Shown here: one piece after another, positions 1 to 53,357 of the stretch
Layout of the letters: every line of letters begins with the position of its first letter
Position numbering within the stretch: the stretch's first letter is position 1
DNA from: Planctomicrobium piriforme
Lineage (GTDB): Bacteria > Planctomycetota > Planctomycetia > Pirellulales > UBA1268
Direction of reading: 5' to 3'
Assembly: GCA_945869735.1 (NCBI GenBank)
Contig: CAMBPQ010000015.1
Coordinates: forward strand, 1-53,357
Length of the DNA stretch: 53,357 nucleotides
Translations under genes and position numbers: made by a program
The notes under the pieces: generated by a model
Seen by the model: only the letters and a program-made list of their open reading frames with translations
What the model was told of the DNA's origin: nothing
Databases searched by the model: none

Positions 1-550
1 GTCCCCAGCGGCGCATCGTGCGGGCGAGCCCCGAGCCGCCAAAGGCCACGAGCGCTCCTGGTAGCAGGAGTGCAAGCAGCCACATCCACCAGTTGTAGCC
101 ACGCTCGATCACGACCGTGCCGGGATCCACCGGGTCGTACCATCCCGAAACTGTGCTACCGATCCGCCACACCGACAGCTTGCCTAACGCTTCGTCACGA
201 TCGTTGGTGAGGCTTGTTTGCGCCGGCCGGCTCCACGACTCGAGTTGTCGTCCGTCGGCGGTGTAGCGGACGCGGAGGCAGGGCTGCCACGTCGATGAAA
301 CCGCTCCGGCCGGCGCCGTGGCCGTGCGACGCACCAACCCCTTGCCGATGACCGTGCAGGTCACCGGCACAAAGTCGTGGTTCATCCGCCACTCCGGCAC
401 CGCCACGCCGGAGAGCAGCAAACCGCCGAACACGAGTCCGGCAGCCAGGAGAACCGCGTGGAAGGCGCCGTCTCCCAGCGAGGCCCAGGCCGGCGAACCG
501 GTTCGCCGGTGGCCTCGTTTCTTGCCAAAGAATCGCGGCAGCCTCACCAT
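1..550 (-). CDS. DUF3592-type membrane protein, C-terminus cut by window edge
   Basis: The minus-strand frame opens with ATG at 548-550, preceded by a good ribosome binding site (GAGGAGG, about 5 bases before the start), and stays open to base 1, so the C-terminus is missing. A hydrophobic segment near residues 33-53 (AVLLAAGLVFGGLLLSGVAV) is followed by an extracytoplasmic part with CTVIGKG, RVRYTADGRQLESWSR and WYDPVDPGTVVIERGYNWW. A second hydrophobic segment (WMWLLALLLPGALVAF) comes near the edge. The order of TM, a beta-rich domain with the WYDPxDP motif, and TM is typical of the DUF3592 family, whose function is unknown. The family assignment comes from recalled motif patterns. There is no obvious operon partner; the next gene on this strand starts 430 bases upstream. 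Confidence 0.75.
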   Translation of the reverse strand, partial: MVRLPRFFGKKRGHRRTGSPAWASLGDGAFHAVLLAAGLVFGGLLLSGVAVPEWRMNHDFVPVTCTVIGKGLVRRTATAPAGAVSSTWQPCLRVRYTADGRQLESWSRPAQTSLTNDRDEALGKLSVWRIGSTVSGWYDPVDPGTVVIERGYNWWMWLLALLLPGALVAFGGSGLARTMRRWG

Positions 551-677
551 CGACCTCCTCGCCGCCAGTGGCACGTGCCCGGCCGCAGGGGCCCGACAAC
601 CCATGCCGACCGACCGTCGAACCACGCCAGTATGACGTGCCGGCGAAGCGGAATCACACGCATCCGGGGAATGGGGC

Positions 678-980
678 CTAGAAGGCCTGGCCCATCGGCT
701 CCGGCTGTCGCTCGGCAGTCTCGCCAGCACCGCTCGGGGATCGGAAAAAACCGATCTTTTCCAGCGACTTGTAGACCTCTTCCAGCGTTTTCTCGCCGAA
801 GTTGGAGATCGAGAGCAGGTCTGACCGGGTGCAGTTGAGCAGGTCGTGCACCGTGAAGATGCCCCGCTCCTCCAGACAGTTGGTCGTACGTACAGAAAGC
901 CCGATTTCGGCCGTGCTCATTTCGAGCTTCTCGGCCATCTCGTCGGACTGCATGAGGTTCTTGTATGGAACTCTCGGCAT
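678..980 (-). CDS. stand-alone RNA polymerase alpha C-terminal-domain-like protein
   Basis: This 100-residue protein is almost entirely one domain resembling the C-terminal domain of the RNA polymerase alpha subunit, without the N-terminal assembly domain. Residues 27-80 contain LSVRTTNCLEERGI and SISNFGEKTLEEV. The positions that contact UP-element DNA in E. coli alpha (R265, N268, C269, G296, K298) are matched with the same spacing by R31, N34, C35, G62 and K64; S299 is T65. The ATG at 978-980 was chosen because GGGAGG lies 6 bases upstream; a longer frame to 1064 lacks such support. The gene is divergent from the helicase at 1154. It could bind promoter DNA, or partner proteins, on its own. 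The domain call is strong; the role is inferred. Confidence 0.85.
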   Translation of the reverse strand: MPRVPYKNLMQSDEMAEKLEMSTAEIGLSVRTTNCLEERGIFTVHDLLNCTRSDLLSISNFGEKTLEEVYKSLEKIGFFRSPSGAGETAERQPEPMGQAF

Positions 981-1153
981 GGGGTCCCTCCCGTGCAAAG
1001 CGAGATCATCATCGGCCGTCGGGGCAACGAGCACCCGGAACCAGCCGGTCAGGAATATACTCAAAGGAATCCGAAATCGACTACGTCTACGGGATCAGGC
1101 GTTCTGCGCCACCTCCTCAGCCTGCCCGATTTACGCTCCTGGACCTTTGAAAC

Positions 1154-3568
1154 GTGCCTTCCTCGAATGCCGCATCCCTGAACGTATCCCAGCGTCAGGC
1201 CGCGTCCCACGTCGAGGGACCGCTCCTGGTGCTGGCAGGGCCTGGAAGCGGCAAGACCCGGGTGGTGACGCATCGGATCGCCAACCTGATCTCCTCAGGG
1301 GTTCCTCCCGAACGGATCGTCGCGCTGACCTTCACCAACAAGGCGGCTGACGAGATGCGGCGGCGTGTCACCGAGTTGGTGGGGCCCCAGCCCGTGGAGA
1401 TGGGCACATTCCACCGCTTCGGGGCCCGGCTCCTCCGCCGTCACGCGCGGCAGGTGGGCCTGACGAGCGATTACTCGATTCTCGATCCCAACGACGCCGC
1501 TGGTGTCCTCAAGCGCGCGGTGAAGTCGCTCGGACTCACCGCGACGCACACCCCCGTTGACCGGATCGCGGGCGTGATCTCCCGCGCGAAGAACGACCTC
1601 CTCACACCCTCGACCTTCCAGCCGCGCTGGGGCAAGCCGGTCGATGACGTCGCGCTGCGAGTCTGGCCGACCTACCAACAGTTGCTGCTGCGGGCCAACT
1701 CGGTCGACTTCGACGACCTACTCGTGCACGTCGCCACGCTCCTGGCCGAGGATCCCGAACTCCGCCGCCAACTCGACGCCCGCCACCGATTCATCCTTGT
1801 CGACGAATATCAGGATACCAACGCCGTCCAATACTGCATCCTCCGCGGACTCTCGATTGACCATCCGAATCTTGCCGTCACCGGCGACCCCGATCAGGCG
1901 ATCTACGGCTGGCGGGGCGCCAGTATCCGCAATATTCTCGAGTTTGAACGGGACTATCCGGCTGCGACGGTCGTGAAGCTCGAGGACAACTACCGCAGCA
2001 CCGCCAATATCCTCGGTACAGCCGATCGCCTCATCGCCCACAACTCGCGGCGCAAGCCGAAGCGGCTGGTCACGACGGCGGCGCCGGGCGCACCGGTGCG
2101 GATTGTTCTCGATGGCTCAGGGCTCGAGGAGGCCGAGCGGATCGCCGCGGAGATCGCGCAGGCCTCGGCGGCCGGCCGGCGATCGCTCCGCGACTTCGCG
2201 ATTCTGTTTCGGGCCAATGCTTTGTCGCGGTCGTTCGAACTCGCGCTGCGAACCCGCGGCATCGCCTACCAGCTCGTTCGCGGCCTTGAGTTTTTCAAGC
2301 GGCGTGAGATTCGCGATGTGGTCGCGTGGCTGCGGCTGCTGCGAAACCCCCGTGACGACGAGGCGATGCTCCGCGTGGTCAACGTGCCGCCGCGGGGCAT
2401 TGGCCGGCAGTCGCTCGACCGGCTGGCGGCCTGGGCCGATGACCATGCCGCCACGCGGCTGGAGGCCGCGATGAAGGCCGCCGGGATCCCCGGGATGCCC
2501 AAGCGGGCGGCCACGGCGTTGGCTGCGTTTGCCAGGCTGCACGCCGAGCTCGCGGCTACCGCCGGCCGGGAGCCCTCCGTGGCGGCCTTGCTGGAGGCCG
2601 TGCTCGACCGCACCGGCTATCGGGCGATGCTTGCCGAGGATCAGGATGACGATGAAGAAGGGCAGGATCGTTTGGCGAACGTGGAGGAACTGGTCACCGC
2701 CGCGCGGCAGTTCGACGACACGTTCGCTCCCGCCCCGGCCACAGGCACCGAGGCCACCGACGCCCTGGGGGGCTTTCTGGAGACGACGGCCCTCGTCGCC
2801 GACACCGACGTCTGGGACTCGGCCGCCGACCGGGTCGCGCTGATGACGTTTCATGCCGCCAAGGGCCTCGAGTTTCCCGTCGTCTATCTTGTCGCCATGG
2901 AAGACGGCATCCTGCCCCACGAGCGGAGCCTCGGCAATCCCGAGCAACTCGAGGAGGAACGCCGCCTCGTGTTCGTCGGGATCACGCGAGGGCGCGAGGA
3001 GGTCCATGCCAGTTGCGGGAGGATGCGCGACTACCGTGGCACCCGACGCATCTCGGCACCGAGTGTGTTTCTTGCCGAGATGCAGGGGTCGGAGACGGAG
3101 GTGGTCGGCGAGGAAGCCCCTCGCGGCCATGACGGCTTCGATCCCTTCGGAGATGCCGCCCGTCGTGCCGGCGGCGAGTTCGACGATCTCTCGCAGGAGC
3201 CGCCGCCCGACCGGAGTATCGCCACGCCCCGCATCTCCCGTGGCGACGGCCTCACCATGGATCTCGACGATTCCCAAGACGAGTCGGCGGTCCGGCCAGC
3301 GCCCCCGCCGCGACGTCGCGTCCTCGATGCCGCGATCGAGCGGGCCACGGATCTCGCCCTGCGGATGGCCGGCGGATCGCGTCCGAAGCAGCAGTATGAG
3401 CCGGGCCAGCGAGTGCGGCACGCCGACTACGGCGAGGGACTGCTCGCGGGCATCAGTGGCACAGGGCCGCGTGCGGTGGGCACGGTGATCTTCGACGGTC
3501 CGGCCGGCATGCGCAAGTTCGTTCTCAGTCACGGCGTCCTCGAGCAGCCTGAAAGCGCATCCGACTGA
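1154..3568 (+). CDS. pcrA: PcrA/UvrD-type superfamily 1 DNA helicase
   Basis: An ATP-dependent 3'-5' DNA helicase of 804 residues with the full SF1A motif set. It has Walker A GPGSGKT (29-35), TFTNKAADEM, the Walker B motif DEYQDT (217-222), GDPDQAIYGWRGA, EDNYRST, MTFHAAKGLEFPVV and VGITRGREEV. The C-terminal part after about residue 640 is low complexity. It ends in a small domain with YEPGQRVRHADYGEG and GTVIFDG, like the Tudor-type PcrA/UvrD tail that binds RNA polymerase. It would act in repair, replication-fork clearance and removal of stalled transcription. The start is GTG at 1154; no strong ribosome binding site is visible, so the first few residues are uncertain. The gene has its own divergent promoter region (981-1153) and ends next to a repeat cluster. 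Confidence 0.93.
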   Translation: MPSSNAASLNVSQRQAASHVEGPLLVLAGPGSGKTRVVTHRIANLISSGVPPERIVALTFTNKAADEMRRRVTELVGPQPVEMGTFHRFGARLLRRHARQVGLTSDYSILDPNDAAGVLKRAVKSLGLTATHTPVDRIAGVISRAKNDLLTPSTFQPRWGKPVDDVALRVWPTYQQLLLRANSVDFDDLLVHVATLLAEDPELRRQLDARHRFILVDEYQDTNAVQYCILRGLSIDHPNLAVTGDPDQAIYGWRGASIRNILEFERDYPAATVVKLEDNYRSTANILGTADRLIAHNSRRKPKRLVTTAAPGAPVRIVLDGSGLEEAERIAAEIAQASAAGRRSLRDFAILFRANALSRSFELALRTRGIAYQLVRGLEFFKRREIRDVVAWLRLLRNPRDDEAMLRVVNVPPRGIGRQSLDRLAAWADDHAATRLEAAMKAAGIPGMPKRAATALAAFARLHAELAATAGREPSVAALLEAVLDRTGYRAMLAEDQDDDEEGQDRLANVEELVTAARQFDDTFAPAPATGTEATDALGGFLETTALVADTDVWDSAADRVALMTFHAAKGLEFPVVYLVAMEDGILPHERSLGNPEQLEEERRLVFVGITRGREEVHASCGRMRDYRGTRRISAPSVFLAEMQGSETEVVGEEAPRGHDGFDPFGDAARRAGGEFDDLSQEPPPDRSIATPRISRGDGLTMDLDDSQDESAVRPAPPPRRRVLDAAIERATDLALRMAGGSRPKQQYEPGQRVRHADYGEGLLAGISGTGPRAVGTVIFDGPAGMRKFVLSHGVLEQPESASD

Positions 3569-3573
3569 TACGG

Positions 3574-3699
3574 CCACGAGGGGGCGGCAAAAGTCTCGTC
3601 GCTGAGGGCCGCGGCGGCTCAGGCGCTCCTCGAGCGTTCGCCGACCCCCTTGCCTCCCTTTTCCAGTTTGCCAAGTCGCCGCTACCGCTATCCGAAATG
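3574..3699 (-). repeat. dispersed repeat module B, copy 1
   Basis: This copy of the B family lies just after the helicase stop codon, in reverse orientation. Diagnostic strings are GGGGGCGGCAAAAGTCTCGT and CTCCTCGAGCGTTCGCCGAC. The central hairpin segment differs from the commonest version: here the pairing arms are CTGAG and CTCAG. The outer end (ATGCGCTCT) runs into module A. Confidence 0.8.
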
Positions 3700-3738
3700 C
3701 GCTCTAGCAACGGTGTGGAGCGGGGCGGGGTGCGACCC

Positions 3739-3779
3739 GCATTCCCCGCGCTAGCACTTGGGGCTTCCTGACGGGAGGC
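3739..3779 (+). repeat. dispersed repeat module A, copy 1
   Basis: The core is GCATTCCCCGCGCTAGCAC followed by TTGGGGCTTCCTGACGGGAGGC. Two hairpins are possible: CCCC pairs with GGGG around a GC-rich loop, and GCTTCC pairs with GGGAGGC around TGACG. The preceding stretch from 3700 (GCGGGGTGCGACCC region) is shared with the copy near 16520-16560. Confidence 0.8.
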
Positions 3780-3805
3780 ACGCCGCTCGGATGTTCAACA
3801 CGTCT

Positions 3806-3967
3806 CCCGATCATGAGGAGCCGGTCGGAGGCACGCGCAGAAGCCGGGGCATCTTTGCGACTCACGAACAATGCCCAGTCGGCCAAGCGGGCATCCTGTA
3901 GCAAAATCCCCCGGCGCCGAGCATGTCACCGCCGGCGAACCAATCCGGTATTGTTTCGATGCTATCC
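3806..3967 (+). repeat. dispersed repeat module C, copy 1
   Basis: One of four copies of an approximately 160-base element. The invariant block GCATCCTGTAGCAAAATCC is at 3891-3909. It is followed by a hairpin whose arms are CCGGCG and CGCCGG around GAGCATGTCA. The element runs without a gap into module A copy 2. Confidence 0.8.
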
Positions 3968-4040
3968 GCATTCCCCGCGCTCGCGCTTCGGACTTCCTGA
4001 CGGGAGGCAAGGGGGTCGGCGAACGCTTGAGGAGCGTCTG
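3968..4040 (+). repeat. module A copy 2 fused to a partial module B
   Basis: Module A (3968-4008) ends in CTGACGGGAGGC and passes directly into AAGGGGGTCGGCGAACGC, the first part of module B, which breaks off near 4040. The gene-free stretch 3569-4053 consists almost wholly of these repeats; I see no other gene in it. Confidence 0.75.
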
Positions 4041-4053
4041 ATCGCCAAGGTCA

Positions 4054-5733
<1,680 letters not shown>

Positions 5734-5869
5734 GTCGCGGTGTTCCTTGCGATGAGACGGAGCCTGGTCGCTCGCCGGTCCAAGCCGGTCAGCAGACGAC
5801 TCCCGCAGAATAGTATGCTGATCCCACCCTTGAAAGACGCCGCCACCGCCACCGTCGCATCGCCCCAAA

Positions 5870-6490
5870 ATGCCTCCCGCCTTCATCTATTTCGATCTCG
5901 GAAACGTCGTCTTCTTTTTTGACCGTGAACGGGCCTTCCGGCAGATGGCCGAGACGAGCGGCGTCGATGCGTCGCGGGTGCGCGACGTCGTCATGGACGG
6001 TGGCCTGCAACAGTCACTCGAGCGCGGTGCCATCGGCTGGGAGGAGTTTCACGCCGAGTTTTCCAGCCGCACCGGCACGCAGTCCGACCCCGGGGTGCTG
6101 GCCCGGGCGGCGAGCGACATGTTTGATCTCAATGCGGGAATGCTTCCGGTCGTCGCAGCCTGCAAGCGGGCAGGCATTCCGCTCGGCATCCTCTCCAACA
6201 CGTGCGCTCCCCATTGGGATTTTCTTGCCTCCGGGCGATACGCCATCGTGCCCGACACCTTCCGCGAAATCGTGCTCAGCCACGAGGCGGGCATGGCGAA
6301 ACCAGACCGTGAGATCTACGCGCTCGCAGCCGCCCGGGCGGGCGTCGAGCCGGCACGCATCTTTTTCTGCGACGATCTGCCGGAGCACGTCGCGGCAGCC
6401 CGTGCCGCGGGCTGGGACGCTGAGCTCTTCACGACGGCCCCCATGCTTGCTGACCAACTCGAGCGTCGTGGCCTGCCCCTAGGACTGTGA
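5870..6490 (+). CDS. HAD-superfamily hydrolase, YihX-like
   Basis: A 206-residue haloacid-dehalogenase fold protein. Motif I is FDLGNVVF with the nucleophile Asp9; the second acidic residue of the usual DxD is replaced by Gly-Asn, as in the YihX sugar-phosphatase group (FDLGNV). Motif II is LSNTC (about residue 110), motif III is MAKPDREIY, and motif IV is [13 protein letters not shown]. These predict a cytosolic phosphatase or related hydrolase; the substrate cannot be told. The start ATG at 5870 leaves 136 bases to the ilvD start, which should carry both promoters. Its 3' end overlaps the end of the opposing glutaredoxin-like gene by 12 bases. Confidence 0.85.
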
Positions 6491-6718
6491 CCGTCGATCA
6501 ACTGCGAGCACGCGGACGAGTTCGCGTTCGTCGAACCGACCTTCCAGCGCCACGACTCCGTCGATCTCCAAGACAGGCACCCGCAGGCCGAAGCGCTCGC
6601 GGGCCGCGTCATCTGAATCCACGTCGATCACGGCCGCGTCGACTCCGTGGAAGAAAAGGAGGTCTTCAGCCTGATCGCAGAGGTGGCACCCGCGACGTGA
6701 ATACAGCACGAACGGCAT
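6479..6718 (-). CDS. small glutaredoxin-like thiol protein
   Basis: A 79-residue thioredoxin-fold protein starting MPFVLYSRRGCHLCDQAEDL, with a CxxC redox pair (Cys11, Cys14). The cis-proline region is RVPVLEID and the C-terminal helix begins RFDERELVRVL. It resembles glutaredoxin-like or DUF836 proteins that carry out thiol-disulfide exchange in the cytosol. The ATG at 6716-6718 was chosen because homology starts there; the frame runs open a further 69 codons upstream without any recognisable sequence. It is convergent with the HAD gene, overlapping tail to tail. Confidence 0.82.
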   Translation of the reverse strand: MPFVLYSRRGCHLCDQAEDLLFFHGVDAAVIDVDSDDAARERFGLRVPVLEIDGVVALEGRFDERELVRVLAVDRRSQS

Positions 6719-6774
6719 CTTTGGAGTACGATAAGGATTGATTTCGGCGCGTCGCCACGCGCTCTCCCTCGAAT

Positions 6775-8259
6775 GTGCACGACATGGCAGGCCCGGTCCA
6801 GAGCGTCGACGAGTTTCTCCAGGTGGTCCGCCGCAGCGGGCTGGTGGAGGAGGACCGGCTGATGGCGGCCGTCGAGCCTTGGATCGGTCACGTGGGACTG
6901 CCCCCGCGGCACATGCTCGCGGCATTAACCGAATCTGGCCTGCTCACGCAGTGGCAGATCGAGCAGTTGCTCAAGGGGCGTCACAAGGGCTTCACCCTCG
7001 GAAAATACAGGCTGCTGCGGCTGCTCGGGGCAGGGGGAATGAGCAGCGTGTATCTCGCTGAGCACGCCACGCTCCACAGCAAGGTTGCCATCAAGGTGCT
7101 GCCGGTGAAGCGGGTCGAACAGACTTCCTACCTCGCCCGCTTCGAACGTGAGGCCAGGCAGTCGGCGCGGCTCAGCCATCCGAACATCGTTCGCACGTTC
7201 GACCTCGATACGGCCGGCACCATTCACTACATCGCAATGGAGTACATCGACGGCATCGACCTCCACGCAAAAGTCAAGCGCGACGGGCCGCTGCCCGTCC
7301 GCGAGACCGCGGACTTCATCCGCCAGGCCGCAGCCGGCCTTCAGCACGCCCACGAGGAGGGACTCGTGCACCGCGACATCAAGCCGGCCAACCTCATCCT
7401 CGACGCCCGCGGCACGGTGAAGATCCTCGATCTCGGGCTCGCCTTGGCCGGCGGCGACGAGGACGGGTCGCTGACCCGTGAGCACGACGAGAAAGTCCTG
7501 GGGACCGCCGATTTCCTCGCCCCCGAGCAGGCGACTGACAGCCACAAGGCTGACCGCCGGTCCGACATCTATTCCCTGGGCTGCACGCTCTACTACCTGC
7601 TCATCGGCAAGGCTCCTTTCGCCACAGGAAAACTCTCCGACCGCCTCCAGTCACATCTCCACAAGCCACCACCGAATCTCCTCGACGACCGGCCCGACGT
7701 GCCGATCGCGATCACCGAGCTCTACTTCCGGATGCTTGAGAAGCATCCCGATGGCCGACCGCAGTCGGCACGCGAGGTGGCCGACGCCCTCGCCGCCTGG
7801 CTCGCCAACACCGCCGACGCAGCCGCCGGGCTGAAACCGGAAGGGCCGAGGCGGTCGCTTCCGAGGAGGGCGGTCAGTGGTGCCACCGCCCCGGGAATGG
7901 TCGTGAGAAGCGGCCCCGGCAGCGGCAACACATCGAGCGGGATTTTTTCTTACGCTCCACCGCAGGCTTCCGCCGCTGGGTCTGGCAGCCTGCCCGCCAC
8001 ACCGTCCCCATCGAGCATCGCCCGCTCGCAGCCGTCGCCGCCCCGCATCGAACCGCGGGCCGCGACCGGCCCGGGCGGCGACTCGCCGTTCCGCATCGAT
8101 ACGTCAAGGAACGCCACAGCAAGTCCGGGATCCAAGCCGAAGGCGTCGATCAAGAGGCCAAAAAACTTCGGCGGGCTGCCGCTGGGGCTCTGGATCGCGG
8201 TGGCCCTTGGCATCGCGCTGGCGATCGGCCTCGGCATCATGCTGCTGAAGAAGGGCTGA
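6775..8259 (+). CDS. Ser/Thr protein kinase with C-terminal membrane anchor
   Basis: A 494-residue Hanks-type kinase. Residues 10-75 form the short helical N-terminal region common in planctomycete kinases (LTQWQIEQLLKG, GFTLGKYRLL). The kinase domain follows with LLGAGGMSSVYLAEH (glycine loop), VAIKVLP (catalytic Lys), HRDIKPANLIL (His199, Asp201), ILDLGLA (DLG in place of DFG) and GTADFLAPEQ. A Pro/Ser-rich linker of about 100 residues leads to one C-terminal TM helix (LWIAVALGIALAIGLGIML) with a KKG tail. The kinase domain is therefore cytoplasmic and nothing sizeable lies outside. The start is GTG 6775 or ATG 6784; neither has a clear ribosome binding site. Confidence 0.92.
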   Translation: MHDMAGPVQSVDEFLQVVRRSGLVEEDRLMAAVEPWIGHVGLPPRHMLAALTESGLLTQWQIEQLLKGRHKGFTLGKYRLLRLLGAGGMSSVYLAEHATLHSKVAIKVLPVKRVEQTSYLARFEREARQSARLSHPNIVRTFDLDTAGTIHYIAMEYIDGIDLHAKVKRDGPLPVRETADFIRQAAAGLQHAHEEGLVHRDIKPANLILDARGTVKILDLGLALAGGDEDGSLTREHDEKVLGTADFLAPEQATDSHKADRRSDIYSLGCTLYYLLIGKAPFATGKLSDRLQSHLHKPPPNLLDDRPDVPIAITELYFRMLEKHPDGRPQSAREVADALAAWLANTADAAAGLKPEGPRRSLPRRAVSGATAPGMVVRSGPGSGNTSSGIFSYAPPQASAAGSGSLPATPSPSSIARSQPSPPRIEPRAATGPGGDSPFRIDTSRNATASPGSKPKASIKRPKNFGGLPLGLWIAVALGIALAIGLGIMLLKKG

Positions 8260-8294
8260 CCTCCCGCCAGGAAGCCCCGGAGCGCGCGGGGAAT
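8260..8294 (-). repeat. dispersed repeat module A, copy 3
   Basis: Reverse-orientation module A (CTCCCGCCAGGAAGCCCC then GGAGCGCGCGGGGAAT). It begins at the base after the kinase stop codon and separates the convergent kinase and surE genes. Confidence 0.75.
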
Positions 8295-8335
8295 ACGGCC
8301 CACCACCCCAACCCGCTCCGCACCACGCCGAGTCT

Positions 8336-9097
8336 TCAGCCTATCCGCCACTGGCCGGCGGCGAGGTCGTCGAGGCCGGCGCGGTGGGTGAGGTCGTAGT
8401 CGAGCGGCGTGAGCGTGACGGCTCCCGCGGCGAGCGCGGTGACGTCGGACTCCAGCGGCGACGGGGGGGGCGGCGGTTCGTTGGTGGCCCAGTAGTAAGC
8501 GCGGCCCCGCGGATCGACACGTCGCTCGAACGCCTCACCGTACCGGGACACGCTCATCGGCACGACCCGCAACTCGGCAGGCCCGTGCAGCGCGCGGGTG
8601 GGAATGTTGATGTTGAAGAGGCTGCCCGGCACCGGCTTCCGAGCGAGCAGACCGCGGATCACGTCGATCGCGATCTCCGCGGCGCGGGTGTAGTTGGCAT
8701 GCTCGTCCCACTCGAGCGACACGGCGATGCTCGTGATCCCGAAAAATGCCCCTTCGATCGCGGCGGCCACCGTGCCCGAGTAGAGCACGTTGATCCCGGC
8801 ATTGAGACCACTGTTGATGCCGCTGACGACGAGGTCGGGACGTCGAGGGCAGAACTCCGAGATGCCGAGCTTGACCGCGTCGGCCGGGCTGCCGTCGACG
8901 GCCCAACCGCGGCTGCGGTCGCCGTCGAAAATCTCCTTCGCCGTGAGCGGCGTGAGAAACGTGATCGCGTGCCCCATGCCGCTTTGCTCGGTCGCCGGTG
9001 CCACGACACTCACGTCACCGAGACTCCGCAACGCCTCCGCCAGCGCCGCGATTCCGGGTGCAAAAAGGCCGTCGTCGTTGGTCACCAAGGTCAGCAT
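8336..9097 (-). CDS. surE: 5'/3'-nucleotidase SurE
   Basis: A metal-dependent survival-protein phosphatase acting on nucleoside monophosphates. The N-terminus [15 protein letters not shown] carries the metal-binding Asp pair, followed by [37 protein letters not shown] supplies the conserved Asn and the Ser/Thr of the active site. [13 protein letters not shown] and [12 protein letters not shown] are also typical. It has about 253 residues. The ATG at 9095-9097 is preferred; an in-frame GTG lies three codons upstream and neither has a good ribosome binding site. Divergent from guaA, with about 80 bases between starts. Confidence 0.93.
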
Positions 9098-9179
9098 GCC
9101 GGGCACTATAGCAAGGCCGGTCGCGGTGCACCCCGCCCGCGCCTATACTCCGTGGTTTTTCCAGAGCCCACTCCACGCC

Positions 9180-10790
9180 ATGACACGCCCCGCCGCCGCG
9201 GCGACCTCCGCGACCACGCCCTCCACGACGTCGTCTCCCGCCAGCCCCCAGCAATCCGAACGAGTCATTGTCCTCGACTTCGGCTCGCAATATGCCCAGC
9301 TGATCGCGCGGCGGGTTCGCGAGCAGCACGTCTACTGTGAGATCGTCCGCCACGACATCGCCGCCGAGCGGATCCGCGCGCTGGCCCCCCATGGCATCAT
9401 CCTCTCAGGCGGCCCGGCGAGCGTCTACGAAGACGGGGCGCCGCGGTGCGATCCGAACGTGTTCAAGCTCGGCATCCCCGTGCTCGGAATCTGCTACGGC
9501 ATGCAGCTCGCCTATGACGCCCTCGGCGGGCGAGTGGGGCGAGCCGAGGCCCGCGAGTATGGCCGGTCAACGTGCGAGGTTCTGAACGCCGACACGCTCT
9601 TCGCCGGCGTGCCGTCAGAGACCGAAGTCTGGATGAGCCACGGCGATCAGGTCGACGGCATGTCGGCCGAGTTCGTGCCGCTGGCCCGCACCGCCACCTG
9701 CCCGTTCGCGGCGGTTCGCCACGCGACCCTTCCCATTTTTGGCCTGCAGTTCCACCCCGAGGTCACCCATACCCCCGCCGGCGGCGCGATCCTCGGCAAC
9801 TTCCTCATGCGGGTGTGCGGCTGTTCCGGCACGTGGCGACTCGACGACTTTGCGACTTCAACGATCGCCAGCATCCGCCAGCGTGTCGGCAGCGACCGCG
9901 TGATCTGCGGTCTTTCGGGCGGTGTCGACTCGGCGGTAGTGGCGGCACTCCTCAGCCGGGCCATCGGTGACCAACTCTCCTGCATCCTTGTCGACAACGG
10001 CCTGCTCCGGAAGGGCGAGGCGGCGGCGGTGATCGAGGAGTTCACGAGCCACTTCAAGACCGACCTGCACGTCGTCCCGGCCGAGGACCTGTTTCTGGGT
10101 GTGCTCGCCGACGTGACCGAACCCCAGGAGAAACGGCGGCGGATCGGCAAAGCCTTCGTCGACTGCTTTGCTGCGGAAGCTGCCAGGATCGAGGGCGCAA
10201 AGTTCCTCGCGCAGGGCACTCTCTATCCCGACGTCATCGAAAGCGGTGCGGCGTCCGATGGCCCTGCGGCCACCATCAAACTGCACCACAACGTCGGCGG
10301 ACTGCCTGACGATCTCCAGTTTGAGCTGATCGAACCGCTCCGCGACCTCTTCAAGGACGAGGTCCGGCAACTCGGCCTGCAACTCGGGCTCCCCGAGCGG
10401 ATCGTCTGGCGGCACCCCTTTCCAGGGCCCGGCCTCGCGGTGCGGTGCATCGGCGCCATCACGAGGCCGAGGCTCGACACGCTCCGCGAGGCTGATGCGA
10501 TCGTGCTCGAGGAACTCGACCGAGCCGGGCTGATGCGACAGGTGTCGCAGGCGTTCGCTGTGCTCCTGCCGGTGCAGAGCGTCGGCGTGATGGGCGACGC
10601 CAGAACCTACGACGACGTCCTCGCCGTGCGGGCGGTCGAGACCGAGGATTTCATGACCGCCGACTGGAGCCACCTTCCCTACGAGGTGCTGGCCAGGATT
10701 TCGACCCGCGTGATCAACGAGGTCCGGGGGGTAAATCGCGTGGTGTACGATATTTCCTCGAAACCGCCGGCCACGATTGAGTGGGAGTAG
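9180..10790 (+). CDS. guaA: GMP synthase (glutamine-hydrolysing)
   Basis: Converts XMP to GMP using glutamine and ATP. There are 536 residues, slightly longer than usual because of an Ala/Thr/Ser-rich N-terminal leader of about 25 residues. The class I glutaminase domain has [23 protein letters not shown] (nucleophile Cys105) and [12 protein letters not shown] (catalytic His and Glu). The ATP-pyrophosphatase domain has the P-loop [10 protein letters not shown] (about residue 245), and the C-terminal dimerisation domain ends in [14 protein letters not shown]. The frame is open upstream to 8790 but homology begins after 9180. Stand-alone housekeeping gene. Confidence 0.96.
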
Positions 10791-10878
10791 CCGAAGCCCG
10801 GGCGCGTTATGATCAAGGGCGTCGAACGGTAACAAGGCTGTCCGGCAGACGTGCCCGTGTCTTCTGGGGAATACCGCC

Positions 10879-11280
10879 ATGCAGGTCGCCATCGTCGAGG
10901 ACGACCCGCTCATTGCGAAGGCCGTCTCCACGGCGATCCGTGATGCCGGCCACGAGTGCCGCTGGATCGCCGATGGTGACTCGGCCGTTCGCGATGGACG
11001 AACTGCTCGCGCGGATCGAGGCCGTGCACCAGCGCACCGCCGACAAGCCGGCGATGACGCTGTCTGCAGGAGGGCTGCAACTCAGCCTTTCCAACAAGCG
11101 GGGCACGCTCCACGAGCGAACAGTGGATCTCACGCCCACCGAGTTCAGCATCCTCGAACTGCTGATGGGCTGCCACGGCCAGGTCGTGACCCGCAAGATG
11201 CTCTGCGAGCACGTCTGGGGCTTCGATTGGGTAGGGCCCGACGAACGTCATCGAGGTGCACATCAACCGCCTCCGCGCGA
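10879..11280 (+). pseudogene. decayed OmpR-type response regulator
   Basis: The N-terminus is normal (MQVAIVEDDPLIAKAVSTAI then RWIADGDSA) with the acidic pocket. About 60 codons of the receiver, including the phosphorylated Asp and the conserved Thr, are missing: the text jumps to RPFAMDELLARIEAV in another frame near 10983. The winged-helix effector domain continues (LTPTEFSILELLM, VVTRKMLCEHVWGFDW). A second frame change near 11240 leads to TNVIEVHINRLRA, the DNA-recognition end, which then runs without a stop into the kinase remnant. At least two indels and one deletion mean no functional regulator can be made. Confidence 0.85.
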
Positions 11281-11850
11281 CCAGCCTCCGCACGCGACTG
11301 ACCGCCTGGAATACCGCGGTCGTGCTGCTGATGACCGTGACGACGCTGCTGGCCGTCCGGTATGCGGCGCGGAAATGAAGCGGAAGGCGGAGAGCCACGA
11401 AAAGCGCGGCTGGTTCATGCACCTGCTGACGCAGGAAGGCACCACGATCTGGAAGAGCAACCACTGCCCGGAAGCTGTGTCGAGTTTCCCTCCCCTGAAC
11501 CTGGATTGCGAGGAGAACATCTCGCAGGGAGGGCCCTACCGCTACGTGCGTCTCCGGCTTGTTCGTGCGGGCGAGCCCACGTACCACATCCGCGTGGGCA
11601 CCTATACGACCGGCCTCGAAGCCAGCCTCGGCAGCCTGATGAGGGAGTGTCTGCCCTGAGCCTGGTGCTTTCCCTGCTGCCGCCGCTGGTCGCGTATTGG
11701 CTTGCTGGCCGGGCCACCCGCCCGATCGGCAGCATTCTCGAGACTGTCGTACGGCTCCGGCCAACGCGGCTCGGTGACATGCTCGAGGTGAGCCGCCACC
11801 TCTCCAAGATCACCAACGACCTCCTCCTCGCCGAGCGCGGCGGAAGACAA
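11281..11850 (+). pseudogene. decayed sensor histidine kinase
   Basis: Remnant of the partner kinase. SLRTRLTAWNTAVVLLMTVT (first TM helix) is fused to the regulator remnant. After a loss comes the periplasmic sensor piece (RGWFMHLLTQEGTTIWKSN, YRYVRLRLVRAGEPTYHIRV, GTYTTGLEASLGSLMR), then a frameshift near 11655. The second TM and HAMP start (LSLVLSLLPPLVAYWLAGRA, TRPIGSIL, LRPTRLGDML) follow, then a jump to LSKITNDLLLAE. The histidine box and the whole ATPase domain are absent. The order matches a heavy-metal-type two-component kinase. Module B follows about 90 bases downstream. Confidence 0.8.
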
Positions 11851-11940
11851 GGGGTGAGCCTGATCCTCGTCGTGCATGGCCCCGTGATGGTTGTGGGAGA
11901 AGCCGCCGATCCGGCCCGCAGTCACGGTGGTACCGGCAGG

Positions 11941-12073
11941 AGCGGCGAGATGGCACCTTTGAGAAGGGAGGCAAGGGGGTCGGCGAACGCTCGAGGAGCC
12001 TGGGCGTATCCTCGCCCCGGCGACGAGACTTTTGCCGCCCCCGAGCCGGCGTTCCACGTAAGTCGGATGCGAT
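11941..12073 (+). repeat. dispersed repeat module B, copy 2
   Basis: Forward copy with GGGAGGCAAGGGGGTCGGCG, the GGGCGTATCCTCGCCC hairpin, GACGAGACTTTTGCCGCCCC and the right end CCACGTAAGTCGGATGCG. It lies between the dead kinase and the porin gene. Confidence 0.8.
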
Positions 12074-12212
12074 CGAGGGGCGCTGTCTGGGCAAGACAGT
12101 GAGGCTGTGTTTCTCGATGGCTTAAAATCCTGTTCAAGCGGACCGCCGAGGGTTCCGATGAAGAGGGTTGTAGAGATTGTTCTGCTTCTTCGGACCACGC
12201 GGCCCAGGGAAG

Positions 12213-14015
12213 ATGCGGGCCCTGCGGACGTTCGGACGCCAGCCCATGACATGCTGCCTGAGCTACACCGGCGCGGTATGGATCGCGCTGACGTGCGTGG
12301 CAGGCCTGTGGTGGGCCGCCCCGACGGTCGCCGTCGAGCTCGTCGTCCTGCCTGATCACGCCGACGCCCAGCCCCTTGCGATTGAGAGCGTCGCCTCTGG
12401 TTTTGGATCGTTTGCGGAAGTGTCGGAGGCGGTCGAGGCCGAGCGGCAACGGATCACGGCGCTCGAGACGCGGCTGAAGGAACTGGAGCAGAAGACCGCG
12501 CCCGAGTCGTTGCCCGCCCCCGACAAGACGACCGGAGGAAAAGACGACGCCAACAAGCCGCCCGATCCCTACGAGATCGGCACCGACCCGGCGTACAAGA
12601 CGAAGTGGGCCAACACCTTCCAGGCCGAGTCGGCCAACAAGGATTTCCGCGTCAAGATCGGCGGCCGCTCGCAGGTCGACGCCGTGGCCTTCTCGGCCGC
12701 CCCTAGCCCCAACCAACCGCCGAACCAGGGCGGCCTCGACCCGGAACTCGCCGATACGGTGGCCCTGCGGCGAGCGCGGCTCCGCATCGAGGGCCGGATG
12801 TATGAGTTCTACGACTGGGCCTGCGAATACGACTTCGTCAACCAGCTCAACATCAACAACGAGGTCTATCCGACGGAGCGTGACTCCGGTCCGGTCACGG
12901 CCGTGACCGACCTCTGGATGCAGATCCGGGACGTGCCCTTGCTCGGCACCGTCCGCGTCGGCAACCAGAAAGACCCCTTCGGCTACGAGCATCTCACGAG
13001 CAGCCGCTGGCTCAACTTCATGGAGCGGTCGTTCAGTCAGGATGCGTTTGAGGGACCGTTCAACAACGGATTCCTCCCTGGCATCCAGGTGATGAACAGC
13101 AACGAGGAGGGGGATATCGGCTGGCAGGTCGGTGAGTTCAAAAATACCTCCAACCCCTTCGGCTTCTCCAACTCCAGCGGCGGCAGCATGACCGTCGGCC
13201 GCCTCGTCTGGCTGCCCATCTACGAGGACGAGGGTCGCAAACTGCTCCACACGGCCATCTCAGGCCGCACGATGCAGCCGCGGCGGCAGTACACGTCGTT
13301 CGACAAGACGACGGGGCTGCCCAACGGCGATCCCGTCGACGCCGTCCGGTTCCGCACCCGCGGCTCGCTGCGGAACGGCCCTCCGGGTCCGCTCAACTCG
13401 ATCTATGCCGATTCCGGGCTGCTGCAGGGCACCTGGCAAAACATGCTGGGCCTCGAACTCGTGGGCAACAACGGCCCGTGGTCGTTCCAGTCGGAGTACT
13501 TCGGCTCATGGCTCTACAACGCCACGACCACGAGCGCCGGACCGCTGGCCACCAACGGCATCCAGCCTGCGCCCGGCACCAAGGTCGGCACGGTCTTCTA
13601 TCAGGGCGGCTATGCCGAGGTCCTCTACTTCCTCACCGGGGAGAGCCGCACCTACTCGAAGATGGAGTATCGATTCGATCGGCCAGTTCCGCACAACAAC
13701 TTCTACGCTGTCCGCGGTGGCGGCTCCGGCCGCCGGCTCAACGTGAGCGAAGGCGCCTGGCAGGTGGGCATGCGCTACAACTACCTCTGCCTCAGCGATG
13801 GACAGGTGAATGGCGGCGTGCTCAACGGCATGACGCTCGGCCTCAACTGGCTGCTCAACCCCAACGCCCGCCTCTACTTCAACTACGACTTCACGTATCG
13901 CGACTTCCAGAGCACGCCCTTCAACAAGGTGAATGGCGTCGTCGTCCCGTCACCGAGCTACGACGGCAGCGGCTGGATCCACGGCTTGGGCACGCGGCTC
14001 GCTTTCGACTTTTGA
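12213..14015 (+). CDS. OprP/OprO-type outer-membrane porin
   Basis: A secreted beta-barrel protein of about 600 residues. The N-terminus has a signal sequence (TGAVWIALTCVAGLWWAAPTVA). A short coiled-coil piece follows (EAVEAERQRITALETRLKEL), as in planctomycete porins, then a barrel with VALRRARLRIEGRMYEFYDW, VRVGNQKDPFGYEHLTSSRW and FMERS, typical of phosphate-selective porins O and P. The last residue is Phe (RLAFDF), the usual outer-membrane insertion signal. The start may be ATG 12213 or ATG 12246; both leave the signal sequence. Substrate unknown; the family includes anion and phosphate channels. A hairpin terminator follows the stop codon, then a small Cys-rich gene. Confidence 0.85.
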   Translation: MRALRTFGRQPMTCCLSYTGAVWIALTCVAGLWWAAPTVAVELVVLPDHADAQPLAIESVASGFGSFAEVSEAVEAERQRITALETRLKELEQKTAPESLPAPDKTTGGKDDANKPPDPYEIGTDPAYKTKWANTFQAESANKDFRVKIGGRSQVDAVAFSAAPSPNQPPNQGGLDPELADTVALRRARLRIEGRMYEFYDWACEYDFVNQLNINNEVYPTERDSGPVTAVTDLWMQIRDVPLLGTVRVGNQKDPFGYEHLTSSRWLNFMERSFSQDAFEGPFNNGFLPGIQVMNSNEEGDIGWQVGEFKNTSNPFGFSNSSGGSMTVGRLVWLPIYEDEGRKLLHTAISGRTMQPRRQYTSFDKTTGLPNGDPVDAVRFRTRGSLRNGPPGPLNSIYADSGLLQGTWQNMLGLELVGNNGPWSFQSEYFGSWLYNATTTSAGPLATNGIQPAPGTKVGTVFYQGGYAEVLYFLTGESRTYSKMEYRFDRPVPHNNFYAVRGGGSGRRLNVSEGAWQVGMRYNYLCLSDGQVNGGVLNGMTLGLNWLLNPNARLYFNYDFTYRDFQSTPFNKVNGVVVPSPSYDGSGWIHGLGTRLAFDF

Positions 14016-14025
14016 GGCACTCGCG

Positions 14026-14050
14026 GAAGAAGCCCGCCAGGGCCTTCTTC
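14026..14050 (+). terminator. hairpin after the porin gene
   Basis: Arms GAAGAAG (14026-14032) and CTTCTTC (14044-14050) extend by CCC/GGG around the loop GCCA with one bulged C. It begins 10 bases after the porin stop. No T-run follows, so it may be a terminator or an mRNA-stabilising hairpin between the porin and the next gene. Confidence 0.5.
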
Positions 14051-14072
14051 CTCCACTCCACCGGGAGGACCC

Positions 14073-14519
14073 ATGAAACGCATCACACTCGCAGCGATCC
14101 TCGGCTGCATCGTCGCCTGCTGCCTCGCCGATCCGCCCGCGGCGAATCCGTCGTATTCCGCGACGTCCTGCACCGACACAGGCATCCGCCAGGAATGCGT
14201 GCCCGCGTGCAAGGCGACCTGGGACGAGAAAAAGTCCTCGAAGCCGACATACTCCATGAAGTGCGAATACGCCTGCACCCGCGGCCGGGATTCGTGGCAT
14301 GCCCCAACGGCCGAGTGCCGCTGCAGCCCGCCCTGTGGCGACGTGATCGTGAAGAAACGATTCTACAAGACCGACGGCGCGGAGACGGTCGAGCGGGTGC
14401 CGAAGTACGAGGTGCAGATGGTGGCGGCCGAGCCCTGCAACTGCGCGTCGTGCACCGGCCACGACCGGCTATGCTGGTGGAATCCGCTCAACCTGCTCCG
14501 CCGCTGTGGCGGCTGGTGA
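14073..14519 (+). CDS. secreted Cys-rich protein of unknown function
   Basis: A 148-residue protein with a signal sequence (MKRITLAAILGCIVACCLA) and 13 cysteines in the mature part, several in CxC or CxxC spacing (CRCSPPC, CNCASC). It also has a charged central stretch (VKKRFYKTDGAETVERVPKY). GGAGG lies 5 bases before the ATG, so the start is firm. I do not recognise the family. It follows the porin on the same strand with only 57 bases between, separated by a hairpin, so it is likely an envelope protein expressed with or after the porin. The many cysteines suggest disulfides or metal binding; this is inference. Confidence 0.7.
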   Translation: MKRITLAAILGCIVACCLADPPAANPSYSATSCTDTGIRQECVPACKATWDEKKSSKPTYSMKCEYACTRGRDSWHAPTAECRCSPPCGDVIVKKRFYKTDGAETVERVPKYEVQMVAAEPCNCASCTGHDRLCWWNPLNLLRRCGGW

Positions 14520-14562
14520 TGACCTCGCGTCCGCCGGCGGATGTCCCCGCTGGTCTGGCCGC

Positions 14563-15351
14563 ATGAACCACTCGACCTCGCCAAACACCGATCGCCTGCC
14601 GCCGGCCGTCGGCTGCGACGCGGGCCTCATCTTCGCGGTGCCGATCGAGGCCGCTGCCTTCGAACGGCTCGCCACCGACCGCATCGAGGTCCGGGCCGCC
14701 ACCGTGACGTTTCAGCAGGGAATCGTGGCCGGTCATCGCGTCGTCTGGTGCGTGTCGGGCATCGGCGCCGAAGCGGCCGCGGCGGCGACCCGGCTGCTCA
14801 TCGACGGCCATCGTCCACGACTTGTGATCACGGCGGGATTCGCAGGTGGCCTCGATCCGGCGCTCACCCGCGGCAGCGTCGTACGGCCGGTCGTCAGCGT
14901 GGTGGAACCCACCATGCCCCCGCTGTCGCTGGCGCCGTTTGGCGTCGCGGCCTGGCCGGCCTCGCCCCAGGTCACGATCGTCACCGTGCCGTCGGTGATC
15001 GCGACGGTGGAGGCGAAGCGGCAGCTCGCGGCGCGATCCGGCGCGCAGGTGGTCGACATGGAAACCCACGCCGTGGCTTCCGTCGCGCGGGCTGCGGGCC
15101 TTGACTGCGCGTCGGTCCGCGTGGTCTCCGACGACGCGTCGCAGGAGCTGCCCCGCGAGGTCGCGGCGCTCGCCGCTCCGCAGCCGCCACTACGGAGGCT
15201 GGGCTCCGTAGTCGGGGCGATCGGGAAGCGGCCCCGGGCCGCCGTCGACCTCTGGCGGCTCTGGGAGCATGCCGTCATCGACGGTCGCACGCTCGCGGAG
15301 GCGCTCGCAGACCTGCTGCGGTCGCTCCCTGGGAGGCCCTCAACCTCTTGA
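14563..15351 (+). CDS. phosphorylase/nucleosidase family protein, possible HpnG
   Basis: A 262-residue member of the PNP/MTAN nucleoside phosphorylase superfamily. LIFAVPIEAAAF opens the fold, CVSGIGAEAAAAAT and VITAGFAGGLDPAL form the phosphate/ribose region, and VVDMETHAVASVARAAG contains the purine-binding Met-Glu. VRVVSDDASQ carries the catalytic Asp. The family includes MTA/SAH nucleosidase and HpnG, the nucleosidase that releases adenine from adenosylhopane. Because hpnE, hpnD, hpnC, hpnH and shc lie within 15 kb, HpnG is attractive, but sequence alone does not exclude a general nucleosidase. An in-frame ATG at 14506 overlaps the previous gene; 14563 is preferred. Confidence 0.75.
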   Translation: MNHSTSPNTDRLPPAVGCDAGLIFAVPIEAAAFERLATDRIEVRAATVTFQQGIVAGHRVVWCVSGIGAEAAAAATRLLIDGHRPRLVITAGFAGGLDPALTRGSVVRPVVSVVEPTMPPLSLAPFGVAAWPASPQVTIVTVPSVIATVEAKRQLAARSGAQVVDMETHAVASVARAAGLDCASVRVVSDDASQELPREVAALAAPQPPLRRLGSVVGAIGKRPRAAVDLWRLWEHAVIDGRTLAEALADLLRSLPGRPSTS

Positions 15352-15489
15352 CGGCGAACGCTGGAGGAGCGTCGGGCCGCCGCGGCGATAGAGCGACGAG
15401 ACTTTTGCCGCCCCCGAGCCGGCGATCCGAATCGCCGCCACGGCAGTCGTGACCGCAAGGGCGACGACGAAACGGGTGCAGCGCGTCAT
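15340..15489 (-). pseudogene. truncated secreted protein cut by module B
   Basis: The start ATG (15487-15489) overlaps the stop of the LRR lipoprotein gene as ATGA, so the two were coupled. The peptide starts MTRCTRFVVALAVTTAVAA, a plausible export signal. After about 22 codons it runs into repeat B and stops at 15340, 49 residues in all. The original body of the gene is gone. The family cannot be recognised. Confidence 0.55.
15350..15433 (+). repeat. dispersed repeat module B, copy 3 (shortened)
   Basis: It begins at the stop codon of the nucleosidase gene (CGGCGAACGCTGGAGGAGCG). It has a GCCGCCGCGGC hairpin in place of the commoner one, followed by GACGAGACTTTTGCCGCCCC. It lies between two convergent genes. 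Confidence 0.75.
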
Positions 15490-16256
15490 GGCTCGGATCC
15501 TCGGAGGGCCGGGGTCTCAGTGTCGTGAGCCCGGTTCGGGTCGCGGTCGTGGTGGGCCTGATCGAAGTGGATGTGAACGTCGGGCCGGCTCTCGCAATAC
15601 CCTCCCCACGCCTCGTCCGACACCGCGGCACCGTCGAGGTAGAGATTCCTGAGCCTAGGCATTTCGGCCAGGATCGCGAGGCCAGCGTCGCCGATCTGCA
15701 CGTCGATGAGGTGGAGAGACTCGAGCGTCGGCAGCGTGGCGATCGCCTCGCACGCCACTGCGCCGGCCAGATTCGCCCCACCAAGCCGGAGCGACCGTAG
15801 CTCCGGCAGCTCGCACAGTGCCCGCACCCCATCGGCCGTGCAGGACGCCTTGGGCACGTTCAGTTTCCGAAGTGTGCCGCAGCGGGCGATCGTACGAAAC
15901 CCGGCATCGGAAAGCGGCGACTCCCTGAGCACCAATCGCTCGATCGCTGGTAGTGTTGCGAGAATCTCTGCCTTGGCGTCGTCGGCCACGCCGCCATGAA
16001 GCACGAGCTCCCGCAGGCCGGCAAGGCTGCGGAGTGCTTCCCACTCTTCATCCGTGAGCGGTGACTCGGTGACGATGCTCTTGCCCTTGCCATCGCGGAC
16101 CTGCATAATTTGTGATGCGAACGAAGGCAGCGCGATGGAGCGGCCGGCGGTTTCCGGCGTCGGACGCACACGGCCGCAGCCCGCCGTGACCGGCACGCAG
16201 GCGATCACGGCGAACAGGATGCCGCAGAGGCAATGTGAAGGAGCGGGAATTTGCAT
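15486..16256 (-). CDS. leucine-rich-repeat lipoprotein
   Basis: A 256-residue exported protein. The signal sequence ends in a lipobox VTAGC (Cys27), so the mature protein is probably lipid-anchored. From about residue 75 there are about seven degenerate leucine-rich repeats of the planctomycete type (LRELVLHGGVADDAKAEIL, IERLVLRESPLSDAGFRTI, LRSLRLGGANLAG, LESLHLIDVQIGDAGLAIL, LRNLYLDGAAVSDEAW). The ATG at 16256 was chosen because it places the signal sequence at the N-terminus; the frame opens further upstream without support. Likely a protein-binding envelope protein; no specific function can be read. Confidence 0.75.
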   Translation of the reverse strand: MQIPAPSHCLCGILFAVIACVPVTAGCGRVRPTPETAGRSIALPSFASQIMQVRDGKGKSIVTESPLTDEEWEALRSLAGLRELVLHGGVADDAKAEILATLPAIERLVLRESPLSDAGFRTIARCGTLRKLNVPKASCTADGVRALCELPELRSLRLGGANLAGAVACEAIATLPTLESLHLIDVQIGDAGLAILAEMPRLRNLYLDGAAVSDEAWGGYCESRPDVHIHFDQAHHDRDPNRAHDTETPALRGSEP

Positions 16257-16559
16257 CGTCGCCAATCGTACACTGTCGGCTTCGCGACACGACCAACGTC
16301 CGCCGGTGCCCGTGCGGCAGTGGGTGATCTCCATTCCAAAATGGCTGCGCCCCGGTAGCTCATCGACCGCTCATCGACCGGCAAACGTGGTCACGTGGTG
16401 GCGGAGTGATGCCTTGACCGATTCCCATTCGGCCGGTGTGAGTATCGTCGGCATCGGGTCAGACTCGGCGTCGTCGAAGTAACACAGGCCGGCGAGCACG
16501 CGAGTCACGCACGTTGGATGCGCTCTCGCAGCGGTGTGGAGCGGGGCGGGGTGCTACCC

Positions 16560-16600
16560 GCATTCCCCGCACTTGCGCTTGGGGCTTCCTGACGGGAGGC
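16560..16600 (+). repeat. dispersed repeat module A, copy 4
   Basis: GCATTCCCCGCACTTGCGC then TTGGGGCTTCCTGACGGGAGGC. The flank from 16520 matches the flank of copy 1. It continues directly into module B. Confidence 0.8.
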
Positions 16601-16721
16601 ACGGGGGTCGGCGAACGCTCGAGGAGCCTCGGGCGTATCCTCGCCCCGGCGACAATCCGCAGGACCGCGCAGCGGCGACTTTTGCCGCCCGCCAGCCGGC
16701 GATCCACAGAAGTCGAAGACG
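16593..16721 (+). repeat. dispersed repeat module B, copy 4
   Basis: It shares the GGGAGGC seam with module A, then GGGGGTCGGCGAACGCTCGA, a GGGCGTATCCTCGCCC hairpin, about 20 extra bases (ATCCGCAGGACCGCGCAGC), and ACTTTTGCCGCC. It lies inside the broken toxin gene. Confidence 0.8.
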
Positions 16722-16752
16722 ATCTGAACCGGCGGCAGCACGTCTTTGTGCA

Positions 16753-16928
16753 TCAGGAGACCCCTATCTGCTCCCAGATCCGTCGCTCTGGCGACGCGAG
16801 CCATTCGGCCACCGCATTGTCAGGCAACCCGACCAGCACCTGCCAGAGCCGGAGTTGCTCTGAGCTCAGCGACCGGCCGCGATGTCGAAGGATTTGGTCG
16901 CGAATCGCGGCGGCAGATCCGGAGGCCC
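16753..16928 (-). pseudogene. fragment of the upstream partner of the toxin gene
   Basis: An open frame without a convincing start reads IRDQILRHRGRSLSSEQLRL, WQVLVGLPDNAVAEWL, ASPERRIWEQIGVS and stops at 16753, overlapping the toxin start. It abuts the hpnE stop codon, so its N-terminus was probably lost when sequences were joined here. By position it would be the cognate antitoxin or regulator, but I do not recognise the family. Confidence 0.4.
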
Positions 16929-18347
16929 TCAGCGTCCTGACAACAGCCGCACGAGCGGGTTTTTCGGAAGATCGCCCACGAGGCTCGCGAGCCGCCGGCC
17001 CAGCGAGGCGGCCACTGCGTCGGCAGCCGTGCGGCCGCTACGGATGGCACCCTCCATGGTGGAAGGCCACCCGGTGTCAGTCCAGTCGCCGGCGAGGAAA
17101 AGATTCGACACGGCGGTCGTCGGCCCGGGCCGCAACATCTCGACACCCGGCCGCACTGAGAGCACCGCGGTGGGATCGGTGACAACCTTGGAATCGATCA
17201 GCGCGGCATCCCGCGCGGCTGGAAACACCTCGCGAAGCTCGGCAACGACGGCCTTCACCACCGCCTCGCGATCGCCCCCCATGAGTCCGCGAGACGCGCT
17301 GATCACGACCTGGCAGTAGCCCTGGTTCGAAGGGCCGTCGCCGGCGTGTTCGTCACCACGAAACACCCACTGCGACACGCGGCCCACCAAGACTGCGTGC
17401 GGCAGGTCGACGATAGCGCGGTCGAACCAGAGATGAACCGCCGTGATCGGCGAACCGGTGAAGCGGTCGTCGTCCGCGGCCACCAGGTCGGGCACGAGCC
17501 GGCCGGCGGCCTTCCACGGCACCGCCAGCACCGCCGCGTCGCACGGCACCCGCTCATCGCCGCAGCGGACCGCCACGACGCAACCGGCGGCGTCTCGCTC
17601 GATCGCCGAAGCGGCTGCGGCCATCCGAATGGTCGCCCCACGCGACGCCAGCCAGGCCACGAGCCGCTCGCCAAAGAGGATGCCGAGCGGCTCCATCGGC
17701 ACGACGAGATCGGCCGCATCACGGTGGGCCAGAAACCCGTCGACCGCCACCTTACGCGCGGCGGCCACGCTCACGAGGTCGATCGATTCACCAAGCGCGC
17801 TTTCAATCACCGGCTGCCAGAACAACTCGATCACCCGCGGCGGCTGTCCTGCGGCCTGTAGCCATGCGAGGGCCGTCTGGGCATCGGCGGTCTGTCGCGG
17901 CCGCAACCGCGCCAGCCGGAGCATGCCAAAGGCGAGCGCCGCTTTTTCACGTAGCGAAAAGTGCCGCATGCCGAAGAGCAGGGGTGCGAGATGAAGCGGG
18001 GCCGGCAGCCACCTCGACGGCGTACAGCGGCTACGGTCGCCGTCGGGGCCGATGAACCAGAGCGTGCGGTCGCGACGCAGGGCATGCTCGAGTCCTGCGC
18101 GGCGGCAGAGATCGAGGAAGTTGGTGCAGCATCCCATGGCAACGTGCTGACAGGCGTCGACGAGCCCACCCGAGACGGGATCGTCGAACGATGCGGCCCG
18201 GCCGCCGGCACGCCGCCGGCCCTCGAGGATCGTCACCGCGAGCCCCGCATCGAGGAGCCCAGCCGCTGCGGCCAAGCCAGCGAGCCCACCCCCCACGACG
18301 ACGACTCGCGGTTCCTGCGCGACCGGCAGTTGCGTGACTCGGTTCAT
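16929..18347 (-). CDS. hpnE: hydroxysqualene dehydroxylase HpnE
   Basis: An FAD-dependent amine-oxidase-fold enzyme of 472 residues that reduces hydroxysqualene to squalene. The N-terminal dinucleotide motif is VVVVGGGLAGLAAAAGLLDAG, followed by GRRRAGGRAASF. The C-terminus has the FAD-binding NLFLAGDWTDTGWPSTMEGA and RSGRTAADAV. The substrate region includes HVAMGCCTNFLDLCRRAG. The start ATG overlaps the hpnD stop (ATGA), so it is the last gene of the coupled hpnC-hpnD-hpnE operon. It makes the substrate of the squalene-hopene cyclase at 27.3 kb. Confidence 0.93.
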   Translation of the reverse strand: MNRVTQLPVAQEPRVVVVGGGLAGLAAAAGLLDAGLAVTILEGRRRAGGRAASFDDPVSGGLVDACQHVAMGCCTNFLDLCRRAGLEHALRRDRTLWFIGPDGDRSRCTPSRWLPAPLHLAPLLFGMRHFSLREKAALAFGMLRLARLRPRQTADAQTALAWLQAAGQPPRVIELFWQPVIESALGESIDLVSVAAARKVAVDGFLAHRDAADLVVPMEPLGILFGERLVAWLASRGATIRMAAAASAIERDAAGCVVAVRCGDERVPCDAAVLAVPWKAAGRLVPDLVAADDDRFTGSPITAVHLWFDRAIVDLPHAVLVGRVSQWVFRGDEHAGDGPSNQGYCQVVISASRGLMGGDREAVVKAVVAELREVFPAARDAALIDSKVVTDPTAVLSVRPGVEMLRPGPTTAVSNLFLAGDWTDTGWPSTMEGAIRSGRTAADAVAASLGRRLASLVGDLPKNPLVRLLSGR

Positions 18348-19207
18348 CGCAGCCCCCGGGTGCCGCAGAACAGCGTCGCGACAGCTGCCGCCAGCAGTCG
18401 CGGCCGCGAGGGCCGCACGCGGTTTGTGAAGATGGCCGGACCGGCTCGCCGGACGGTGGCCAGCATCGACCGGTAGAGGCCGAACATCGCGCGAAACACG
18501 CCCCGGCCGTCCGTGGAAAGCATGCCGTCGATCGCGGCCGCCCGCGCATAGAAACCAGCGGCCCGCTCGACCTCGAGCGCCGCGAGCCTGGAGAATCCGG
18601 GCCCGATCCGTCCCGCGGCGAGCTCATCCTCCGTGCAGCCGCAGGCCAGAAAGTCTTCGTGCGGCAAGTAGATCCGGTCGCGACCGAGGTCCTCGGGGAT
18701 GTCGCGGAGGATATTGGTGAGTTGAAAGGCGAGGCCACAGTCGTGCGACAGGGTGACTGCCGCCGGATCGGTGTAGCCCCAGACGTGGATCGCGGCCACG
18801 CCCACGGCGCTCGCCACGCGGCTACAGTATCGCTCGAGATCAGTGAATGCCGCGTACCGCCGCTGCACGAGATCCATCCGCACGCCGGTGAGGATGTCCC
18901 GAAGACACGTTTCCGGAATGGCGAACCGTCGCACCGTGTCGGCGACCGCGCGAAGCACCGGCTCATCGACGGCGTGTCCTGAAAGCGCCGCCTCCGTTGC
19001 CGCGGAGAAGGCCTCGAGCCCCGCCGACGCCGACGCCTGGTCGGCGGCATCGTCGACGAGATCGTCGGCGATACGGCAGAACGCATAGATCGCTGTCGTG
19101 CCGCGGCGCTTCGCCTCGGGCAGGAGGCGGATCGGCAGCGCGAAGCTCGACCCTGACTTTTTTAGAGTCTCGGCGCACACCGCATGGTCCGCTGCAAGCA
19201 TGCTCAT
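18344..19207 (-). CDS. hpnD: presqualene diphosphate synthase HpnD
   Basis: A trans-isoprenyl head-to-head synthase of 287 residues that joins two farnesyl diphosphates to presqualene diphosphate. It contains FCRIADDLVDDA (first Asp-rich motif), the helix GLAFQLTNILRDIPEDLGRD (second Asp-rich motif) and RIYLPHEDF. The start ATG at 19205-19207 overlaps the hpnC stop (ATGA), and the stop overlaps the hpnE start in the same way, so translation of all three is coupled. Longer upstream frames overlap hpnC and lack homology. Confidence 0.93.
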   Translation of the reverse strand: MSMLAADHAVCAETLKKSGSSFALPIRLLPEAKRRGTTAIYAFCRIADDLVDDAADQASASAGLEAFSAATEAALSGHAVDEPVLRAVADTVRRFAIPETCLRDILTGVRMDLVQRRYAAFTDLERYCSRVASAVGVAAIHVWGYTDPAAVTLSHDCGLAFQLTNILRDIPEDLGRDRIYLPHEDFLACGCTEDELAAGRIGPGFSRLAALEVERAAGFYARAAAIDGMLSTDGRGVFRAMFGLYRSMLATVRRAGPAIFTNRVRPSRPRLLAAAVATLFCGTRGLR

Positions 19208-20172
19208 GCGTTCATGCCTCCGCCCGACCTTGTCGCAGCCCACCAGCCGCGGGCCGCGAGCCTGAGCTTCGTCCACCGGCCCACGGTCGGCCGGCGGGTG
19301 AGCGTGTCGAACCCGGCCCGCTCGATGGCGTCGGCCACCGCCCGGCCGCCGCCGAGAAACATCGTGATCGCCGGCCGGAGGACCGGCGGGCCACTCTCCG
19401 CAAGCGGCGCACCGGCCGCAAAGCACCCGCGAGCCCACGCCACCTCGTCGGTGAGCAGTCGCCGCAGGGCAGGGGACGCAGCCGGTTCATCGAGTGCGGC
19501 TTCGTCCACGCCGTGGCGCTGCATGTCGTCGCGGGGCAGGTAGATGCGGCCGGCGATCCGGTCGCGGCGGATGTCCTGCCAGAAGTTCACGAGCTGCAGC
19601 CCCGTGCAGATCGAGTCGGACATCGCGACGAGTTGCGGATCGTGGCACCCCTCCAGGCTCAGCACGATCCGCCCCACGGGATCGGCCGACCGGCGGCAGT
19701 AGTCAACAAGTTCCTCGCGGGTCTCGTACCGCGTCTTCCGCTGGTCCTGCTCAAAGGCATCGAGCAGGTCGGCGAAGGGCTCGATCGCGAGGCCGCTCTG
19801 CCGCACGGTATGTGAGAGCGCGACCATCACGGGATGCCTCGGCCGGCCAGCGAAACATTCCTCCAGCTCATGCCGCCACTCCGCCAGGCTCGCGATCGCC
19901 TCCACTGGATCGGCCGCTTCATCGGCAAGGTCGTCGCTCCAGCGGGCGAAGGCGTAGACGGTGGCGAGATGCTGCCGGAGTCGTGGTGGGACGAGCCGCG
20001 TGGCCACGGTAAAGTTCTCGTAATGCCGCCGGGCGACCTCACGGCAAAACGCCTCCGCGGCAGCGAGATCGCCGGTGGCCGGCAGGTCGGCCAGTCGCCA
20101 TGCCGTTTGATCGCGCCGGGCGGCCTGCCCGCTGCTGATCGCATGCATCGTGGCATCCGCACCTGGCTTCAT
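19204..20172 (-). CDS. hpnC: hydroxysqualene synthase HpnC
   Basis: A squalene/phytoene-synthase-fold enzyme of 322 residues that converts presqualene diphosphate to hydroxysqualene. It has VYAFARWSDDLADEA (first Asp-rich motif), SICTGLQLVNFWQDIRRDR (second) and RIYLPRDDMQRHG, the usual HpnC pattern. The ATG at 20170-20172 has GGGAGTGAG about 5 bases upstream and gives a normal N-terminus; a second ATG at 20148 is possible. First gene of the hpnC-hpnD-hpnE operon. Its promoter must lie in the 167-base gap shared with the divergent ispH. Confidence 0.93.
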   Translation of the reverse strand: MKPGADATMHAISSGQAARRDQTAWRLADLPATGDLAAAEAFCREVARRHYENFTVATRLVPPRLRQHLATVYAFARWSDDLADEAADPVEAIASLAEWRHELEECFAGRPRHPVMVALSHTVRQSGLAIEPFADLLDAFEQDQRKTRYETREELVDYCRRSADPVGRIVLSLEGCHDPQLVAMSDSICTGLQLVNFWQDIRRDRIAGRIYLPRDDMQRHGVDEAALDEPAASPALRRLLTDEVAWARGCFAAGAPLAESGPPVLRPAITMFLGGGRAVADAIERAGFDTLTRRPTVGRWTKLRLAARGWWAATRSGGGMNA

Positions 20173-20339
20173 CGCGCTCACTCCCAGGCCGCCACGCTGC
20201 CGGGAGACGACCGTCGCCGCCCGGGTTCTCTGGCCGGGTGCCGCCACCTCCACTAGGATGCGGAGGCACCTGAGAAACGTTGTATCTTACGACGCCGGTG
20301 CCCACCCGGTCGACGCCGTCCTCGCCCCGAGTCATTGCC

Positions 20340-21293
20340 ATGAAAATCCTGCTCGCTAGCCCCCGCGGTTTCTGCGCGGGAGTCAATATGGCCATCGAGA
20401 CCCTCGAGACGGCGATCCGTCTCCACGGCACGCCGATCTACGTCTTCCACGAGATCGTTCACAACAAGCACGTCGTCGACCGGTTCATCCGCGAGGGGGC
20501 GGTGTTCGTCAACGGGGTCGAAGAGGTGCCGGAGGGTGCCGTGCTCCTTTTTTCAGCGCACGGCGTGGCTCCCGAGGTCCGCCGCGTCGCCACCGAGCGG
20601 CGACTGCGAGCTATCGACGCCACCTGCCCACTCGTCACGAAAGTACATCTTGAGGCGATCAAGTACGCGAAACAAGGCTATCGCATCATGCTCATCGGCC
20701 ACGAGGGGCACGACGAGGTGATTGGCACGATCGGCCAGGCACCCGATGCCTTCACGCTTGTGGAGACACCCGAAGACGTCGACTCGCTCCCGTTCGGCCT
20801 CGACGACAAACTCGCCTACCTCACTCAGACCACACTCTCCGTCGATGACGCCTCGCGGATCATCACCCGGCTCAAGGAGCGGTTTCCGCAGATCGTCGGC
20901 CCGCCCAAGGATGACATCTGCTACGCCACGCAGAATCGCCAGGAGGCCGTGCGATTGCTCTCCGAGGGGGCCGAGATCGTGATCGTGCTCGGGAGCCAAA
21001 ACAGTTCCAATAGCCAGCGGCTTGCAGAACTCGCCCGTGAGCGGGGCATTGCGGCCTACCTCATCGACGGTGCCAACGAGATCGACCCGGCATGGTTCCG
21101 GGGCGATGAGACGGTGGTGATCACGGCCGGCGCGAGCGCTCCGGAGAGCGTGGTGCAGGACTGCATCGCGTGGCTGCGTGAGCGATTCACAGCCGACGTC
21201 GAGGAGCGAACGATCCGTCAGGAAGACGTCTATTTTCCGCTCCCGAAGGAGTTGCGGGCCGCCGCGACGGCCGCGCAGTTCCCGATGGCCTGA
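20340..21293 (+). CDS. ispH: 4-hydroxy-3-methylbut-2-enyl diphosphate reductase
   Basis: Last enzyme of the MEP pathway, giving IPP and DMAPP. It has 317 residues with the three [4Fe-4S] cysteines at Cys12 (RGFCAGV), Cys96 (ATCPLVTK) and Cys194 (DDICYATQNRQ). The catalytic Glu126 is in HEGHDE, with His41 and His74 (SAHGV) for the diphosphate. The tail after about residue 290 is a short family-variable extension. ATG at 20340; the frame is open 20 codons upstream. Divergent from hpnC, so precursor supply and squalene synthesis share one intergenic control region. Confidence 0.96.
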   Translation: MKILLASPRGFCAGVNMAIETLETAIRLHGTPIYVFHEIVHNKHVVDRFIREGAVFVNGVEEVPEGAVLLFSAHGVAPEVRRVATERRLRAIDATCPLVTKVHLEAIKYAKQGYRIMLIGHEGHDEVIGTIGQAPDAFTLVETPEDVDSLPFGLDDKLAYLTQTTLSVDDASRIITRLKERFPQIVGPPKDDICYATQNRQEAVRLLSEGAEIVIVLGSQNSSNSQRLAELARERGIAAYLIDGANEIDPAWFRGDETVVITAGASAPESVVQDCIAWLRERFTADVEERTIRQEDVYFPLPKELRAAATAAQFPMA

Positions 21294-21326
21294 CGGTAGC
21301 GCGGAGTGGGACGAGGTAGCGAGCGG

Positions 21327-21365
21327 ATTCCCCGCACTCGCGCTTGGGGCTTCCTGGCGGAAGGC
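21327..21365 (+). repeat. dispersed repeat module A, copy 5
   Basis: ATTCCCCGCACTCGCGC then TTGGGGCTTCCTGGCGGAAGGC, 30 bases after the ispH stop. It begins a repeat cluster that fills the gap 21294-21683; no other gene is seen there. Confidence 0.8.
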
Positions 21366-21390
21366 GGCCTCACGGATGATCGAAACGATT

Positions 21391-21551
21391 TCCGATCGTG
21401 AGGAGCCGGCGGTGGCACGCACAGACGCCGGGGAATCTTTGCGACTCACGAGCAACGCCCCGTCGGCCACGCGGGCATCCTGTAGCAAAATCCCCCGGCG
21501 GCGAGCATGTCACCGCCGGCGAACCAATCCAGCACCGTCTCAATGCCACCC
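21391..21551 (+). repeat. dispersed repeat module C, copy 2
   Basis: The clearest copy. GATCGTGAGGAGCCGG opens it, and TCGTGAG (21395-21401) pairs with CTCACGA (21443-21449). The invariant GCATCCTGTAGCAAAATCC is at 21474-21492. A perfect 7-bp hairpin follows (CCGGCGG and CCGCCGG around CGAGCATGTCA). It continues straight into module A copy 6. Confidence 0.85.
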
Positions 21552-21674
21552 GCATTCCCCGCGCTCGCGCTTGGGGCTTCCTGAAACGGAAACACCGCCG
21601 GCGAACCAATCCAGCACCGTCTCAATGCCACCCGCATTCCCCGCACTCGCGATTGGGGCTTCCTGGCGGGAGGC
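21511..21674 (+). repeat. 82-bp tandem duplication of a C-tail plus A unit
   Basis: The end of module C with module A (21511-21589) is repeated 82 bases downstream (21593-21674). The first 50 bases of the two copies look identical apart from one loop base; they include CACCGCCGGCGAACCAATCC and TCAATGCCACCCGCATTCC. Module A copies 6 (21552-21589) and 7 (21634-21674) are the two ends of this duplication. Confidence 0.85.
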
Positions 21675-21683
21675 GGCGCGATT

Positions 21684-22712
21684 TCAGAGTCCGCATTCGC
21701 GGACCATGCGGGCGGCATCGATCGCTGCGCCACGGGCACCGGCTGAATCGCCGCTCGGCATCACGTGGATCGGCAGGCCGGCCTGTTCCTCCCGCTGCGC
21801 CGGCATGCCGGCGCGGATCTCAGCGATGAACCACGTCCGGAACTCAGCAGAGGTTTCAACGGCGCCGCCGCCCACGATCAAGGCATCGGGATCGAAGACG
21901 TTGATCATTTCGTCGAAAAACAGCGCGAGGGCCCGGGCCTGCACGCGGAAGATGTCGCGGCAGAGTGGGTCGCCCTGCTCCGCCAGGCCACGAACCCGCT
22001 TGGCGGCCTCGCCGGCGTCGCCGACCGCGGCAAGCGGGTGGCTCGGGTTTCGCGCCAGGAAATGCGGGAGCAGCGTACGCCGAATCGCGGTCAATGAGCA
22101 GAGCGACTCAAGGTCGCCCGTCCGGCCACAATTGCAGTCCGGCACGAGGCCCTCGATGCCGGGGATCGCCTGGTAGGGGATCAGCACATGGCCCAGTTCA
22201 CCGCCGAAACCATGACGGCCGGTGACGACGCGGCCGCTGGTGATCACGCCCCCGCCAAGGCCCGTGCCGATGATCGCCGACACGCTCGCAGCCTCGTTCT
22301 CGGAGCCGAAGATCGAGACATGGCCCCAGAGCGCCGCCGCGTTGCCGTCATTGAGGTAGGTGACGGGTAGGCCGAGCCGGGACTCGAGGCCCGCGCGGAT
22401 GTCGTAGCCCGCCCAGGCGGGATGGACGAAGTTCGTCGAGCCCCGCCGGCTCAGCACTCCCGCGGCGCTGGCGGGGCCTGGCGTGTCGAGGCCCACGGCG
22501 ACGAGTTTGTCTCTCGCGACGTCGGCCCGCTCGGCGGCCAGCACCAATCCATCCGCGATCTGCCCGATGCACACCTCGGGGCCTTCAACGCTCCGGGCGG
22601 GATGCTCGCAGAGGCCTTGGATGAGGAACTGCCCGCGCTCATCGAGAAACGTGTAGTTGATGGCGGTGCCGCCGAGGTCGATCCCAGCGACGACTTTCTC
22701 TACTGGCGACAT
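21684..22712 (-). CDS. ROK-family sugar kinase (glucokinase-like)
   Basis: A 342-residue ROK protein without a DNA-binding domain, so a kinase and not a repressor. The ATP motif is VAGIDLGGTAINYT. The ROK signature region has IGTGLGGGVI, GFGGELGHVLI and the Cys cluster CNCGRTGDLESL; a Cys usual in the zinc motif is replaced by Asp here (CNCG..GD in place of CxCG..GC). The catalytic Asp is in VTYLNDGNAAALWG. A glucose or N-acetyl-hexosamine kinase are the usual activities. ATG at 22710-22712 is chosen at the homology start. It lies 46 bases after sufE on the same strand, with no clear functional link. Confidence 0.87.
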   Translation of the reverse strand: MSPVEKVVAGIDLGGTAINYTFLDERGQFLIQGLCEHPARSVEGPEVCIGQIADGLVLAAERADVARDKLVAVGLDTPGPASAAGVLSRRGSTNFVHPAWAGYDIRAGLESRLGLPVTYLNDGNAAALWGHVSIFGSENEAASVSAIIGTGLGGGVITSGRVVTGRHGFGGELGHVLIPYQAIPGIEGLVPDCNCGRTGDLESLCSLTAIRRTLLPHFLARNPSHPLAAVGDAGEAAKRVRGLAEQGDPLCRDIFRVQARALALFFDEMINVFDPDALIVGGGAVETSAEFRTWFIAEIRAGMPAQREEQAGLPIHVMPSGDSAGARGAAIDAARMVRECGL

Positions 22713-22758
22713 GATGTCGATAAATCCTTTTTGTCTCGTTCCGGTCGGTCCGAACCGC

Positions 22759-23199
22759 TCAGCCGGCCGCGCTCGCATGATTGGCGAACCCGCGCTTCAC
22801 CCGGGCCACGATCGCCCGGAGTCCGCGGGTCCGGAGGATGCCAAGCACGTCCGCCAGGCCCATCCGCTCGAGCATGTCATCGGAGATCGCGGCCACGTCG
22901 GCCACCGGTCGGCCGTTGATGGCATCAGCGAGGATCGCCACGAAGCCCTTCACGGTCGGGGCCTCGGCCGCCACTTCTGCCACCAGCCGCGCCGCATCGG
23001 CAGTGCCCTCGGTCCAGAGAAAGACGGACGTCTGACACTCGTGCACCCGCCGGTCCTCCAAGGCCTTCCGGGCCTCGTACTCCGCCGGGAGCGGCGGAAG
23101 TCCGTGGGCAAAGTCGACGAGCAACTCGAGTTTCTCGCGGGCGTCGAGATCGGCAAACTCCCCGATCAGTTCGTCGAGCCGCTGCTGAATACTTTCCAT
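22759..23199 (-). CDS. sufE: cysteine desulfuration protein SufE
   Basis: A 146-residue sulfur-acceptor protein that takes persulfide sulfur from a cysteine desulfurase (SufS) for Fe-S cluster assembly. The acceptor is Cys55 in RRVHECQTSVFLW. LIGEFADLDAREKLELLVDF and FVAILADAINGRPV are also typical SufE segments. It follows the sulfurtransferase gene by 3 bases, so the two are surely cotranscribed. No sufS or sufBCD is in the window. Confidence 0.92.
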   Translation of the reverse strand: MESIQQRLDELIGEFADLDAREKLELLVDFAHGLPPLPAEYEARKALEDRRVHECQTSVFLWTEGTADAARLVAEVAAEAPTVKGFVAILADAINGRPVADVAAISDDMLERMGLADVLGILRTRGLRAIVARVKRGFANHASAAG

Positions 23200-23202
23200 G
23201 CG

Positions 23203-24111
23203 CTAGGCGTGCACGGCCGGGCTCGAGGAGCCGGCGGCGGCGGCGGCGGCGGGGCCGCCAGGTTCGGCACCCTTGACGATCGGCACGCGGACGCAGTTGC
23301 CCCACTCCAGCCACGAACCGTCGTAGTTCTTGACGTTGCCGAAGCCCAGCAGGTAGGTGAGCACAAACCACGTCAGGCTCGACCGCTCGCCGATCCGGCA
23401 ATAGGCGATCGTGGGCGACCGCCGCTTCATCTTGAGTTCCTTGATATAGAGCTTCTCAAGCTCCTTGGCCGACTTGAACGTGCCGTCGTCGTTGCAATTC
23501 ATGGGCCACGGCACGTTCACCGCACCGGGAATGTGGCCGCCTCGAACGGCGCCCTCGTTGGGATAGTCGGGCATGTGCATCCGTTCGCCCCGGTATTCCT
23601 CAGGCGACCGCACGTCGAGGAGTTGCTTGCCAGCCTTCTGATGCTTGAGCACCTCGTCGCGGAGGGCCCGGATCGAGCCATCCTGTTCCTGAGCCGTGTA
23701 GTGGCTGTGGGCGTACGACACCCGCTCGGTCGACCACTGCCGGCCGTCGAGTTCCCAGCGCTTGCGGCCGCCGTTCATGACTCGGCAGTTGGTGTGGCCG
23801 TAGAGCTTGAAGACCCAGAAGGCGTAACAGGCCCACCAGTTGTTCTTGTCGCCGTAGAACACGACGGTGGTGTCGTTGGAGATGCCCCGCTCAGCGCAGA
23901 GTTTCTCGAAAGCCGCCCGGTCGATGTAGTCGCGTTCCGTCTGGTTCTGGAGATCGACAGCCCAATCAATCTCGACGGCACCGGGGATGTGCCCCTGCGT
24001 GTAAAGCGCCCGGTCCTCGTCCGACTCGACGATCCGCACCGTGGGATCGGAGAGGTGCTCTGCCACCCATTCGGTGGAAACCAGCAGTTCGGAATGCACA
24101 TAGTCGGGCAT
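23203..24111 (-). CDS. two-domain rhodanese-type sulfurtransferase
   Basis: A 302-residue protein with an inactive N-terminal rhodanese domain ([22 protein letters not shown] with Asp in place of the Cys) and an active C-terminal one ([35 protein letters not shown] with Cys238). It resembles thiosulfate:cyanide sulfurtransferase (CysA2/SseA group); the CRIGERS loop is the thiosulfate type. The tail is Ala/Gly rich. ATG at 24109-24111. It precedes sufE by 3 bases, which suggests passing sulfane sulfur into the same pool. Confidence 0.9.
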
Positions 24112-24273
24112 GGGGGCTTCTCCGCGGCGAACCATGAATTTCTGCGTCGAAATCGATGCCTTGAATGGTAGTGCATGACCCGAAACGCTGCAACGAGCCC
24201 TCATGATGCGTCGTTGTATTTGCTAGGATCGGGTGAGAGACACATCCCCTCCTGTGGAGCGAAGTTTCATCCG

Positions 24274-25947
24274 ATGGGCCCCGCCTTTATTTTTCAGGTT
24301 TCCGACCTCACCAAGAAATTCGGCCAGCGCGAGCTGCTCAAGAACGTCAACCTCGCGTTCTATCCCGGCGCCAAGATCGGCCTGCTCGGCCGCAACGGCG
24401 CGGGCAAGAGCACGCTCATGAAAATCATGGCGGGCATCGACAAGGAGTTCGACGGCGAGACCAGGCTCGCCGAGGGCTACACCGTGGGCTATCTCGACCA
24501 AGAGCCAAAGCTCGACCCGACGAAGACGGTGTTTGAGAACGTGATGGACGCGGTCGATCACTCGCGGGCTGTGCTCCGGCGGTTCGAGGAAATCAATGCG
24601 CGGCTGGGCGAACCCCTCGGCGATAACGAGATGGAAAAGCTACTTGCCGAGCAGGCCACCGTGCAGGATGAAATCGACGCCAAGAATCTCTGGGATCTCG
24701 ACCGGCAGGTCGAGATTGCGATGGACGCGATGAATCTGCCGCCGGCAGACTCGGCGGTCACCAACCTCTCCGGCGGCGAACGGCGGCGTGTGGCCCTCTG
24801 TAAGCTACTGCTCGAGAAGCCCGACCTCCTGCTGCTCGACGAGCCGACGAACCATCTCGACGCCGAGAGTGTCAACTGGCTGGAACGGCATCTCGACGAA
24901 TACCTGGGAACCGTGGTGGCCGTCACCCACGATCGCTACTTTCTCGACAACGTGGCCAAGTGGATCCTCGAGGTCGACCACGGCCGCGGCATCCCCTTCG
25001 AAGGCAACTACTCGTCGTGGCTCGAGCAGAAGAGGGCCCGCCTCCAGCTCGAGGAGAAGCAGGCCAGCGCCCGCCAGAAGACCCTCGACAAAGAGCTCGA
25101 GTGGGTGCGGATGTCGCCCAAGGCCCGACAGGCCAAGAGCAAGGCCCGTATGGCGTCGTACGAGAAGCTCGCTGCCGAGCAGGCAGCTGTCCGCGATCAG
25201 GACATCGAGATCTTCATCCCGGCCAGCCGGCCGCTCGGCGACCAGGTGATCGACGTCGAAAACATCTCGAAGGGCTATGGCGACAAGCTCCTCTTTGAAA
25301 ATCTCTCCTTCCGGCTGCCACCCGGCGGCATCGTGGGCATCATCGGCCCCAATGGCGCCGGAAAGACCACGCTCTTCCGCATGCTTGTGGGGACCGAACA
25401 GCCCGACTCCGGCACGGTCAAGGTCGGTGCAACGGTCGACATCGGCTATGTCGACCAAAACCGCGACGCGCTCGATCCCAACAAGACCGTCTTCGAGGAG
25501 ATCTCGGAGGGCCACGACACGATCGAACTCGGCAAGCGGACGGTCAACGCTCGCAGTTACGTCGCCAAGTTCAACTTCATGGGGCCCGACCAGCAGAAAA
25601 AGGTGGGCACGCTCTCCGGTGGCGAGCGCAACCGCGTGCACCTCGCGAAGCTCCTCCGTGGAGGTTCCAACCTTCTCCTGCTCGACGAACCGACCAACGA
25701 TCTCGACGTCGACACGCTGCGGTCGCTCGAGGAAGGGATCATGAGTTTTGCAGGCTCGGTCGTCGTGATCACCCACGACCGCTGGTTTCTCGACCGGCTG
25801 GCAACGCACATCATCGCCTTCGAGGGTGATGGCTACGTGCACGTCTGCGAGGGCAACTTCGAGGTCTACGAGCGGAGCCGCCGCGAACGGCTCGGCATCG
25901 GCGCCGACGAACCCCACCGCTTCCGGTACAAGAAGCTGACCCATTGA
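24274..25947 (+). CDS. ettA: energy-dependent translational throttle protein EttA (ABC-F)
   Basis: An ABC-F ATPase of 557 residues, close to the 555 of E. coli EttA, which binds the ribosomal E site and gates entry into elongation according to ATP/ADP. There are two nucleotide-binding domains: GLLGRNGAGKSTLMK with LSGGERRRVALCKLLLEKPD, and GIIGPNGAGKTTLFR with LSGGERNRVHLAKLL. Walker B motifs are LLLLDEPTNHLD and LLLLDEPTNDLD. Between them is the linker with KTLDKELEWVRMSPKARQAK, the EttA-type P-site motif. No transmembrane domain. ATG at 24274. Convergent with hpnH across repeats. Confidence 0.95.
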   Translation: MGPAFIFQVSDLTKKFGQRELLKNVNLAFYPGAKIGLLGRNGAGKSTLMKIMAGIDKEFDGETRLAEGYTVGYLDQEPKLDPTKTVFENVMDAVDHSRAVLRRFEEINARLGEPLGDNEMEKLLAEQATVQDEIDAKNLWDLDRQVEIAMDAMNLPPADSAVTNLSGGERRRVALCKLLLEKPDLLLLDEPTNHLDAESVNWLERHLDEYLGTVVAVTHDRYFLDNVAKWILEVDHGRGIPFEGNYSSWLEQKRARLQLEEKQASARQKTLDKELEWVRMSPKARQAKSKARMASYEKLAAEQAAVRDQDIEIFIPASRPLGDQVIDVENISKGYGDKLLFENLSFRLPPGGIVGIIGPNGAGKTTLFRMLVGTEQPDSGTVKVGATVDIGYVDQNRDALDPNKTVFEEISEGHDTIELGKRTVNARSYVAKFNFMGPDQQKKVGTLSGGERNRVHLAKLLRGGSNLLLLDEPTNDLDVDTLRSLEEGIMSFAGSVVVITHDRWFLDRLATHIIAFEGDGYVHVCEGNFEVYERSRRERLGIGADEPHRFRYKKLTH

Positions 25948-25970
25948 GCTGTCGTCCGCAGGAAGCCGCG

Positions 25971-26010
25971 GCCTCCCGTCAGGAAGCCCCACGCGCGAGC
26001 GCGGGGAATA
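25971..26010 (-). repeat. dispersed repeat module A, copy 8
   Basis: Reverse-orientation A (GCCTCCCGTCAGGAAGCCCC then ACGCGCGAGCGCGGGGAATA). It shares a further CGCTCACCACCTCGG with the copy 126 bases downstream. Confidence 0.8.
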
Positions 26011-26050
26011 CGCTCACCACCTCGGCTCGCTCCCCACGACCGTCATGGTC

Positions 26051-26137
26051 GCCACCCGTTTTCCCATCGCTTGCGCTCCGGGCTTCTTGGGGCCACGCCT
26101 CCCGTCAGGAAGCCCCACGCGCGAGCAAGGGGAATAC
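26051..26137. repeat. degenerate forward A (copy 9) and reverse A (copy 10)
   Basis: At 26051-26094 a weathered forward copy (GCCACCCGTTTTCCCATCGC, TTGCGCTCCGGGCTTC). At 26097-26137 a clean reverse copy (GCCTCCCGTCAGGAAGCCCC, ACGCGCGAGCAAGGGGAATA). It ends about 20 bases from the hpnH stop. Confidence 0.7.
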
Positions 26138-26157
26138 GCTCACCACCTCGGCCGGCT

Positions 26158-27273
26158 TCAGGCCACGCGGTCGATGACCGGTAGCGACGGAAGCCCATTG
26201 GGCTGGAGGCGAAGAGCCGGGGCCGGTGCAGCTGGGCCATCGGCGGCTCGCTTCGACTTCGGCGGACCGAAGAGCATCAGCCGGGCCGTCGCGAACATGC
26301 CCCCGAGCGAGCCAAACGTGGCTTCAACGGCTGCCGGCTCGTAGCCGCAGTGGACCATGCAATCCTGGCACTTGGCGTTGCCGCTGGCCCGGCCGTAGGC
26401 ATCCCAGTCGGTCTCCTTCATCAGTTCGCCAAACGTCTTCGCATAGCCCTCGTCGAGGAGGTAGCACGGCCGCTGCCAGCCGAAGAGATTGTAGGTGGGC
26501 GTGCCCCACGGTCGGCACTCGAGGTCCCAGTCACCCTTGAGAAATTCGAGGAACACCGGCGACTGATTGAACTTCCAGCGGGACGGGGCGCCCTCGAGGA
26601 TCCTGCGGAAGAGCGTCTGGCTGCGCTCACGCGGCAGGAAGTGGTCCTGATCGGGAGCCTTCGAGTAGGAATAGCCGGGCGAGATCATCATGCCTTCCAC
26701 GCCGAGGGCCATCGCGTCGTCGAAGAACTTCCGGTAGCGGACGGGGTCGGCGTCGGCAAACAGCGTCGAGTTGGTGGTCACGCGAAAGCCGGCCCGACGG
26801 GCAGCCCGAATCGCCGACACCGCCATGTCGTACACACCCTCACGACAGACCGCGCGGTCGTGCTCCTCGCGGGGCCCGTCGAGATGCACGGAAAAAGCCA
26901 GGAAGGGCGAGGGCTTGAACCGCGGCAGCATCTCCTCGAGCTTGATCGCGTTGGTGCAGAGGTAGAGATACTTCTTCCGCGCCACGATCCCCGCCACGAT
27001 CTCCTCGATCTGCGGGTGGAGCAGGGGCTCGCCGCCCGGAATCGAGACCATCGGGGCACCACATTCGTCCACTGCGTTGAGGCACTGCTCGGGCGTGAGG
27101 TGCGACCGCAGCACGTCGGAGGGATGCTGGATCTTGCCGCACCCTCCGCAGGCGAGATTGCAGCGGAAGAGCGGCTCGAGCATGAGCACGAGCGGATAGC
27201 GGGCATTGCCCCGGAGCCGCTGGATCGCGACGTGGCGGAGCACGGAGATCATCTGTCCAACAGGAACGCTCAT
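26158..27273 (-). CDS. hpnH: adenosylhopane synthase HpnH (radical SAM)
   Basis: Attaches the 5'-deoxyadenosyl group of S-adenosylmethionine to hopene, the first step to side-chain-extended hopanoids. It has 371 residues with the radical SAM cluster CNLACGGC (Cys38, Cys42, Cys45), VSIPGGEPLLHPQIEEIV and LFRCNL. A C-terminal Cys group, CQDCMVHCGYEP, is typical of HpnH. The ATG (27271-27273) overlaps the shc stop as ATGA, so shc and hpnH are coupled. The last 30 residues are Ala/Pro rich. Confidence 0.94.
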   Translation of the reverse strand: MSVPVGQMISVLRHVAIQRLRGNARYPLVLMLEPLFRCNLACGGCGKIQHPSDVLRSHLTPEQCLNAVDECGAPMVSIPGGEPLLHPQIEEIVAGIVARKKYLYLCTNAIKLEEMLPRFKPSPFLAFSVHLDGPREEHDRAVCREGVYDMAVSAIRAARRAGFRVTTNSTLFADADPVRYRKFFDDAMALGVEGMMISPGYSYSKAPDQDHFLPRERSQTLFRRILEGAPSRWKFNQSPVFLEFLKGDWDLECRPWGTPTYNLFGWQRPCYLLDEGYAKTFGELMKETDWDAYGRASGNAKCQDCMVHCGYEPAAVEATFGSLGGMFATARLMLFGPPKSKRAADGPAAPAPALRLQPNGLPSLPVIDRVA

Positions 27274-29366
27274 GCCACTCGCTCCCTGCGGCGAGCCGCC
27301 GCTGCCCGCCGGACGCGGGCCAGCGCCATGAGCGGAAAGTAGATGGGGTACCAGTGATACCGCAGGTAGAAGACCTGCGGGAAGCCCGTGCCGGTGAACT
27401 CGCGCTGCTCCCAGGTGCCGTCCGCCTCCTGCCGACAGGTAAGCCAGTCGACTCCGCGGATCACTGAGCTTCCGGCCGCCCGGCCGGCGGCCACGAGGCC
27501 CGCCACGGCCCATGCGGTCTGGGAAGCCGTGGGCACACCCGTGCCGGCGAGGGACCGATCGGCATAACTCGCCGGCGTCTCGCCCCAGCCGCCATCGCCC
27601 TGCTGGTGTATCTCGAGCCAATCGGCGCCACTGGCAACGGCGGAATCATCGCAGGGGATCCCGATCGCACGCAGGCCCTCGAGCACCTGCCAGGTGCCGT
27701 AGATGTAGTTCACGCCCCAGCGGCCATACCACGCCCCGTCGCCCTCCTGGCTCCGGCGGACGTAGGCCACGGCGCGGTCGACCGCCGGATGCCCGACCCG
27801 CAGGCCCACTTTGCCGAACGCCTCCAGCACGCGGCCGGCGAGGTCGGGCGAACTCGGATCGATCATCGCGTTGTGGTCGGCAAACGGCACCTTACAGAGG
27901 AACTCGCAGTTGTTGTCGCGGTCGAAGGCGCCCCAGCCGCCGTCGGTATTTTGCATCGCCTCGAGCCAGCGCACCGCACGGCCGATGGCGGCGTGGACAG
28001 ACGCGATGCGAGCCTCATCCCGACCCCTTCCCCCGCTGCCGGCGGCCACCGATCGCCATGTCGCCAGCGCGATCACCACCATGGCGGTGTCGTCGACGTC
28101 GGGATAAAAGCGGTTTGCGTACTCGAAGCACCAGCCCGAGGGCTCGGCACGCGTCCGCTCCGACCAGTCGCCCGCGGTGCGAATCTCGTTGCGGAGGAGC
28201 CAGTCGACCGCACGGTCGGGCGCTTCGCTTGCCGTGGGGTGATGACGACCGTGGACGTCCGCCCCGCGCGATTCGACGAGGGCGATCAGGGTAATGGCCG
28301 TATCCCAGACGGGGGAACGGCAGGGCTCAAGCCGGATCGTGCCGTCGCCCTCACGCTCCACCAATCGTTCCAGCTGGCTCCAGGTCTCACGCACCTCCGG
28401 GGCATCGTCGTCGCACCCCATCGACTTCAACGCGATAAAACTCCACACGATGGGCGGAAAGATCGCGCCGAGCCCGTCACTGTCGTCGAACCGTTTGAGC
28501 ATCCATCGACGGCATGCCTGAATCGCCCGAGCTCGCAAGGGCATGAACCCGACGGCCTCGCAGGCCTTCATGAACCGGTCGACACCCCGGAAGAATCGCG
28601 CCCACGGACTCACGTCCACCGGTGGCGGAGGCCCGCGACGATCCCGCTCGGTGAAGAGCTCAGCGATGCCGCGGCCAGCCGGCACGCAGCGCAGCGGCTT
28701 GAAAGCCCACATCAGCGACAGCGGCACGATCATCGTCCGCGACCAGGCGGAGACGCGATGGAGATTCACCGGAAACCAGTCGGGCAGGAGGACCACCTCG
28801 GGAGGCACCGCGGGGCACGCCGAGTAGGGCATCTGCCCGAGCAGAGCGAGGTAGAACCTCGTGAAACTATTGACGGCCCACGGCCCGCCAGCGTCTTCGA
28901 TCGCCCGCCGGGCACGGACGAGGGCCGACGAGTCGGGCTCGTTCCCAAGCAGTTTGAGGGCCAGATAGGCCTTCACGCTCGCGCTCACGTCGACTGGCCC
29001 GCCCGGATAGATGGCCCAGCCACCGCCCGTCAGTTGCTGCTGAAGAATCCGCCGGCCCGCACCGGCGGCCTCCGCCGCGTCGAGCCTTCCCGCCCACGCG
29101 AGCAGGAGCAGGTACTCACTCTCCAGGATGGTGTCGCCCTCCAGCGGAGCCCGCCAATGGCCGTCCGCTGCCTGGCGGCCACGGAGCCAAGCCGACGTCC
29201 GCTGCTCCGCATCCGCGCTCCCCACGGGCAGCCCGGCATCGCGGCCGATCCTAGAACGCGAGCCGCGACCGAGGGAATCGAGTGTCGTGACGGTCGCGGC
29301 AAGTTCCGCGGCGGTCCCACCGTCGCGCAGGTGTTGCCCGCCGACGTTCGGTCCGGTGAAACTCAT
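27270..29366 (-). CDS. shc: squalene-hopene cyclase
   Basis: Cyclises squalene to the pentacyclic hopene. The 698 residues contain the catalytic DVDDTA at 423-428. Repeated QW motifs are seen, for example QNTDGGWGAFDRDNNCE and QQGDGGWGET. Other landmarks are WYGRWGVNYIYGTWQVLEGL and the C-terminal GFPQVFYLRYHWYPIYFPL. Class II terpene cyclase, membrane-associated. The ATG at 29364-29366 was chosen because the cyclase fold begins soon after; a longer open frame runs through repeat B copy 5 and is rejected. First gene of a shc-hpnH unit; squalene comes from the hpnC-hpnD-hpnE operon 7 kb away. Confidence 0.95.
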   Translation of the reverse strand: MSFTGPNVGGQHLRDGGTAAELAATVTTLDSLGRGSRSRIGRDAGLPVGSADAEQRTSAWLRGRQAADGHWRAPLEGDTILESEYLLLLAWAGRLDAAEAAGAGRRILQQQLTGGGWAIYPGGPVDVSASVKAYLALKLLGNEPDSSALVRARRAIEDAGGPWAVNSFTRFYLALLGQMPYSACPAVPPEVVLLPDWFPVNLHRVSAWSRTMIVPLSLMWAFKPLRCVPAGRGIAELFTERDRRGPPPPVDVSPWARFFRGVDRFMKACEAVGFMPLRARAIQACRRWMLKRFDDSDGLGAIFPPIVWSFIALKSMGCDDDAPEVRETWSQLERLVEREGDGTIRLEPCRSPVWDTAITLIALVESRGADVHGRHHPTASEAPDRAVDWLLRNEIRTAGDWSERTRAEPSGWCFEYANRFYPDVDDTAMVVIALATWRSVAAGSGGRGRDEARIASVHAAIGRAVRWLEAMQNTDGGWGAFDRDNNCEFLCKVPFADHNAMIDPSSPDLAGRVLEAFGKVGLRVGHPAVDRAVAYVRRSQEGDGAWYGRWGVNYIYGTWQVLEGLRAIGIPCDDSAVASGADWLEIHQQGDGGWGETPASYADRSLAGTGVPTASQTAWAVAGLVAAGRAAGSSVIRGVDWLTCRQEADGTWEQREFTGTGFPQVFYLRYHWYPIYFPLMALARVRRAAAARRRERVA

Positions 29367-29575
29367 GCGTTCATCCCTGATGACGTGCCTGCCGGGCGAT
29401 CCATCGCCCGCTGCCCGAACTGGGCCGGAGAATAGAGAACTCCGGTCACATCGACAAGAGCGGCCAAACAGGGGGACGGGGCCGCCGGCGGTCCGTTGCA
29501 TGCCCCACGCAGACTGGCGAAGCGACCAGGGAAGATGGGGTGACTGTACGGCCTGGATCGCATCCCAGTCTAAAG

Positions 29576-29725
29576 CGCATCTGCCTTTGGTGGAGCGGTG
29601 AGATGGAACCTTGGAGGAGGGAGGCAAGAGGGTCGGCGAACGCTCGAGGAGCCTGGGGCGTATCCTCGCCCCGGCGACGAGACTTTTGCCGCCCCCGAGC
29701 CGGCGTTCCACCAAAGTTGGATGCG
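29576..29725 (+). repeat. module B copy 5, full-length with terminal inverted repeats
   Basis: The most complete B element, 150 bases. The left end CGCATCTGCCTTTGGTGGA (29576-29594) and the right end TCCACCAAAGTTGGATGCG (29707-29725) are inverted repeats matching at 16 of 19 positions. Inside are the GGGAGGC seam, GGTCGGCGAACGCTCGAGGA, the perfect hairpin GGGGCG/CGCCCC (29655-29672) and GACGAGACTTTTGCCGCCCC. The rest of the gap 29367-29733 holds no gene; it should contain the shc promoter. Confidence 0.85.
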
Positions 29726-29733
29726 ATCTCAAG

Positions 29734-30828
29734 TCAGCCGTTTACGGAGGCCGCTGGAAACGACATCGTGATGCGGGTGCCCTCGCCACGCTTTGAATCG
29801 ACGGTCAGCGTCCCGCCGCTCGACTCCACCAGCCGCAGCGCCTTGGGGAGCCCCAGCCCGATGCCCCGGCCCGCGTCGCGGCCGCTGAAGAACGGGTCAA
29901 ACGAACGCCTCGCTTCCTCCGGATCCATACCGCGGCCGTCGTCGGACACCAGCACCAGGCAGCGACCCCCGCCGCTGTCGCCCGCCGCCTCGAGCATGAC
30001 GCGCCCCCCCGACTCGACTGCCTCGATCGCGTTGACGGCGAGCACTCGAATCGCCTCGGCGACCTGAATAGCATCGACGCGGGCAGCGATCGTCGTGGGA
30101 GGCGGACTGTATTCCAGCCGGACGCCCCGGGACTCCGCCAGGGGCCGAACCGCGTCAACCGCGCGACGAACCACCGCGTCGATGCCGACGTCGGCAGGCT
30201 GGGGTTTCGGGGGCCGGGCGAAGATCATGAGCCCGCCGATCATGTCGCGGGCCCTGAATGCCTGGTCAACGATTGTCGAGAGCCGTCGCCGCCGCTCGGG
30301 ATCACGCTCGCCAGGCAGGAGCGACTGGGCCCGCGCGGCGATGTTCGCCAGGGGATTGTTGATCTCGTGCCCGGCCCCGTAGGCCAGTTCGCGGGCCGCC
30401 TCGAGCCGGGCCTCGGTGACGGCACGATCCAAGCGACGTGCCGCCCCGTGCCCGTCGGCCACCAGAGCCAGAACGTCGAGCAGGAGCGAAGCCTCCGGGG
30501 AGAGACGCCCCCCGACCACGACAGCCTCCCCGAGTCGAGCAGGCAGCAACCGTGACACCCCATCGCCCACGGAGACATGACCGGAGCGCCGGACGGCGTG
30601 AAGCCAGGCGGCCACGGCCGGATCTTCAGCCGCGCGAACCCACGCCGCGTCATCATGCTCCACGCGGCCCGCAAGGAGCATCGATTCACAGAGGACCGCA
30701 CGCGCGAGATTGACGCACCCGTGATTGGCAAGCGCACGCGCCGGTTCGCCCGGCGGCAGCAGTGCCACGCCCGACTCCGACGAGTCAGCAATCGCCGCGG
30801 CATCCGGCAGAGATTCGCGAAATGCCAT
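29734..30828 (-). CDS. cytosolic sensor histidine kinase
   Basis: A 364-residue kinase. The H-box is YGAGHEINNPLANI with His154. The ATPase domain has LAVNAIEAVESGG (N-box), VSDDGRGMDPEEAR (G1), FDPFFSGRD (F-box) and RGIGLGLPKALRLVESSGG (G2). The N-terminal 140 residues are soluble and have no recognised sensor domain. No TM segment is visible, so it probably senses a cytoplasmic or protein signal. The nearest regulator gene is the HTH-receiver protein just upstream on the same strand, 114 bases away behind a hairpin; pairing is likely but not proved. Confidence 0.88.
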   Translation of the reverse strand: MAFRESLPDAAAIADSSESGVALLPPGEPARALANHGCVNLARAVLCESMLLAGRVEHDDAAWVRAAEDPAVAAWLHAVRRSGHVSVGDGVSRLLPARLGEAVVVGGRLSPEASLLLDVLALVADGHGAARRLDRAVTEARLEAARELAYGAGHEINNPLANIAARAQSLLPGERDPERRRRLSTIVDQAFRARDMIGGLMIFARPPKPQPADVGIDAVVRRAVDAVRPLAESRGVRLEYSPPPTTIAARVDAIQVAEAIRVLAVNAIEAVESGGRVMLEAAGDSGGGRCLVLVSDDGRGMDPEEARRSFDPFFSGRDAGRGIGLGLPKALRLVESSGGTLTVDSKRGEGTRITMSFPAASVNG

Positions 30829-30871
30829 GCATCACGCTCCACGCAGCCACTTGTTCCACGCAGCTACGAAC

Positions 30872-30905
30872 GCCGCCCGCGTCCCTCGATGGGAACGCGG
30901 GCGGC
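30872..30905 (-). terminator. strong hairpin between response regulator and kinase genes
   Basis: Arms GCCGCCCGCGT (30872-30882) and ACGCGGGCGGC (30895-30905) form 11 pairs, continued by CCC/GGG around TCGAT with one bulge. It lies 37 bases after the regulator stop codon and 43 bases before the kinase start. It may partly terminate transcription so that less kinase than regulator is made. No T-run directly follows on the minus strand. Confidence 0.5.
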
Positions 30906-30942
30906 GATGAGCGACATCACGTTTTTTCCAAGCCCGACGGTC

Positions 30943-31530
30943 TCACGAGCCGGCCACACCCGACTCGATGTCGAGCAGGCTGCAGATTCGATCGACGAGT
31001 ATCTCGGCCTCGAACGGCTTCTGCAGAAACTCATTGGCACCCGACGCCTTGAGTTCCTCGATCTTGTCGGCTTCGCACATGCCGGAGATGCAGATGATCC
31101 GCACCTCGTCCATGGTGGAGTCGCTGCGAACCCGCTGGCAAACTTCCTTGCCGTTGATGTCGGGCAGCATGACGTCGAGAACAATGAGGTCAGGACGATA
31201 GTCCTTGACCATCATGCCCGCGTCGAAGCCGTTGTTGACGCTTCTGGTCTCGAACCGGCCGTCGCGCTCAAGCACGTCGGTGATCAGTTCGACGAGATCC
31301 TGGTCGTCGTCGACCACGAGAATCTTCCGCCGACCGCTTTCGAGCGCATCGGTCGGGATGCCATTGTCCCGCATAAAGAGAAACAGCTGATCACGGGGAA
31401 TCCGGCGAAACCGGCTCCCCGGGACGCGAAACCCCTTGAGCTGCCCCGAGTCGAAGCAGCGAATGATCGTCTGCTGGCTCACTTTGCAGATCTTGGCGGC
31501 TTCGCCAGTTGTGTAAACAGTCTTTTGCAT
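30943..31530 (-). CDS. response regulator with N-terminal excisionase-type HTH
   Basis: A 195-residue protein with reversed domain order. Residues 1-55 are a MerR/excisionase-like helix-turn-helix (TTGEAAKICKVSQQTIIRCF, GFRVPGSRFRRIPRDQL). Residues 68-190 are a receiver with the acidic pair Asp74-Asp75, phosphorylation site Asp119 (LIVLDVMLPD), and KPF (Lys near 173). Phosphorylation would alter DNA binding of the N-terminal domain. The ATG at 31528-31530 has GGGAGAGGG about 10 bases upstream. The kinase downstream is the likely partner. Confidence 0.88.
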   Translation of the reverse strand: MQKTVYTTGEAAKICKVSQQTIIRCFDSGQLKGFRVPGSRFRRIPRDQLFLFMRDNGIPTDALESGRRKILVVDDDQDLVELITDVLERDGRFETRSVNNGFDAGMMVKDYRPDLIVLDVMLPDINGKEVCQRVRSDSTMDEVRIICISGMCEADKIEELKASGANEFLQKPFEAEILVDRICSLLDIESGVAGS

Positions 31531-31968
31531 GTGCCTGACCACCCTCTCCCTAGCCGTGGTGCAGCTAGTCAAAACGGAGCCCGGAACGATCTCGACAGTG
31601 AGACAGCCCCGAACGCCTAGGCTTCCTTGCCACGAATCTCAACCCGCACGCCGTAACGGTCGCCACCGTCGCAATCCATGCCGACGAGAGCTTCGAACCG
31701 AGAGCCCGCAAAGAGCCGTGACAGGCCGGAGAAGGAGGGAAGGGAAAATCCGTTTCCTCATCCTGCATCCGTGCGAGCCATCCTTGCCAGACAACCCAAC
31801 TCTACAGGCATCTTTCGCAGTGAGTCAATATCGACCCACTCGACGCAAACGTCTTGCCCGCAAGGGCTTTACGCGAACCGGCCCGCCGCCTGTAAAAAAC
31901 GTGTTCCGCCATAACGCCGCAGGGGTGCCATTTCCTCACGCAACCCTTGTTGCCCCCAGCCCCCGGCT
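31531..31968. other. 438-base gene-free region upstream of the response regulator
   Basis: No convincing frame on either strand. It is less GC rich than its surroundings, with a purine run (GGAGAAGGAGGGAAGGGAAA near 31729) and an imperfect dyad AGTGAGTC-AATATC-GACCCACT at 31819-31840 (7 of 8 pairs). It presumably holds the promoter and leader of the response regulator gene. No module A, B or C is present. Confidence 0.4.
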
Positions 31969-32541
31969 TCAGCCAGTCGACTCGGGAGCCACGATCTCGA
32001 GGAGTTCGATCGCGGGCCGACCGCCCACGTCGATCTTGGCAACGCGGCCGAACGTTTCGGCGGTGCCGCCGAACAGTTCGCTGAGATGCGGCCCCGGATT
32101 GACCCGCAGCAGCTCCACGTGCTGCACGTCGCAGAGCAGTCCGGCATCCACCAGGATCCGACCGAGGGGACAGCTGCGGCTGCGGATCGCCTCGGCCGTT
32201 GATACATCAACGGCTGCCAGGTCGATTCGCACGATTCCGTACTGCACGATGCGGCCATCGGGCCGCGTCAGGAGAATTTCACGGGAATAGCGGCCATCCG
32301 TCGGCGATGTCTGCTCGGCCACCACCCGCAGTGAAAGCGGGCAGCCGTGCTCCCCCTCCATCTTCACCGTCATATGGGAGCGATGATCAAGCAGGCGGCG
32401 CGGCACTTCCGGCACGGCAGCGGGGTCGACCGCGGCCCACCGCCCAAACTTCTCGGCCGATGGACAAAACATCGACACGAGCGCCGCGGCCCGCTGGACG
32501 GGATCCTGGGATTCGTGAGCCGGGGCGTCTGCCATGGTCAT
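31969..32541 (-). CDS. DUF98 / chorismate-lyase-like protein
   Basis: About 190 residues. The conserved segments LLDHRSHMTVKMEGEHG, REILLTRPDGRIVQYGIVRI, PLGRILVDAGLL and the C-terminal IELLEIVAPE match the DUF98 group, whose fold is that of chorismate pyruvate-lyase (UbiC). The Arg of the strand before YGI and the Glu of ELLEI are the usual ligands in UbiC-like pockets. It could produce 4-hydroxybenzoate or a related acid, but activity is not shown. Its ATG (32539-32541) overlaps the prenyl synthase stop (ATGA), so the two are translated together. A second ATG two codons later is possible. Confidence 0.7.
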   Translation of the reverse strand: MTMADAPAHESQDPVQRAAALVSMFCPSAEKFGRWAAVDPAAVPEVPRRLLDHRSHMTVKMEGEHGCPLSLRVVAEQTSPTDGRYSREILLTRPDGRIVQYGIVRIDLAAVDVSTAEAIRSRSCPLGRILVDAGLLCDVQHVELLRVNPGPHLSELFGGTAETFGRVAKIDVGGRPAIELLEIVAPESTG

Positions 32542-34391
32542 CGGGGGCTCGCCCAGCCCTCTGGGACGGCCAGTTCGAGCAGGAACTCGAGCACCTCCCG
32601 GAGCCGACGCAGCCGGCACGAGGCGACCGTATCGGCCGCCAGGCTGCGCTGCTCCCGCGCGATCAGCGTCGCCTTTTCGATCACGCCCGCCCGCTCGTAG
32701 AGTTTCCGCACCTCCGCCACCGCATGGACCACTGCCGTCTCGGCGGCACCATGCCGGCCCGCTTCGCGAGCGAGGGAGAAGAGCCACTCCGCATCAGTCG
32801 GCGACAATCCCTCGATGGCGAGCGCCCAGAGCACGGTCGGTCGTCCGCCGATCAGGTCGCCGGCTGCGCGCCGATCGTTCTCAAGATCACCAGCCCAGTC
32901 TTTCAGATCGTTGAACACCTGAAAGCCCGTCCCGACGTGGAGTGCGTAGCGGCTCACGTCGACGGCCTCTGCCGGCGCCAGACCGGCGAGCCGGATCCCG
33001 AGCGCCACCGCTGCCTCGAAGGCGGGCGACGTCTTGAGGCCGTAAATCCCGAGCGCCTCGGCAGGCGAGAGCTGCCTCACGCCACCACCGCGCAGGCCGC
33101 TTGCCGGGGCATCCCGCCACCAGAGTTCGGCCCCCTGGCCGCGGGCGAGTCTGACGTGCGCATCGGCGAGGATCGCGACGCAGTCGCGGATCGTCGCCGG
33201 ATCGATTCCCGGCAGCGCCGCCATAATCCTGTAACCAGCGCCTAGCAAATAATCGCCGGCGTTGATCGCCGAGGGCACGCCCATCTCAACGTGGAGCGTC
33301 CGCCGTCCATAACGGATGGCGTCGTCGTCCTCGATGTCGTCGTGCACGAGCGACGCCTTGTGGAAGATCTCGATCGCCACCGCCGCGGCCTTCACCGAAT
33401 CCCGGTTCGTAGCCGCGGCGTGGGGCGCCGCGGCTGCCGGTGTTAGGTCGGCCGACACGGCGTCGAACGCCGCGAGCGTAATGAACGGCCGGAGAAACTT
33501 GCCGCCCCTTCCGAGAAACTGACCCGCCATCTCCGCGGATGCCTCGAGCGGCGGGCAATCCACCGCGAAGGCGTCGGCGACGGTCGTGCCGAGCATGCCG
33601 GGCATACCCAGCCGTTCAACGAGGCCTTGAACTGTTTCCGGTGTGAACATGCCTGATGCTTCCCGCAGAAGCGGCAGGTAGTCGCCGACGGGGGCCGCAT
33701 CGCCCCCCGCCACACCGAGCAGCCCGAGCACCCAGTCCACGTCGATCGCGGCGGCGGCGAGCGCGTCTGCGCAGGACGAGCCAGCGGAGTCGAGCGACTG
33801 ATACGGAACGGCCGCGATCGGCAATGCGAATGCCGGGAGCATGGCGAACGCCTTCTCGAGATCGGCCAGACGGGCGACGCCGAGCACCCCGTCGTATTGG
33901 CCGGTGAGCAGCGCGCCTATTGCCGAGATGGCCGTGGAGGTTGACTCGACGACCCAGCCATGATCCCGGGCCGCCGACCAGATCGTCGCGATGCCGCACG
34001 CCGGCCCGCAGGTCTGCGGCATGCCGGACTCACCCGCGCGACCCGCCGCGACGGGGCAGTCGGGGAGGAGCAACAGCCTGCGGCCAGTGGTCAGACTCGC
34101 CAGTCGATCCCGCCAATGCTCCGAGACGATCGCGACCATCGTCCAGCCGACGACCTCGACGCCGGCGCCGGCGCGTTTCGCGATCGATTCCGCCTCGGCC
34201 CGCAGCCCGGCCGCCGTCCGCAATCCCGCCGGCATGCCCTGAGCCTTCCACGAGGCGACGACGTCGGCCACCATCGCCCGCAGCCGATCCCGCAGCTGCC
34301 GCGACGCCGGACACGCAAGCGGTGCCGGCACCGGGAGGGGGACGGTCGCCCTCGAGTCGGAACCCTTGGCAACGACGGCGGACTTGTGCAC
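32538..34391 (-). CDS. DUF116-like domain fused to trans-prenyl diphosphate synthase
   Basis: 617 residues, twice the length of a prenyl synthase. The N-terminal half has a DUF116-like pattern (LLLLPDCPVAAG, TCGPACGIATIWSAARDHGW, GQYDGVLGVARLADLEKAF). From about residue 270 it is an IspA/IspB-type synthase: GRGGKFLRPFI, the first Asp-rich motif in LVHDDIEDDDAIRYGRRT, NAGDYLLGAGY and the second region FQVFNDLKDWAGD. There the first Asp is Asn, which is unusual. The chain length made cannot be told. The start ATG at 34389-34391 follows a 125-base gap after the radical SAM gene. Cotranslated with the DUF98 gene. Confidence 0.85.
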   Translation of the reverse strand: MHKSAVVAKGSDSRATVPLPVPAPLACPASRQLRDRLRAMVADVVASWKAQGMPAGLRTAAGLRAEAESIAKRAGAGVEVVGWTMVAIVSEHWRDRLASLTTGRRLLLLPDCPVAAGRAGESGMPQTCGPACGIATIWSAARDHGWVVESTSTAISAIGALLTGQYDGVLGVARLADLEKAFAMLPAFALPIAAVPYQSLDSAGSSCADALAAAAIDVDWVLGLLGVAGGDAAPVGDYLPLLREASGMFTPETVQGLVERLGMPGMLGTTVADAFAVDCPPLEASAEMAGQFLGRGGKFLRPFITLAAFDAVSADLTPAAAAPHAAATNRDSVKAAAVAIEIFHKASLVHDDIEDDDAIRYGRRTLHVEMGVPSAINAGDYLLGAGYRIMAALPGIDPATIRDCVAILADAHVRLARGQGAELWWRDAPASGLRGGGVRQLSPAEALGIYGLKTSPAFEAAVALGIRLAGLAPAEAVDVSRYALHVGTGFQVFNDLKDWAGDLENDRRAAGDLIGGRPTVLWALAIEGLSPTDAEWLFSLAREAGRHGAAETAVVHAVAEVRKLYERAGVIEKATLIAREQRSLAADTVASCRLRRLREVLEFLLELAVPEGWASPR

Positions 34392-34516
34392 AAAAAGCCT
34401 CGTGGGGAAAGATGCTGGCTGCCGAAAAACCGACGCGGCAACCCGCAGCGGAAACCGGCCGCCGGGGCCATTTTTAACCCCGGGAAGCCGCGGGACGACG
34501 AACGCCCTGCAAAAGC

Positions 34517-35851
34517 CTAGGAGCGGCCCACCGGACTGTCGAGTGCCGGCGACGCATCGGCAGCCGTGCTGGCCTGTTCGTCGGGGTCGAAAAAGGCAGG
34601 CAGGAGTGAATCGACGCGGAGCAGGCCGGCCCGCGAGAGCACTGGCATGGGCTCGGTCTGCTCCAGCCAGCCGGCGTCAGCGAGCTGCCGCCACTGGCTT
34701 GCCCACTCGACAAGGGGATCGATGCCATACTTCGCCGCGAGCCGCCGCGTGTCGACAGTGCCCTTTTTGAGCCCGAGCACGAGTTCGCGAATCAGCAGCT
34801 CCCGCCGCGTCGGCCGGAGGCCGCGGTGGATCGGCAGCCGGCCCGACTCCACGGCGGCGAGGTAGGGATCCCAGTGGGGCTCGTTCTGATAGTGCACGCC
34901 CGACACGTGTCCAAAACTCGCGACGCCGAGCGCCACGAGGTCGCTCCCCTCCCAGAGCATGTCACGGTAGCGAAAGTGCACCTTCGCGGGATCGCGGACG
35001 AGCGTGTAGCCGCTTGAGACGGCATAGCCACGGTCGATGAACCGCTCGAATGCCCAATCGACCCACCTCCGCTTCGTGGCCCAGTCGACGACGGGCACGT
35101 CCCGCCCCGCGCCCTTCGCGTCCTTGACGAACACGGTGTTGAAGGGGAGTTCCATCTGGTAGATCGTCACGCTGTCGGGCTCGAGCGTCAGCGTCTTCTC
35201 GACCGTCTTCCGCCATGATTCCTCCGTCTCGCCCACCATGCCCGAGATCAGGTCGACGTTGGTATTGGGGAAGCCCGCCGCCTTGATCCAATCCCAGGAG
35301 CGGAGGATCTCGGCCGAGAGGTGGGCGCGGCCGTTGGCCTCGAGAATCGCATCGTCGAAGTTCTCGACGCCCAGCGAGATCCGCGTCATGCCGAGCGACT
35401 TGAGGGCCCTGACCTTCGGTTCGGAGAGCGTGCCCGGCTCGCACTCAAACGTCACTTCCTCGGCATCGTCCCAGCCGAAGCTCTCGTGAATCCCGGCCAC
35501 GAGCCGCTCGAGTTGCTTCACGCTCAGGAACGAGGGCGTACCGCCGCCAAAGTAGACGTAGCGGAGCATTCGGCCCTCGACAGCCGGCAGCGCCGCGGCG
35601 AGCGCCGCCTCGCGGGCGAGCGCCAGCGAATACCGCTCCACGTCGGCCGCCGCCACGTCGGTGTAGACACGGAAGTAGCAGAACTTGCACCGCTTCCGGC
35701 AGAAGGGCACGTGGAGATAGAGGCCAAGCGGCTCGGCTGTCGGCGGGGCCGCGAAGGCGTCGAGCACGGCGGGCACGGCGTCGGCCGTCCACCGATGAAA
35801 CGGCGGATAGTTGGCAACGAAGTAGCTGCCCGGCTCGGTGGTTTCGGTCAT
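34517..35851 (-). CDS. HemN/HemW-like radical SAM enzyme
   Basis: A 444-residue radical SAM protein of the coproporphyrinogen-oxidase-like group. The N-terminal YLHVPFCRKRCKFCYFRVYT contains CxxxCxxC with the aromatic residue typical of HemN. Further segments are YVYFGGGTPSFLS, FECEPGTLSEPKV, RISLGVENFDDAILEANGR, VDLISGMVGET and a C-terminal winged-helix-like region. It is not the classical HemN; HemW, HutW or another methyl/alkyl transferase role is possible. The ATG at 35849-35851 has GAGGAAG just upstream; an open frame continues upstream into repeats A and C and is rejected. It reads toward the prenyl synthase and DUF98 genes. Confidence 0.82.
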   Translation of the reverse strand: MTETTEPGSYFVANYPPFHRWTADAVPAVLDAFAAPPTAEPLGLYLHVPFCRKRCKFCYFRVYTDVAAADVERYSLALAREAALAAALPAVEGRMLRYVYFGGGTPSFLSVKQLERLVAGIHESFGWDDAEEVTFECEPGTLSEPKVRALKSLGMTRISLGVENFDDAILEANGRAHLSAEILRSWDWIKAAGFPNTNVDLISGMVGETEESWRKTVEKTLTLEPDSVTIYQMELPFNTVFVKDAKGAGRDVPVVDWATKRRWVDWAFERFIDRGYAVSSGYTLVRDPAKVHFRYRDMLWEGSDLVALGVASFGHVSGVHYQNEPHWDPYLAAVESGRLPIHRGLRPTRRELLIRELVLGLKKGTVDTRRLAAKYGIDPLVEWASQWRQLADAGWLEQTEPMPVLSRAGLLRVDSLLPAFFDPDEQASTAADASPALDSPVGRS

Positions 35852-35946
35852 CGCTTCCTCGCCGGCCGAACGTCGCCGAGCCATACCGCTGATGCCCGAG
35901 TTTAACGTACCGCACCGGCGAACGCGATTGCTGACACCTTGCAGCC

Positions 35947-35983
35947 CGGCTCCCGTCAGGAAGCCCCAAGCGCGGGGTGTGCG
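35947..35983 (-). repeat. dispersed repeat module A, copy 11 (shortened loop)
   Basis: Reverse A: GGCTCCCGTCAGGAAGCCCC then AAGCGCGGGG. It lacks part of the loop sequence. Confidence 0.7.
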
Positions 35984-36147
35984 GGTGGCACTGAATCGGT
36001 GCCGGAATGGTTCGCCGGGAATGACATGCTCGGCGCCGTGGATTTTGCTACAGGATGCCTGGCTGGCCGACGGGGCGTCGCTCGTGAGTCGCAAACATTC
36101 CCGGCTTCTGCGCGTGCCACCCCCGACTCCTCACGATCGGGAGTCGG
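35984..36147 (-). repeat. dispersed repeat module C, copy 3
   Basis: Reverse copy with the invariant block as GGATTTTGCTACAGGATGC at 36040-36058. The hairpin downstream of that block is damaged (one arm ATTCCCGG). The element ends 5 bases before the TIM-barrel gene stop codon. Copies of A and C fill the gap 35852-36152. Confidence 0.8.
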
Positions 36148-36152
36148 GTGCT

Positions 36153-37163
36153 TCACATGCCCCGCGCGGCCAGCAAGTCGTCGAAGTCGCGGAGATGGTA
36201 GGCCACCTTCGCCTTGTCGAGCACGCGGCACAACGCGCGGACGGCGATGCCCATGCCGTCGGGGCCGCTCGTGCCGCCAAACTGCCCTCCGCCGCGGACA
36301 TGCGGCTCGAGGTCGAGGAACACGCCCGGGATGCCCCGGCGTTCCAGCTTCTTGGAGAGCGTCGGCAGCATGCCGCGGAGGTCGGCGAGGATCTTCTCGT
36401 GGCCACCGGCGCCGATGTCGGCCGGCACGAAATGAGCGAGAGCGTCTTCCTCGACGTGCTTGCCGCGGGCGGTGCCCTTGACCTTCCGGTAGTCCTTGAT
36501 GTGCACCCACCCGAGCCCGGGCTTCATGGCCTCCCACTGGGCGTAGACCTCCGCGGTGGAGAAGCCCTGGGCAATCAGGTTCGCGGCGTCGAATACCAGC
36601 ACGAGCCCCGGGTGGTTGACCCGGCGAAAAATCTCGGCGAGGAGCTGACCGGTGCGGCCGACGAGATTGGCCTCGACTTCCAGGCCGAACGTCAGATCGG
36701 AACGATGGCAGGCCTCCGCGATCCGACCGATCCGCTCCACCGCTTCCTCGAGGTGGTCTTCGGGCTTGGCGGTCTTCGGTGGATAGAACGAAAACCCGCG
36801 AATCAACTTCGTCTCGAAGGCGTGGGCGAGTTCACAGGCCTTGGCCACATCCTTAGCGAGATACTGCTTGAAGGGCACGTAGACGTTCTTCGTACCGTCG
36901 GGCTTGTCGACGAGTTTCACCTTGCCGATCGGCGATGCGATCGAGGCCACGTTAAGGCCGTACTCGTCCTCAAGGTGCCGGACCTTCTGAATCTCGGCCA
37001 GCGTGAGCTTCATGACGTTCTTCACGCCCTTGCCCACGTCGATGTGCCGGATGCTGTAATACTCCAGCCCGAGCGCGGCAAGCGCGCTGAACTGCTCGAC
37101 CGCGGAGCAATGGAAGGAAGCTTCGTCGGCGAGGGCGGAGAGAAGGACGGCGGGCTGCGGCAC
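36153..37163 (-). CDS. xylose-isomerase-like TIM-barrel protein
   Basis: A 336-residue sugar phosphate isomerase/epimerase family protein. Landmarks are [20 protein letters not shown] at the start, [38 protein letters not shown] (metal-binding Glu), [23 protein letters not shown] and [19 protein letters not shown] (metal ligands). The GTG at 37161-37163 was chosen because AAGGAG stands 6 bases upstream. Cytosolic; the substrate is likely a sugar or inositol derivative but cannot be told. Confidence 0.85.
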
Positions 37164-37187
37164 GGAGTGCTCCTTTTTAGTGATGAA

Positions 37188-37201
37188 TCGGGGGCCCCCG
37201 A
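37188..37201 (-). terminator. perfect palindrome after queF
   Basis: TCGGGGGCCCCCGA, self-complementary over 14 bases, 2 bases after the queF stop and just upstream of the TIM-barrel start. It could terminate queF transcription or be a binding site. Confidence 0.3.
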
Positions 37202-37203
37202 AC

Positions 37204-37587
37204 TCATGTCTGGGCAGAAAGGTGTTCGCCGGACGGGTGCGACACGACCAGCCGGGAACTGATCCCGCCCCGGGGCGTGAAGTGGGCGACGAGCGTCATG
37301 CGGCGGGGCTGGACCACGGCCACGAGGTCGTCGAGGATGCGGTTGGTCACGTTTTCGTAGAAGATGCCTTGGTTGCGAAAGGCCTGGAGGTAGAGTTTCA
37401 GGCTCTTCAACTCCACGCAAGTCTTCTCTGGGACGTAGCGGAATGTGAGCGTGCCGAAGTCGGGCTGGCCCGTCTTCGGACAGACCGACGTGAACTCGGG
37501 ACAGATGATCTCGATGAGATAGTCGCGGCCCGGAAACTGGTTCGCGAAGGTCTCGAGCTGATCGCGGGACGGCTGGGAGTGAATCAT
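37204..37587 (-). CDS. queF: preQ0 reductase QueF
   Basis: NADPH-dependent 7-cyano-7-deazaguanine reductase giving preQ1 for queuosine in tRNA. A unimodular type of 127 residues. The catalytic Cys36 is in [16 protein letters not shown] and Asp43 follows. The NADPH-binding signature is [32 protein letters not shown] is also typical. The ATG at 37585-37587 stands only 18 bases from the divergent queC start, and no ribosome binding site is seen. Confidence 0.95.
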
Positions 37588-37605
37588 GATGTTCGTAAGT
37601 GTGCC

Positions 37606-38355
37606 ATGGAACTCGACGACACGATAGCCGACGGCAGTGGAACGGGGCAGGGGAGCGGCCCGGCGTCGGCCGTGGTGCTCCTCTCCGGTGGCCTCGACTC
37701 GGCCACGGCGGCGGCGTGGGCCGTCGCGCAACGTATCCAGCTCTCGGCGCTCTCGATCGACTACGGGCAGCGGCACCGCGTGGAGCTCGACGCGGCCCGG
37801 GCCATCGCCCGGTCACTCGGCATCACCGACCACGTTGTGGCGAAGGTCGATCTGGCGGCCTTCGGCGGCAGTTCGCTGGTCGACGACACGATCCCGGTGC
37901 CGCAGGGCCGGTCCGATGCCGAGATCGCCCACGGCATCCCGACGACGTACGTGCCGGCCCGTAATACGGTCTTCCTGTCGCTCGCGCTGGCGATGGCCGA
38001 GACCCGCGGTGCCGCCGCGATCGTGCTCGGCATCAACGCCGTCGACTACAGCGGCTACCCCGACTGCCGTCCGGAATACCTTGCCGCATTTGCCCACATG
38101 GCGACGCTCGCCACCAAGGCCGGCGTCGAGGGGCGGCCGCTCGAGTTTCGAGCGCCGCTGGTGAACCTCTCGAAGGCCGAGATCATCCGCCTCGGGCTGT
38201 CGCTGGGCGTCGACTACGGACTGACCACGAGCTGCTACGCCCCCGGTCCGCGGGGCTGGCCCTGCGGCGGGTGCGATTCCTGCCGCATCCGCGCGGCCGG
38301 CTTCGCCGCCGCGGGCGCTCTGGATCCGCGGTGTGATCCCGCCGCGTGGGCCTGA
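37606..38355 (+). CDS. queC: 7-cyano-7-deazaguanine synthase QueC
   Basis: Converts 7-carboxy-7-deazaguanine to preQ0 with ATP and ammonia. The 249 residues have the P-loop [46 protein letters not shown] and the C-terminal zinc site [17 protein letters not shown] (four Cys). The ATG at 37606 gives a 20-residue leader before the P-loop; a longer frame overlaps queF and is rejected. It is followed by queE after 16 bases. Confidence 0.95.
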
Positions 38356-38371
38356 GTAGGCGGAGGCCGAC

Positions 38372-39070
38372 ATGCGCATCTCTGAGATCTATGCATCGCT
38401 TCAGGGAGAGGGGCTCCTCGCGGGCACGCCGAGCACGTTCGTGCGCACCAGCGGCTGCAATCTGCGGTGCGTGTGGTGCGACACCCCCTTCACCTCATGG
38501 GAGCCGACGGGTGAGGACATCGGGCTAGCCGACGTGCTCGCGAAGGTCGATGCGCTTCGGCAGAGGCACGTCGTCATCACCGGCGGCGAACCGCTGCTCT
38601 TCGCGGAGGTGGCCGAACTCTGCGTGGCACTCCGCCGCGCGGGATGCCACGTGACCGTCGAGACGGCGGGAACGGTGCTGCCCGTGACGTCGGAGCAAGT
38701 CGCCGACCTGATGTCGATCAGCCCGAAGCTCGCCTCGTCAACGCCGCCAGCCGACACACCGCAGCGCTGGGCGACGCGGCACGAGGCCTCGCGGCGGCGG
38801 GATGACGTGCTCCGCGGGCTGGCCGCCGCGGGTCGGCACCAGTTCAAGTTTGTGATCGACTCCGAGTCCGACCTGGCCGAGGCCTGCGGCTGGCTCGACG
38901 ACCTCGGCCTCGACGTCGACCGGGCGACGGTGTTTCTCATGCCGCAGGCTCGGACCGCCGACGAGCTCGCGCGGCGATCGACTTGGCTGGCACAAGAATG
39001 CCGGCGCCTCGGCTTCCGCCTCGCTCCGCGGCACCACATCACATGGTTTGGCAACCGCCGCGGCACGTGA
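38372..39070 (+). CDS. queE: 7-carboxy-7-deazaguanine synthase QueE
   Basis: A radical SAM enzyme of 232 residues making 7-carboxy-7-deazaguanine from the QueD product. Landmarks are EIYASLQGEGLLAGTPSTFV, the cluster motif CNLRCVWCDTPF (Cys29, Cys33, Cys36), VITGGEPLL and MSISPKLASSTP. The ATG has GGAGG upstream. It forms an operon with queC. queD is not in the window, so the pathway is completed elsewhere. Confidence 0.95.
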   Translation: MRISEIYASLQGEGLLAGTPSTFVRTSGCNLRCVWCDTPFTSWEPTGEDIGLADVLAKVDALRQRHVVITGGEPLLFAEVAELCVALRRAGCHVTVETAGTVLPVTSEQVADLMSISPKLASSTPPADTPQRWATRHEASRRRDDVLRGLAAAGRHQFKFVIDSESDLAEACGWLDDLGLDVDRATVFLMPQARTADELARRSTWLAQECRRLGFRLAPRHHITWFGNRRGT

Positions 39071-39200
39071 GCGGCGACGTGGCAAGCCAGGGGACGAAGC
39101 GAGAGGGTCGGCGAACGCTCGAGGAGCGTCGGGCCGCCGCGGCCCAGAGCGACGAGACTTTTGCCGCCCTCGAGCCGGCAAAACACCAAAGTGGAATGCG
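39071..39200 (+). repeat. dispersed repeat module B, copy 6
   Basis: It fills the whole gap between the queE stop and the glycosyltransferase stop. It has GAGAGGGTCGGCGAACGCTC, the alternative hairpin GGGCCGCCGCGGCCC and GACTTTTGCCGCCCTCGAGC. The outer pairs change together: GAGGG/CCCTC here against GGGGG/CCCCC in other copies. Confidence 0.8.
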
Positions 39201-40253
39201 TCAGCCGACCGACGCCATCGCGGCACCGCCGAGGAGTTCGATCGTCGCGCGGCCCACCTCCGCCACCGTGATCAGCCGCATGCAGTCGTTGTGCACCAAC
39301 GGGCACTCGCCGCGGTCGCATGGCGAGCAGGGCAGATCGCGGCGGATCTCCACGCATCGCCCCGCATCCGATCGGCCGATTCGGGGATCGGTCGGGCCCA
39401 CGAGCGCCACGGTGGGAACGCGGAAGCCGGCCGCAATGTGCCGGGGACCACTGTCGGACGACACTGAAACGGCGGCCCGCGCGTAGACGGCCTTCGACAG
39501 TCCCAGCGGCAGGTCGTCGATGTCGCCAAGCCCGCGCACGGCCGGAATGCCGGCGAGTTGCACGACCGCACGAGACTCCTGGCGGTCGGCCGGGCCACAG
39601 TGCACGAGGATGCGCACGCCTGGCACACGGTTGGCGATCCACCGGCCAAGCGCCGCGTGGTTCTCGACGCCCCAGGCGCGGGCGGGGCCGTTGGAACTGT
39701 TGTCGTTGAGCACGACGAGCGGGCCGGAGCAGCCGGGGAAGAGTGCGGCGAGCAGGGCGTCGCCCCGCGCGAGGTCGGCGTCGCCAACCATGAGTTCGAC
39801 ATCGAGCGGCGCCGGAGGAACGCCGATCGCGTCGGCGAGTTTCATGAAGGCCACCGGCGGAGGCACGATCGGCTCTTCGCGGTGTGAAGGAATGGCGTCG
39901 GTGAGCAGCCAGCGGCGGCAGCGACCGACATAGCCGACGCGCCGCCGAGCGCCGCCGGCAAAGGCAAGGGCGGCCGACGACAGCGAGTTGGGCAGCACCA
40001 GCGAGATGTCGGCCCGGTCGCGGCGCAGCGTCTGAGCCGCGGCCCCGAAGCCATGGGCGGGATTTTTCCCGTGCCGGTCGTAGAAGACGTGGTCATCGAT
40101 CCAGCCCGTGCCATCGAGCAGGTCGGCCACCACCGGCCGCATCACACCAGTGATGCGGGCGGACGTCCCGAAATGCGACTTGAGCGTGCGGAGCAGGGGA
40201 GTTGCCATGACGGCATCCCCGACCCAACGTGGCAGGATCACGGCGATATGCAT
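39201..40253 (-). CDS. GT9-family glycosyltransferase (heptosyltransferase-like)
   Basis: A 350-residue protein of the ADP-heptose:LPS heptosyltransferase family. The N-terminus MHIAVILPRWVGDAVMATPL is the family hallmark. FDxxxxF-type features are replaced by VVLNDNSSNGPARAWGVENH and LVHCGPADRQE. The nucleotide-binding end is SSDSGPRHIAAGFRVPTVAL and VGPTDPRIGRSD. CSPCDRGECPLVHNDCMRLI forms a Cys cluster common in this family. It probably adds a sugar to lipopolysaccharide core. ATG at 40251-40253. Confidence 0.88.
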   Translation of the reverse strand: MHIAVILPRWVGDAVMATPLLRTLKSHFGTSARITGVMRPVVADLLDGTGWIDDHVFYDRHGKNPAHGFGAAAQTLRRDRADISLVLPNSLSSAALAFAGGARRRVGYVGRCRRWLLTDAIPSHREEPIVPPPVAFMKLADAIGVPPAPLDVELMVGDADLARGDALLAALFPGCSGPLVVLNDNSSNGPARAWGVENHAALGRWIANRVPGVRILVHCGPADRQESRAVVQLAGIPAVRGLGDIDDLPLGLSKAVYARAAVSVSSDSGPRHIAAGFRVPTVALVGPTDPRIGRSDAGRCVEIRRDLPCSPCDRGECPLVHNDCMRLITVAEVGRATIELLGGAAMASVG

Positions 40254-40314
40254 GACGAGACCGTACCGTGAGAGCCCGCCCGCATGCAAAGCCGATTTTC
40301 ACCAAGAGAACCTA

Positions 40315-40453
40315 CGTGGATCGCCGGCTCGGGGGCGGCAAAAGTCTCGTCGCCGGGGCGAGGATACGCCCCAGGCTCCTCGAGCGTTCGCCGACCCCCT
40401 CGCCTCCCTCCTCCAAGCTGCCATCTCACCGCCACACCAAAGGCAGATGCGCT
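40315..40453 (-). repeat. dispersed repeat module B, copy 7
   Basis: Reverse copy nearly identical to copy 5 over the central 100 bases. In B orientation its left end reads CGCATCTGCCTTTGGTG; the other end (near CCTACGTGGATCGCC) has lost the inverted repeat. It sits between the permease stop and the glycosyltransferase start, both on the minus strand. Confidence 0.85.
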
Positions 40454-40474
40454 CGAAAGGCGGCCGCGGATGCG

Positions 40475-43400
40475 TTACTGGGGCCGCTGGGGGATCGCGA
40501 CCCGCAGCGTCGCGAGCCAGACCGCCGCCGCGGCGGCGGCGAGCGTGAGTCCGCACGTCGCCGCGATCCAGATCAGAGGCAGCCGGGCTGTGCCGCCGGC
40601 GAGTGCAGGCCAGACAGCCACCGCGCCGGCAATCGTGCCAACAGCGAGCCCGAGCCCCACGGTGGCAAGCGTCTCGTGGACGAGCAGCCAACGAATCCGC
40701 CGTCGCGTGAACCCCACGGCACACATGAGGGCAAACGCGCCGAGCCGCTCGACCACGCCCTGCAGCATCACCGCCGCGACTCCGGCCGTGCCGAGCAGGA
40801 GACCCAGCGTGCCGAGCACTTGGAAGCCAGCGAGAAACGTGTTTTGCACGGCCTGCAGACTCCGCAGCCGATCAACGGCGGGCTCAAGCGACACGCCCGC
40901 GTCGGCCCATGCGGCGCGCAGACCCTCGATCACATCCCCGCGGTTGCCGACCGCGATGCGCGACATGTCGACGAGCGCCGCAGAGTAGCCAGACCGCGAC
41001 GGAAAAATCTGCTCGAAGTCGCGCTCGGCCACGATGATCCGACCCTGAAGGATTCCTGGCTCCAGGAGACCCACGATCTCGAACGTGACCGCGGCCCCGG
41101 CCTCGTCCGCCAGCGTGAACCGACTTCCCACGCCACCGAGCTTCAGCCCCCACTGCGCCGTCGCCTGGTCGAGCACCGCGGGCACCGGCCCTCCGCCGCC
41201 CTCCGGCCAAGGGAGGTCGAGCAGCCGCCACGGATTGCCGGCGACCGCGGGATGCGGCGCGGAGGCAACGAAGTGGAAGCCGCCACGGTCGATGAAGTCA
41301 CGGCCGACGCCGATGATGGCGGGCCGCCCGGCCGCGTAGAGGTTGGTGCAGCTGGCATCGTCGCCGTCGCTCGACCGCAGCAGCGCGATCGTGCAGGCGG
41401 CGATGGCTCGCTCCTGCGTCAGCGACAAGCCCAGCACGGCCCGCGCGTCGGGATCGGCAGGATCGACGGACGTCGGTTCGCCGAACGTCGCGATGCTGGT
41501 CCAGCCGCCAGTGGGCGTGCGGCGATCATCGGGATCTGCGGGGGGCCGCACGGCGAAGGCAGATACGGCCACCACGAGGAACTGCCCGCAGGCGACGATC
41601 GCGGCGATCGAAAACGCCCGGCCCGGCCGCGCGGCGAGCATCCGCGCCGCGAGGCCGGGCAGGGAGCGAACGGCCCCGGCCGCCGGTCCGCGGGCCAGCC
41701 GCGCCCGCACAAGCGCGAGCAGGCCGGCGAGTGCCGCGAAGCCCGAGGTGAAGAAGAGCGCGACTGCGGCTTCAGCGCCGGCCGATCGCCCGACAAGGGC
41801 GGCGGCAGCCGCTCCCAACACGCCGACGACGCCCAGCCGCAACCACCATGCTCCCGCTCCACGACCACGGACAGAACCACGGCCCGCGGCGCCGGCGGGC
41901 GCAGCGGCGAGCAACGCATGCGGCGGCATCCGCGCCGCCCGCGCCGCGGCAGCCGCCACCGCGGCGAGCGAGAGCGCGAGTGTTGCCGCGACGCCCGGCA
42001 GGATCGTGCTCCACGACGGCCGCGCCGCGGCGAACGCGGCTGACGAACCGCTGGCCACGTCACGGTTCCAGGCGGCCGTGAGGCCGGCGAGGAGGGCCCG
42101 CGACCAAAACGGGCCGACGCCACCACCGACGGCCGTGCCGGCGCAGGCGGCGATGCCGCCGACGACGAGCAGCAAGGCCGCTAGCCTCCGCGGAGGCCAG
42201 CCGACCGCTGACAACAGCCCGATGGTGCGGCGGTGCGCCGCGACGAGGAGGCCGAAGAGCAGCCACGCAAGGAGCAGCGCCGCGGCGACGACAAAACTCG
42301 ACAGGGCAAGGAACAGGCTCCCGAAGGGAGTCGATCCACGTGCAGCGGCGATCGCCTCGGCCCGCAACGGCATCACGTTCAATCCCGCCGCGTCGGGACG
42401 CATGGCGACGGCGATCTGATCAGCCAGCATCTCAAGCGACGTTCCCGCGGGAACCGGCAGGTGCCAGGCGGTCGTCCTGCCGAAGCGGCTGCCCGCCAGC
42501 CGCCGCGCGGCCTCCAGCGAGACGAAGGCCTTGGGGGTGGCGCGATACTGCTTCCAATAGCGGTCGTCTTCGTCGTGCGGCGGGACCGTCCGCACGCGCG
42601 ACTGGTCGAACGGGAAGGGGGGATCCCAGTCGGCGATCGACGCTTCGTCGGTGACTCCTGCCACCTCGGGCACGAGCGACCGATCGACCGCGGCGCCTGT
42701 CATCTCCGCGATGCCCACGATGCGAAACTCGGCCGTGGCCTCTTCGACGCGGCCGTGGATTGTCTCGGGCTGGAAGAACCGTACCGCGAGCCGGTCGCCA
42801 ACGGCCACAGGCCTTCCCTGCGCCGCGAGATCGTTGGCCATCCAGCTGTTGATGACAATCTCGTCGCCTGCCGGCGTTGGCAGCGCATGACCGGCGGCGT
42901 CGACGAGATCTCCACCAGCAGGAAACGACGTGCCATCGATACCGAGCACCGTGGAATACGGAATCCGGGCTGCGGCGGGCTTATCGGCGGCGTCGAGCGG
43001 CACGATGTCATTGGCGAGAAAGACGAGCGTTGGCCGTCCGCCAAGCGGGGCAAGCACCGACTCCGCGACGCGGTCAGCCTCCGCAGCAACGACGAGCCTG
43101 CGGCTCGTGAGCCGCAGGTGGCGGCCGTCGGCCACGGTTTCGAGGGTGAGCCCATAGTCGGTGAGTCTCGGCGCGAGCCGCCCGCGCAGCCAGGCCGCGG
43201 CGTCGGACGACCCATCCGGCGAGCCGATTACAAAGACCGCGTTGGCCACGTCGCCCTCGCGCAGGATGGCCTGCGCGTCGACCAGCGACATCACCACGAG
43301 TGGCGGCGTGACCTGCGTCGGCCGCACGGCGAAGCGGCCCAGCCCCGTGTCGGCGAGTACCGCCGCCACCGTCATCCGCCGGCCAACCGAGTCGCTGGAC

Positions 43401-43933
43401 CGTCGGCCGAGCGGGCTATCGGCCGGCACTTCGGAACGCCGCGGTAGCCGCACCACCACCGTGTCGCCTGCGCGAATGCCGGCCGCACGGGCCAGCACGT
43501 CGTTGACGAGAATCACGTTCGGGCCAAGGGGCGGAGGCGGCGGATCGAAGCCGAGCGCTGCCGGATCGTCGCAGGCCAGCAGGGTCGCGGGAGATGCACC
43601 GGCTGGCCGCGCGCCAGGCGCGATCGAGGCCTGTGCGATCGAGGACGGCATCACGATGGCGGGCACGGTCTTTCCCGCGTTGTCTCCCGCGGCGATCTCT
43701 GCGGCGAGGTCGCGGCGCACGAAATCTGTCGCCAGCAACGCCGCGTCGATCCGGCCGAGCCGACCAACGGCGAGGTCGAGGAGCCCGCTGCGAAGCGCAT
43801 CACCCACGCCGAGCGCTCCGACCACGGTGGTCGCCACCACGGCGCATGCTGCCGCGAGCGCTGCCACCTGGGGCCACCACTGCCGCGCCAGAGCCAGGCC
43901 CAACGCACCAAGCGACCGCACCGGGCCGCTCAT
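40475..43933 (-). CDS. FtsX/LolCE-type ABC exporter permease
   Basis: A 1152-residue membrane protein with two FtsX-like halves. A TM helix at residues 20-42 is followed by a large periplasmic domain (about 45-530). A TM group follows near 540-615 (FLALSSFVVAAALLLAWLLF, LLVVGGIAACAGTAVGGGVG), and more helices lie between 640 and 790. A second periplasmic part covers about 800-1010, and the C-terminal TM triplet has QVLGTLGLLLGTAGVAAVML and GFTRRRIRWLLVHETLATVG, the FtsX core. Its start overlaps the ATPase stop (ATGA). The set resembles lipoprotein or antibiotic exporters; the cargo is unknown. Confidence 0.88.
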   Translation of the reverse strand: MSGPVRSLGALGLALARQWWPQVAALAAACAVVATTVVGALGVGDALRSGLLDLAVGRLGRIDAALLATDFVRRDLAAEIAAGDNAGKTVPAIVMPSSIAQASIAPGARPAGASPATLLACDDPAALGFDPPPPPLGPNVILVNDVLARAAGIRAGDTVVVRLPRRSEVPADSPLGRRSSDSVGRRMTVAAVLADTGLGRFAVRPTQVTPPLVVMSLVDAQAILREGDVANAVFVIGSPDGSSDAAAWLRGRLAPRLTDYGLTLETVADGRHLRLTSRRLVVAAEADRVAESVLAPLGGRPTLVFLANDIVPLDAADKPAAARIPYSTVLGIDGTSFPAGGDLVDAAGHALPTPAGDEIVINSWMANDLAAQGRPVAVGDRLAVRFFQPETIHGRVEEATAEFRIVGIAEMTGAAVDRSLVPEVAGVTDEASIADWDPPFPFDQSRVRTVPPHDEDDRYWKQYRATPKAFVSLEAARRLAGSRFGRTTAWHLPVPAGTSLEMLADQIAVAMRPDAAGLNVMPLRAEAIAAARGSTPFGSLFLALSSFVVAAALLLAWLLFGLLVAAHRRTIGLLSAVGWPPRRLAALLLVVGGIAACAGTAVGGGVGPFWSRALLAGLTAAWNRDVASGSSAAFAAARPSWSTILPGVAATLALSLAAVAAAAARAARMPPHALLAAAPAGAAGRGSVRGRGAGAWWLRLGVVGVLGAAAAALVGRSAGAEAAVALFFTSGFAALAGLLALVRARLARGPAAGAVRSLPGLAARMLAARPGRAFSIAAIVACGQFLVVAVSAFAVRPPADPDDRRTPTGGWTSIATFGEPTSVDPADPDARAVLGLSLTQERAIAACTIALLRSSDGDDASCTNLYAAGRPAIIGVGRDFIDRGGFHFVASAPHPAVAGNPWRLLDLPWPEGGGGPVPAVLDQATAQWGLKLGGVGSRFTLADEAGAAVTFEIVGLLEPGILQGRIIVAERDFEQIFPSRSGYSAALVDMSRIAVGNRGDVIEGLRAAWADAGVSLEPAVDRLRSLQAVQNTFLAGFQVLGTLGLLLGTAGVAAVMLQGVVERLGAFALMCAVGFTRRRIRWLLVHETLATVGLGLAVGTIAGAVAVWPALAGGTARLPLIWIAATCGLTLAAAAAAVWLATLRVAIPQRPQ

Positions 43934-44595
43934 GGCTCGAGCCTTCCGTCACGGAGATGACAGACAGAGCCAACCCGCGAGGTCACGGCTTCGTCGTGAG
44001 TGACCACGATCAGCATGCCGCCAGACTCGGCGACGAGGGCGATGAGCAGCTCCGTGATCTCACCGGCCGTGTGTGAGTCGAGTTGGCCGGTCGGCTCGTC
44101 GGCAAGGATCAGCCGCGGCGAGAGCAACAGCGCCCGCGCCACCGCGACCCGCTGCCGCTCGCCGCCGGAGAGCTGGCCGGGGTGGTGATCGAGACGCTGC
44201 CCGAGGCCGACGCGTTCGAGCAGCTTTGCGGCCCGTGCCACGAGGTCGAGGGGCGCGCTGCCTGAGGCCAGTGCCGGCACGAGCACGTTGTCGATGGCGG
44301 TGCAGCCATCGAGGAGATGATGCTCCTGAAACACAAAGCCGATCCGCCGATTCCGAAACCGGGCGCGCTCTGTGGCGTCACCTGCGAACGGATCGACGCC
44401 GTCGAGCCGCACCGTCCCGGCCGTCGGCTCGTCGAGTCCACCGATGATCGAGAGCAGCGTGCTCTTCCCCGAGCCGCTCGGTCCCATGACGGCCAGCCGT
44501 CCACGTGGTTCGAGCGTGAAGCCCACGCCGTCGAGCACGCGGAGTTCGCCCGTCGCGGCGGGATACGTCTTCGTGATGCCAGCGACTTCGAGCAT
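43930..44595 (-). CDS. ABC transporter ATPase, LolD/MacB type
   Basis: A 221-residue ATPase with Walker [13 protein letters not shown], the Q-loop [11 protein letters not shown], signature [17 protein letters not shown], Walker [14 protein letters not shown] and the switch VVTHDEA. The short form and the DEPTGxLD motif place it with LolD, MacB and FtsE-type exporters. It energises the permease encoded next, with which it overlaps by four bases, and follows the thioesterase by 13 bases. Confidence 0.93.
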
Positions 44596-44608
44596 TCGCA
44601 GCCCTCCG

Positions 44609-45034
44609 TCAGACGACTGCGCGGTAGGGGTCGAGCCGGCACACGATATCGTCGGGAATCACTACCGCCTCTGGCTTGCAGCCCGGGTGCATGAGGCATC
44701 TCACCGCGACGACACGGCCGCGGGCAACCGCCCGGTCGGCCTGGCTGAAGGAGAACGCGTAGGTCACGCTCGACCGACCCACTGCCTCGACGGTGACCGC
44801 AATGTCGATCTCGTCGCCAAACCGCACGGCCGAGACGTAGTCGCAGGAGACAGAGACACGCGGCCAACTCGCGTCGATCCCCTCCGCGCCTCGCTCCACC
44901 ACAGCAATCCCCGCGGCCCGGAGCAACTCATGCTCCGCCGATTCCATCCAAAAGAAAAACGCCGAGAAGTGCACGATGCCGGCAGCGTCGGTATCGCGAA
45001 ACTCAACGCGGCGGCGGGTCGTGAGCGGCCCCAT
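44609..45034 (-). CDS. acyl-CoA thioesterase, YbgC/4HBT type
   Basis: A 141-residue hot-dog fold thioesterase. The active region is EFRDTDAAGIVHFSAFFFWM, with the catalytic Asp16, followed by ESAEHELLRAAGI. The core is CDYVSAVRFGDEIDIAVTVE. It probably hydrolyses short or medium acyl-CoA. It is cotranscribed with the ABC exporter genes (13-base gap). Several ATGs are packed at the start because of a direct repeat; ATG at 45032-45034 gives the natural N-terminus. Confidence 0.85.
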   Translation of the reverse strand: MGPLTTRRRVEFRDTDAAGIVHFSAFFFWMESAEHELLRAAGIAVVERGAEGIDASWPRVSVSCDYVSAVRFGDEIDIAVTVEAVGRSSVTYAFSFSQADRAVARGRVVAVRCLMHPGCKPEAVVIPDDIVCRLDPYRAVV

Positions 45035-45064
45035 GACGTACCATGACGACCATGACGTACCATG
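45031..45064. repeat. 15-bp direct repeat at the thioesterase start
   Basis: CCATGACGTACCATG occurs at 45031-45045 and again at 45050-45064, 19 bases apart. Each contains the palindromic core ACGT. The first overlaps the thioesterase start codon and the second lies just upstream of it on the minus strand. A regulator site or simple duplication is possible. Confidence 0.5.
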
Positions 45065-45104
45065 GCTAAATAGGTCTAACGAGGGACGAAAGTTCCTGAC
45101 CCGC

Positions 45105-45389
45105 TTACTCGCCCACGAAGGGGAGCAACGCCATGAACCGGGCCCGCTTGATCGCGCTGGTCACCGCATGCTGGCTGGCAGCGGTGCAGCCGCTCTTGCG
45201 GCGACCAATAATCTTAGCTTGCCGGTTCACCAACTTCCCAAGGAGTTCGAGGTCCTTGTAATCGACGTACATCGGCCGCGGCCGAGCACCGTCGATGAAG
45301 ATCGGGTCGCGCCGCTTCAACTTGGGGCGGGGCTTTACCTTCTTGCGGGCAGTCTTGGCCAACTTTTGACGGGGTCCTGCAAAACTCAT
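45105..45389 (-). CDS. rpsR: 30S ribosomal protein bS18
   Basis: A 94-residue S18 protein. The conserved body is YVDYKDLELLGKLVNRQAKI, IGRRKSGCTAA and AIKRARFMALLPFVGE, with a basic N-terminal extension of about 30 residues (TARKKVKPRPKLKRRDPIF). It binds S6 and 16S rRNA in the platform of the small subunit. Here it is not next to rpsF, ssb or rplI, with which it often clusters. The ATG at 45387-45389 is preceded on the minus strand by CACCTCCG, the opposite of a ribosome binding site, so translation start may be leaderless or the start lies elsewhere. Confidence 0.92.
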   Translation of the reverse strand: MSFAGPRQKLAKTARKKVKPRPKLKRRDPIFIDGARPRPMYVDYKDLELLGKLVNRQAKIIGRRKSGCTAASQHAVTSAIKRARFMALLPFVGE

Positions 45390-45475
45390 CGGAGGTGCTC
45401 GAGCCTTCTCTGCTGACGGGGATGATGAAACTGAGGGCGGTCACCGACTGACCTACCCGATCATAACACGAGCAC

Positions 45476-45505
45476 GGGAGCCGGGGTTTTATGGCCCCGG
45501 CTCCC
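45476..45505 (-). terminator. long hairpin after the RRM gene
   Basis: Arms GGGAGCCGGGG (45476-45486) and CCCCGGCTCCC (45495-45505), 11 perfect pairs around TTTTATGG. It lies 64 bases beyond the stop of the RRM gene and ahead of rpsR on the same strand, so it probably ends the RRM transcript. Confidence 0.65.
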
Positions 45506-45569
45506 GCGACACGTTTTGACACGGCACGAGAGTCGAGGGGCTGGCAAAACCAGCCCGCGACCCGCGCGA

Positions 45570-46001
<432 letters not shown>

Positions 46002-46023
46002 AAAAAACTCAACCTCAAAGAAA

Positions 46024-46088
46024 CGGGAACTGGATCACGCACCCATCGACTCAAGCGACCTTCGTCGAAGCACAGACCGCAGTTCCCG
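46024..46088 (-). promoter_or_regulatory. inverted repeat in the leader of the RRM gene
   Basis: CGGGAACTG (46024-46032) and CAGTTCCCG (46080-46088) are perfect 9-base arms in the 5' leader, enclosing a smaller hairpin with CGAC and GTCG arms around CTTC. The lower arm ends about 20 bases from the start codon. It may be an RNA thermometer or cold-shock-type leader; this is inference. Confidence 0.4.
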
Positions 46089-46281
46089 GCACGGAGACGA
46101 GTGCGGACGAGAGTCAGTCGAACCGCAGAGTTGTAGCATTTCGAGCCAAAGTCCACAACCGTGAGGGGGGTCGGCCGGCCGGTCCGGAAGGGGGCCAAAT
46201 TCAGTGCTCACAGGCCCCTGCCGGGCCAGTGATTGCAGCATTGCCGCTGAGCGGGCTATCCTTCATCGCTTTCGGGTCACC

Positions 46282-47469
46282 ATGGCCATCTTCGACTGGA
46301 TCAGCCGCCGCGTTTTCAACGCGGTCCACCGCAACAACCTGGTCTACAACACCTGCTGGGAGGATCCCCGGCTTGACCGGGAGGCCCTGCGGATCGGTCC
46401 CGACGACGACGTGCTCGTGATCACGTCGGCCGGCTGCAACGCGCTCGACTACGCACTCTGCCAACCGCGGCACGTGTATGCCGTCGACATGAACCCCCGG
46501 CAAAATGCGTTGCTCGACCTCAAGATGGCCGGCATCAAGGGGCTCGAGTTCGAGGACTTCTTCCAGATGTTCGGCCAGGGCCGCCTGCCGGGCGTCCGAC
46601 GAACGTACGAGCAGAAACTCCGTGCCGGCCTGCCGTCATGGTCGAAGACGTTTTGGGACTCCAACATCAAATGGTTCGATGACCCGAAGCGGTCATTCTA
46701 CTTTCGCGGCACCTCCGGATTCTTCGCCAAACTCGCGAAGGTCTACACCGACAGGATCATCAAGGTGCGTCCGCACCTCGACCGTCTGCTCAATGCCTCG
46801 AGCCTGGAAGAGCAGCGGCAGATTTACGACGGCCACATCCGTGACAAGTTTGGCAAGGCGCTGCGGTTCGCGCTCAACCGCGACACCACGATGTCGATGC
46901 TCGGCGTGCCTCGAGCCCAGCGGCGGCAGATCGAGGCCACCTATTCCGGCGATCTGGCGCAGTTCATCCAGGATTGCCTGGAGGGCGTGTTCGTCGGCCT
47001 GCCCATGAAAGACAACTACTTCTGGCGGCTGTACATGACTGGTTCGTACACGCCCTCCTGTTGCCCCGAGTATCTCGTGCCCGAGAACTTCGCGCGGCTC
47101 AAAGCAGGGCTCGTCGACACCGTCACGACCCACACCAACTCCGTGCAGGGGTTCCTCGAGCAGCACAACCGGCCGATCTCGCGATTCGTGCTCCTCGACC
47201 ACATGGACTGGCTGAGCGATCACTTCTTCCCGCTGCTCGAGTCGGAGTGGCAGGCGATCGTGGACCGAGCGGCACCGCGGGCCCGGCTGATCTGGCGAAG
47301 TGGCGGCTTCAACACAGACTTCCTGGATGACGTACGGGTGACCGTAGCCGGCACTTCCCGTGGCACCCGCGAGATCCTGGAGTACGACCGCGACCTCGCC
47401 GCCCGCCTGCATCTACTCGACCGGGTGCACACCTACGGCAGCTTCCATATCGCCGAACTGGTCTCGTAG
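46282..47469 (+). CDS. BtaA-like DUF3419 aminocarboxypropyl transferase
   Basis: 395 residues. The conserved DUF3419 segments are YNTCWEDPRLDREAL, LVITSAGCNALDYAL (S-adenosylmethionine loop), VYAVDMNPRQNALLDLKMAG and LDHMDWLSDHFF. BtaA moves the 3-amino-3-carboxypropyl group of S-adenosylmethionine to diacylglycerol, the first step of betaine lipids. The second, N-methylating, enzyme (BtaB) is not next to it. The ATG at 46282 starts the homology (MAIFDWISRRVFNAVHRNN). The divergent gap to the RRM gene holds both promoters. Convergent with the PQQ-propeller gene. Confidence 0.82.
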   Translation: MAIFDWISRRVFNAVHRNNLVYNTCWEDPRLDREALRIGPDDDVLVITSAGCNALDYALCQPRHVYAVDMNPRQNALLDLKMAGIKGLEFEDFFQMFGQGRLPGVRRTYEQKLRAGLPSWSKTFWDSNIKWFDDPKRSFYFRGTSGFFAKLAKVYTDRIIKVRPHLDRLLNASSLEEQRQIYDGHIRDKFGKALRFALNRDTTMSMLGVPRAQRRQIEATYSGDLAQFIQDCLEGVFVGLPMKDNYFWRLYMTGSYTPSCCPEYLVPENFARLKAGLVDTVTTHTNSVQGFLEQHNRPISRFVLLDHMDWLSDHFFPLLESEWQAIVDRAAPRARLIWRSGGFNTDFLDDVRVTVAGTSRGTREILEYDRDLAARLHLLDRVHTYGSFHIAELVS

Positions 47470-47510
47470 GCAACAAAGCCCTCGCTGCCGCTGGGCTCCA
47501 CCGCCCGCGA

Positions 47511-48773
47511 TCACTCTGCCGCGAAGCGAAACAGCCGCCGCTCGCCGCGCACAAAGATCGAGTCGCCGGCCAGAGCCGGCGTGGAGTCGACCCCCTCGCC
47601 GACATTGTTCTCGGCCACGACCTCGAGGATCGGTCCGTCCTTGATCACGGTGATCCGGCCGCCGCGGTCGGTCAGGTAGACGTGACCACCGGCCGCGACC
47701 GGCGACGCGTAGGTGCGGCCGACGCCGGGAATCCGCGCGGTCTCGTAGTGCGATTTGCCAGTCGCCGCGTCGACGCAGGTGAGCAGGCCGGTCTTCTCCT
47801 TGTAGTAATAAAGCCGGTCTCCGGACAGCAGCGGCGAGGCGACGTCGGGAGTGCCCTGGTGCTTGGTCCAGCGCACGTGCGGACCTCCAGCGAGGTCGCC
47901 GCGGCCGGCGAGGTCGAAGGCGCCGAGGAACGAGCCGCGAAACCCGCTGCCGATAGCGGCGATGCCGGCGGCGGCCACGGCCGACGCGCAGGGCCGCTCC
48001 GCCTGGCCCCCGCACCGCCAGAGTTCCTGGCCCGTGGCCAGTTCATAGCCGCGGGCCGCCTTCTCGCCATTCATCACGACCTGCATCGTGCCGCCCGCAT
48101 CGGCAACGACCAGCGGCGTCGCCCAGCAGGTGGGCTCGTCGCGGGGCGTCTCCCAGACGCTCTTGCCCGTCCGCTTGTCGACGGCGAAGAGCATCGATGG
48201 CCCCTCGTGGTCCCAGGGCACGATCACGAGATCCCCGGCGAGCGTCGGCGACGAGCCTTCACCGAAGCCGTGGCGGACGGTCATGTCTCCGAAATCCCGG
48301 CTCCAGAGGTGTACGCCATCCACCGCGTAGCAGTGCAGCCCGCGCGAGCCGAAGTGCGCATACACCCGCTCGCCGTCGCAGCAGGGGGAGGCCGAGGCAA
48401 ACCCATTGGTCTCGTGGGTGCCCTCGTGGGGCGTAGCCTTGACGCAGGACATCGACCAGTTGTCGCGGCCGCTCTCGCGGTCGAGACAGATGAGTCGGAA
48501 ATCGAGCAGACTCGGCGCACCATCAACGGGTACGGCCGTCGTCACGAACACGCGGTCGCCGACGACCACCGGCGACGATGAACCTCGGCCAGGAATCTCG
48601 GCCTTCCAGCGGAGGTTGGCGTCGGGGCCGAATGCCACGGGTGGCCGGGCCGTCAGCGACACGCCATTGCCCCCGTCGCCCCGCCAGTGAGGCCAGTCGG
48701 CCCGGGCCGTCGCGACCACACAGCAGAGGACGATGGCCGCGAGGGCCACGCGCCGTGTGTGAGCATTCCTCAT
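47511..48773 (-). CDS. secreted PQQ-propeller-type protein
   Basis: A 420-residue protein with a signal sequence (VALAAIVLCCVVATARA) and the planctomycete start DWPHWRGDGGNGVS. It contains about seven beta-propeller blades of the PQQ/BamB kind, each with a G-x-x-W or DGVHLWSRDFG type motif (RESGRDNWS, DKRTGKSVWETPR, ELATGQELWRCGG). No catalytic residues for a quinoprotein dehydrogenase are obvious, so it may be a binding scaffold. Function unknown. Ends 41 bases from btaA in convergent orientation. Confidence 0.82.
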   Translation of the reverse strand: MRNAHTRRVALAAIVLCCVVATARADWPHWRGDGGNGVSLTARPPVAFGPDANLRWKAEIPGRGSSSPVVVGDRVFVTTAVPVDGAPSLLDFRLICLDRESGRDNWSMSCVKATPHEGTHETNGFASASPCCDGERVYAHFGSRGLHCYAVDGVHLWSRDFGDMTVRHGFGEGSSPTLAGDLVIVPWDHEGPSMLFAVDKRTGKSVWETPRDEPTCWATPLVVADAGGTMQVVMNGEKAARGYELATGQELWRCGGQAERPCASAVAAAGIAAIGSGFRGSFLGAFDLAGRGDLAGGPHVRWTKHQGTPDVASPLLSGDRLYYYKEKTGLLTCVDAATGKSHYETARIPGVGRTYASPVAAGGHVYLTDRGGRITVIKDGPILEVVAENNVGEGVDSTPALAGDSIFVRGERRLFRFAAE

Positions 48774-48984
48774 CTCGCTCTCTCCCGCGGCGTCCGGTCA
48801 GCCGATGGCAATCTCGCGTCTTCCACCGCCAGTCTAGCTGGCCAGCCTCCTGCAGGGGGGAAACGTCGCGCGACCACCATGACGATCACGACCACCGTTG
48901 GGGAGGAGCCGGGCCGGCGGTGGGGCAGGATGGCCGGGGGCTTTGCTGCTACAACGCCGTGGGAAGCGAGTCAGCGAGGATGAC

Positions 48985-49941
48985 ATGATGGCGAACCAGC
49001 CGATGACAGACGACGAGCTTCCCGTGCTGTTCAGCCTGATCGGCAACACGCCCTTGATCCCGCTCCACTTCCGGAGCGACGGCATCACGATCCACGCGAA
49101 GGCGGAGTTTCTCAATCCGAGCGGCTCGATCAAGGACCGGCTCGCGGCCTTTATCCTGCTCGATGCCCGCCGCCGCGGGCTGCTGAAGCCCGACACCGTC
49201 ATCGTCGAGTGCACGAGCGGCAACACGGGCATCGCCCTGGCGATGGTGGGCGCGGCGCTGGGTCACCGGGTCCGGATTCTGATGACCGACACCGCCAGCG
49301 TGGAGCGGCGGCATCTGATGCGGCACTTTGGCGCCGAGCTTTCGCTCTTCGAAGCGACGCACGGCTACGCGACCGGGATCGACATGGCAGAGCAGATGGC
49401 CGCCGCCGACCCGAGGATTTTCTTGCCGCGACAGTTTTCGAACGAGCTCAACGCCCGGGACCACACCGAGCACACGGCCCGGGAGATCCTCGCGCAAGTG
49501 CACGGCCGGATCGATGCGTTCGTAAGCGGCTACGGCACCGGCGGCACGCTCAACGGCGTGAGCCGCGGCCTCCGGGCCGTGCATCCCGGCGTTTGCATCG
49601 TGGCGATGGAGCCGGCGGAGGCGGCGATGCTTCAGGGGGAGTCGCCCTGCTGCCACTTCATCGAGGGTGTGGCGGGCGGCTACCTGCCGCCTCTGCTCGA
49701 CGGCGTGTCGATCGACCGGAATGAAAAAGTCGCGTCGGCCGAAGCGCTGGCGATGACGCGGCGGCTGGCGCGGGAGTTCGGCCTGCTGGTAGGGACTTCG
49801 GCTGGTGCCAACGTGGTCGCAGCCCTCCGCACAGCGCGGGATCTGCCGGCGTCCGCCACGGTCGTGACGATCCTCTGCGATCGGGCCGAGCGGTATTACT
49901 CGACGCGGCTGTTCACCGACGTGTTGGCCGAGACCGCATGA
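48985..49941 (+). CDS. cysteine synthase-like PLP enzyme
   Basis: A 318-residue fold-type II PLP protein. The cofactor lysine Lys50 is in NPSGSIKDRLA. The substrate loop is CTSGNTGIALAM (77-82), and the phosphate cup is YGTGGTLNG. It resembles O-acetylserine sulfhydrylase (CysK/CysM) or cystathionine beta-synthase-like enzymes. The ATG at 48985 has GAGGA a few bases upstream; a second ATG follows. It overlaps marC by four bases (ATGA). Confidence 0.85.
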   Translation: MMANQPMTDDELPVLFSLIGNTPLIPLHFRSDGITIHAKAEFLNPSGSIKDRLAAFILLDARRRGLLKPDTVIVECTSGNTGIALAMVGAALGHRVRILMTDTASVERRHLMRHFGAELSLFEATHGYATGIDMAEQMAAADPRIFLPRQFSNELNARDHTEHTAREILAQVHGRIDAFVSGYGTGGTLNGVSRGLRAVHPGVCIVAMEPAEAAMLQGESPCCHFIEGVAGGYLPPLLDGVSIDRNEKVASAEALAMTRRLAREFGLLVGTSAGANVVAALRTARDLPASATVVTILCDRAERYYSTRLFTDVLAETA

Positions 49942-50603
49942 CGTACTTCATCCATTTCTGGGAACTCGTTCTCGGCACGATCCTCGCACTGCTGCCGGTG
50001 ATCAATCCGCTCGCGTCCGCGCCAGCCTTCCTGGCCATGACCGACCGCCTTTCGCCGGCCCAGCGGCACCGCCAACTCCTGGTGGCGTGCGTCTACATGG
50101 TGGTGATCCTGGTGACGTTTCTCGTCGGGGGCTCGCTGATCATGGGCTTTTTCGGGATCTCGATTCCCGGCCTGCGGATCGCCGGCGGCCTGATGGTGGC
50201 CGGCATCGGCTCGAGCATGCTGGTGTCAACGCCGGCCGCGGTTGGCGAAGCAGACATCGCCTCGCCGGAGCGTGATATCGCGTTCACACCGCTGGCGATG
50301 CCGATGCTCAGCGGCCCCGGGGCGATCGCGGTCACGCTCGGCTTCACATCGCTGGCGTCGGGATGGCTGGATTACGTCGCCGTGATGCTGGGCATCGTGG
50401 CGATGGCCGTGATCGCCTACACAACGCTGCGGCTGTCTGGCTCCATCGTTCGCGTCATCGGCCAGGTGGGCATGAATGCGTTGACGAAGGTGATGGGGTT
50501 TTTGCTCCTGTGCATCGGGATCCAGTTCATCGTCAATGGTGTGCTCGGCATCGCGACCGATCCCGTGCTGCTGCGAAGTATTCGCGACTCGCTCCACCGG
50601 TGA
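49938..50603 (+). CDS. MarC-family integral membrane protein
   Basis: A 221-residue protein with six predicted TM helices in two similar halves: ELVLGTILALLPVINPLASAP, VYMVVILVTFLVGGSLIMGF and IAGGLMVAGIGSSML, then FTPLAMPMLSGPGAIAVTLG, YVAVMLGIVAMAVIAYTTL and KVMGFLLLCIGIQFIVNGV. The PLAxPxLSGPGAI sequence is the family signature. Function unknown; once thought to cause drug resistance. Coupled to the upstream PLP enzyme. Confidence 0.9.
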   Translation: MTYFIHFWELVLGTILALLPVINPLASAPAFLAMTDRLSPAQRHRQLLVACVYMVVILVTFLVGGSLIMGFFGISIPGLRIAGGLMVAGIGSSMLVSTPAAVGEADIASPERDIAFTPLAMPMLSGPGAIAVTLGFTSLASGWLDYVAVMLGIVAMAVIAYTTLRLSGSIVRVIGQVGMNALTKVMGFLLLCIGIQFIVNGVLGIATDPVLLRSIRDSLHR

Positions 50604-50691
50604 TGCAGCACGCGGCAGGCTCTGGCAGACCGAGCGACCGCATCACTGCCAGCCGTCGTGGTAACGCAAAGCGGGGTGACGTGGCGGGTGT

Positions 50692-50730
50692 CTTTCCCGC
50701 GCTCGCTCCTGGAGCTTCCTGACGAGAGGC
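50692..50730 (+). repeat. dispersed repeat module A, copy 12
   Basis: TTTCCCGCGCTCGCTCC then TGGAGCTTCCTGACGAGAGGC; changed on both arms (GGAG/CTCC type), 89 bases after the marC stop. Confidence 0.65.
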
Positions 50731-50741
50731 GATGCCCGCCC

Positions 50742-50900
50742 CCGATCGTGAGGAGCCGGTCGGGGGCACGCGCAGACGCCGGGGAATGTTTGCGACTCAG
50801 GAGCGATGCAGGGTCGGCCAAGCGGGCATCCTGTAGCAAAATCCCCCGGCGGCGAGCATGCCACCGCCGGCGAACCAATCCGGCACCGCATCAATGCCAC
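50742..50900 (+). repeat. dispersed repeat module C, copy 4
   Basis: GATCGTGAGGAGCCGG opens it; the invariant GCATCCTGTAGCAAAATCC is at 50826-50844. The perfect hairpin CCGGCGG/CCGCCGG follows. It runs into module A copy 13. Confidence 0.85.
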
Positions 50901-50943
50901 GCGGATTCCCAGCGCTTGCGTTGGGGGCTTCCTGACGGGAGGC
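50901..50943 (+). repeat. dispersed repeat module A, copy 13
   Basis: GCGGATTCCCAGCGCTTGCG then TTGGGGGCTTCCTGACGGGAGGC. From here to 51086 (143 bases) I see no gene or repeat. The gap 50604-51086 thus holds A, C, A and this unassigned tail. Confidence 0.75.
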
Positions 50944-51086
50944 GGTGCCGATGCGCACCGGTCTCAGCGATGTTCCGGCGGGAAGCCTTCGCGCTTTCGA
51001 TCAACGCGTGCAACGGTCTGGCGTGCTGGGCCGTTGTCTTGGAGGCGGTAAGTGGCACGTCATCGGCTGTTCGGACCAGCCGGAAG

Positions 51087-51128
51087 TGGGCAGCACAGGA
51101 TTCGAACCTGTGACCTCTACGGTGTGAA
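51087..51128 (-). other. 3' half of tRNA-Val(CAC), probable attachment site
   Basis: On the minus strand the text matches positions 32-73 of a tRNA: anticodon loop TTCACAC with anticodon CAC, variable region AGGTC, T arm ACAGG-TTCGAAT-CCTGT, acceptor strand GCTGCCC and discriminator A. Upstream of the anticodon loop there is no D arm, no 5' acceptor (GGGCAGC) and no matching anticodon-stem strand. This is the footprint of integration into the 3' end of a tRNA gene. Not a working tRNA. Confidence 0.8.
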
Positions 51129-51281
51129 GCCGGCATACCGGTCTTCAACGAGTCGTGAAAAAGTGCATCCCGTGCGAGCAAAACCAACGGATGCCATCAT
51201 CCGCGAAACGCTCGCAACGTGCAACCGTAGCAAGGTGCCACCGTTCAAACGGGTAGCAAAAGGGTAGGGCAGTGTGCCGGT

Positions 51282-51349
51282 CTACCGCGCCGCCGGCTGC
51301 CGCCTGCGATCCTTTGCACTCGCCCGCCACTCCCACGGCGGCACCGGAT
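51282..51349 (-). pseudogene. C-terminal remnant of a DUF1580-type gene
   Basis: It encodes PVPPWEWRASAKDRRRQPAA ending in R and a stop, closely like the tail of the intact gene at 52388 (PVPPWEWRAGEKGRKGQPAA). About 68 bases remain, joined to the end of the outer-membrane protein gene. Confidence 0.65.
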
Positions 51350-51352
51350 GCC

Positions 51353-52255
51353 CTACCGCCAGTTGCGGAACGGCTCGTAGATGCGAACGGAGAGGAGCAG
51401 TTCGCTGGCACTGAAGGCAGACGTGTAGGAGCCAACGGGCTGAACGAGGGAGCCGCCGCTCGTCACGGCCAGCGGTGTCGCCCCGGGGGTCATCGCGAAG
51501 AATCTTTAGCCAGTGTCGAACGTGATCCGGTCGCTGAGCTGATACGTGACACCCGTACCGACCTGCCATGCAAACGTGTTCACGACACTCGAACCCTTCA
51601 AAGGAATCTCCCCGTTCTCTTGCATGGAATACTGATATCCTCCGATGCCGAACCCGCCGCCGCCATACACGCCGAAGCGGTCGGTGAAGAAGTAGTCTCG
51701 CCAAAAGTTTGTCATCGCCGACCAGCCATTGGTGACGGCCACATCGAGCGGAATGACAGCCCCCGACGTTGTTCCACTTGCTATCTCAAAAGCAGTCTGA
51801 CCGTGCATCGCCCCCCGGGCACGTCCTTCGATCTCCATGCGGAGCAGGCCAGACGGTCGCGAGAGAGCCATGCCGATCGCACCGCCGCCATTGAGAATGG
51901 TGTCGTTGACTGAACCAACGGTCTGAAGCCGAGTTGTTGCCGCGAAAGCGGTGCTGCCACCCGCGTTGATCGTGCCGAACGACGCACCAACGATGCCGGT
52001 GACGTAGGGGCGAATCCACACTGCATAGCCGCTGGAATCGACCGGAGCGATCGGCGTCGTGTCCGCGTCGAACGTGTTTGCCGACTCATCCAGCACGGAG
52101 TCCATGCCGGAGAAACTCGATAGGTCGATTGGCGGGCTCACTTCATCAGCACCCGCAATATTGAAGACGACCGCCAAGATGGCGACAAACGCGCAGAGCG
52201 AAATACGCACGGCAGTGCTCCTTAGCTGTGAATTCCCCAAACCTGCGAGGGTCAT
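51353..52255 (-). pseudogene. outer-membrane beta-barrel protein with in-frame stop
   Basis: A 300-codon frame encoding a signal sequence (ISLCAFVAILAVVFNIAGA) and a small barrel (YAVWIRPYVTGIVGASFGTI, GSVNDTILNGGGAIGMAL, MTNFWRDYFFTDRFGVYGGG, WQVGTGVTYQLSDRITF). At 51506-51508 a TAA follows DTG where a Tyr codon (TAC/TAT) is expected. The same frame then continues for 50 codons (RFFAMTPGATPLAVTSGGSL, SASELLLSVRIYEPFRNWR) to a TAG at 51353. Nothing else is broken, so the mutation is recent, a sequence error, or read through. As it stands the 249-residue product lacks the last strands of the barrel. Confidence 0.7.
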
Positions 52256-52387
52256 CGTCGGGGAGGGCCGTACATCGTCATTAGCCTCGCCGCCGCCAGC
52301 ACGACCTGTAGTTCCGGCCAGGACGATCCCCGCAAAGTCTGCCGAAGCGGCACGGCTTACGGCCCGAATAGCGGCGACAGGATTCGG

Positions 52388-52684
52388 CTACCTCGCCGCT
52401 GGCTGGCCCTTGCGGCCCTTCTCACCGGCTCGCCACTCCCACGGCGGCACCGGCTCGCGGTCAGCCCATAGCCCACGGTGCGACACGTGCCGCCGAAACT
52501 CCTCGACGGCTTCGGTCGTCGTGAACCAGCGGCCGGCCAGCGTCTCGGCCCGCAGCCGCTTGCCACGGCAGCCCTTGATCGCCCAACGGATCAGCGTCCC
52601 GCGATGCGGGCGAGGTGCTCCAGTGATGCTTGCCCAGTAGGCAGCACCTTGGTTCATCGAGATTTTCGGGGCCGGCGTTTCCAT
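52388..52684 (-). CDS. DUF1580-type small HTH protein
   Basis: 98 residues. ISMNQGAAYWASITG, HRGTLIRWAIKGCRGKRL and RWFTTTEAVEEFRRHV form the helix-turn-helix with wing seen in DUF1580/excisionase-like proteins, abundant near planctomycete mobile elements. The tail is basic. The ATG at 52682-52684 has GGAGG 7 bases upstream. It could regulate excision or gene expression of the island. Confidence 0.75.
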   Translation of the reverse strand: METPAPKISMNQGAAYWASITGAPRPHRGTLIRWAIKGCRGKRLRAETLAGRWFTTTEAVEEFRRHVSHRGLWADREPVPPWEWRAGEKGRKGQPAAR

Positions 52685-52803
52685 GTGTCATTCCTCCGCT
52701 GGTGCTCGTCGTGCCGATCACGTTGACCGTGAACACGACGCGTCGAATGCGAAATGCAATCAACGTGCGGAAGAATGACCGCAGAAAAAAGAATGCGAAA
52801 CCC

Positions 52804-52843
52804 AACGCCGTAAGGCGTTTCCGGAAACGGCGGCGGCGTTTCC
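52804..52843 (-). terminator. two adjacent hairpins after the last island gene
   Basis: AACGCC/GGCGTT around GTAA (52804-52819), and GGAAACG/CGTTTCC around GCGGCGG (52823-52843). They lie directly behind the stop codon of the minus-strand gene at 52843 and probably end its transcript. Confidence 0.5.
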
Positions 52844-53265
52844 TAGCGGGCTGCCTTGCGAGCCTTGCCGATGATGATGCGGATCATCTTGTCGGAAAGG
52901 CCGTATTCCTCAGCCAACCGAAACTGCGCCTCACCGGCCGTCAGCGGCACCGCCCGCAGCCGCTGGTACTTCGCCACAATCTCCGCATCGCGGTCGTCGA
53001 GATTGTGTTTCTCACGCCGGGCCGCGTTGGCCTTGCGTGACCGCTCGCGCTTCGGCTCGATGTCGGCGGCTCGGCCCTCGATGTAGCCCTGGCGGCAGCC
53101 CTCCATGAACGCGGCTAGTACAGCGTCGTCGATGCCGTGGTGCTTGGTGATCTCGTCGATGCCGAAGGTCATACAGTCATGGTGCGGCACGTGCCACGGT
53201 TCCCACACCGTTCGTCGCAGCCACGACGCCACGGCCGCAGGCAGACGGTAGCGGGTGTCCTTCAT
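52843..53265 (-). CDS. island protein of unknown function with HTH-like C-terminus
   Basis: From the ATG at 53263-53265 the product has 140 residues (MKDTRYRLPAAVASWLRRTV, WEPWHVPHHDCMTFGIDEIT). The middle is charged (EPKRERSRKANAARREKHN). The C-terminus RLAEEYGLSDKMIRIIIGKA resembles a recognition helix of phage-type proteins. The frame stays open to the window edge with GTG 53325 as another start, so the N-terminus is uncertain. I do not recognise the family. Confidence 0.55.
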   Translation of the reverse strand: MKDTRYRLPAAVASWLRRTVWEPWHVPHHDCMTFGIDEITKHHGIDDAVLAAFMEGCRQGYIEGRAADIEPKRERSRKANAARREKHNLDDRDAEIVAKYQRLRAVPLTAGEAQFRLAEEYGLSDKMIRIIIGKARKAAR

Positions 53266-53357
53266 GGGCGACGGGCGGTCGGCGAGCCGCGCAGAGTCGT
53301 TTGCCCTGCGTGCGGCTGCGAGCACCCGCTGCTCGGCTTGCCACGATGCACGCTCGA

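Follow-up and report, generated by a model that had tools for sequence, protein, structure and literature searches.

The central finding of this analysis is a short dispersed repeat, here called element C, that folds into a single long rod on one defined strand; that this fold is real, selected, and strand-specific is close to certain. Four copies lie in the window, that is, the whole 53,357-nt stretch of DNA that was analyzed. We favor, at even chances, the reading that C is a non-autonomous element that spread as a folded single strand, with many of its copies then being kept at gene ends.

A preliminary description of the window had reported four copies of a module sharing an invariant block, and this was borne out. 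The window contains exactly four occurrences of the 19-base block GCATCCTGTAGCAAAATCC (3891, plus strand; 21475, plus; 36040-36058, minus; 50826, plus), and none of 100 shuffled sequences contains any. Copy 1, comprising the rod and apical loop, spans 3815-3948 on the plus strand (match to model R1 of 158.3 bits, E 7.6e-29), with the 5' lead CTCCCGATCAT at about 3804-3814. It is situated between two convergent genes, a UvrD-type helicase gene (1154-3568, plus) and an ILVD_EDD gene (4054-5886, minus), and is flanked on the plus strand by two copies of module A, a REP-like palindrome and partner repeat (family D2), upstream at 3717-3779 and downstream at 3946-4008. Copy 2 (21400-21532, plus; R1 match of 157 bits, E 1.4e-28) likewise sits between convergent genes, LYTB (20280-21293, plus) and ROK (21684-22778, minus), with module A upstream (21303-21365, plus; family D2) and a tandem pair of A-containing pieces downstream (21530-21674, plus; families D2 and D5), a repetition of the 3' terminus of C together with A.

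Copy 3 (36002-36132, minus) carries a coupled one-base deletion in both P2 arms of the rod and is followed by module A on the reverse strand at about 35948-36001. Its neighbors, an AP_endonuc_2 gene (36153-37163, minus) and a Radical_SAM gene (called at 34517-36094, minus, with a start that is over-extended into C), run in the same direction. Copy 4 (50750-50883, plus; R1 match of 156.4 bits, E 1.9e-28) comes after a MarC gene (49938-50603, plus), with the next called ORF at 51506-52255 (minus), and has module A on both sides (50668-50730 and 50881-50943, plus; family D2). The repeat families thus agree with the earlier observation that three of the four copies have an A before them.

Element C is far more numerous in the genome that the window comes from (G000; 3,174,667 bases, or 3.17 Mb, in 128 contigs). 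With up to two mismatches, the block was found at 115 places, 55 forward and 60 reverse, as against 0 for a reversed-pattern control. This count is a lower bound, since contigs end within C copies and the repeat breaks the assembly; several copies are located at contig ends, and C13, C22, C55, C77, C89, and C102 are among the contigs that end inside a copy. We studied 96 distinct G000 copies, 86 of which have full flanks and make up alignment A1. The dispersed module had been put at 160 bp; it is indeed a dispersed unit, but comparison reduces the conserved part to about 134 nt, running from GAGGAG to AAT.CGG, or to about 145 nt with the conserved lead CTCC(A/C)GATGCT. Flank information falls to background level within about 14 nt of the unit, and the flank information profile revealed no conserved promoter or terminator adjoining it. 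Lengths of 131-135 with one-base indels uphold the earlier statement that C has no credible reading frame; some frames are open through GC-richness, and we judged the element not to be coding.

The rod consists of a basal helix P1 (GCCGG..GGNGGCA-C-GC / GC-A-TGYC.CC..CCGGC), an asymmetric internal loop (CACGCGCAG / CGAGCATG), the helices P2 (GNNGCCGGTG / CCGCCGGCNNC) and P3 (AATTTTGC / GCAAAAT), and an apical domain of about 40 nt. The internal loop, which lies between P1 and P2, is nearly invariant even in the genome G086, and the apical domain falls into several sequence classes. Minimum-energy folding gave one long rod for most of the copies inspected. The mean folding z-score was -2.0 (97 copies), compared with -2.6 for the complementary strand, which folds equally well, so energy alone does not reveal the strand. 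When the own-genome copies were analyzed alone with RNAalifold, the consensus was weak, with a double change in 1 of 19 pairs, because the paralogues within G000 vary little; the fold becomes clear only with relatives. For the apical domain of class I, RNAalifold predicted no pair on 164 segments, and we therefore propose no helix there.

Covariation across genera provides the main evidence for the fold. In alignment A2, which contains eight relatives and 45 own-genome copies, double-sided changes were found in 10 of 34 pairs (shuffle mean 6.1, reached in 1 of 500). With 84 relative matches in 71 distinct rows (A3), this rose to 23 of 34 pairs (shuffle mean 10.0, 0 of 500), with 142 double-change cells versus 34.3 in shuffles and a score of 0.189 versus 0.080; sliding the partner by one to three columns destroyed the signal (score 0.023-0.033). 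Alignment A6 (51 rows, including the most divergent members, admitted at a cut-off of E 1e-7) gave 168 double-change cells versus 51.7. Because the model itself had guided the alignment of A3 and A6, the count was redone on a sequence-only, structure-blind MAFFT alignment of 115 relatives, in which 20 of 32 pairs changed on both sides (shuffle mean 7.8), with 164 cells versus 39.3 and 90.8% paired versus 24-52% with a slid partner. Length changes are coupled as well. In 12 of the 53 A2 rows each P2 arm is shorter by one base, counted with the 3' gap shifted up to four columns within a run of C, and one further row, L064, has the loss on the 3' side only.

The wobble pairs show which strand folds. 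G.T cells outnumber A.C cells by 102 to 8 in A3 and by 65 to 17 in A2, with a few poorly paired positions excluded from both counts, and by 158 to 36 in the structure-blind alignment; position 39/139 alone supplies 54 of the 102 G.T cells in A3. At that P2 position U.G is the commonest pair (54 of 66 lettered rows). The excess of G.T over A.C means that the selected fold belongs to one strand, and this is the GAGGAG...CGG strand. Together with the cross-genus covariation, and with no Rfam match to the element, these strand-specific wobble pairs support the structural half of the earlier suggestion of an unrecognized structured RNA.

Two other structural candidates were rejected. The 7-bp hairpin CCGGCGG/CCGCCGG, noticed earlier in two copies, is present there but differs from the fold that has been conserved: among the relatives, 67.8% of its cells are paired, with one double change, whereas rod pairs over the hairpin's same 3' columns reach 91.9% with 17 double changes in P1 and 79.0% with 31 in P2. 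The core of the hammerhead ribozyme reads CUGANGA ... GAA. Many relatives have CTGAGGA ... GAA, but the G000 copies read GTGAGGA and those of G020 lose the GAA.

Element C is restricted to one GTDB family in our searches, in which relatives' copy counts from scoring with models R1-R3, limited to 11-47 candidates in each genome, are lower bounds. R1 at E 1e-5 matched 24 of the 72 family genomes, and R3, built from wider members, matched 30 of the 72 at E 1e-3, in five of 12 genera, including all five genomes of genus g8 and all six of g12 and excluding g2-g7 and g11. Limitation to a single strain without structural conservation, which the preliminary description had named as the outcome that would count against it, is therefore not what we found; the element spans 30 family genomes and its fold covaries. 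No carriers were found outside the family, either among 296 genomes of the order (26 matching, all in the family) or among 297 sampled genomes of the class (4 matching, all in the family). Carriers include the MAGs casp40-mb.39, LakeFargette, LacPavin, and MsE-01oct19 (17 of 18 stretches, the eighteenth being judged a chance match). Hits in G023 (L014) and in a deltaproteobacterium (L105) were put down to chance, as they had no conservation beyond the core. There was no match to C in 50,697 phage records or 72,556 plasmid records, and a search of viral contigs with one C pattern gave 0 matches. Rfam 15 at the gathering score gave 0 matches in the window, and at E up to 10 it returned two weak hits outside C plus one of 9.3 bits. 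We found no description of the element in the open-license PMC literature.

Most copies of C follow the end of a gene, and spacers between divergent genes hardly ever contain one. Genes were called with our own codon-score caller, which sets some starts too far upstream, window copy 3 being an example. By these calls, 35 of 90 G000 copies are in convergent spacers, 13 lie between same-direction genes in sense, 10 in antisense, and 1 in a divergent spacer; 22 have one side uncalled and 9 overlap a called ORF. The 73 copies in relatives, some of them mutually orthologous so that the counts are not all independent, divide into 25 convergent, 13 sense, 17 antisense, and 1 divergent, with 6 uncalled and 11 overlapping. 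Summed over both sets, convergent spacers exceed divergent ones by 60 to 2, and sense and antisense copies stand at 26 versus 27, a parity that is awkward for an mRNA-borne role of a strand-specific fold.

Mean identity between copies is 0.84-0.93 within genomes and 0.71-0.85 between genomes, and between the five g8 species it is 0.91-0.93. We identified 15 positional pairs between genomes with both flanks matched. Nine of these, all within g8 and with an unchanged apical class, served to set the element against the flanking spacer (60 + 60 bases). The remaining six were excluded: two in which the apical class changes (L221 in both), three that span genera, and a single g1 pair (G021/G000). 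Differences affect 63 of 1179 aligned element positions and 180 of 998 spacer positions (Fisher 3.5e-21), with the spacer alignment poor in several of the nine pairs, L175/L285 and L180b/L203 marginal, and L166/L172 not significant. The three closest pairs together give 2/395 for the element versus 40/357 for the spacer (0/131 vs 9/120; 0/131 vs 10/120; 2/133 vs 21/117). L166/L172, L190/L200, and L180b/L203 differ by entire compensatory sets typical of other subfamilies, a pattern that points to probable replacement of some orthologous copies through recombination between copies; these three swapped-looking pairs weaken a reading of purifying selection.

Turnover is also evident at the level of presence and absence. 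Sister-species spacers lack C in L169/L212, L174/L211, L175/L219, and L176/L213, and at several loci the spacer contains an inverted element or repeats of other kinds. None of the eight loci compared, whose spacers are rearranged, yielded a clean empty site or showed a target duplication, so that transposition of C on its own stays conjectural. Because of its number, dispersal, and turnover, it follows that C is mobile by ancestry. At the orthologous locus L175/L221 the rod is kept and the apical domain is of another class, as if the apex were an exchangeable part. In the same spacer, L226 versus L169 and L028 versus L203 and L180 have the element in opposite orientations in different species, as hot spots or inversion would suggest.

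Module A is a partner of C in G000 and its near kin. The claim that C is always followed directly by A holds for all four window copies, but genome-wide only for 75 of 93 flanked G000 copies, with the tail of a MITE-like unit downstream of 12 and neither in 6; in other genera the core of C recurs without A. An A-like sequence precedes C in 66 of 87 copies, and the same loose pattern was found in 63 of 400 random window stretches (a background of about 16%). By eye, the palindromes beside C differ among lineages: A in G000 and G009, GACACGATGTCGTGTTTCGCGTG in g8, ACAGGCTGAAGCCTGTCC in g12, and CCCCCCGGCTCGCGCCGGGGGGCTTTTATG in G020. The MITE-like unit, a G000 subfamily of about 434 bp running from GGTCC(A/G)TCCGGGG to CCCCGAAGGACC at mostly 95-98% identity, encloses the A-C array. 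It has imperfect terminal inverted repeats (GGTCC.TCCGGGG...CCCCGAAGGACC; GGTCC...GGACC), and 27 left ends were counted in G000; L079, L084, L087, L090, L094, L095, and others carry C in this way. No transposase was seen inside the unit, where contigs often break. As the unit encloses C, part of the G000 copies moved as its cargo. The alternative label of a composite mobile unit is thus apt insofar as C is dispersed, varies in presence between close species, and in at least 12 copies rides the 434-bp unit, but the pairing of C with A is not obligate, and relatives have C alone.

Several known systems resemble C in part. ERIC/IRU and RUP are tabulated at 127 bp and 107 bp, with 108 copies of RUP, and together with Correia/NEMIS they are listed with terminal inverted repeats (TIRs), 5'TA3' termini, and target duplications (PMC2229807). 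Set against these tabulated features, C is similar in being about 100-160 bp long, intergenic, able to fold into long stem-loops, group-restricted, present in about 100 copies, and linked to a mobilizer that is indirect or unknown, and it differs in its strand-specific fold, nearly invariant asymmetric internal loop, and apical classes. A classical TIR-type MITE of this sort, moved by an IS transposase, would fit the size, the intergenic location, and the palindromic shape, and one G000 subfamily does sit in a unit with imperfect TIRs. However, that unit's tail adjoins only the 12 of 93 flanked copies noted above, relatives' inspected copies are without it, and no target duplication was seen at the rearranged loci compared. 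C also lacks TA termini, having CTCC and CGG as its conserved ends; its arms are imperfect inverted repeats, and the ends CTCC(A/C)GATGCT and AAT.CGG are not mutual complements. We consider this origin rather improbable. REPs are described as 20-40 bp long with GTAG or CGTC tags (PMC3733652). REP/BIME hairpins are mostly outside genes, and A and the other palindromes beside C look REP-like, whereas C itself is 134 nt, untagged, and bounded by GAGGAG and CGG. The fold might instead be single-stranded DNA or RNA read by the enzyme of an IS200/IS605-, RAYT-, or OMEGA-type (TnpB/IscB) system, with C serving as its ends or guide-RNA scaffold. Strand specificity, the REP-like neighbors, and the fact that no target duplication was seen would suit such a system, but the TnpB zinc ribbon (PF07282) was found in 0 of 72 family genomes (the control was detected in 6 of 14 known genomes), and Y1_Tnp (PF01797), present in 26 of the 72 in a pattern that does not track C, is absent from G000, the genome richest in copies, as well as from G009, G019, G020, and G032. 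The Rfam library search gave no hit to the IscB omega RNA (HEARO), and we regard this possibility as quite improbable. The Rhodopirellula-1 motif is entered as an ambiguous candidate structured RNA of Planctomycetes and Proteobacteria, without an Rfam number (Weinberg et al. 2010; PMC2864571); judged by that table entry alone, identity with C is unlikely, because across the order and class that were sampled the C models gave matches in a single family.

That C is a functionless palindromic repeat, carried along by recombination and hitch-hiking, with compensatory changes produced by gene conversion between arms or subfamilies, seems very improbable. Lineage-specific features common to copies and the orthologues that look subfamily-replaced would be expected from it, but conversion between arms predicts perfect palindromes, whereas in several genera the rod retains an asymmetric loop and G.T pairs specific to one strand; the near-identity of the element beside diverged spacers in the three closest pairs also speaks against it. 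An unlikely but more substantial alternative is a multi-copy non-coding RNA, each copy being a gene for a small RNA, or a processed RNA, that acts in trans through the internal loop and a class-specific apex, with amplification as a side effect. The RNA-type covariation, including the position where U.G predominates, agrees with this, as do the rod kept under a different apex at L175/L221 and the orientation-independent placement, which fits genes with their own promoters. Against it are the lack of a conserved promoter or terminator adjoining the unit and of any Rfam match, and a copy number that varies from 0 to more than 100 between related species, which is unusual for an RNA gene.

In the favored scenario of a non-autonomous element, C would spread as a folded single strand, either RNA or, somewhat less likely, single-stranded DNA. 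RNA is a little likelier, as U.G is the commonest pair at one position and the conservation of the loops resembles that of RNA bound by protein; with neither orientation bias nor promoters, DNA is a plausible alternative. A factor would recognize the folded strand through the invariant internal loop. Copies landing behind genes may be tolerated, and many may be kept since the rod works there, its simplest job being to block or end read-through or to protect RNA 3' ends. In G000, C would also multiply alongside the A palindrome and as cargo of the 434-bp unit. A bolder version, which we offer tentatively and would not expect to hold, is that C represents a new class of mobile non-coding RNA in bacteria, SINE-like, with a strand-specific folded intermediate (RNA or its single-stranded DNA), an undescribed enzyme, and an exchangeable apex, and that throughout a planctomycete family it was later domesticated at the ends of genes.

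For small dispersed bacterial repeats such as ERIC, RUP, and REP, the mobilizer and function are mostly open questions. The C family of uncultured lake planctomycetes combines covariation across genera with a polarity of strand, several apical classes, and orthologues at matching positions, and offers a way to test whether RNA or single-stranded DNA is the form in which such elements are moved and kept. It also carries a practical warning, as this repeat breaks planctomycete assemblies.

Other repeats are present in the window too. A second dispersed repeat, with the core GCGACTTTTGCCGCC.. / GACGAGACTTTTGCCGCCCCCGAGCCGGC and usually beside GGGGGTCGGCGAACGCTCGAGGAGC (families D4, D6, and D8), occurs at 12002-12074, 15375-15447, 16652-16724, 29656-29728, and 39131-39203. 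A long CCG/CCACC-rich near-tandem repeat (family D1) occupies 45559-45766, and its reverse strand resembles the tail of a glycine-rich protein.

Follow-up and report, generated by a model that had tools for sequence, protein, structure and literature searches.

The closest described relative in kind of the element reported here is RUP (repeat unit of pneumococcus), for which IS630-Spn1 is the proposed mobilising element (PMC2229807; PMC3049150). RUP is small (107 bp), intergenic, tightly folded, bordered by TA and present in about 100 copies, and its ends resemble those of an IS630 of the same host, as is also the case here. However, RUP is confined to streptococci and rich in AT, while the present element is GC-rich; the likeness is one of kind and no sequence relation is claimed. 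The element also differs from RUP in that its core is conserved and covaries across many genera, and in its landing in TAG stop codons. The Correia/NEMIS and Nezha elements are likewise MITEs, 100-200 bp long, that are bordered by TA and give folded transcripts; an ISNpu3-like element is the proposed mover of Nezha, and promoter and RNase III functions are described for Correia elements (PMC2229807; PMC3049150). These belong to other hosts, however, and no sequence shared with them is known. GTAG REPs, which have been reported in Planctomycetes, are intergenic palindromes whose border is often the TAG stop codon of the neighbouring gene (PMC3733652), but they are 20-40 bp in length and RAYT-linked, whereas the genome studied here is without a RAYT. 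Literature searches returned no earlier description of the present element, which is like RUP in kind and has a conserved structured core of unexplained role.

The element was found in a window of 53,357 nucleotides, which is the entire contig C15 of its own assembly (G000; 3.17 Mb in 128 contigs); the other G-labels denote relatives, and the gene calls were made in this analysis on genomes that are mostly fragmented assemblies. Alignment of 30 genomic copies places the full-length element, with both ends, at 29573-29728 on the plus strand (about 156 bp). The initial annotation had the right location with its 150-bp unit at 29576-29725, but set the boundaries three nucleotides short at each end. 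It had also proposed CGCATCTGCCTTTGGTGGA and TCCACCAAAGTTGGATGCG as terminal inverted repeats, and reading the sequence directly confirms its count of 16 of 19 paired positions, between 29576-29594 and 29707-29725. The consensus 30-nt ends, which correspond to 29573-29602 on the plus strand and 29699-29728 on the minus strand, agree at 23 of 30 positions, while shuffled ends agree at 8.5 on average and none of 20,000 reaches 23. Read against recent copies in the congener G014, which have TA on both sides, the left border carries the target-site dinucleotide TA at 29571-29572. At the right border (29729-29730), where well-kept copies have TA, the window element has TC, which by this comparison appears to be a changed TA. 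Five nucleotides from the right end, a gene on the minus strand (ORF 29734-30828) has its stop codon; its product looks, by eye, like a putative histidine kinase.

The element is very probably a non-autonomous IS630/Tc1-type MITE of about 156 bp, apparently moved in trans by an IS630-family transposase into YTAR sites. In such a mechanism, the transposase would act on the 25-30 bp ends (GAGCGCAT...ATGCGCTC), and insertion would occur at the TA of a YTAR site, mostly CTAG, with duplication of the TA. Absence of the element from the corresponding sites was seen in G009, the closest congener found (86-87% DNA identity over the stretches compared). There, both flanks of the window element align with 23 nt between the aligned blocks, compared to 190 in the window, and the site of copy 7 (40310-40454, minus strand; near-complete, with its right end replaced or worn) measures 76 nt compared to 170, these lengths being read from BLAST blocks since the MAFFT alignment is poor around the gap. 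At the copy 7 site, G009 carries a short form of the hairpin of a second repeat, module A, instead. The syntenic G009 stretches hold no core for the copies at 11938, 15350 and 16590, and no core adjoins the 39069 site, close to which the G009 contig begins.

Recent copies are seen in G014, where 13 of the 20 copies that were read are identical to the base and the rest nearly so, with unrelated flanks. TA is present on both sides in 19 of these 20, in the context YTA/GAGCGC...GCGCTC/TAR, so that the target duplication for which the initial annotation had proposed a check is plain in this congener. For one G014 insertion, the same convergent gene pair is found without the element in G000, G018, G021 and G013, and match coordinates place an empty site in G004 as well. 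The element is thus short (below about 300 bp), without a transposase gene and present in many copies, with inverted ends, target duplication and empty sites, as expected of a bacterial MITE. The MITE-like reading put forward at the outset is favoured by direct observation of the ends, which recur at the borders of other full-length copies, of identical copies at unrelated sites, of empty sites for both copies it had named, of TA on both sides, and of an IS630 with matching ends in congeners.

Matches to PF13358 (IS630-type transposase) occur in 12 of the 22 genomes of the genus. G014 encodes one complete IS630 (locus L106, 1012-2028; 1,017 bp) with TA on both sides, the coding sequence of which is split between two frames at a run of eight A, as is known for IS630 elements, and the DDE part matches the NCBIfam IS630 model (E 1.2e-41). 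Its right end, GATCGCGTCCCGTCTACGTGTAGCGGTAG, agrees in register with the left end of the element, GAGCGCATCTCCGCTACGTGTAGCGACGAG, at 20 of 30 positions, and its left end agrees with the right end of the element at 21 of 30, while shuffled ends agree at 8 on average and not one of 20,000 reaches 20 or 21. This agreement is far above chance, but it is not near-identity, which counts against the assignment. From the matching ends we infer that this IS630 may be the supplier of the transposase. In G014, insertion at TA with TA duplication, often at CTAG, is found together with ends common to a host IS630. In G000, only decayed IS630 remains were found, among which the relic on contig C26 keeps a left end (GAGCGCGTTTGAGATAG); the source of its own copies, about 350, is therefore not seen, which likewise counts against the assignment.

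It has also been considered that the element could be a palindromic repeat of the REP/RAYT type rather than a transposon with ends, given its intergenic position, its palindromic sequence and the TAG at its border, as in GTAG REPs (PMC3733652). However, the size, the inverted ends of 25-30 nt and the TA on both sides are IS630-like, and a search for the Y1 transposase (PF01797) gave 0 matches in G000. A REP/RAYT origin is therefore highly improbable, and it was rejected on the absence of this enzyme.

Within the window, seven recognisable cores and one fragment were found; the initial annotation had described six further copies with a common centre and worn ends. In addition to the full-length element and copy 7, there are a copy without the left end (11938-12073, plus strand), a copy that has module A upstream of it and an additional hairpin within its core (16590-16724, plus strand), a worn copy with an inner hairpin of other sequence (39069-39201, plus strand), a worn copy (3553-3705, minus strand), a core remnant (15350-15428, plus strand), and a fragment comprising the left half of the core, attached to a copy of module A (3998-4050, plus strand). 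The near-identity of copy 7 to the window element is confirmed, with 131 of 138 positions matching (95%) and a long exact run in the core. The initial annotation took this near-identity over the central 100 or so bases as a sign of recent spread, but this core keeps about 95% identity across species as well, and central near-identity is therefore not evidence of recent copying.

Across the own genome, BLAST located the element in at least 43 places with unrelated flanks (the best 40 of 273 candidates being scored). A profile gave 53 matches in an unselected 453 kb (the window and a further 400 kb), and since copies were counted in these 453 kb only, the figure of about 350 per genome is an extrapolation. 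None of the 38 strong profile matches in the 453 kb lies within a called gene, and all strong copies examined are intergenic. Many copy borders in this genome are no longer TA on both sides, a point against the main reading. Furthermore, several congener contigs start or stop inside a copy, and such repeats may be one reason why these assemblies are fragmented.

Other repeats are found in the same stretch. Module A is a second repeat family (...CATTCCCCGCGCTCGCGCTTGGGGCTTCCTGACGGGAGGC, plus a 203-nt longer form) located at 3697-4008, 16518-16600, 21303-21679, 25971-26160, 35969-36146 and 50668-50949. It joins some copies of the element, and the left end is common to both. At 45572-45749, there are imperfect GCC-rich codon repeats in a register of three, resembling a glycine-rich protein on the minus strand.

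As the first base of the element is G and its last is C, landing in a TAG stop codon would leave TAG on either side: the host supplies TA and the element supplies G, with the mirror image at the other border. Stop codons would be harmless landing sites because the terminal G and C rebuild TAG on either side. Stop-codon placement is directly observed in 15 of the 20 recent G014 copies, where the TA is that of the stop codon of the neighbouring gene, and one more stop insertion in a 400-kb sample brings this to 16 of 21 (P ~1e-5 against a 30% share, the proportion of stops among tolerated YTAR sites, both stops and intergenic sites, in that sample). Among the other species sampled, 7 of 11 copies are in stop codons.

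This placement could reflect survivorship, in which any CTAG-like site is hit and only harmless insertions persist, an explanation to which we give slightly more credence than doubt. YTAR sites are few, and stops constitute about 24-31% of those outside coding sequence; when the alternatives are limited to the 200 nt downstream of stops, stops rise to about 46% of sites (18 vs 21). In addition, the older copies of the own genome coincide with stops in about 11 of 38 cases, close to the 24% share. Against this explanation stand the excess among recent G014 copies and the proportion in other species. Selection against other sites explains part of the stop excess. GTAG REPs, a different kind of repeat, provide a precedent, as they also supply TAG stops (PMC3733652). 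In the own genome, one element (G000:C4:33477-33630) is apparently inserted in a CTAG common to the stops of two convergent genes, with both stops intact. Borders that rebuild TAG illustrate a way for a repeat to multiply to hundreds of copies where genes are densely packed.

MITEs usually retain the ends read by the transposase while the middle drifts. Here, sequence comparison indicates that the best-conserved part is a hairpin core of about 80 nt, not the ends. In the window element, the core with its inner hairpin spans 29624-29705 on the plus strand. Across species, identity to the own consensus is about 95-96% in the core and 61% in the left arm; among 25 full-length copies of the own genome, it is about 95.5% in the core and 82-83% in the arms, in a set of copies whose detection leans on the core. 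The sequence of the inner hairpin is not constant among copies or species, and some lack it altogether, but where present it pairs: 51 distinct variants have a summed folding energy of -481 kcal/mol, compared to -215 for shuffles. In a set of 36 diverse cores, both sides have changed with pairing kept at 8 of the 18 pairs, in 27 cells, compared to 4.9 +/- 1.9 for shuffles (0 of 500 reach 27) and at most 10 for slid partners; the alignment used for this count also served to predict the structure, which favours it somewhat. Such compensatory changes could also arise in the absence of selection, through the correction of imperfect palindromes during replication.

A covariance model found the core in 32 of the 36 genomes of the family, representing 11 genera, with at least 23 matches in some genomes, but gave no match in 160 genomes from the order's other families. 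Named records containing a 22-mer of the core are planctomycete metagenome assemblies, mostly from lakes by their names. The family-restricted core is also carried by lake assemblies (L154, L175, L180 and L183, among others) titled Candidatus Kuenenia stuttgartiensis or Planctomicrobium piriforme; these titles are probably wrong. An Rfam search gave no window match at the gathering threshold and chance-level matches near the element, and a known RNA family was rejected.

These features raise the possibility that the true unit is the folded core itself, as RNA or single-stranded DNA that is selected or homogenised in its own right, with the IS630-type MITE as one vehicle. Its conservation relative to the left arm, the compensatory changes, the pairing of inner hairpins of differing sequence and the restriction to one family are all consistent with this. 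Seven G116 copies have one and the same sequence over 86 core columns, with the adjoining arms at 45-63%, and in G081 agreement is 91% in the cores but at background in the flanks, although the copies read in both genomes were chosen by core score. G018 contains cores that lack recognisable ends, and some of these form tandem arrays. One G018 locus (L288; G018:C12, about 83.7-85.2 kb) consists of tandem 261-nt units with cores and without transposon ends, and its arrays alternate with other GC-rich hairpin repeats.

On the other hand, when only the ends were searched for, the pairs lacking a core were chance matches within coding sequence and none was a credible element; since every credible end pair holds a core, ends and core travel together in G000 and G014. 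Copies without ends may furthermore be worn MITEs, as several G081 and G018 copies retain remnants of ends. A strand-specific RNA acting on neighbours is not favoured, given that copies have no orientation bias relative to flanking genes (tandem contexts 11 vs 12) and no wobble bias among all copies (149 core variants; G-T 67 vs C-A 80), and this role was rejected on the wobble counts. The 36-sequence inter-species set leans weakly towards the plus strand (about 17 G-U vs 8 A-C, excluding one constant G-U pair). We hold the core as the true unit to be a tentative reading, somewhat doubtful on present evidence.

Within the IS630-type MITE, the folded core would persist through selection, whether this serves mobility or a host function, or through conversion among the copies. 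Its preservation apart from the arms may reflect either selection on structure or conversion limited to the part that is still similar. It is conceivable, if not the likelier case, that the core represents a novel structured element confined to a single planctomycete family, a dispersed hairpin of RNA or DNA with tens to hundreds of sites in each genome. In this reading, an IS630-type MITE would have spread it, and selection or conversion between copies would maintain it irrespective of the transposon ends around it. The conservation of the core rather than the ends, the occurrence of this structured unit also without ends, and the stop-codon placement go beyond the initial annotation. A middle that is kept while the ends drift, with compensatory changes, across an uncultured freshwater planctomycete family provides a testable case of structure as cargo.
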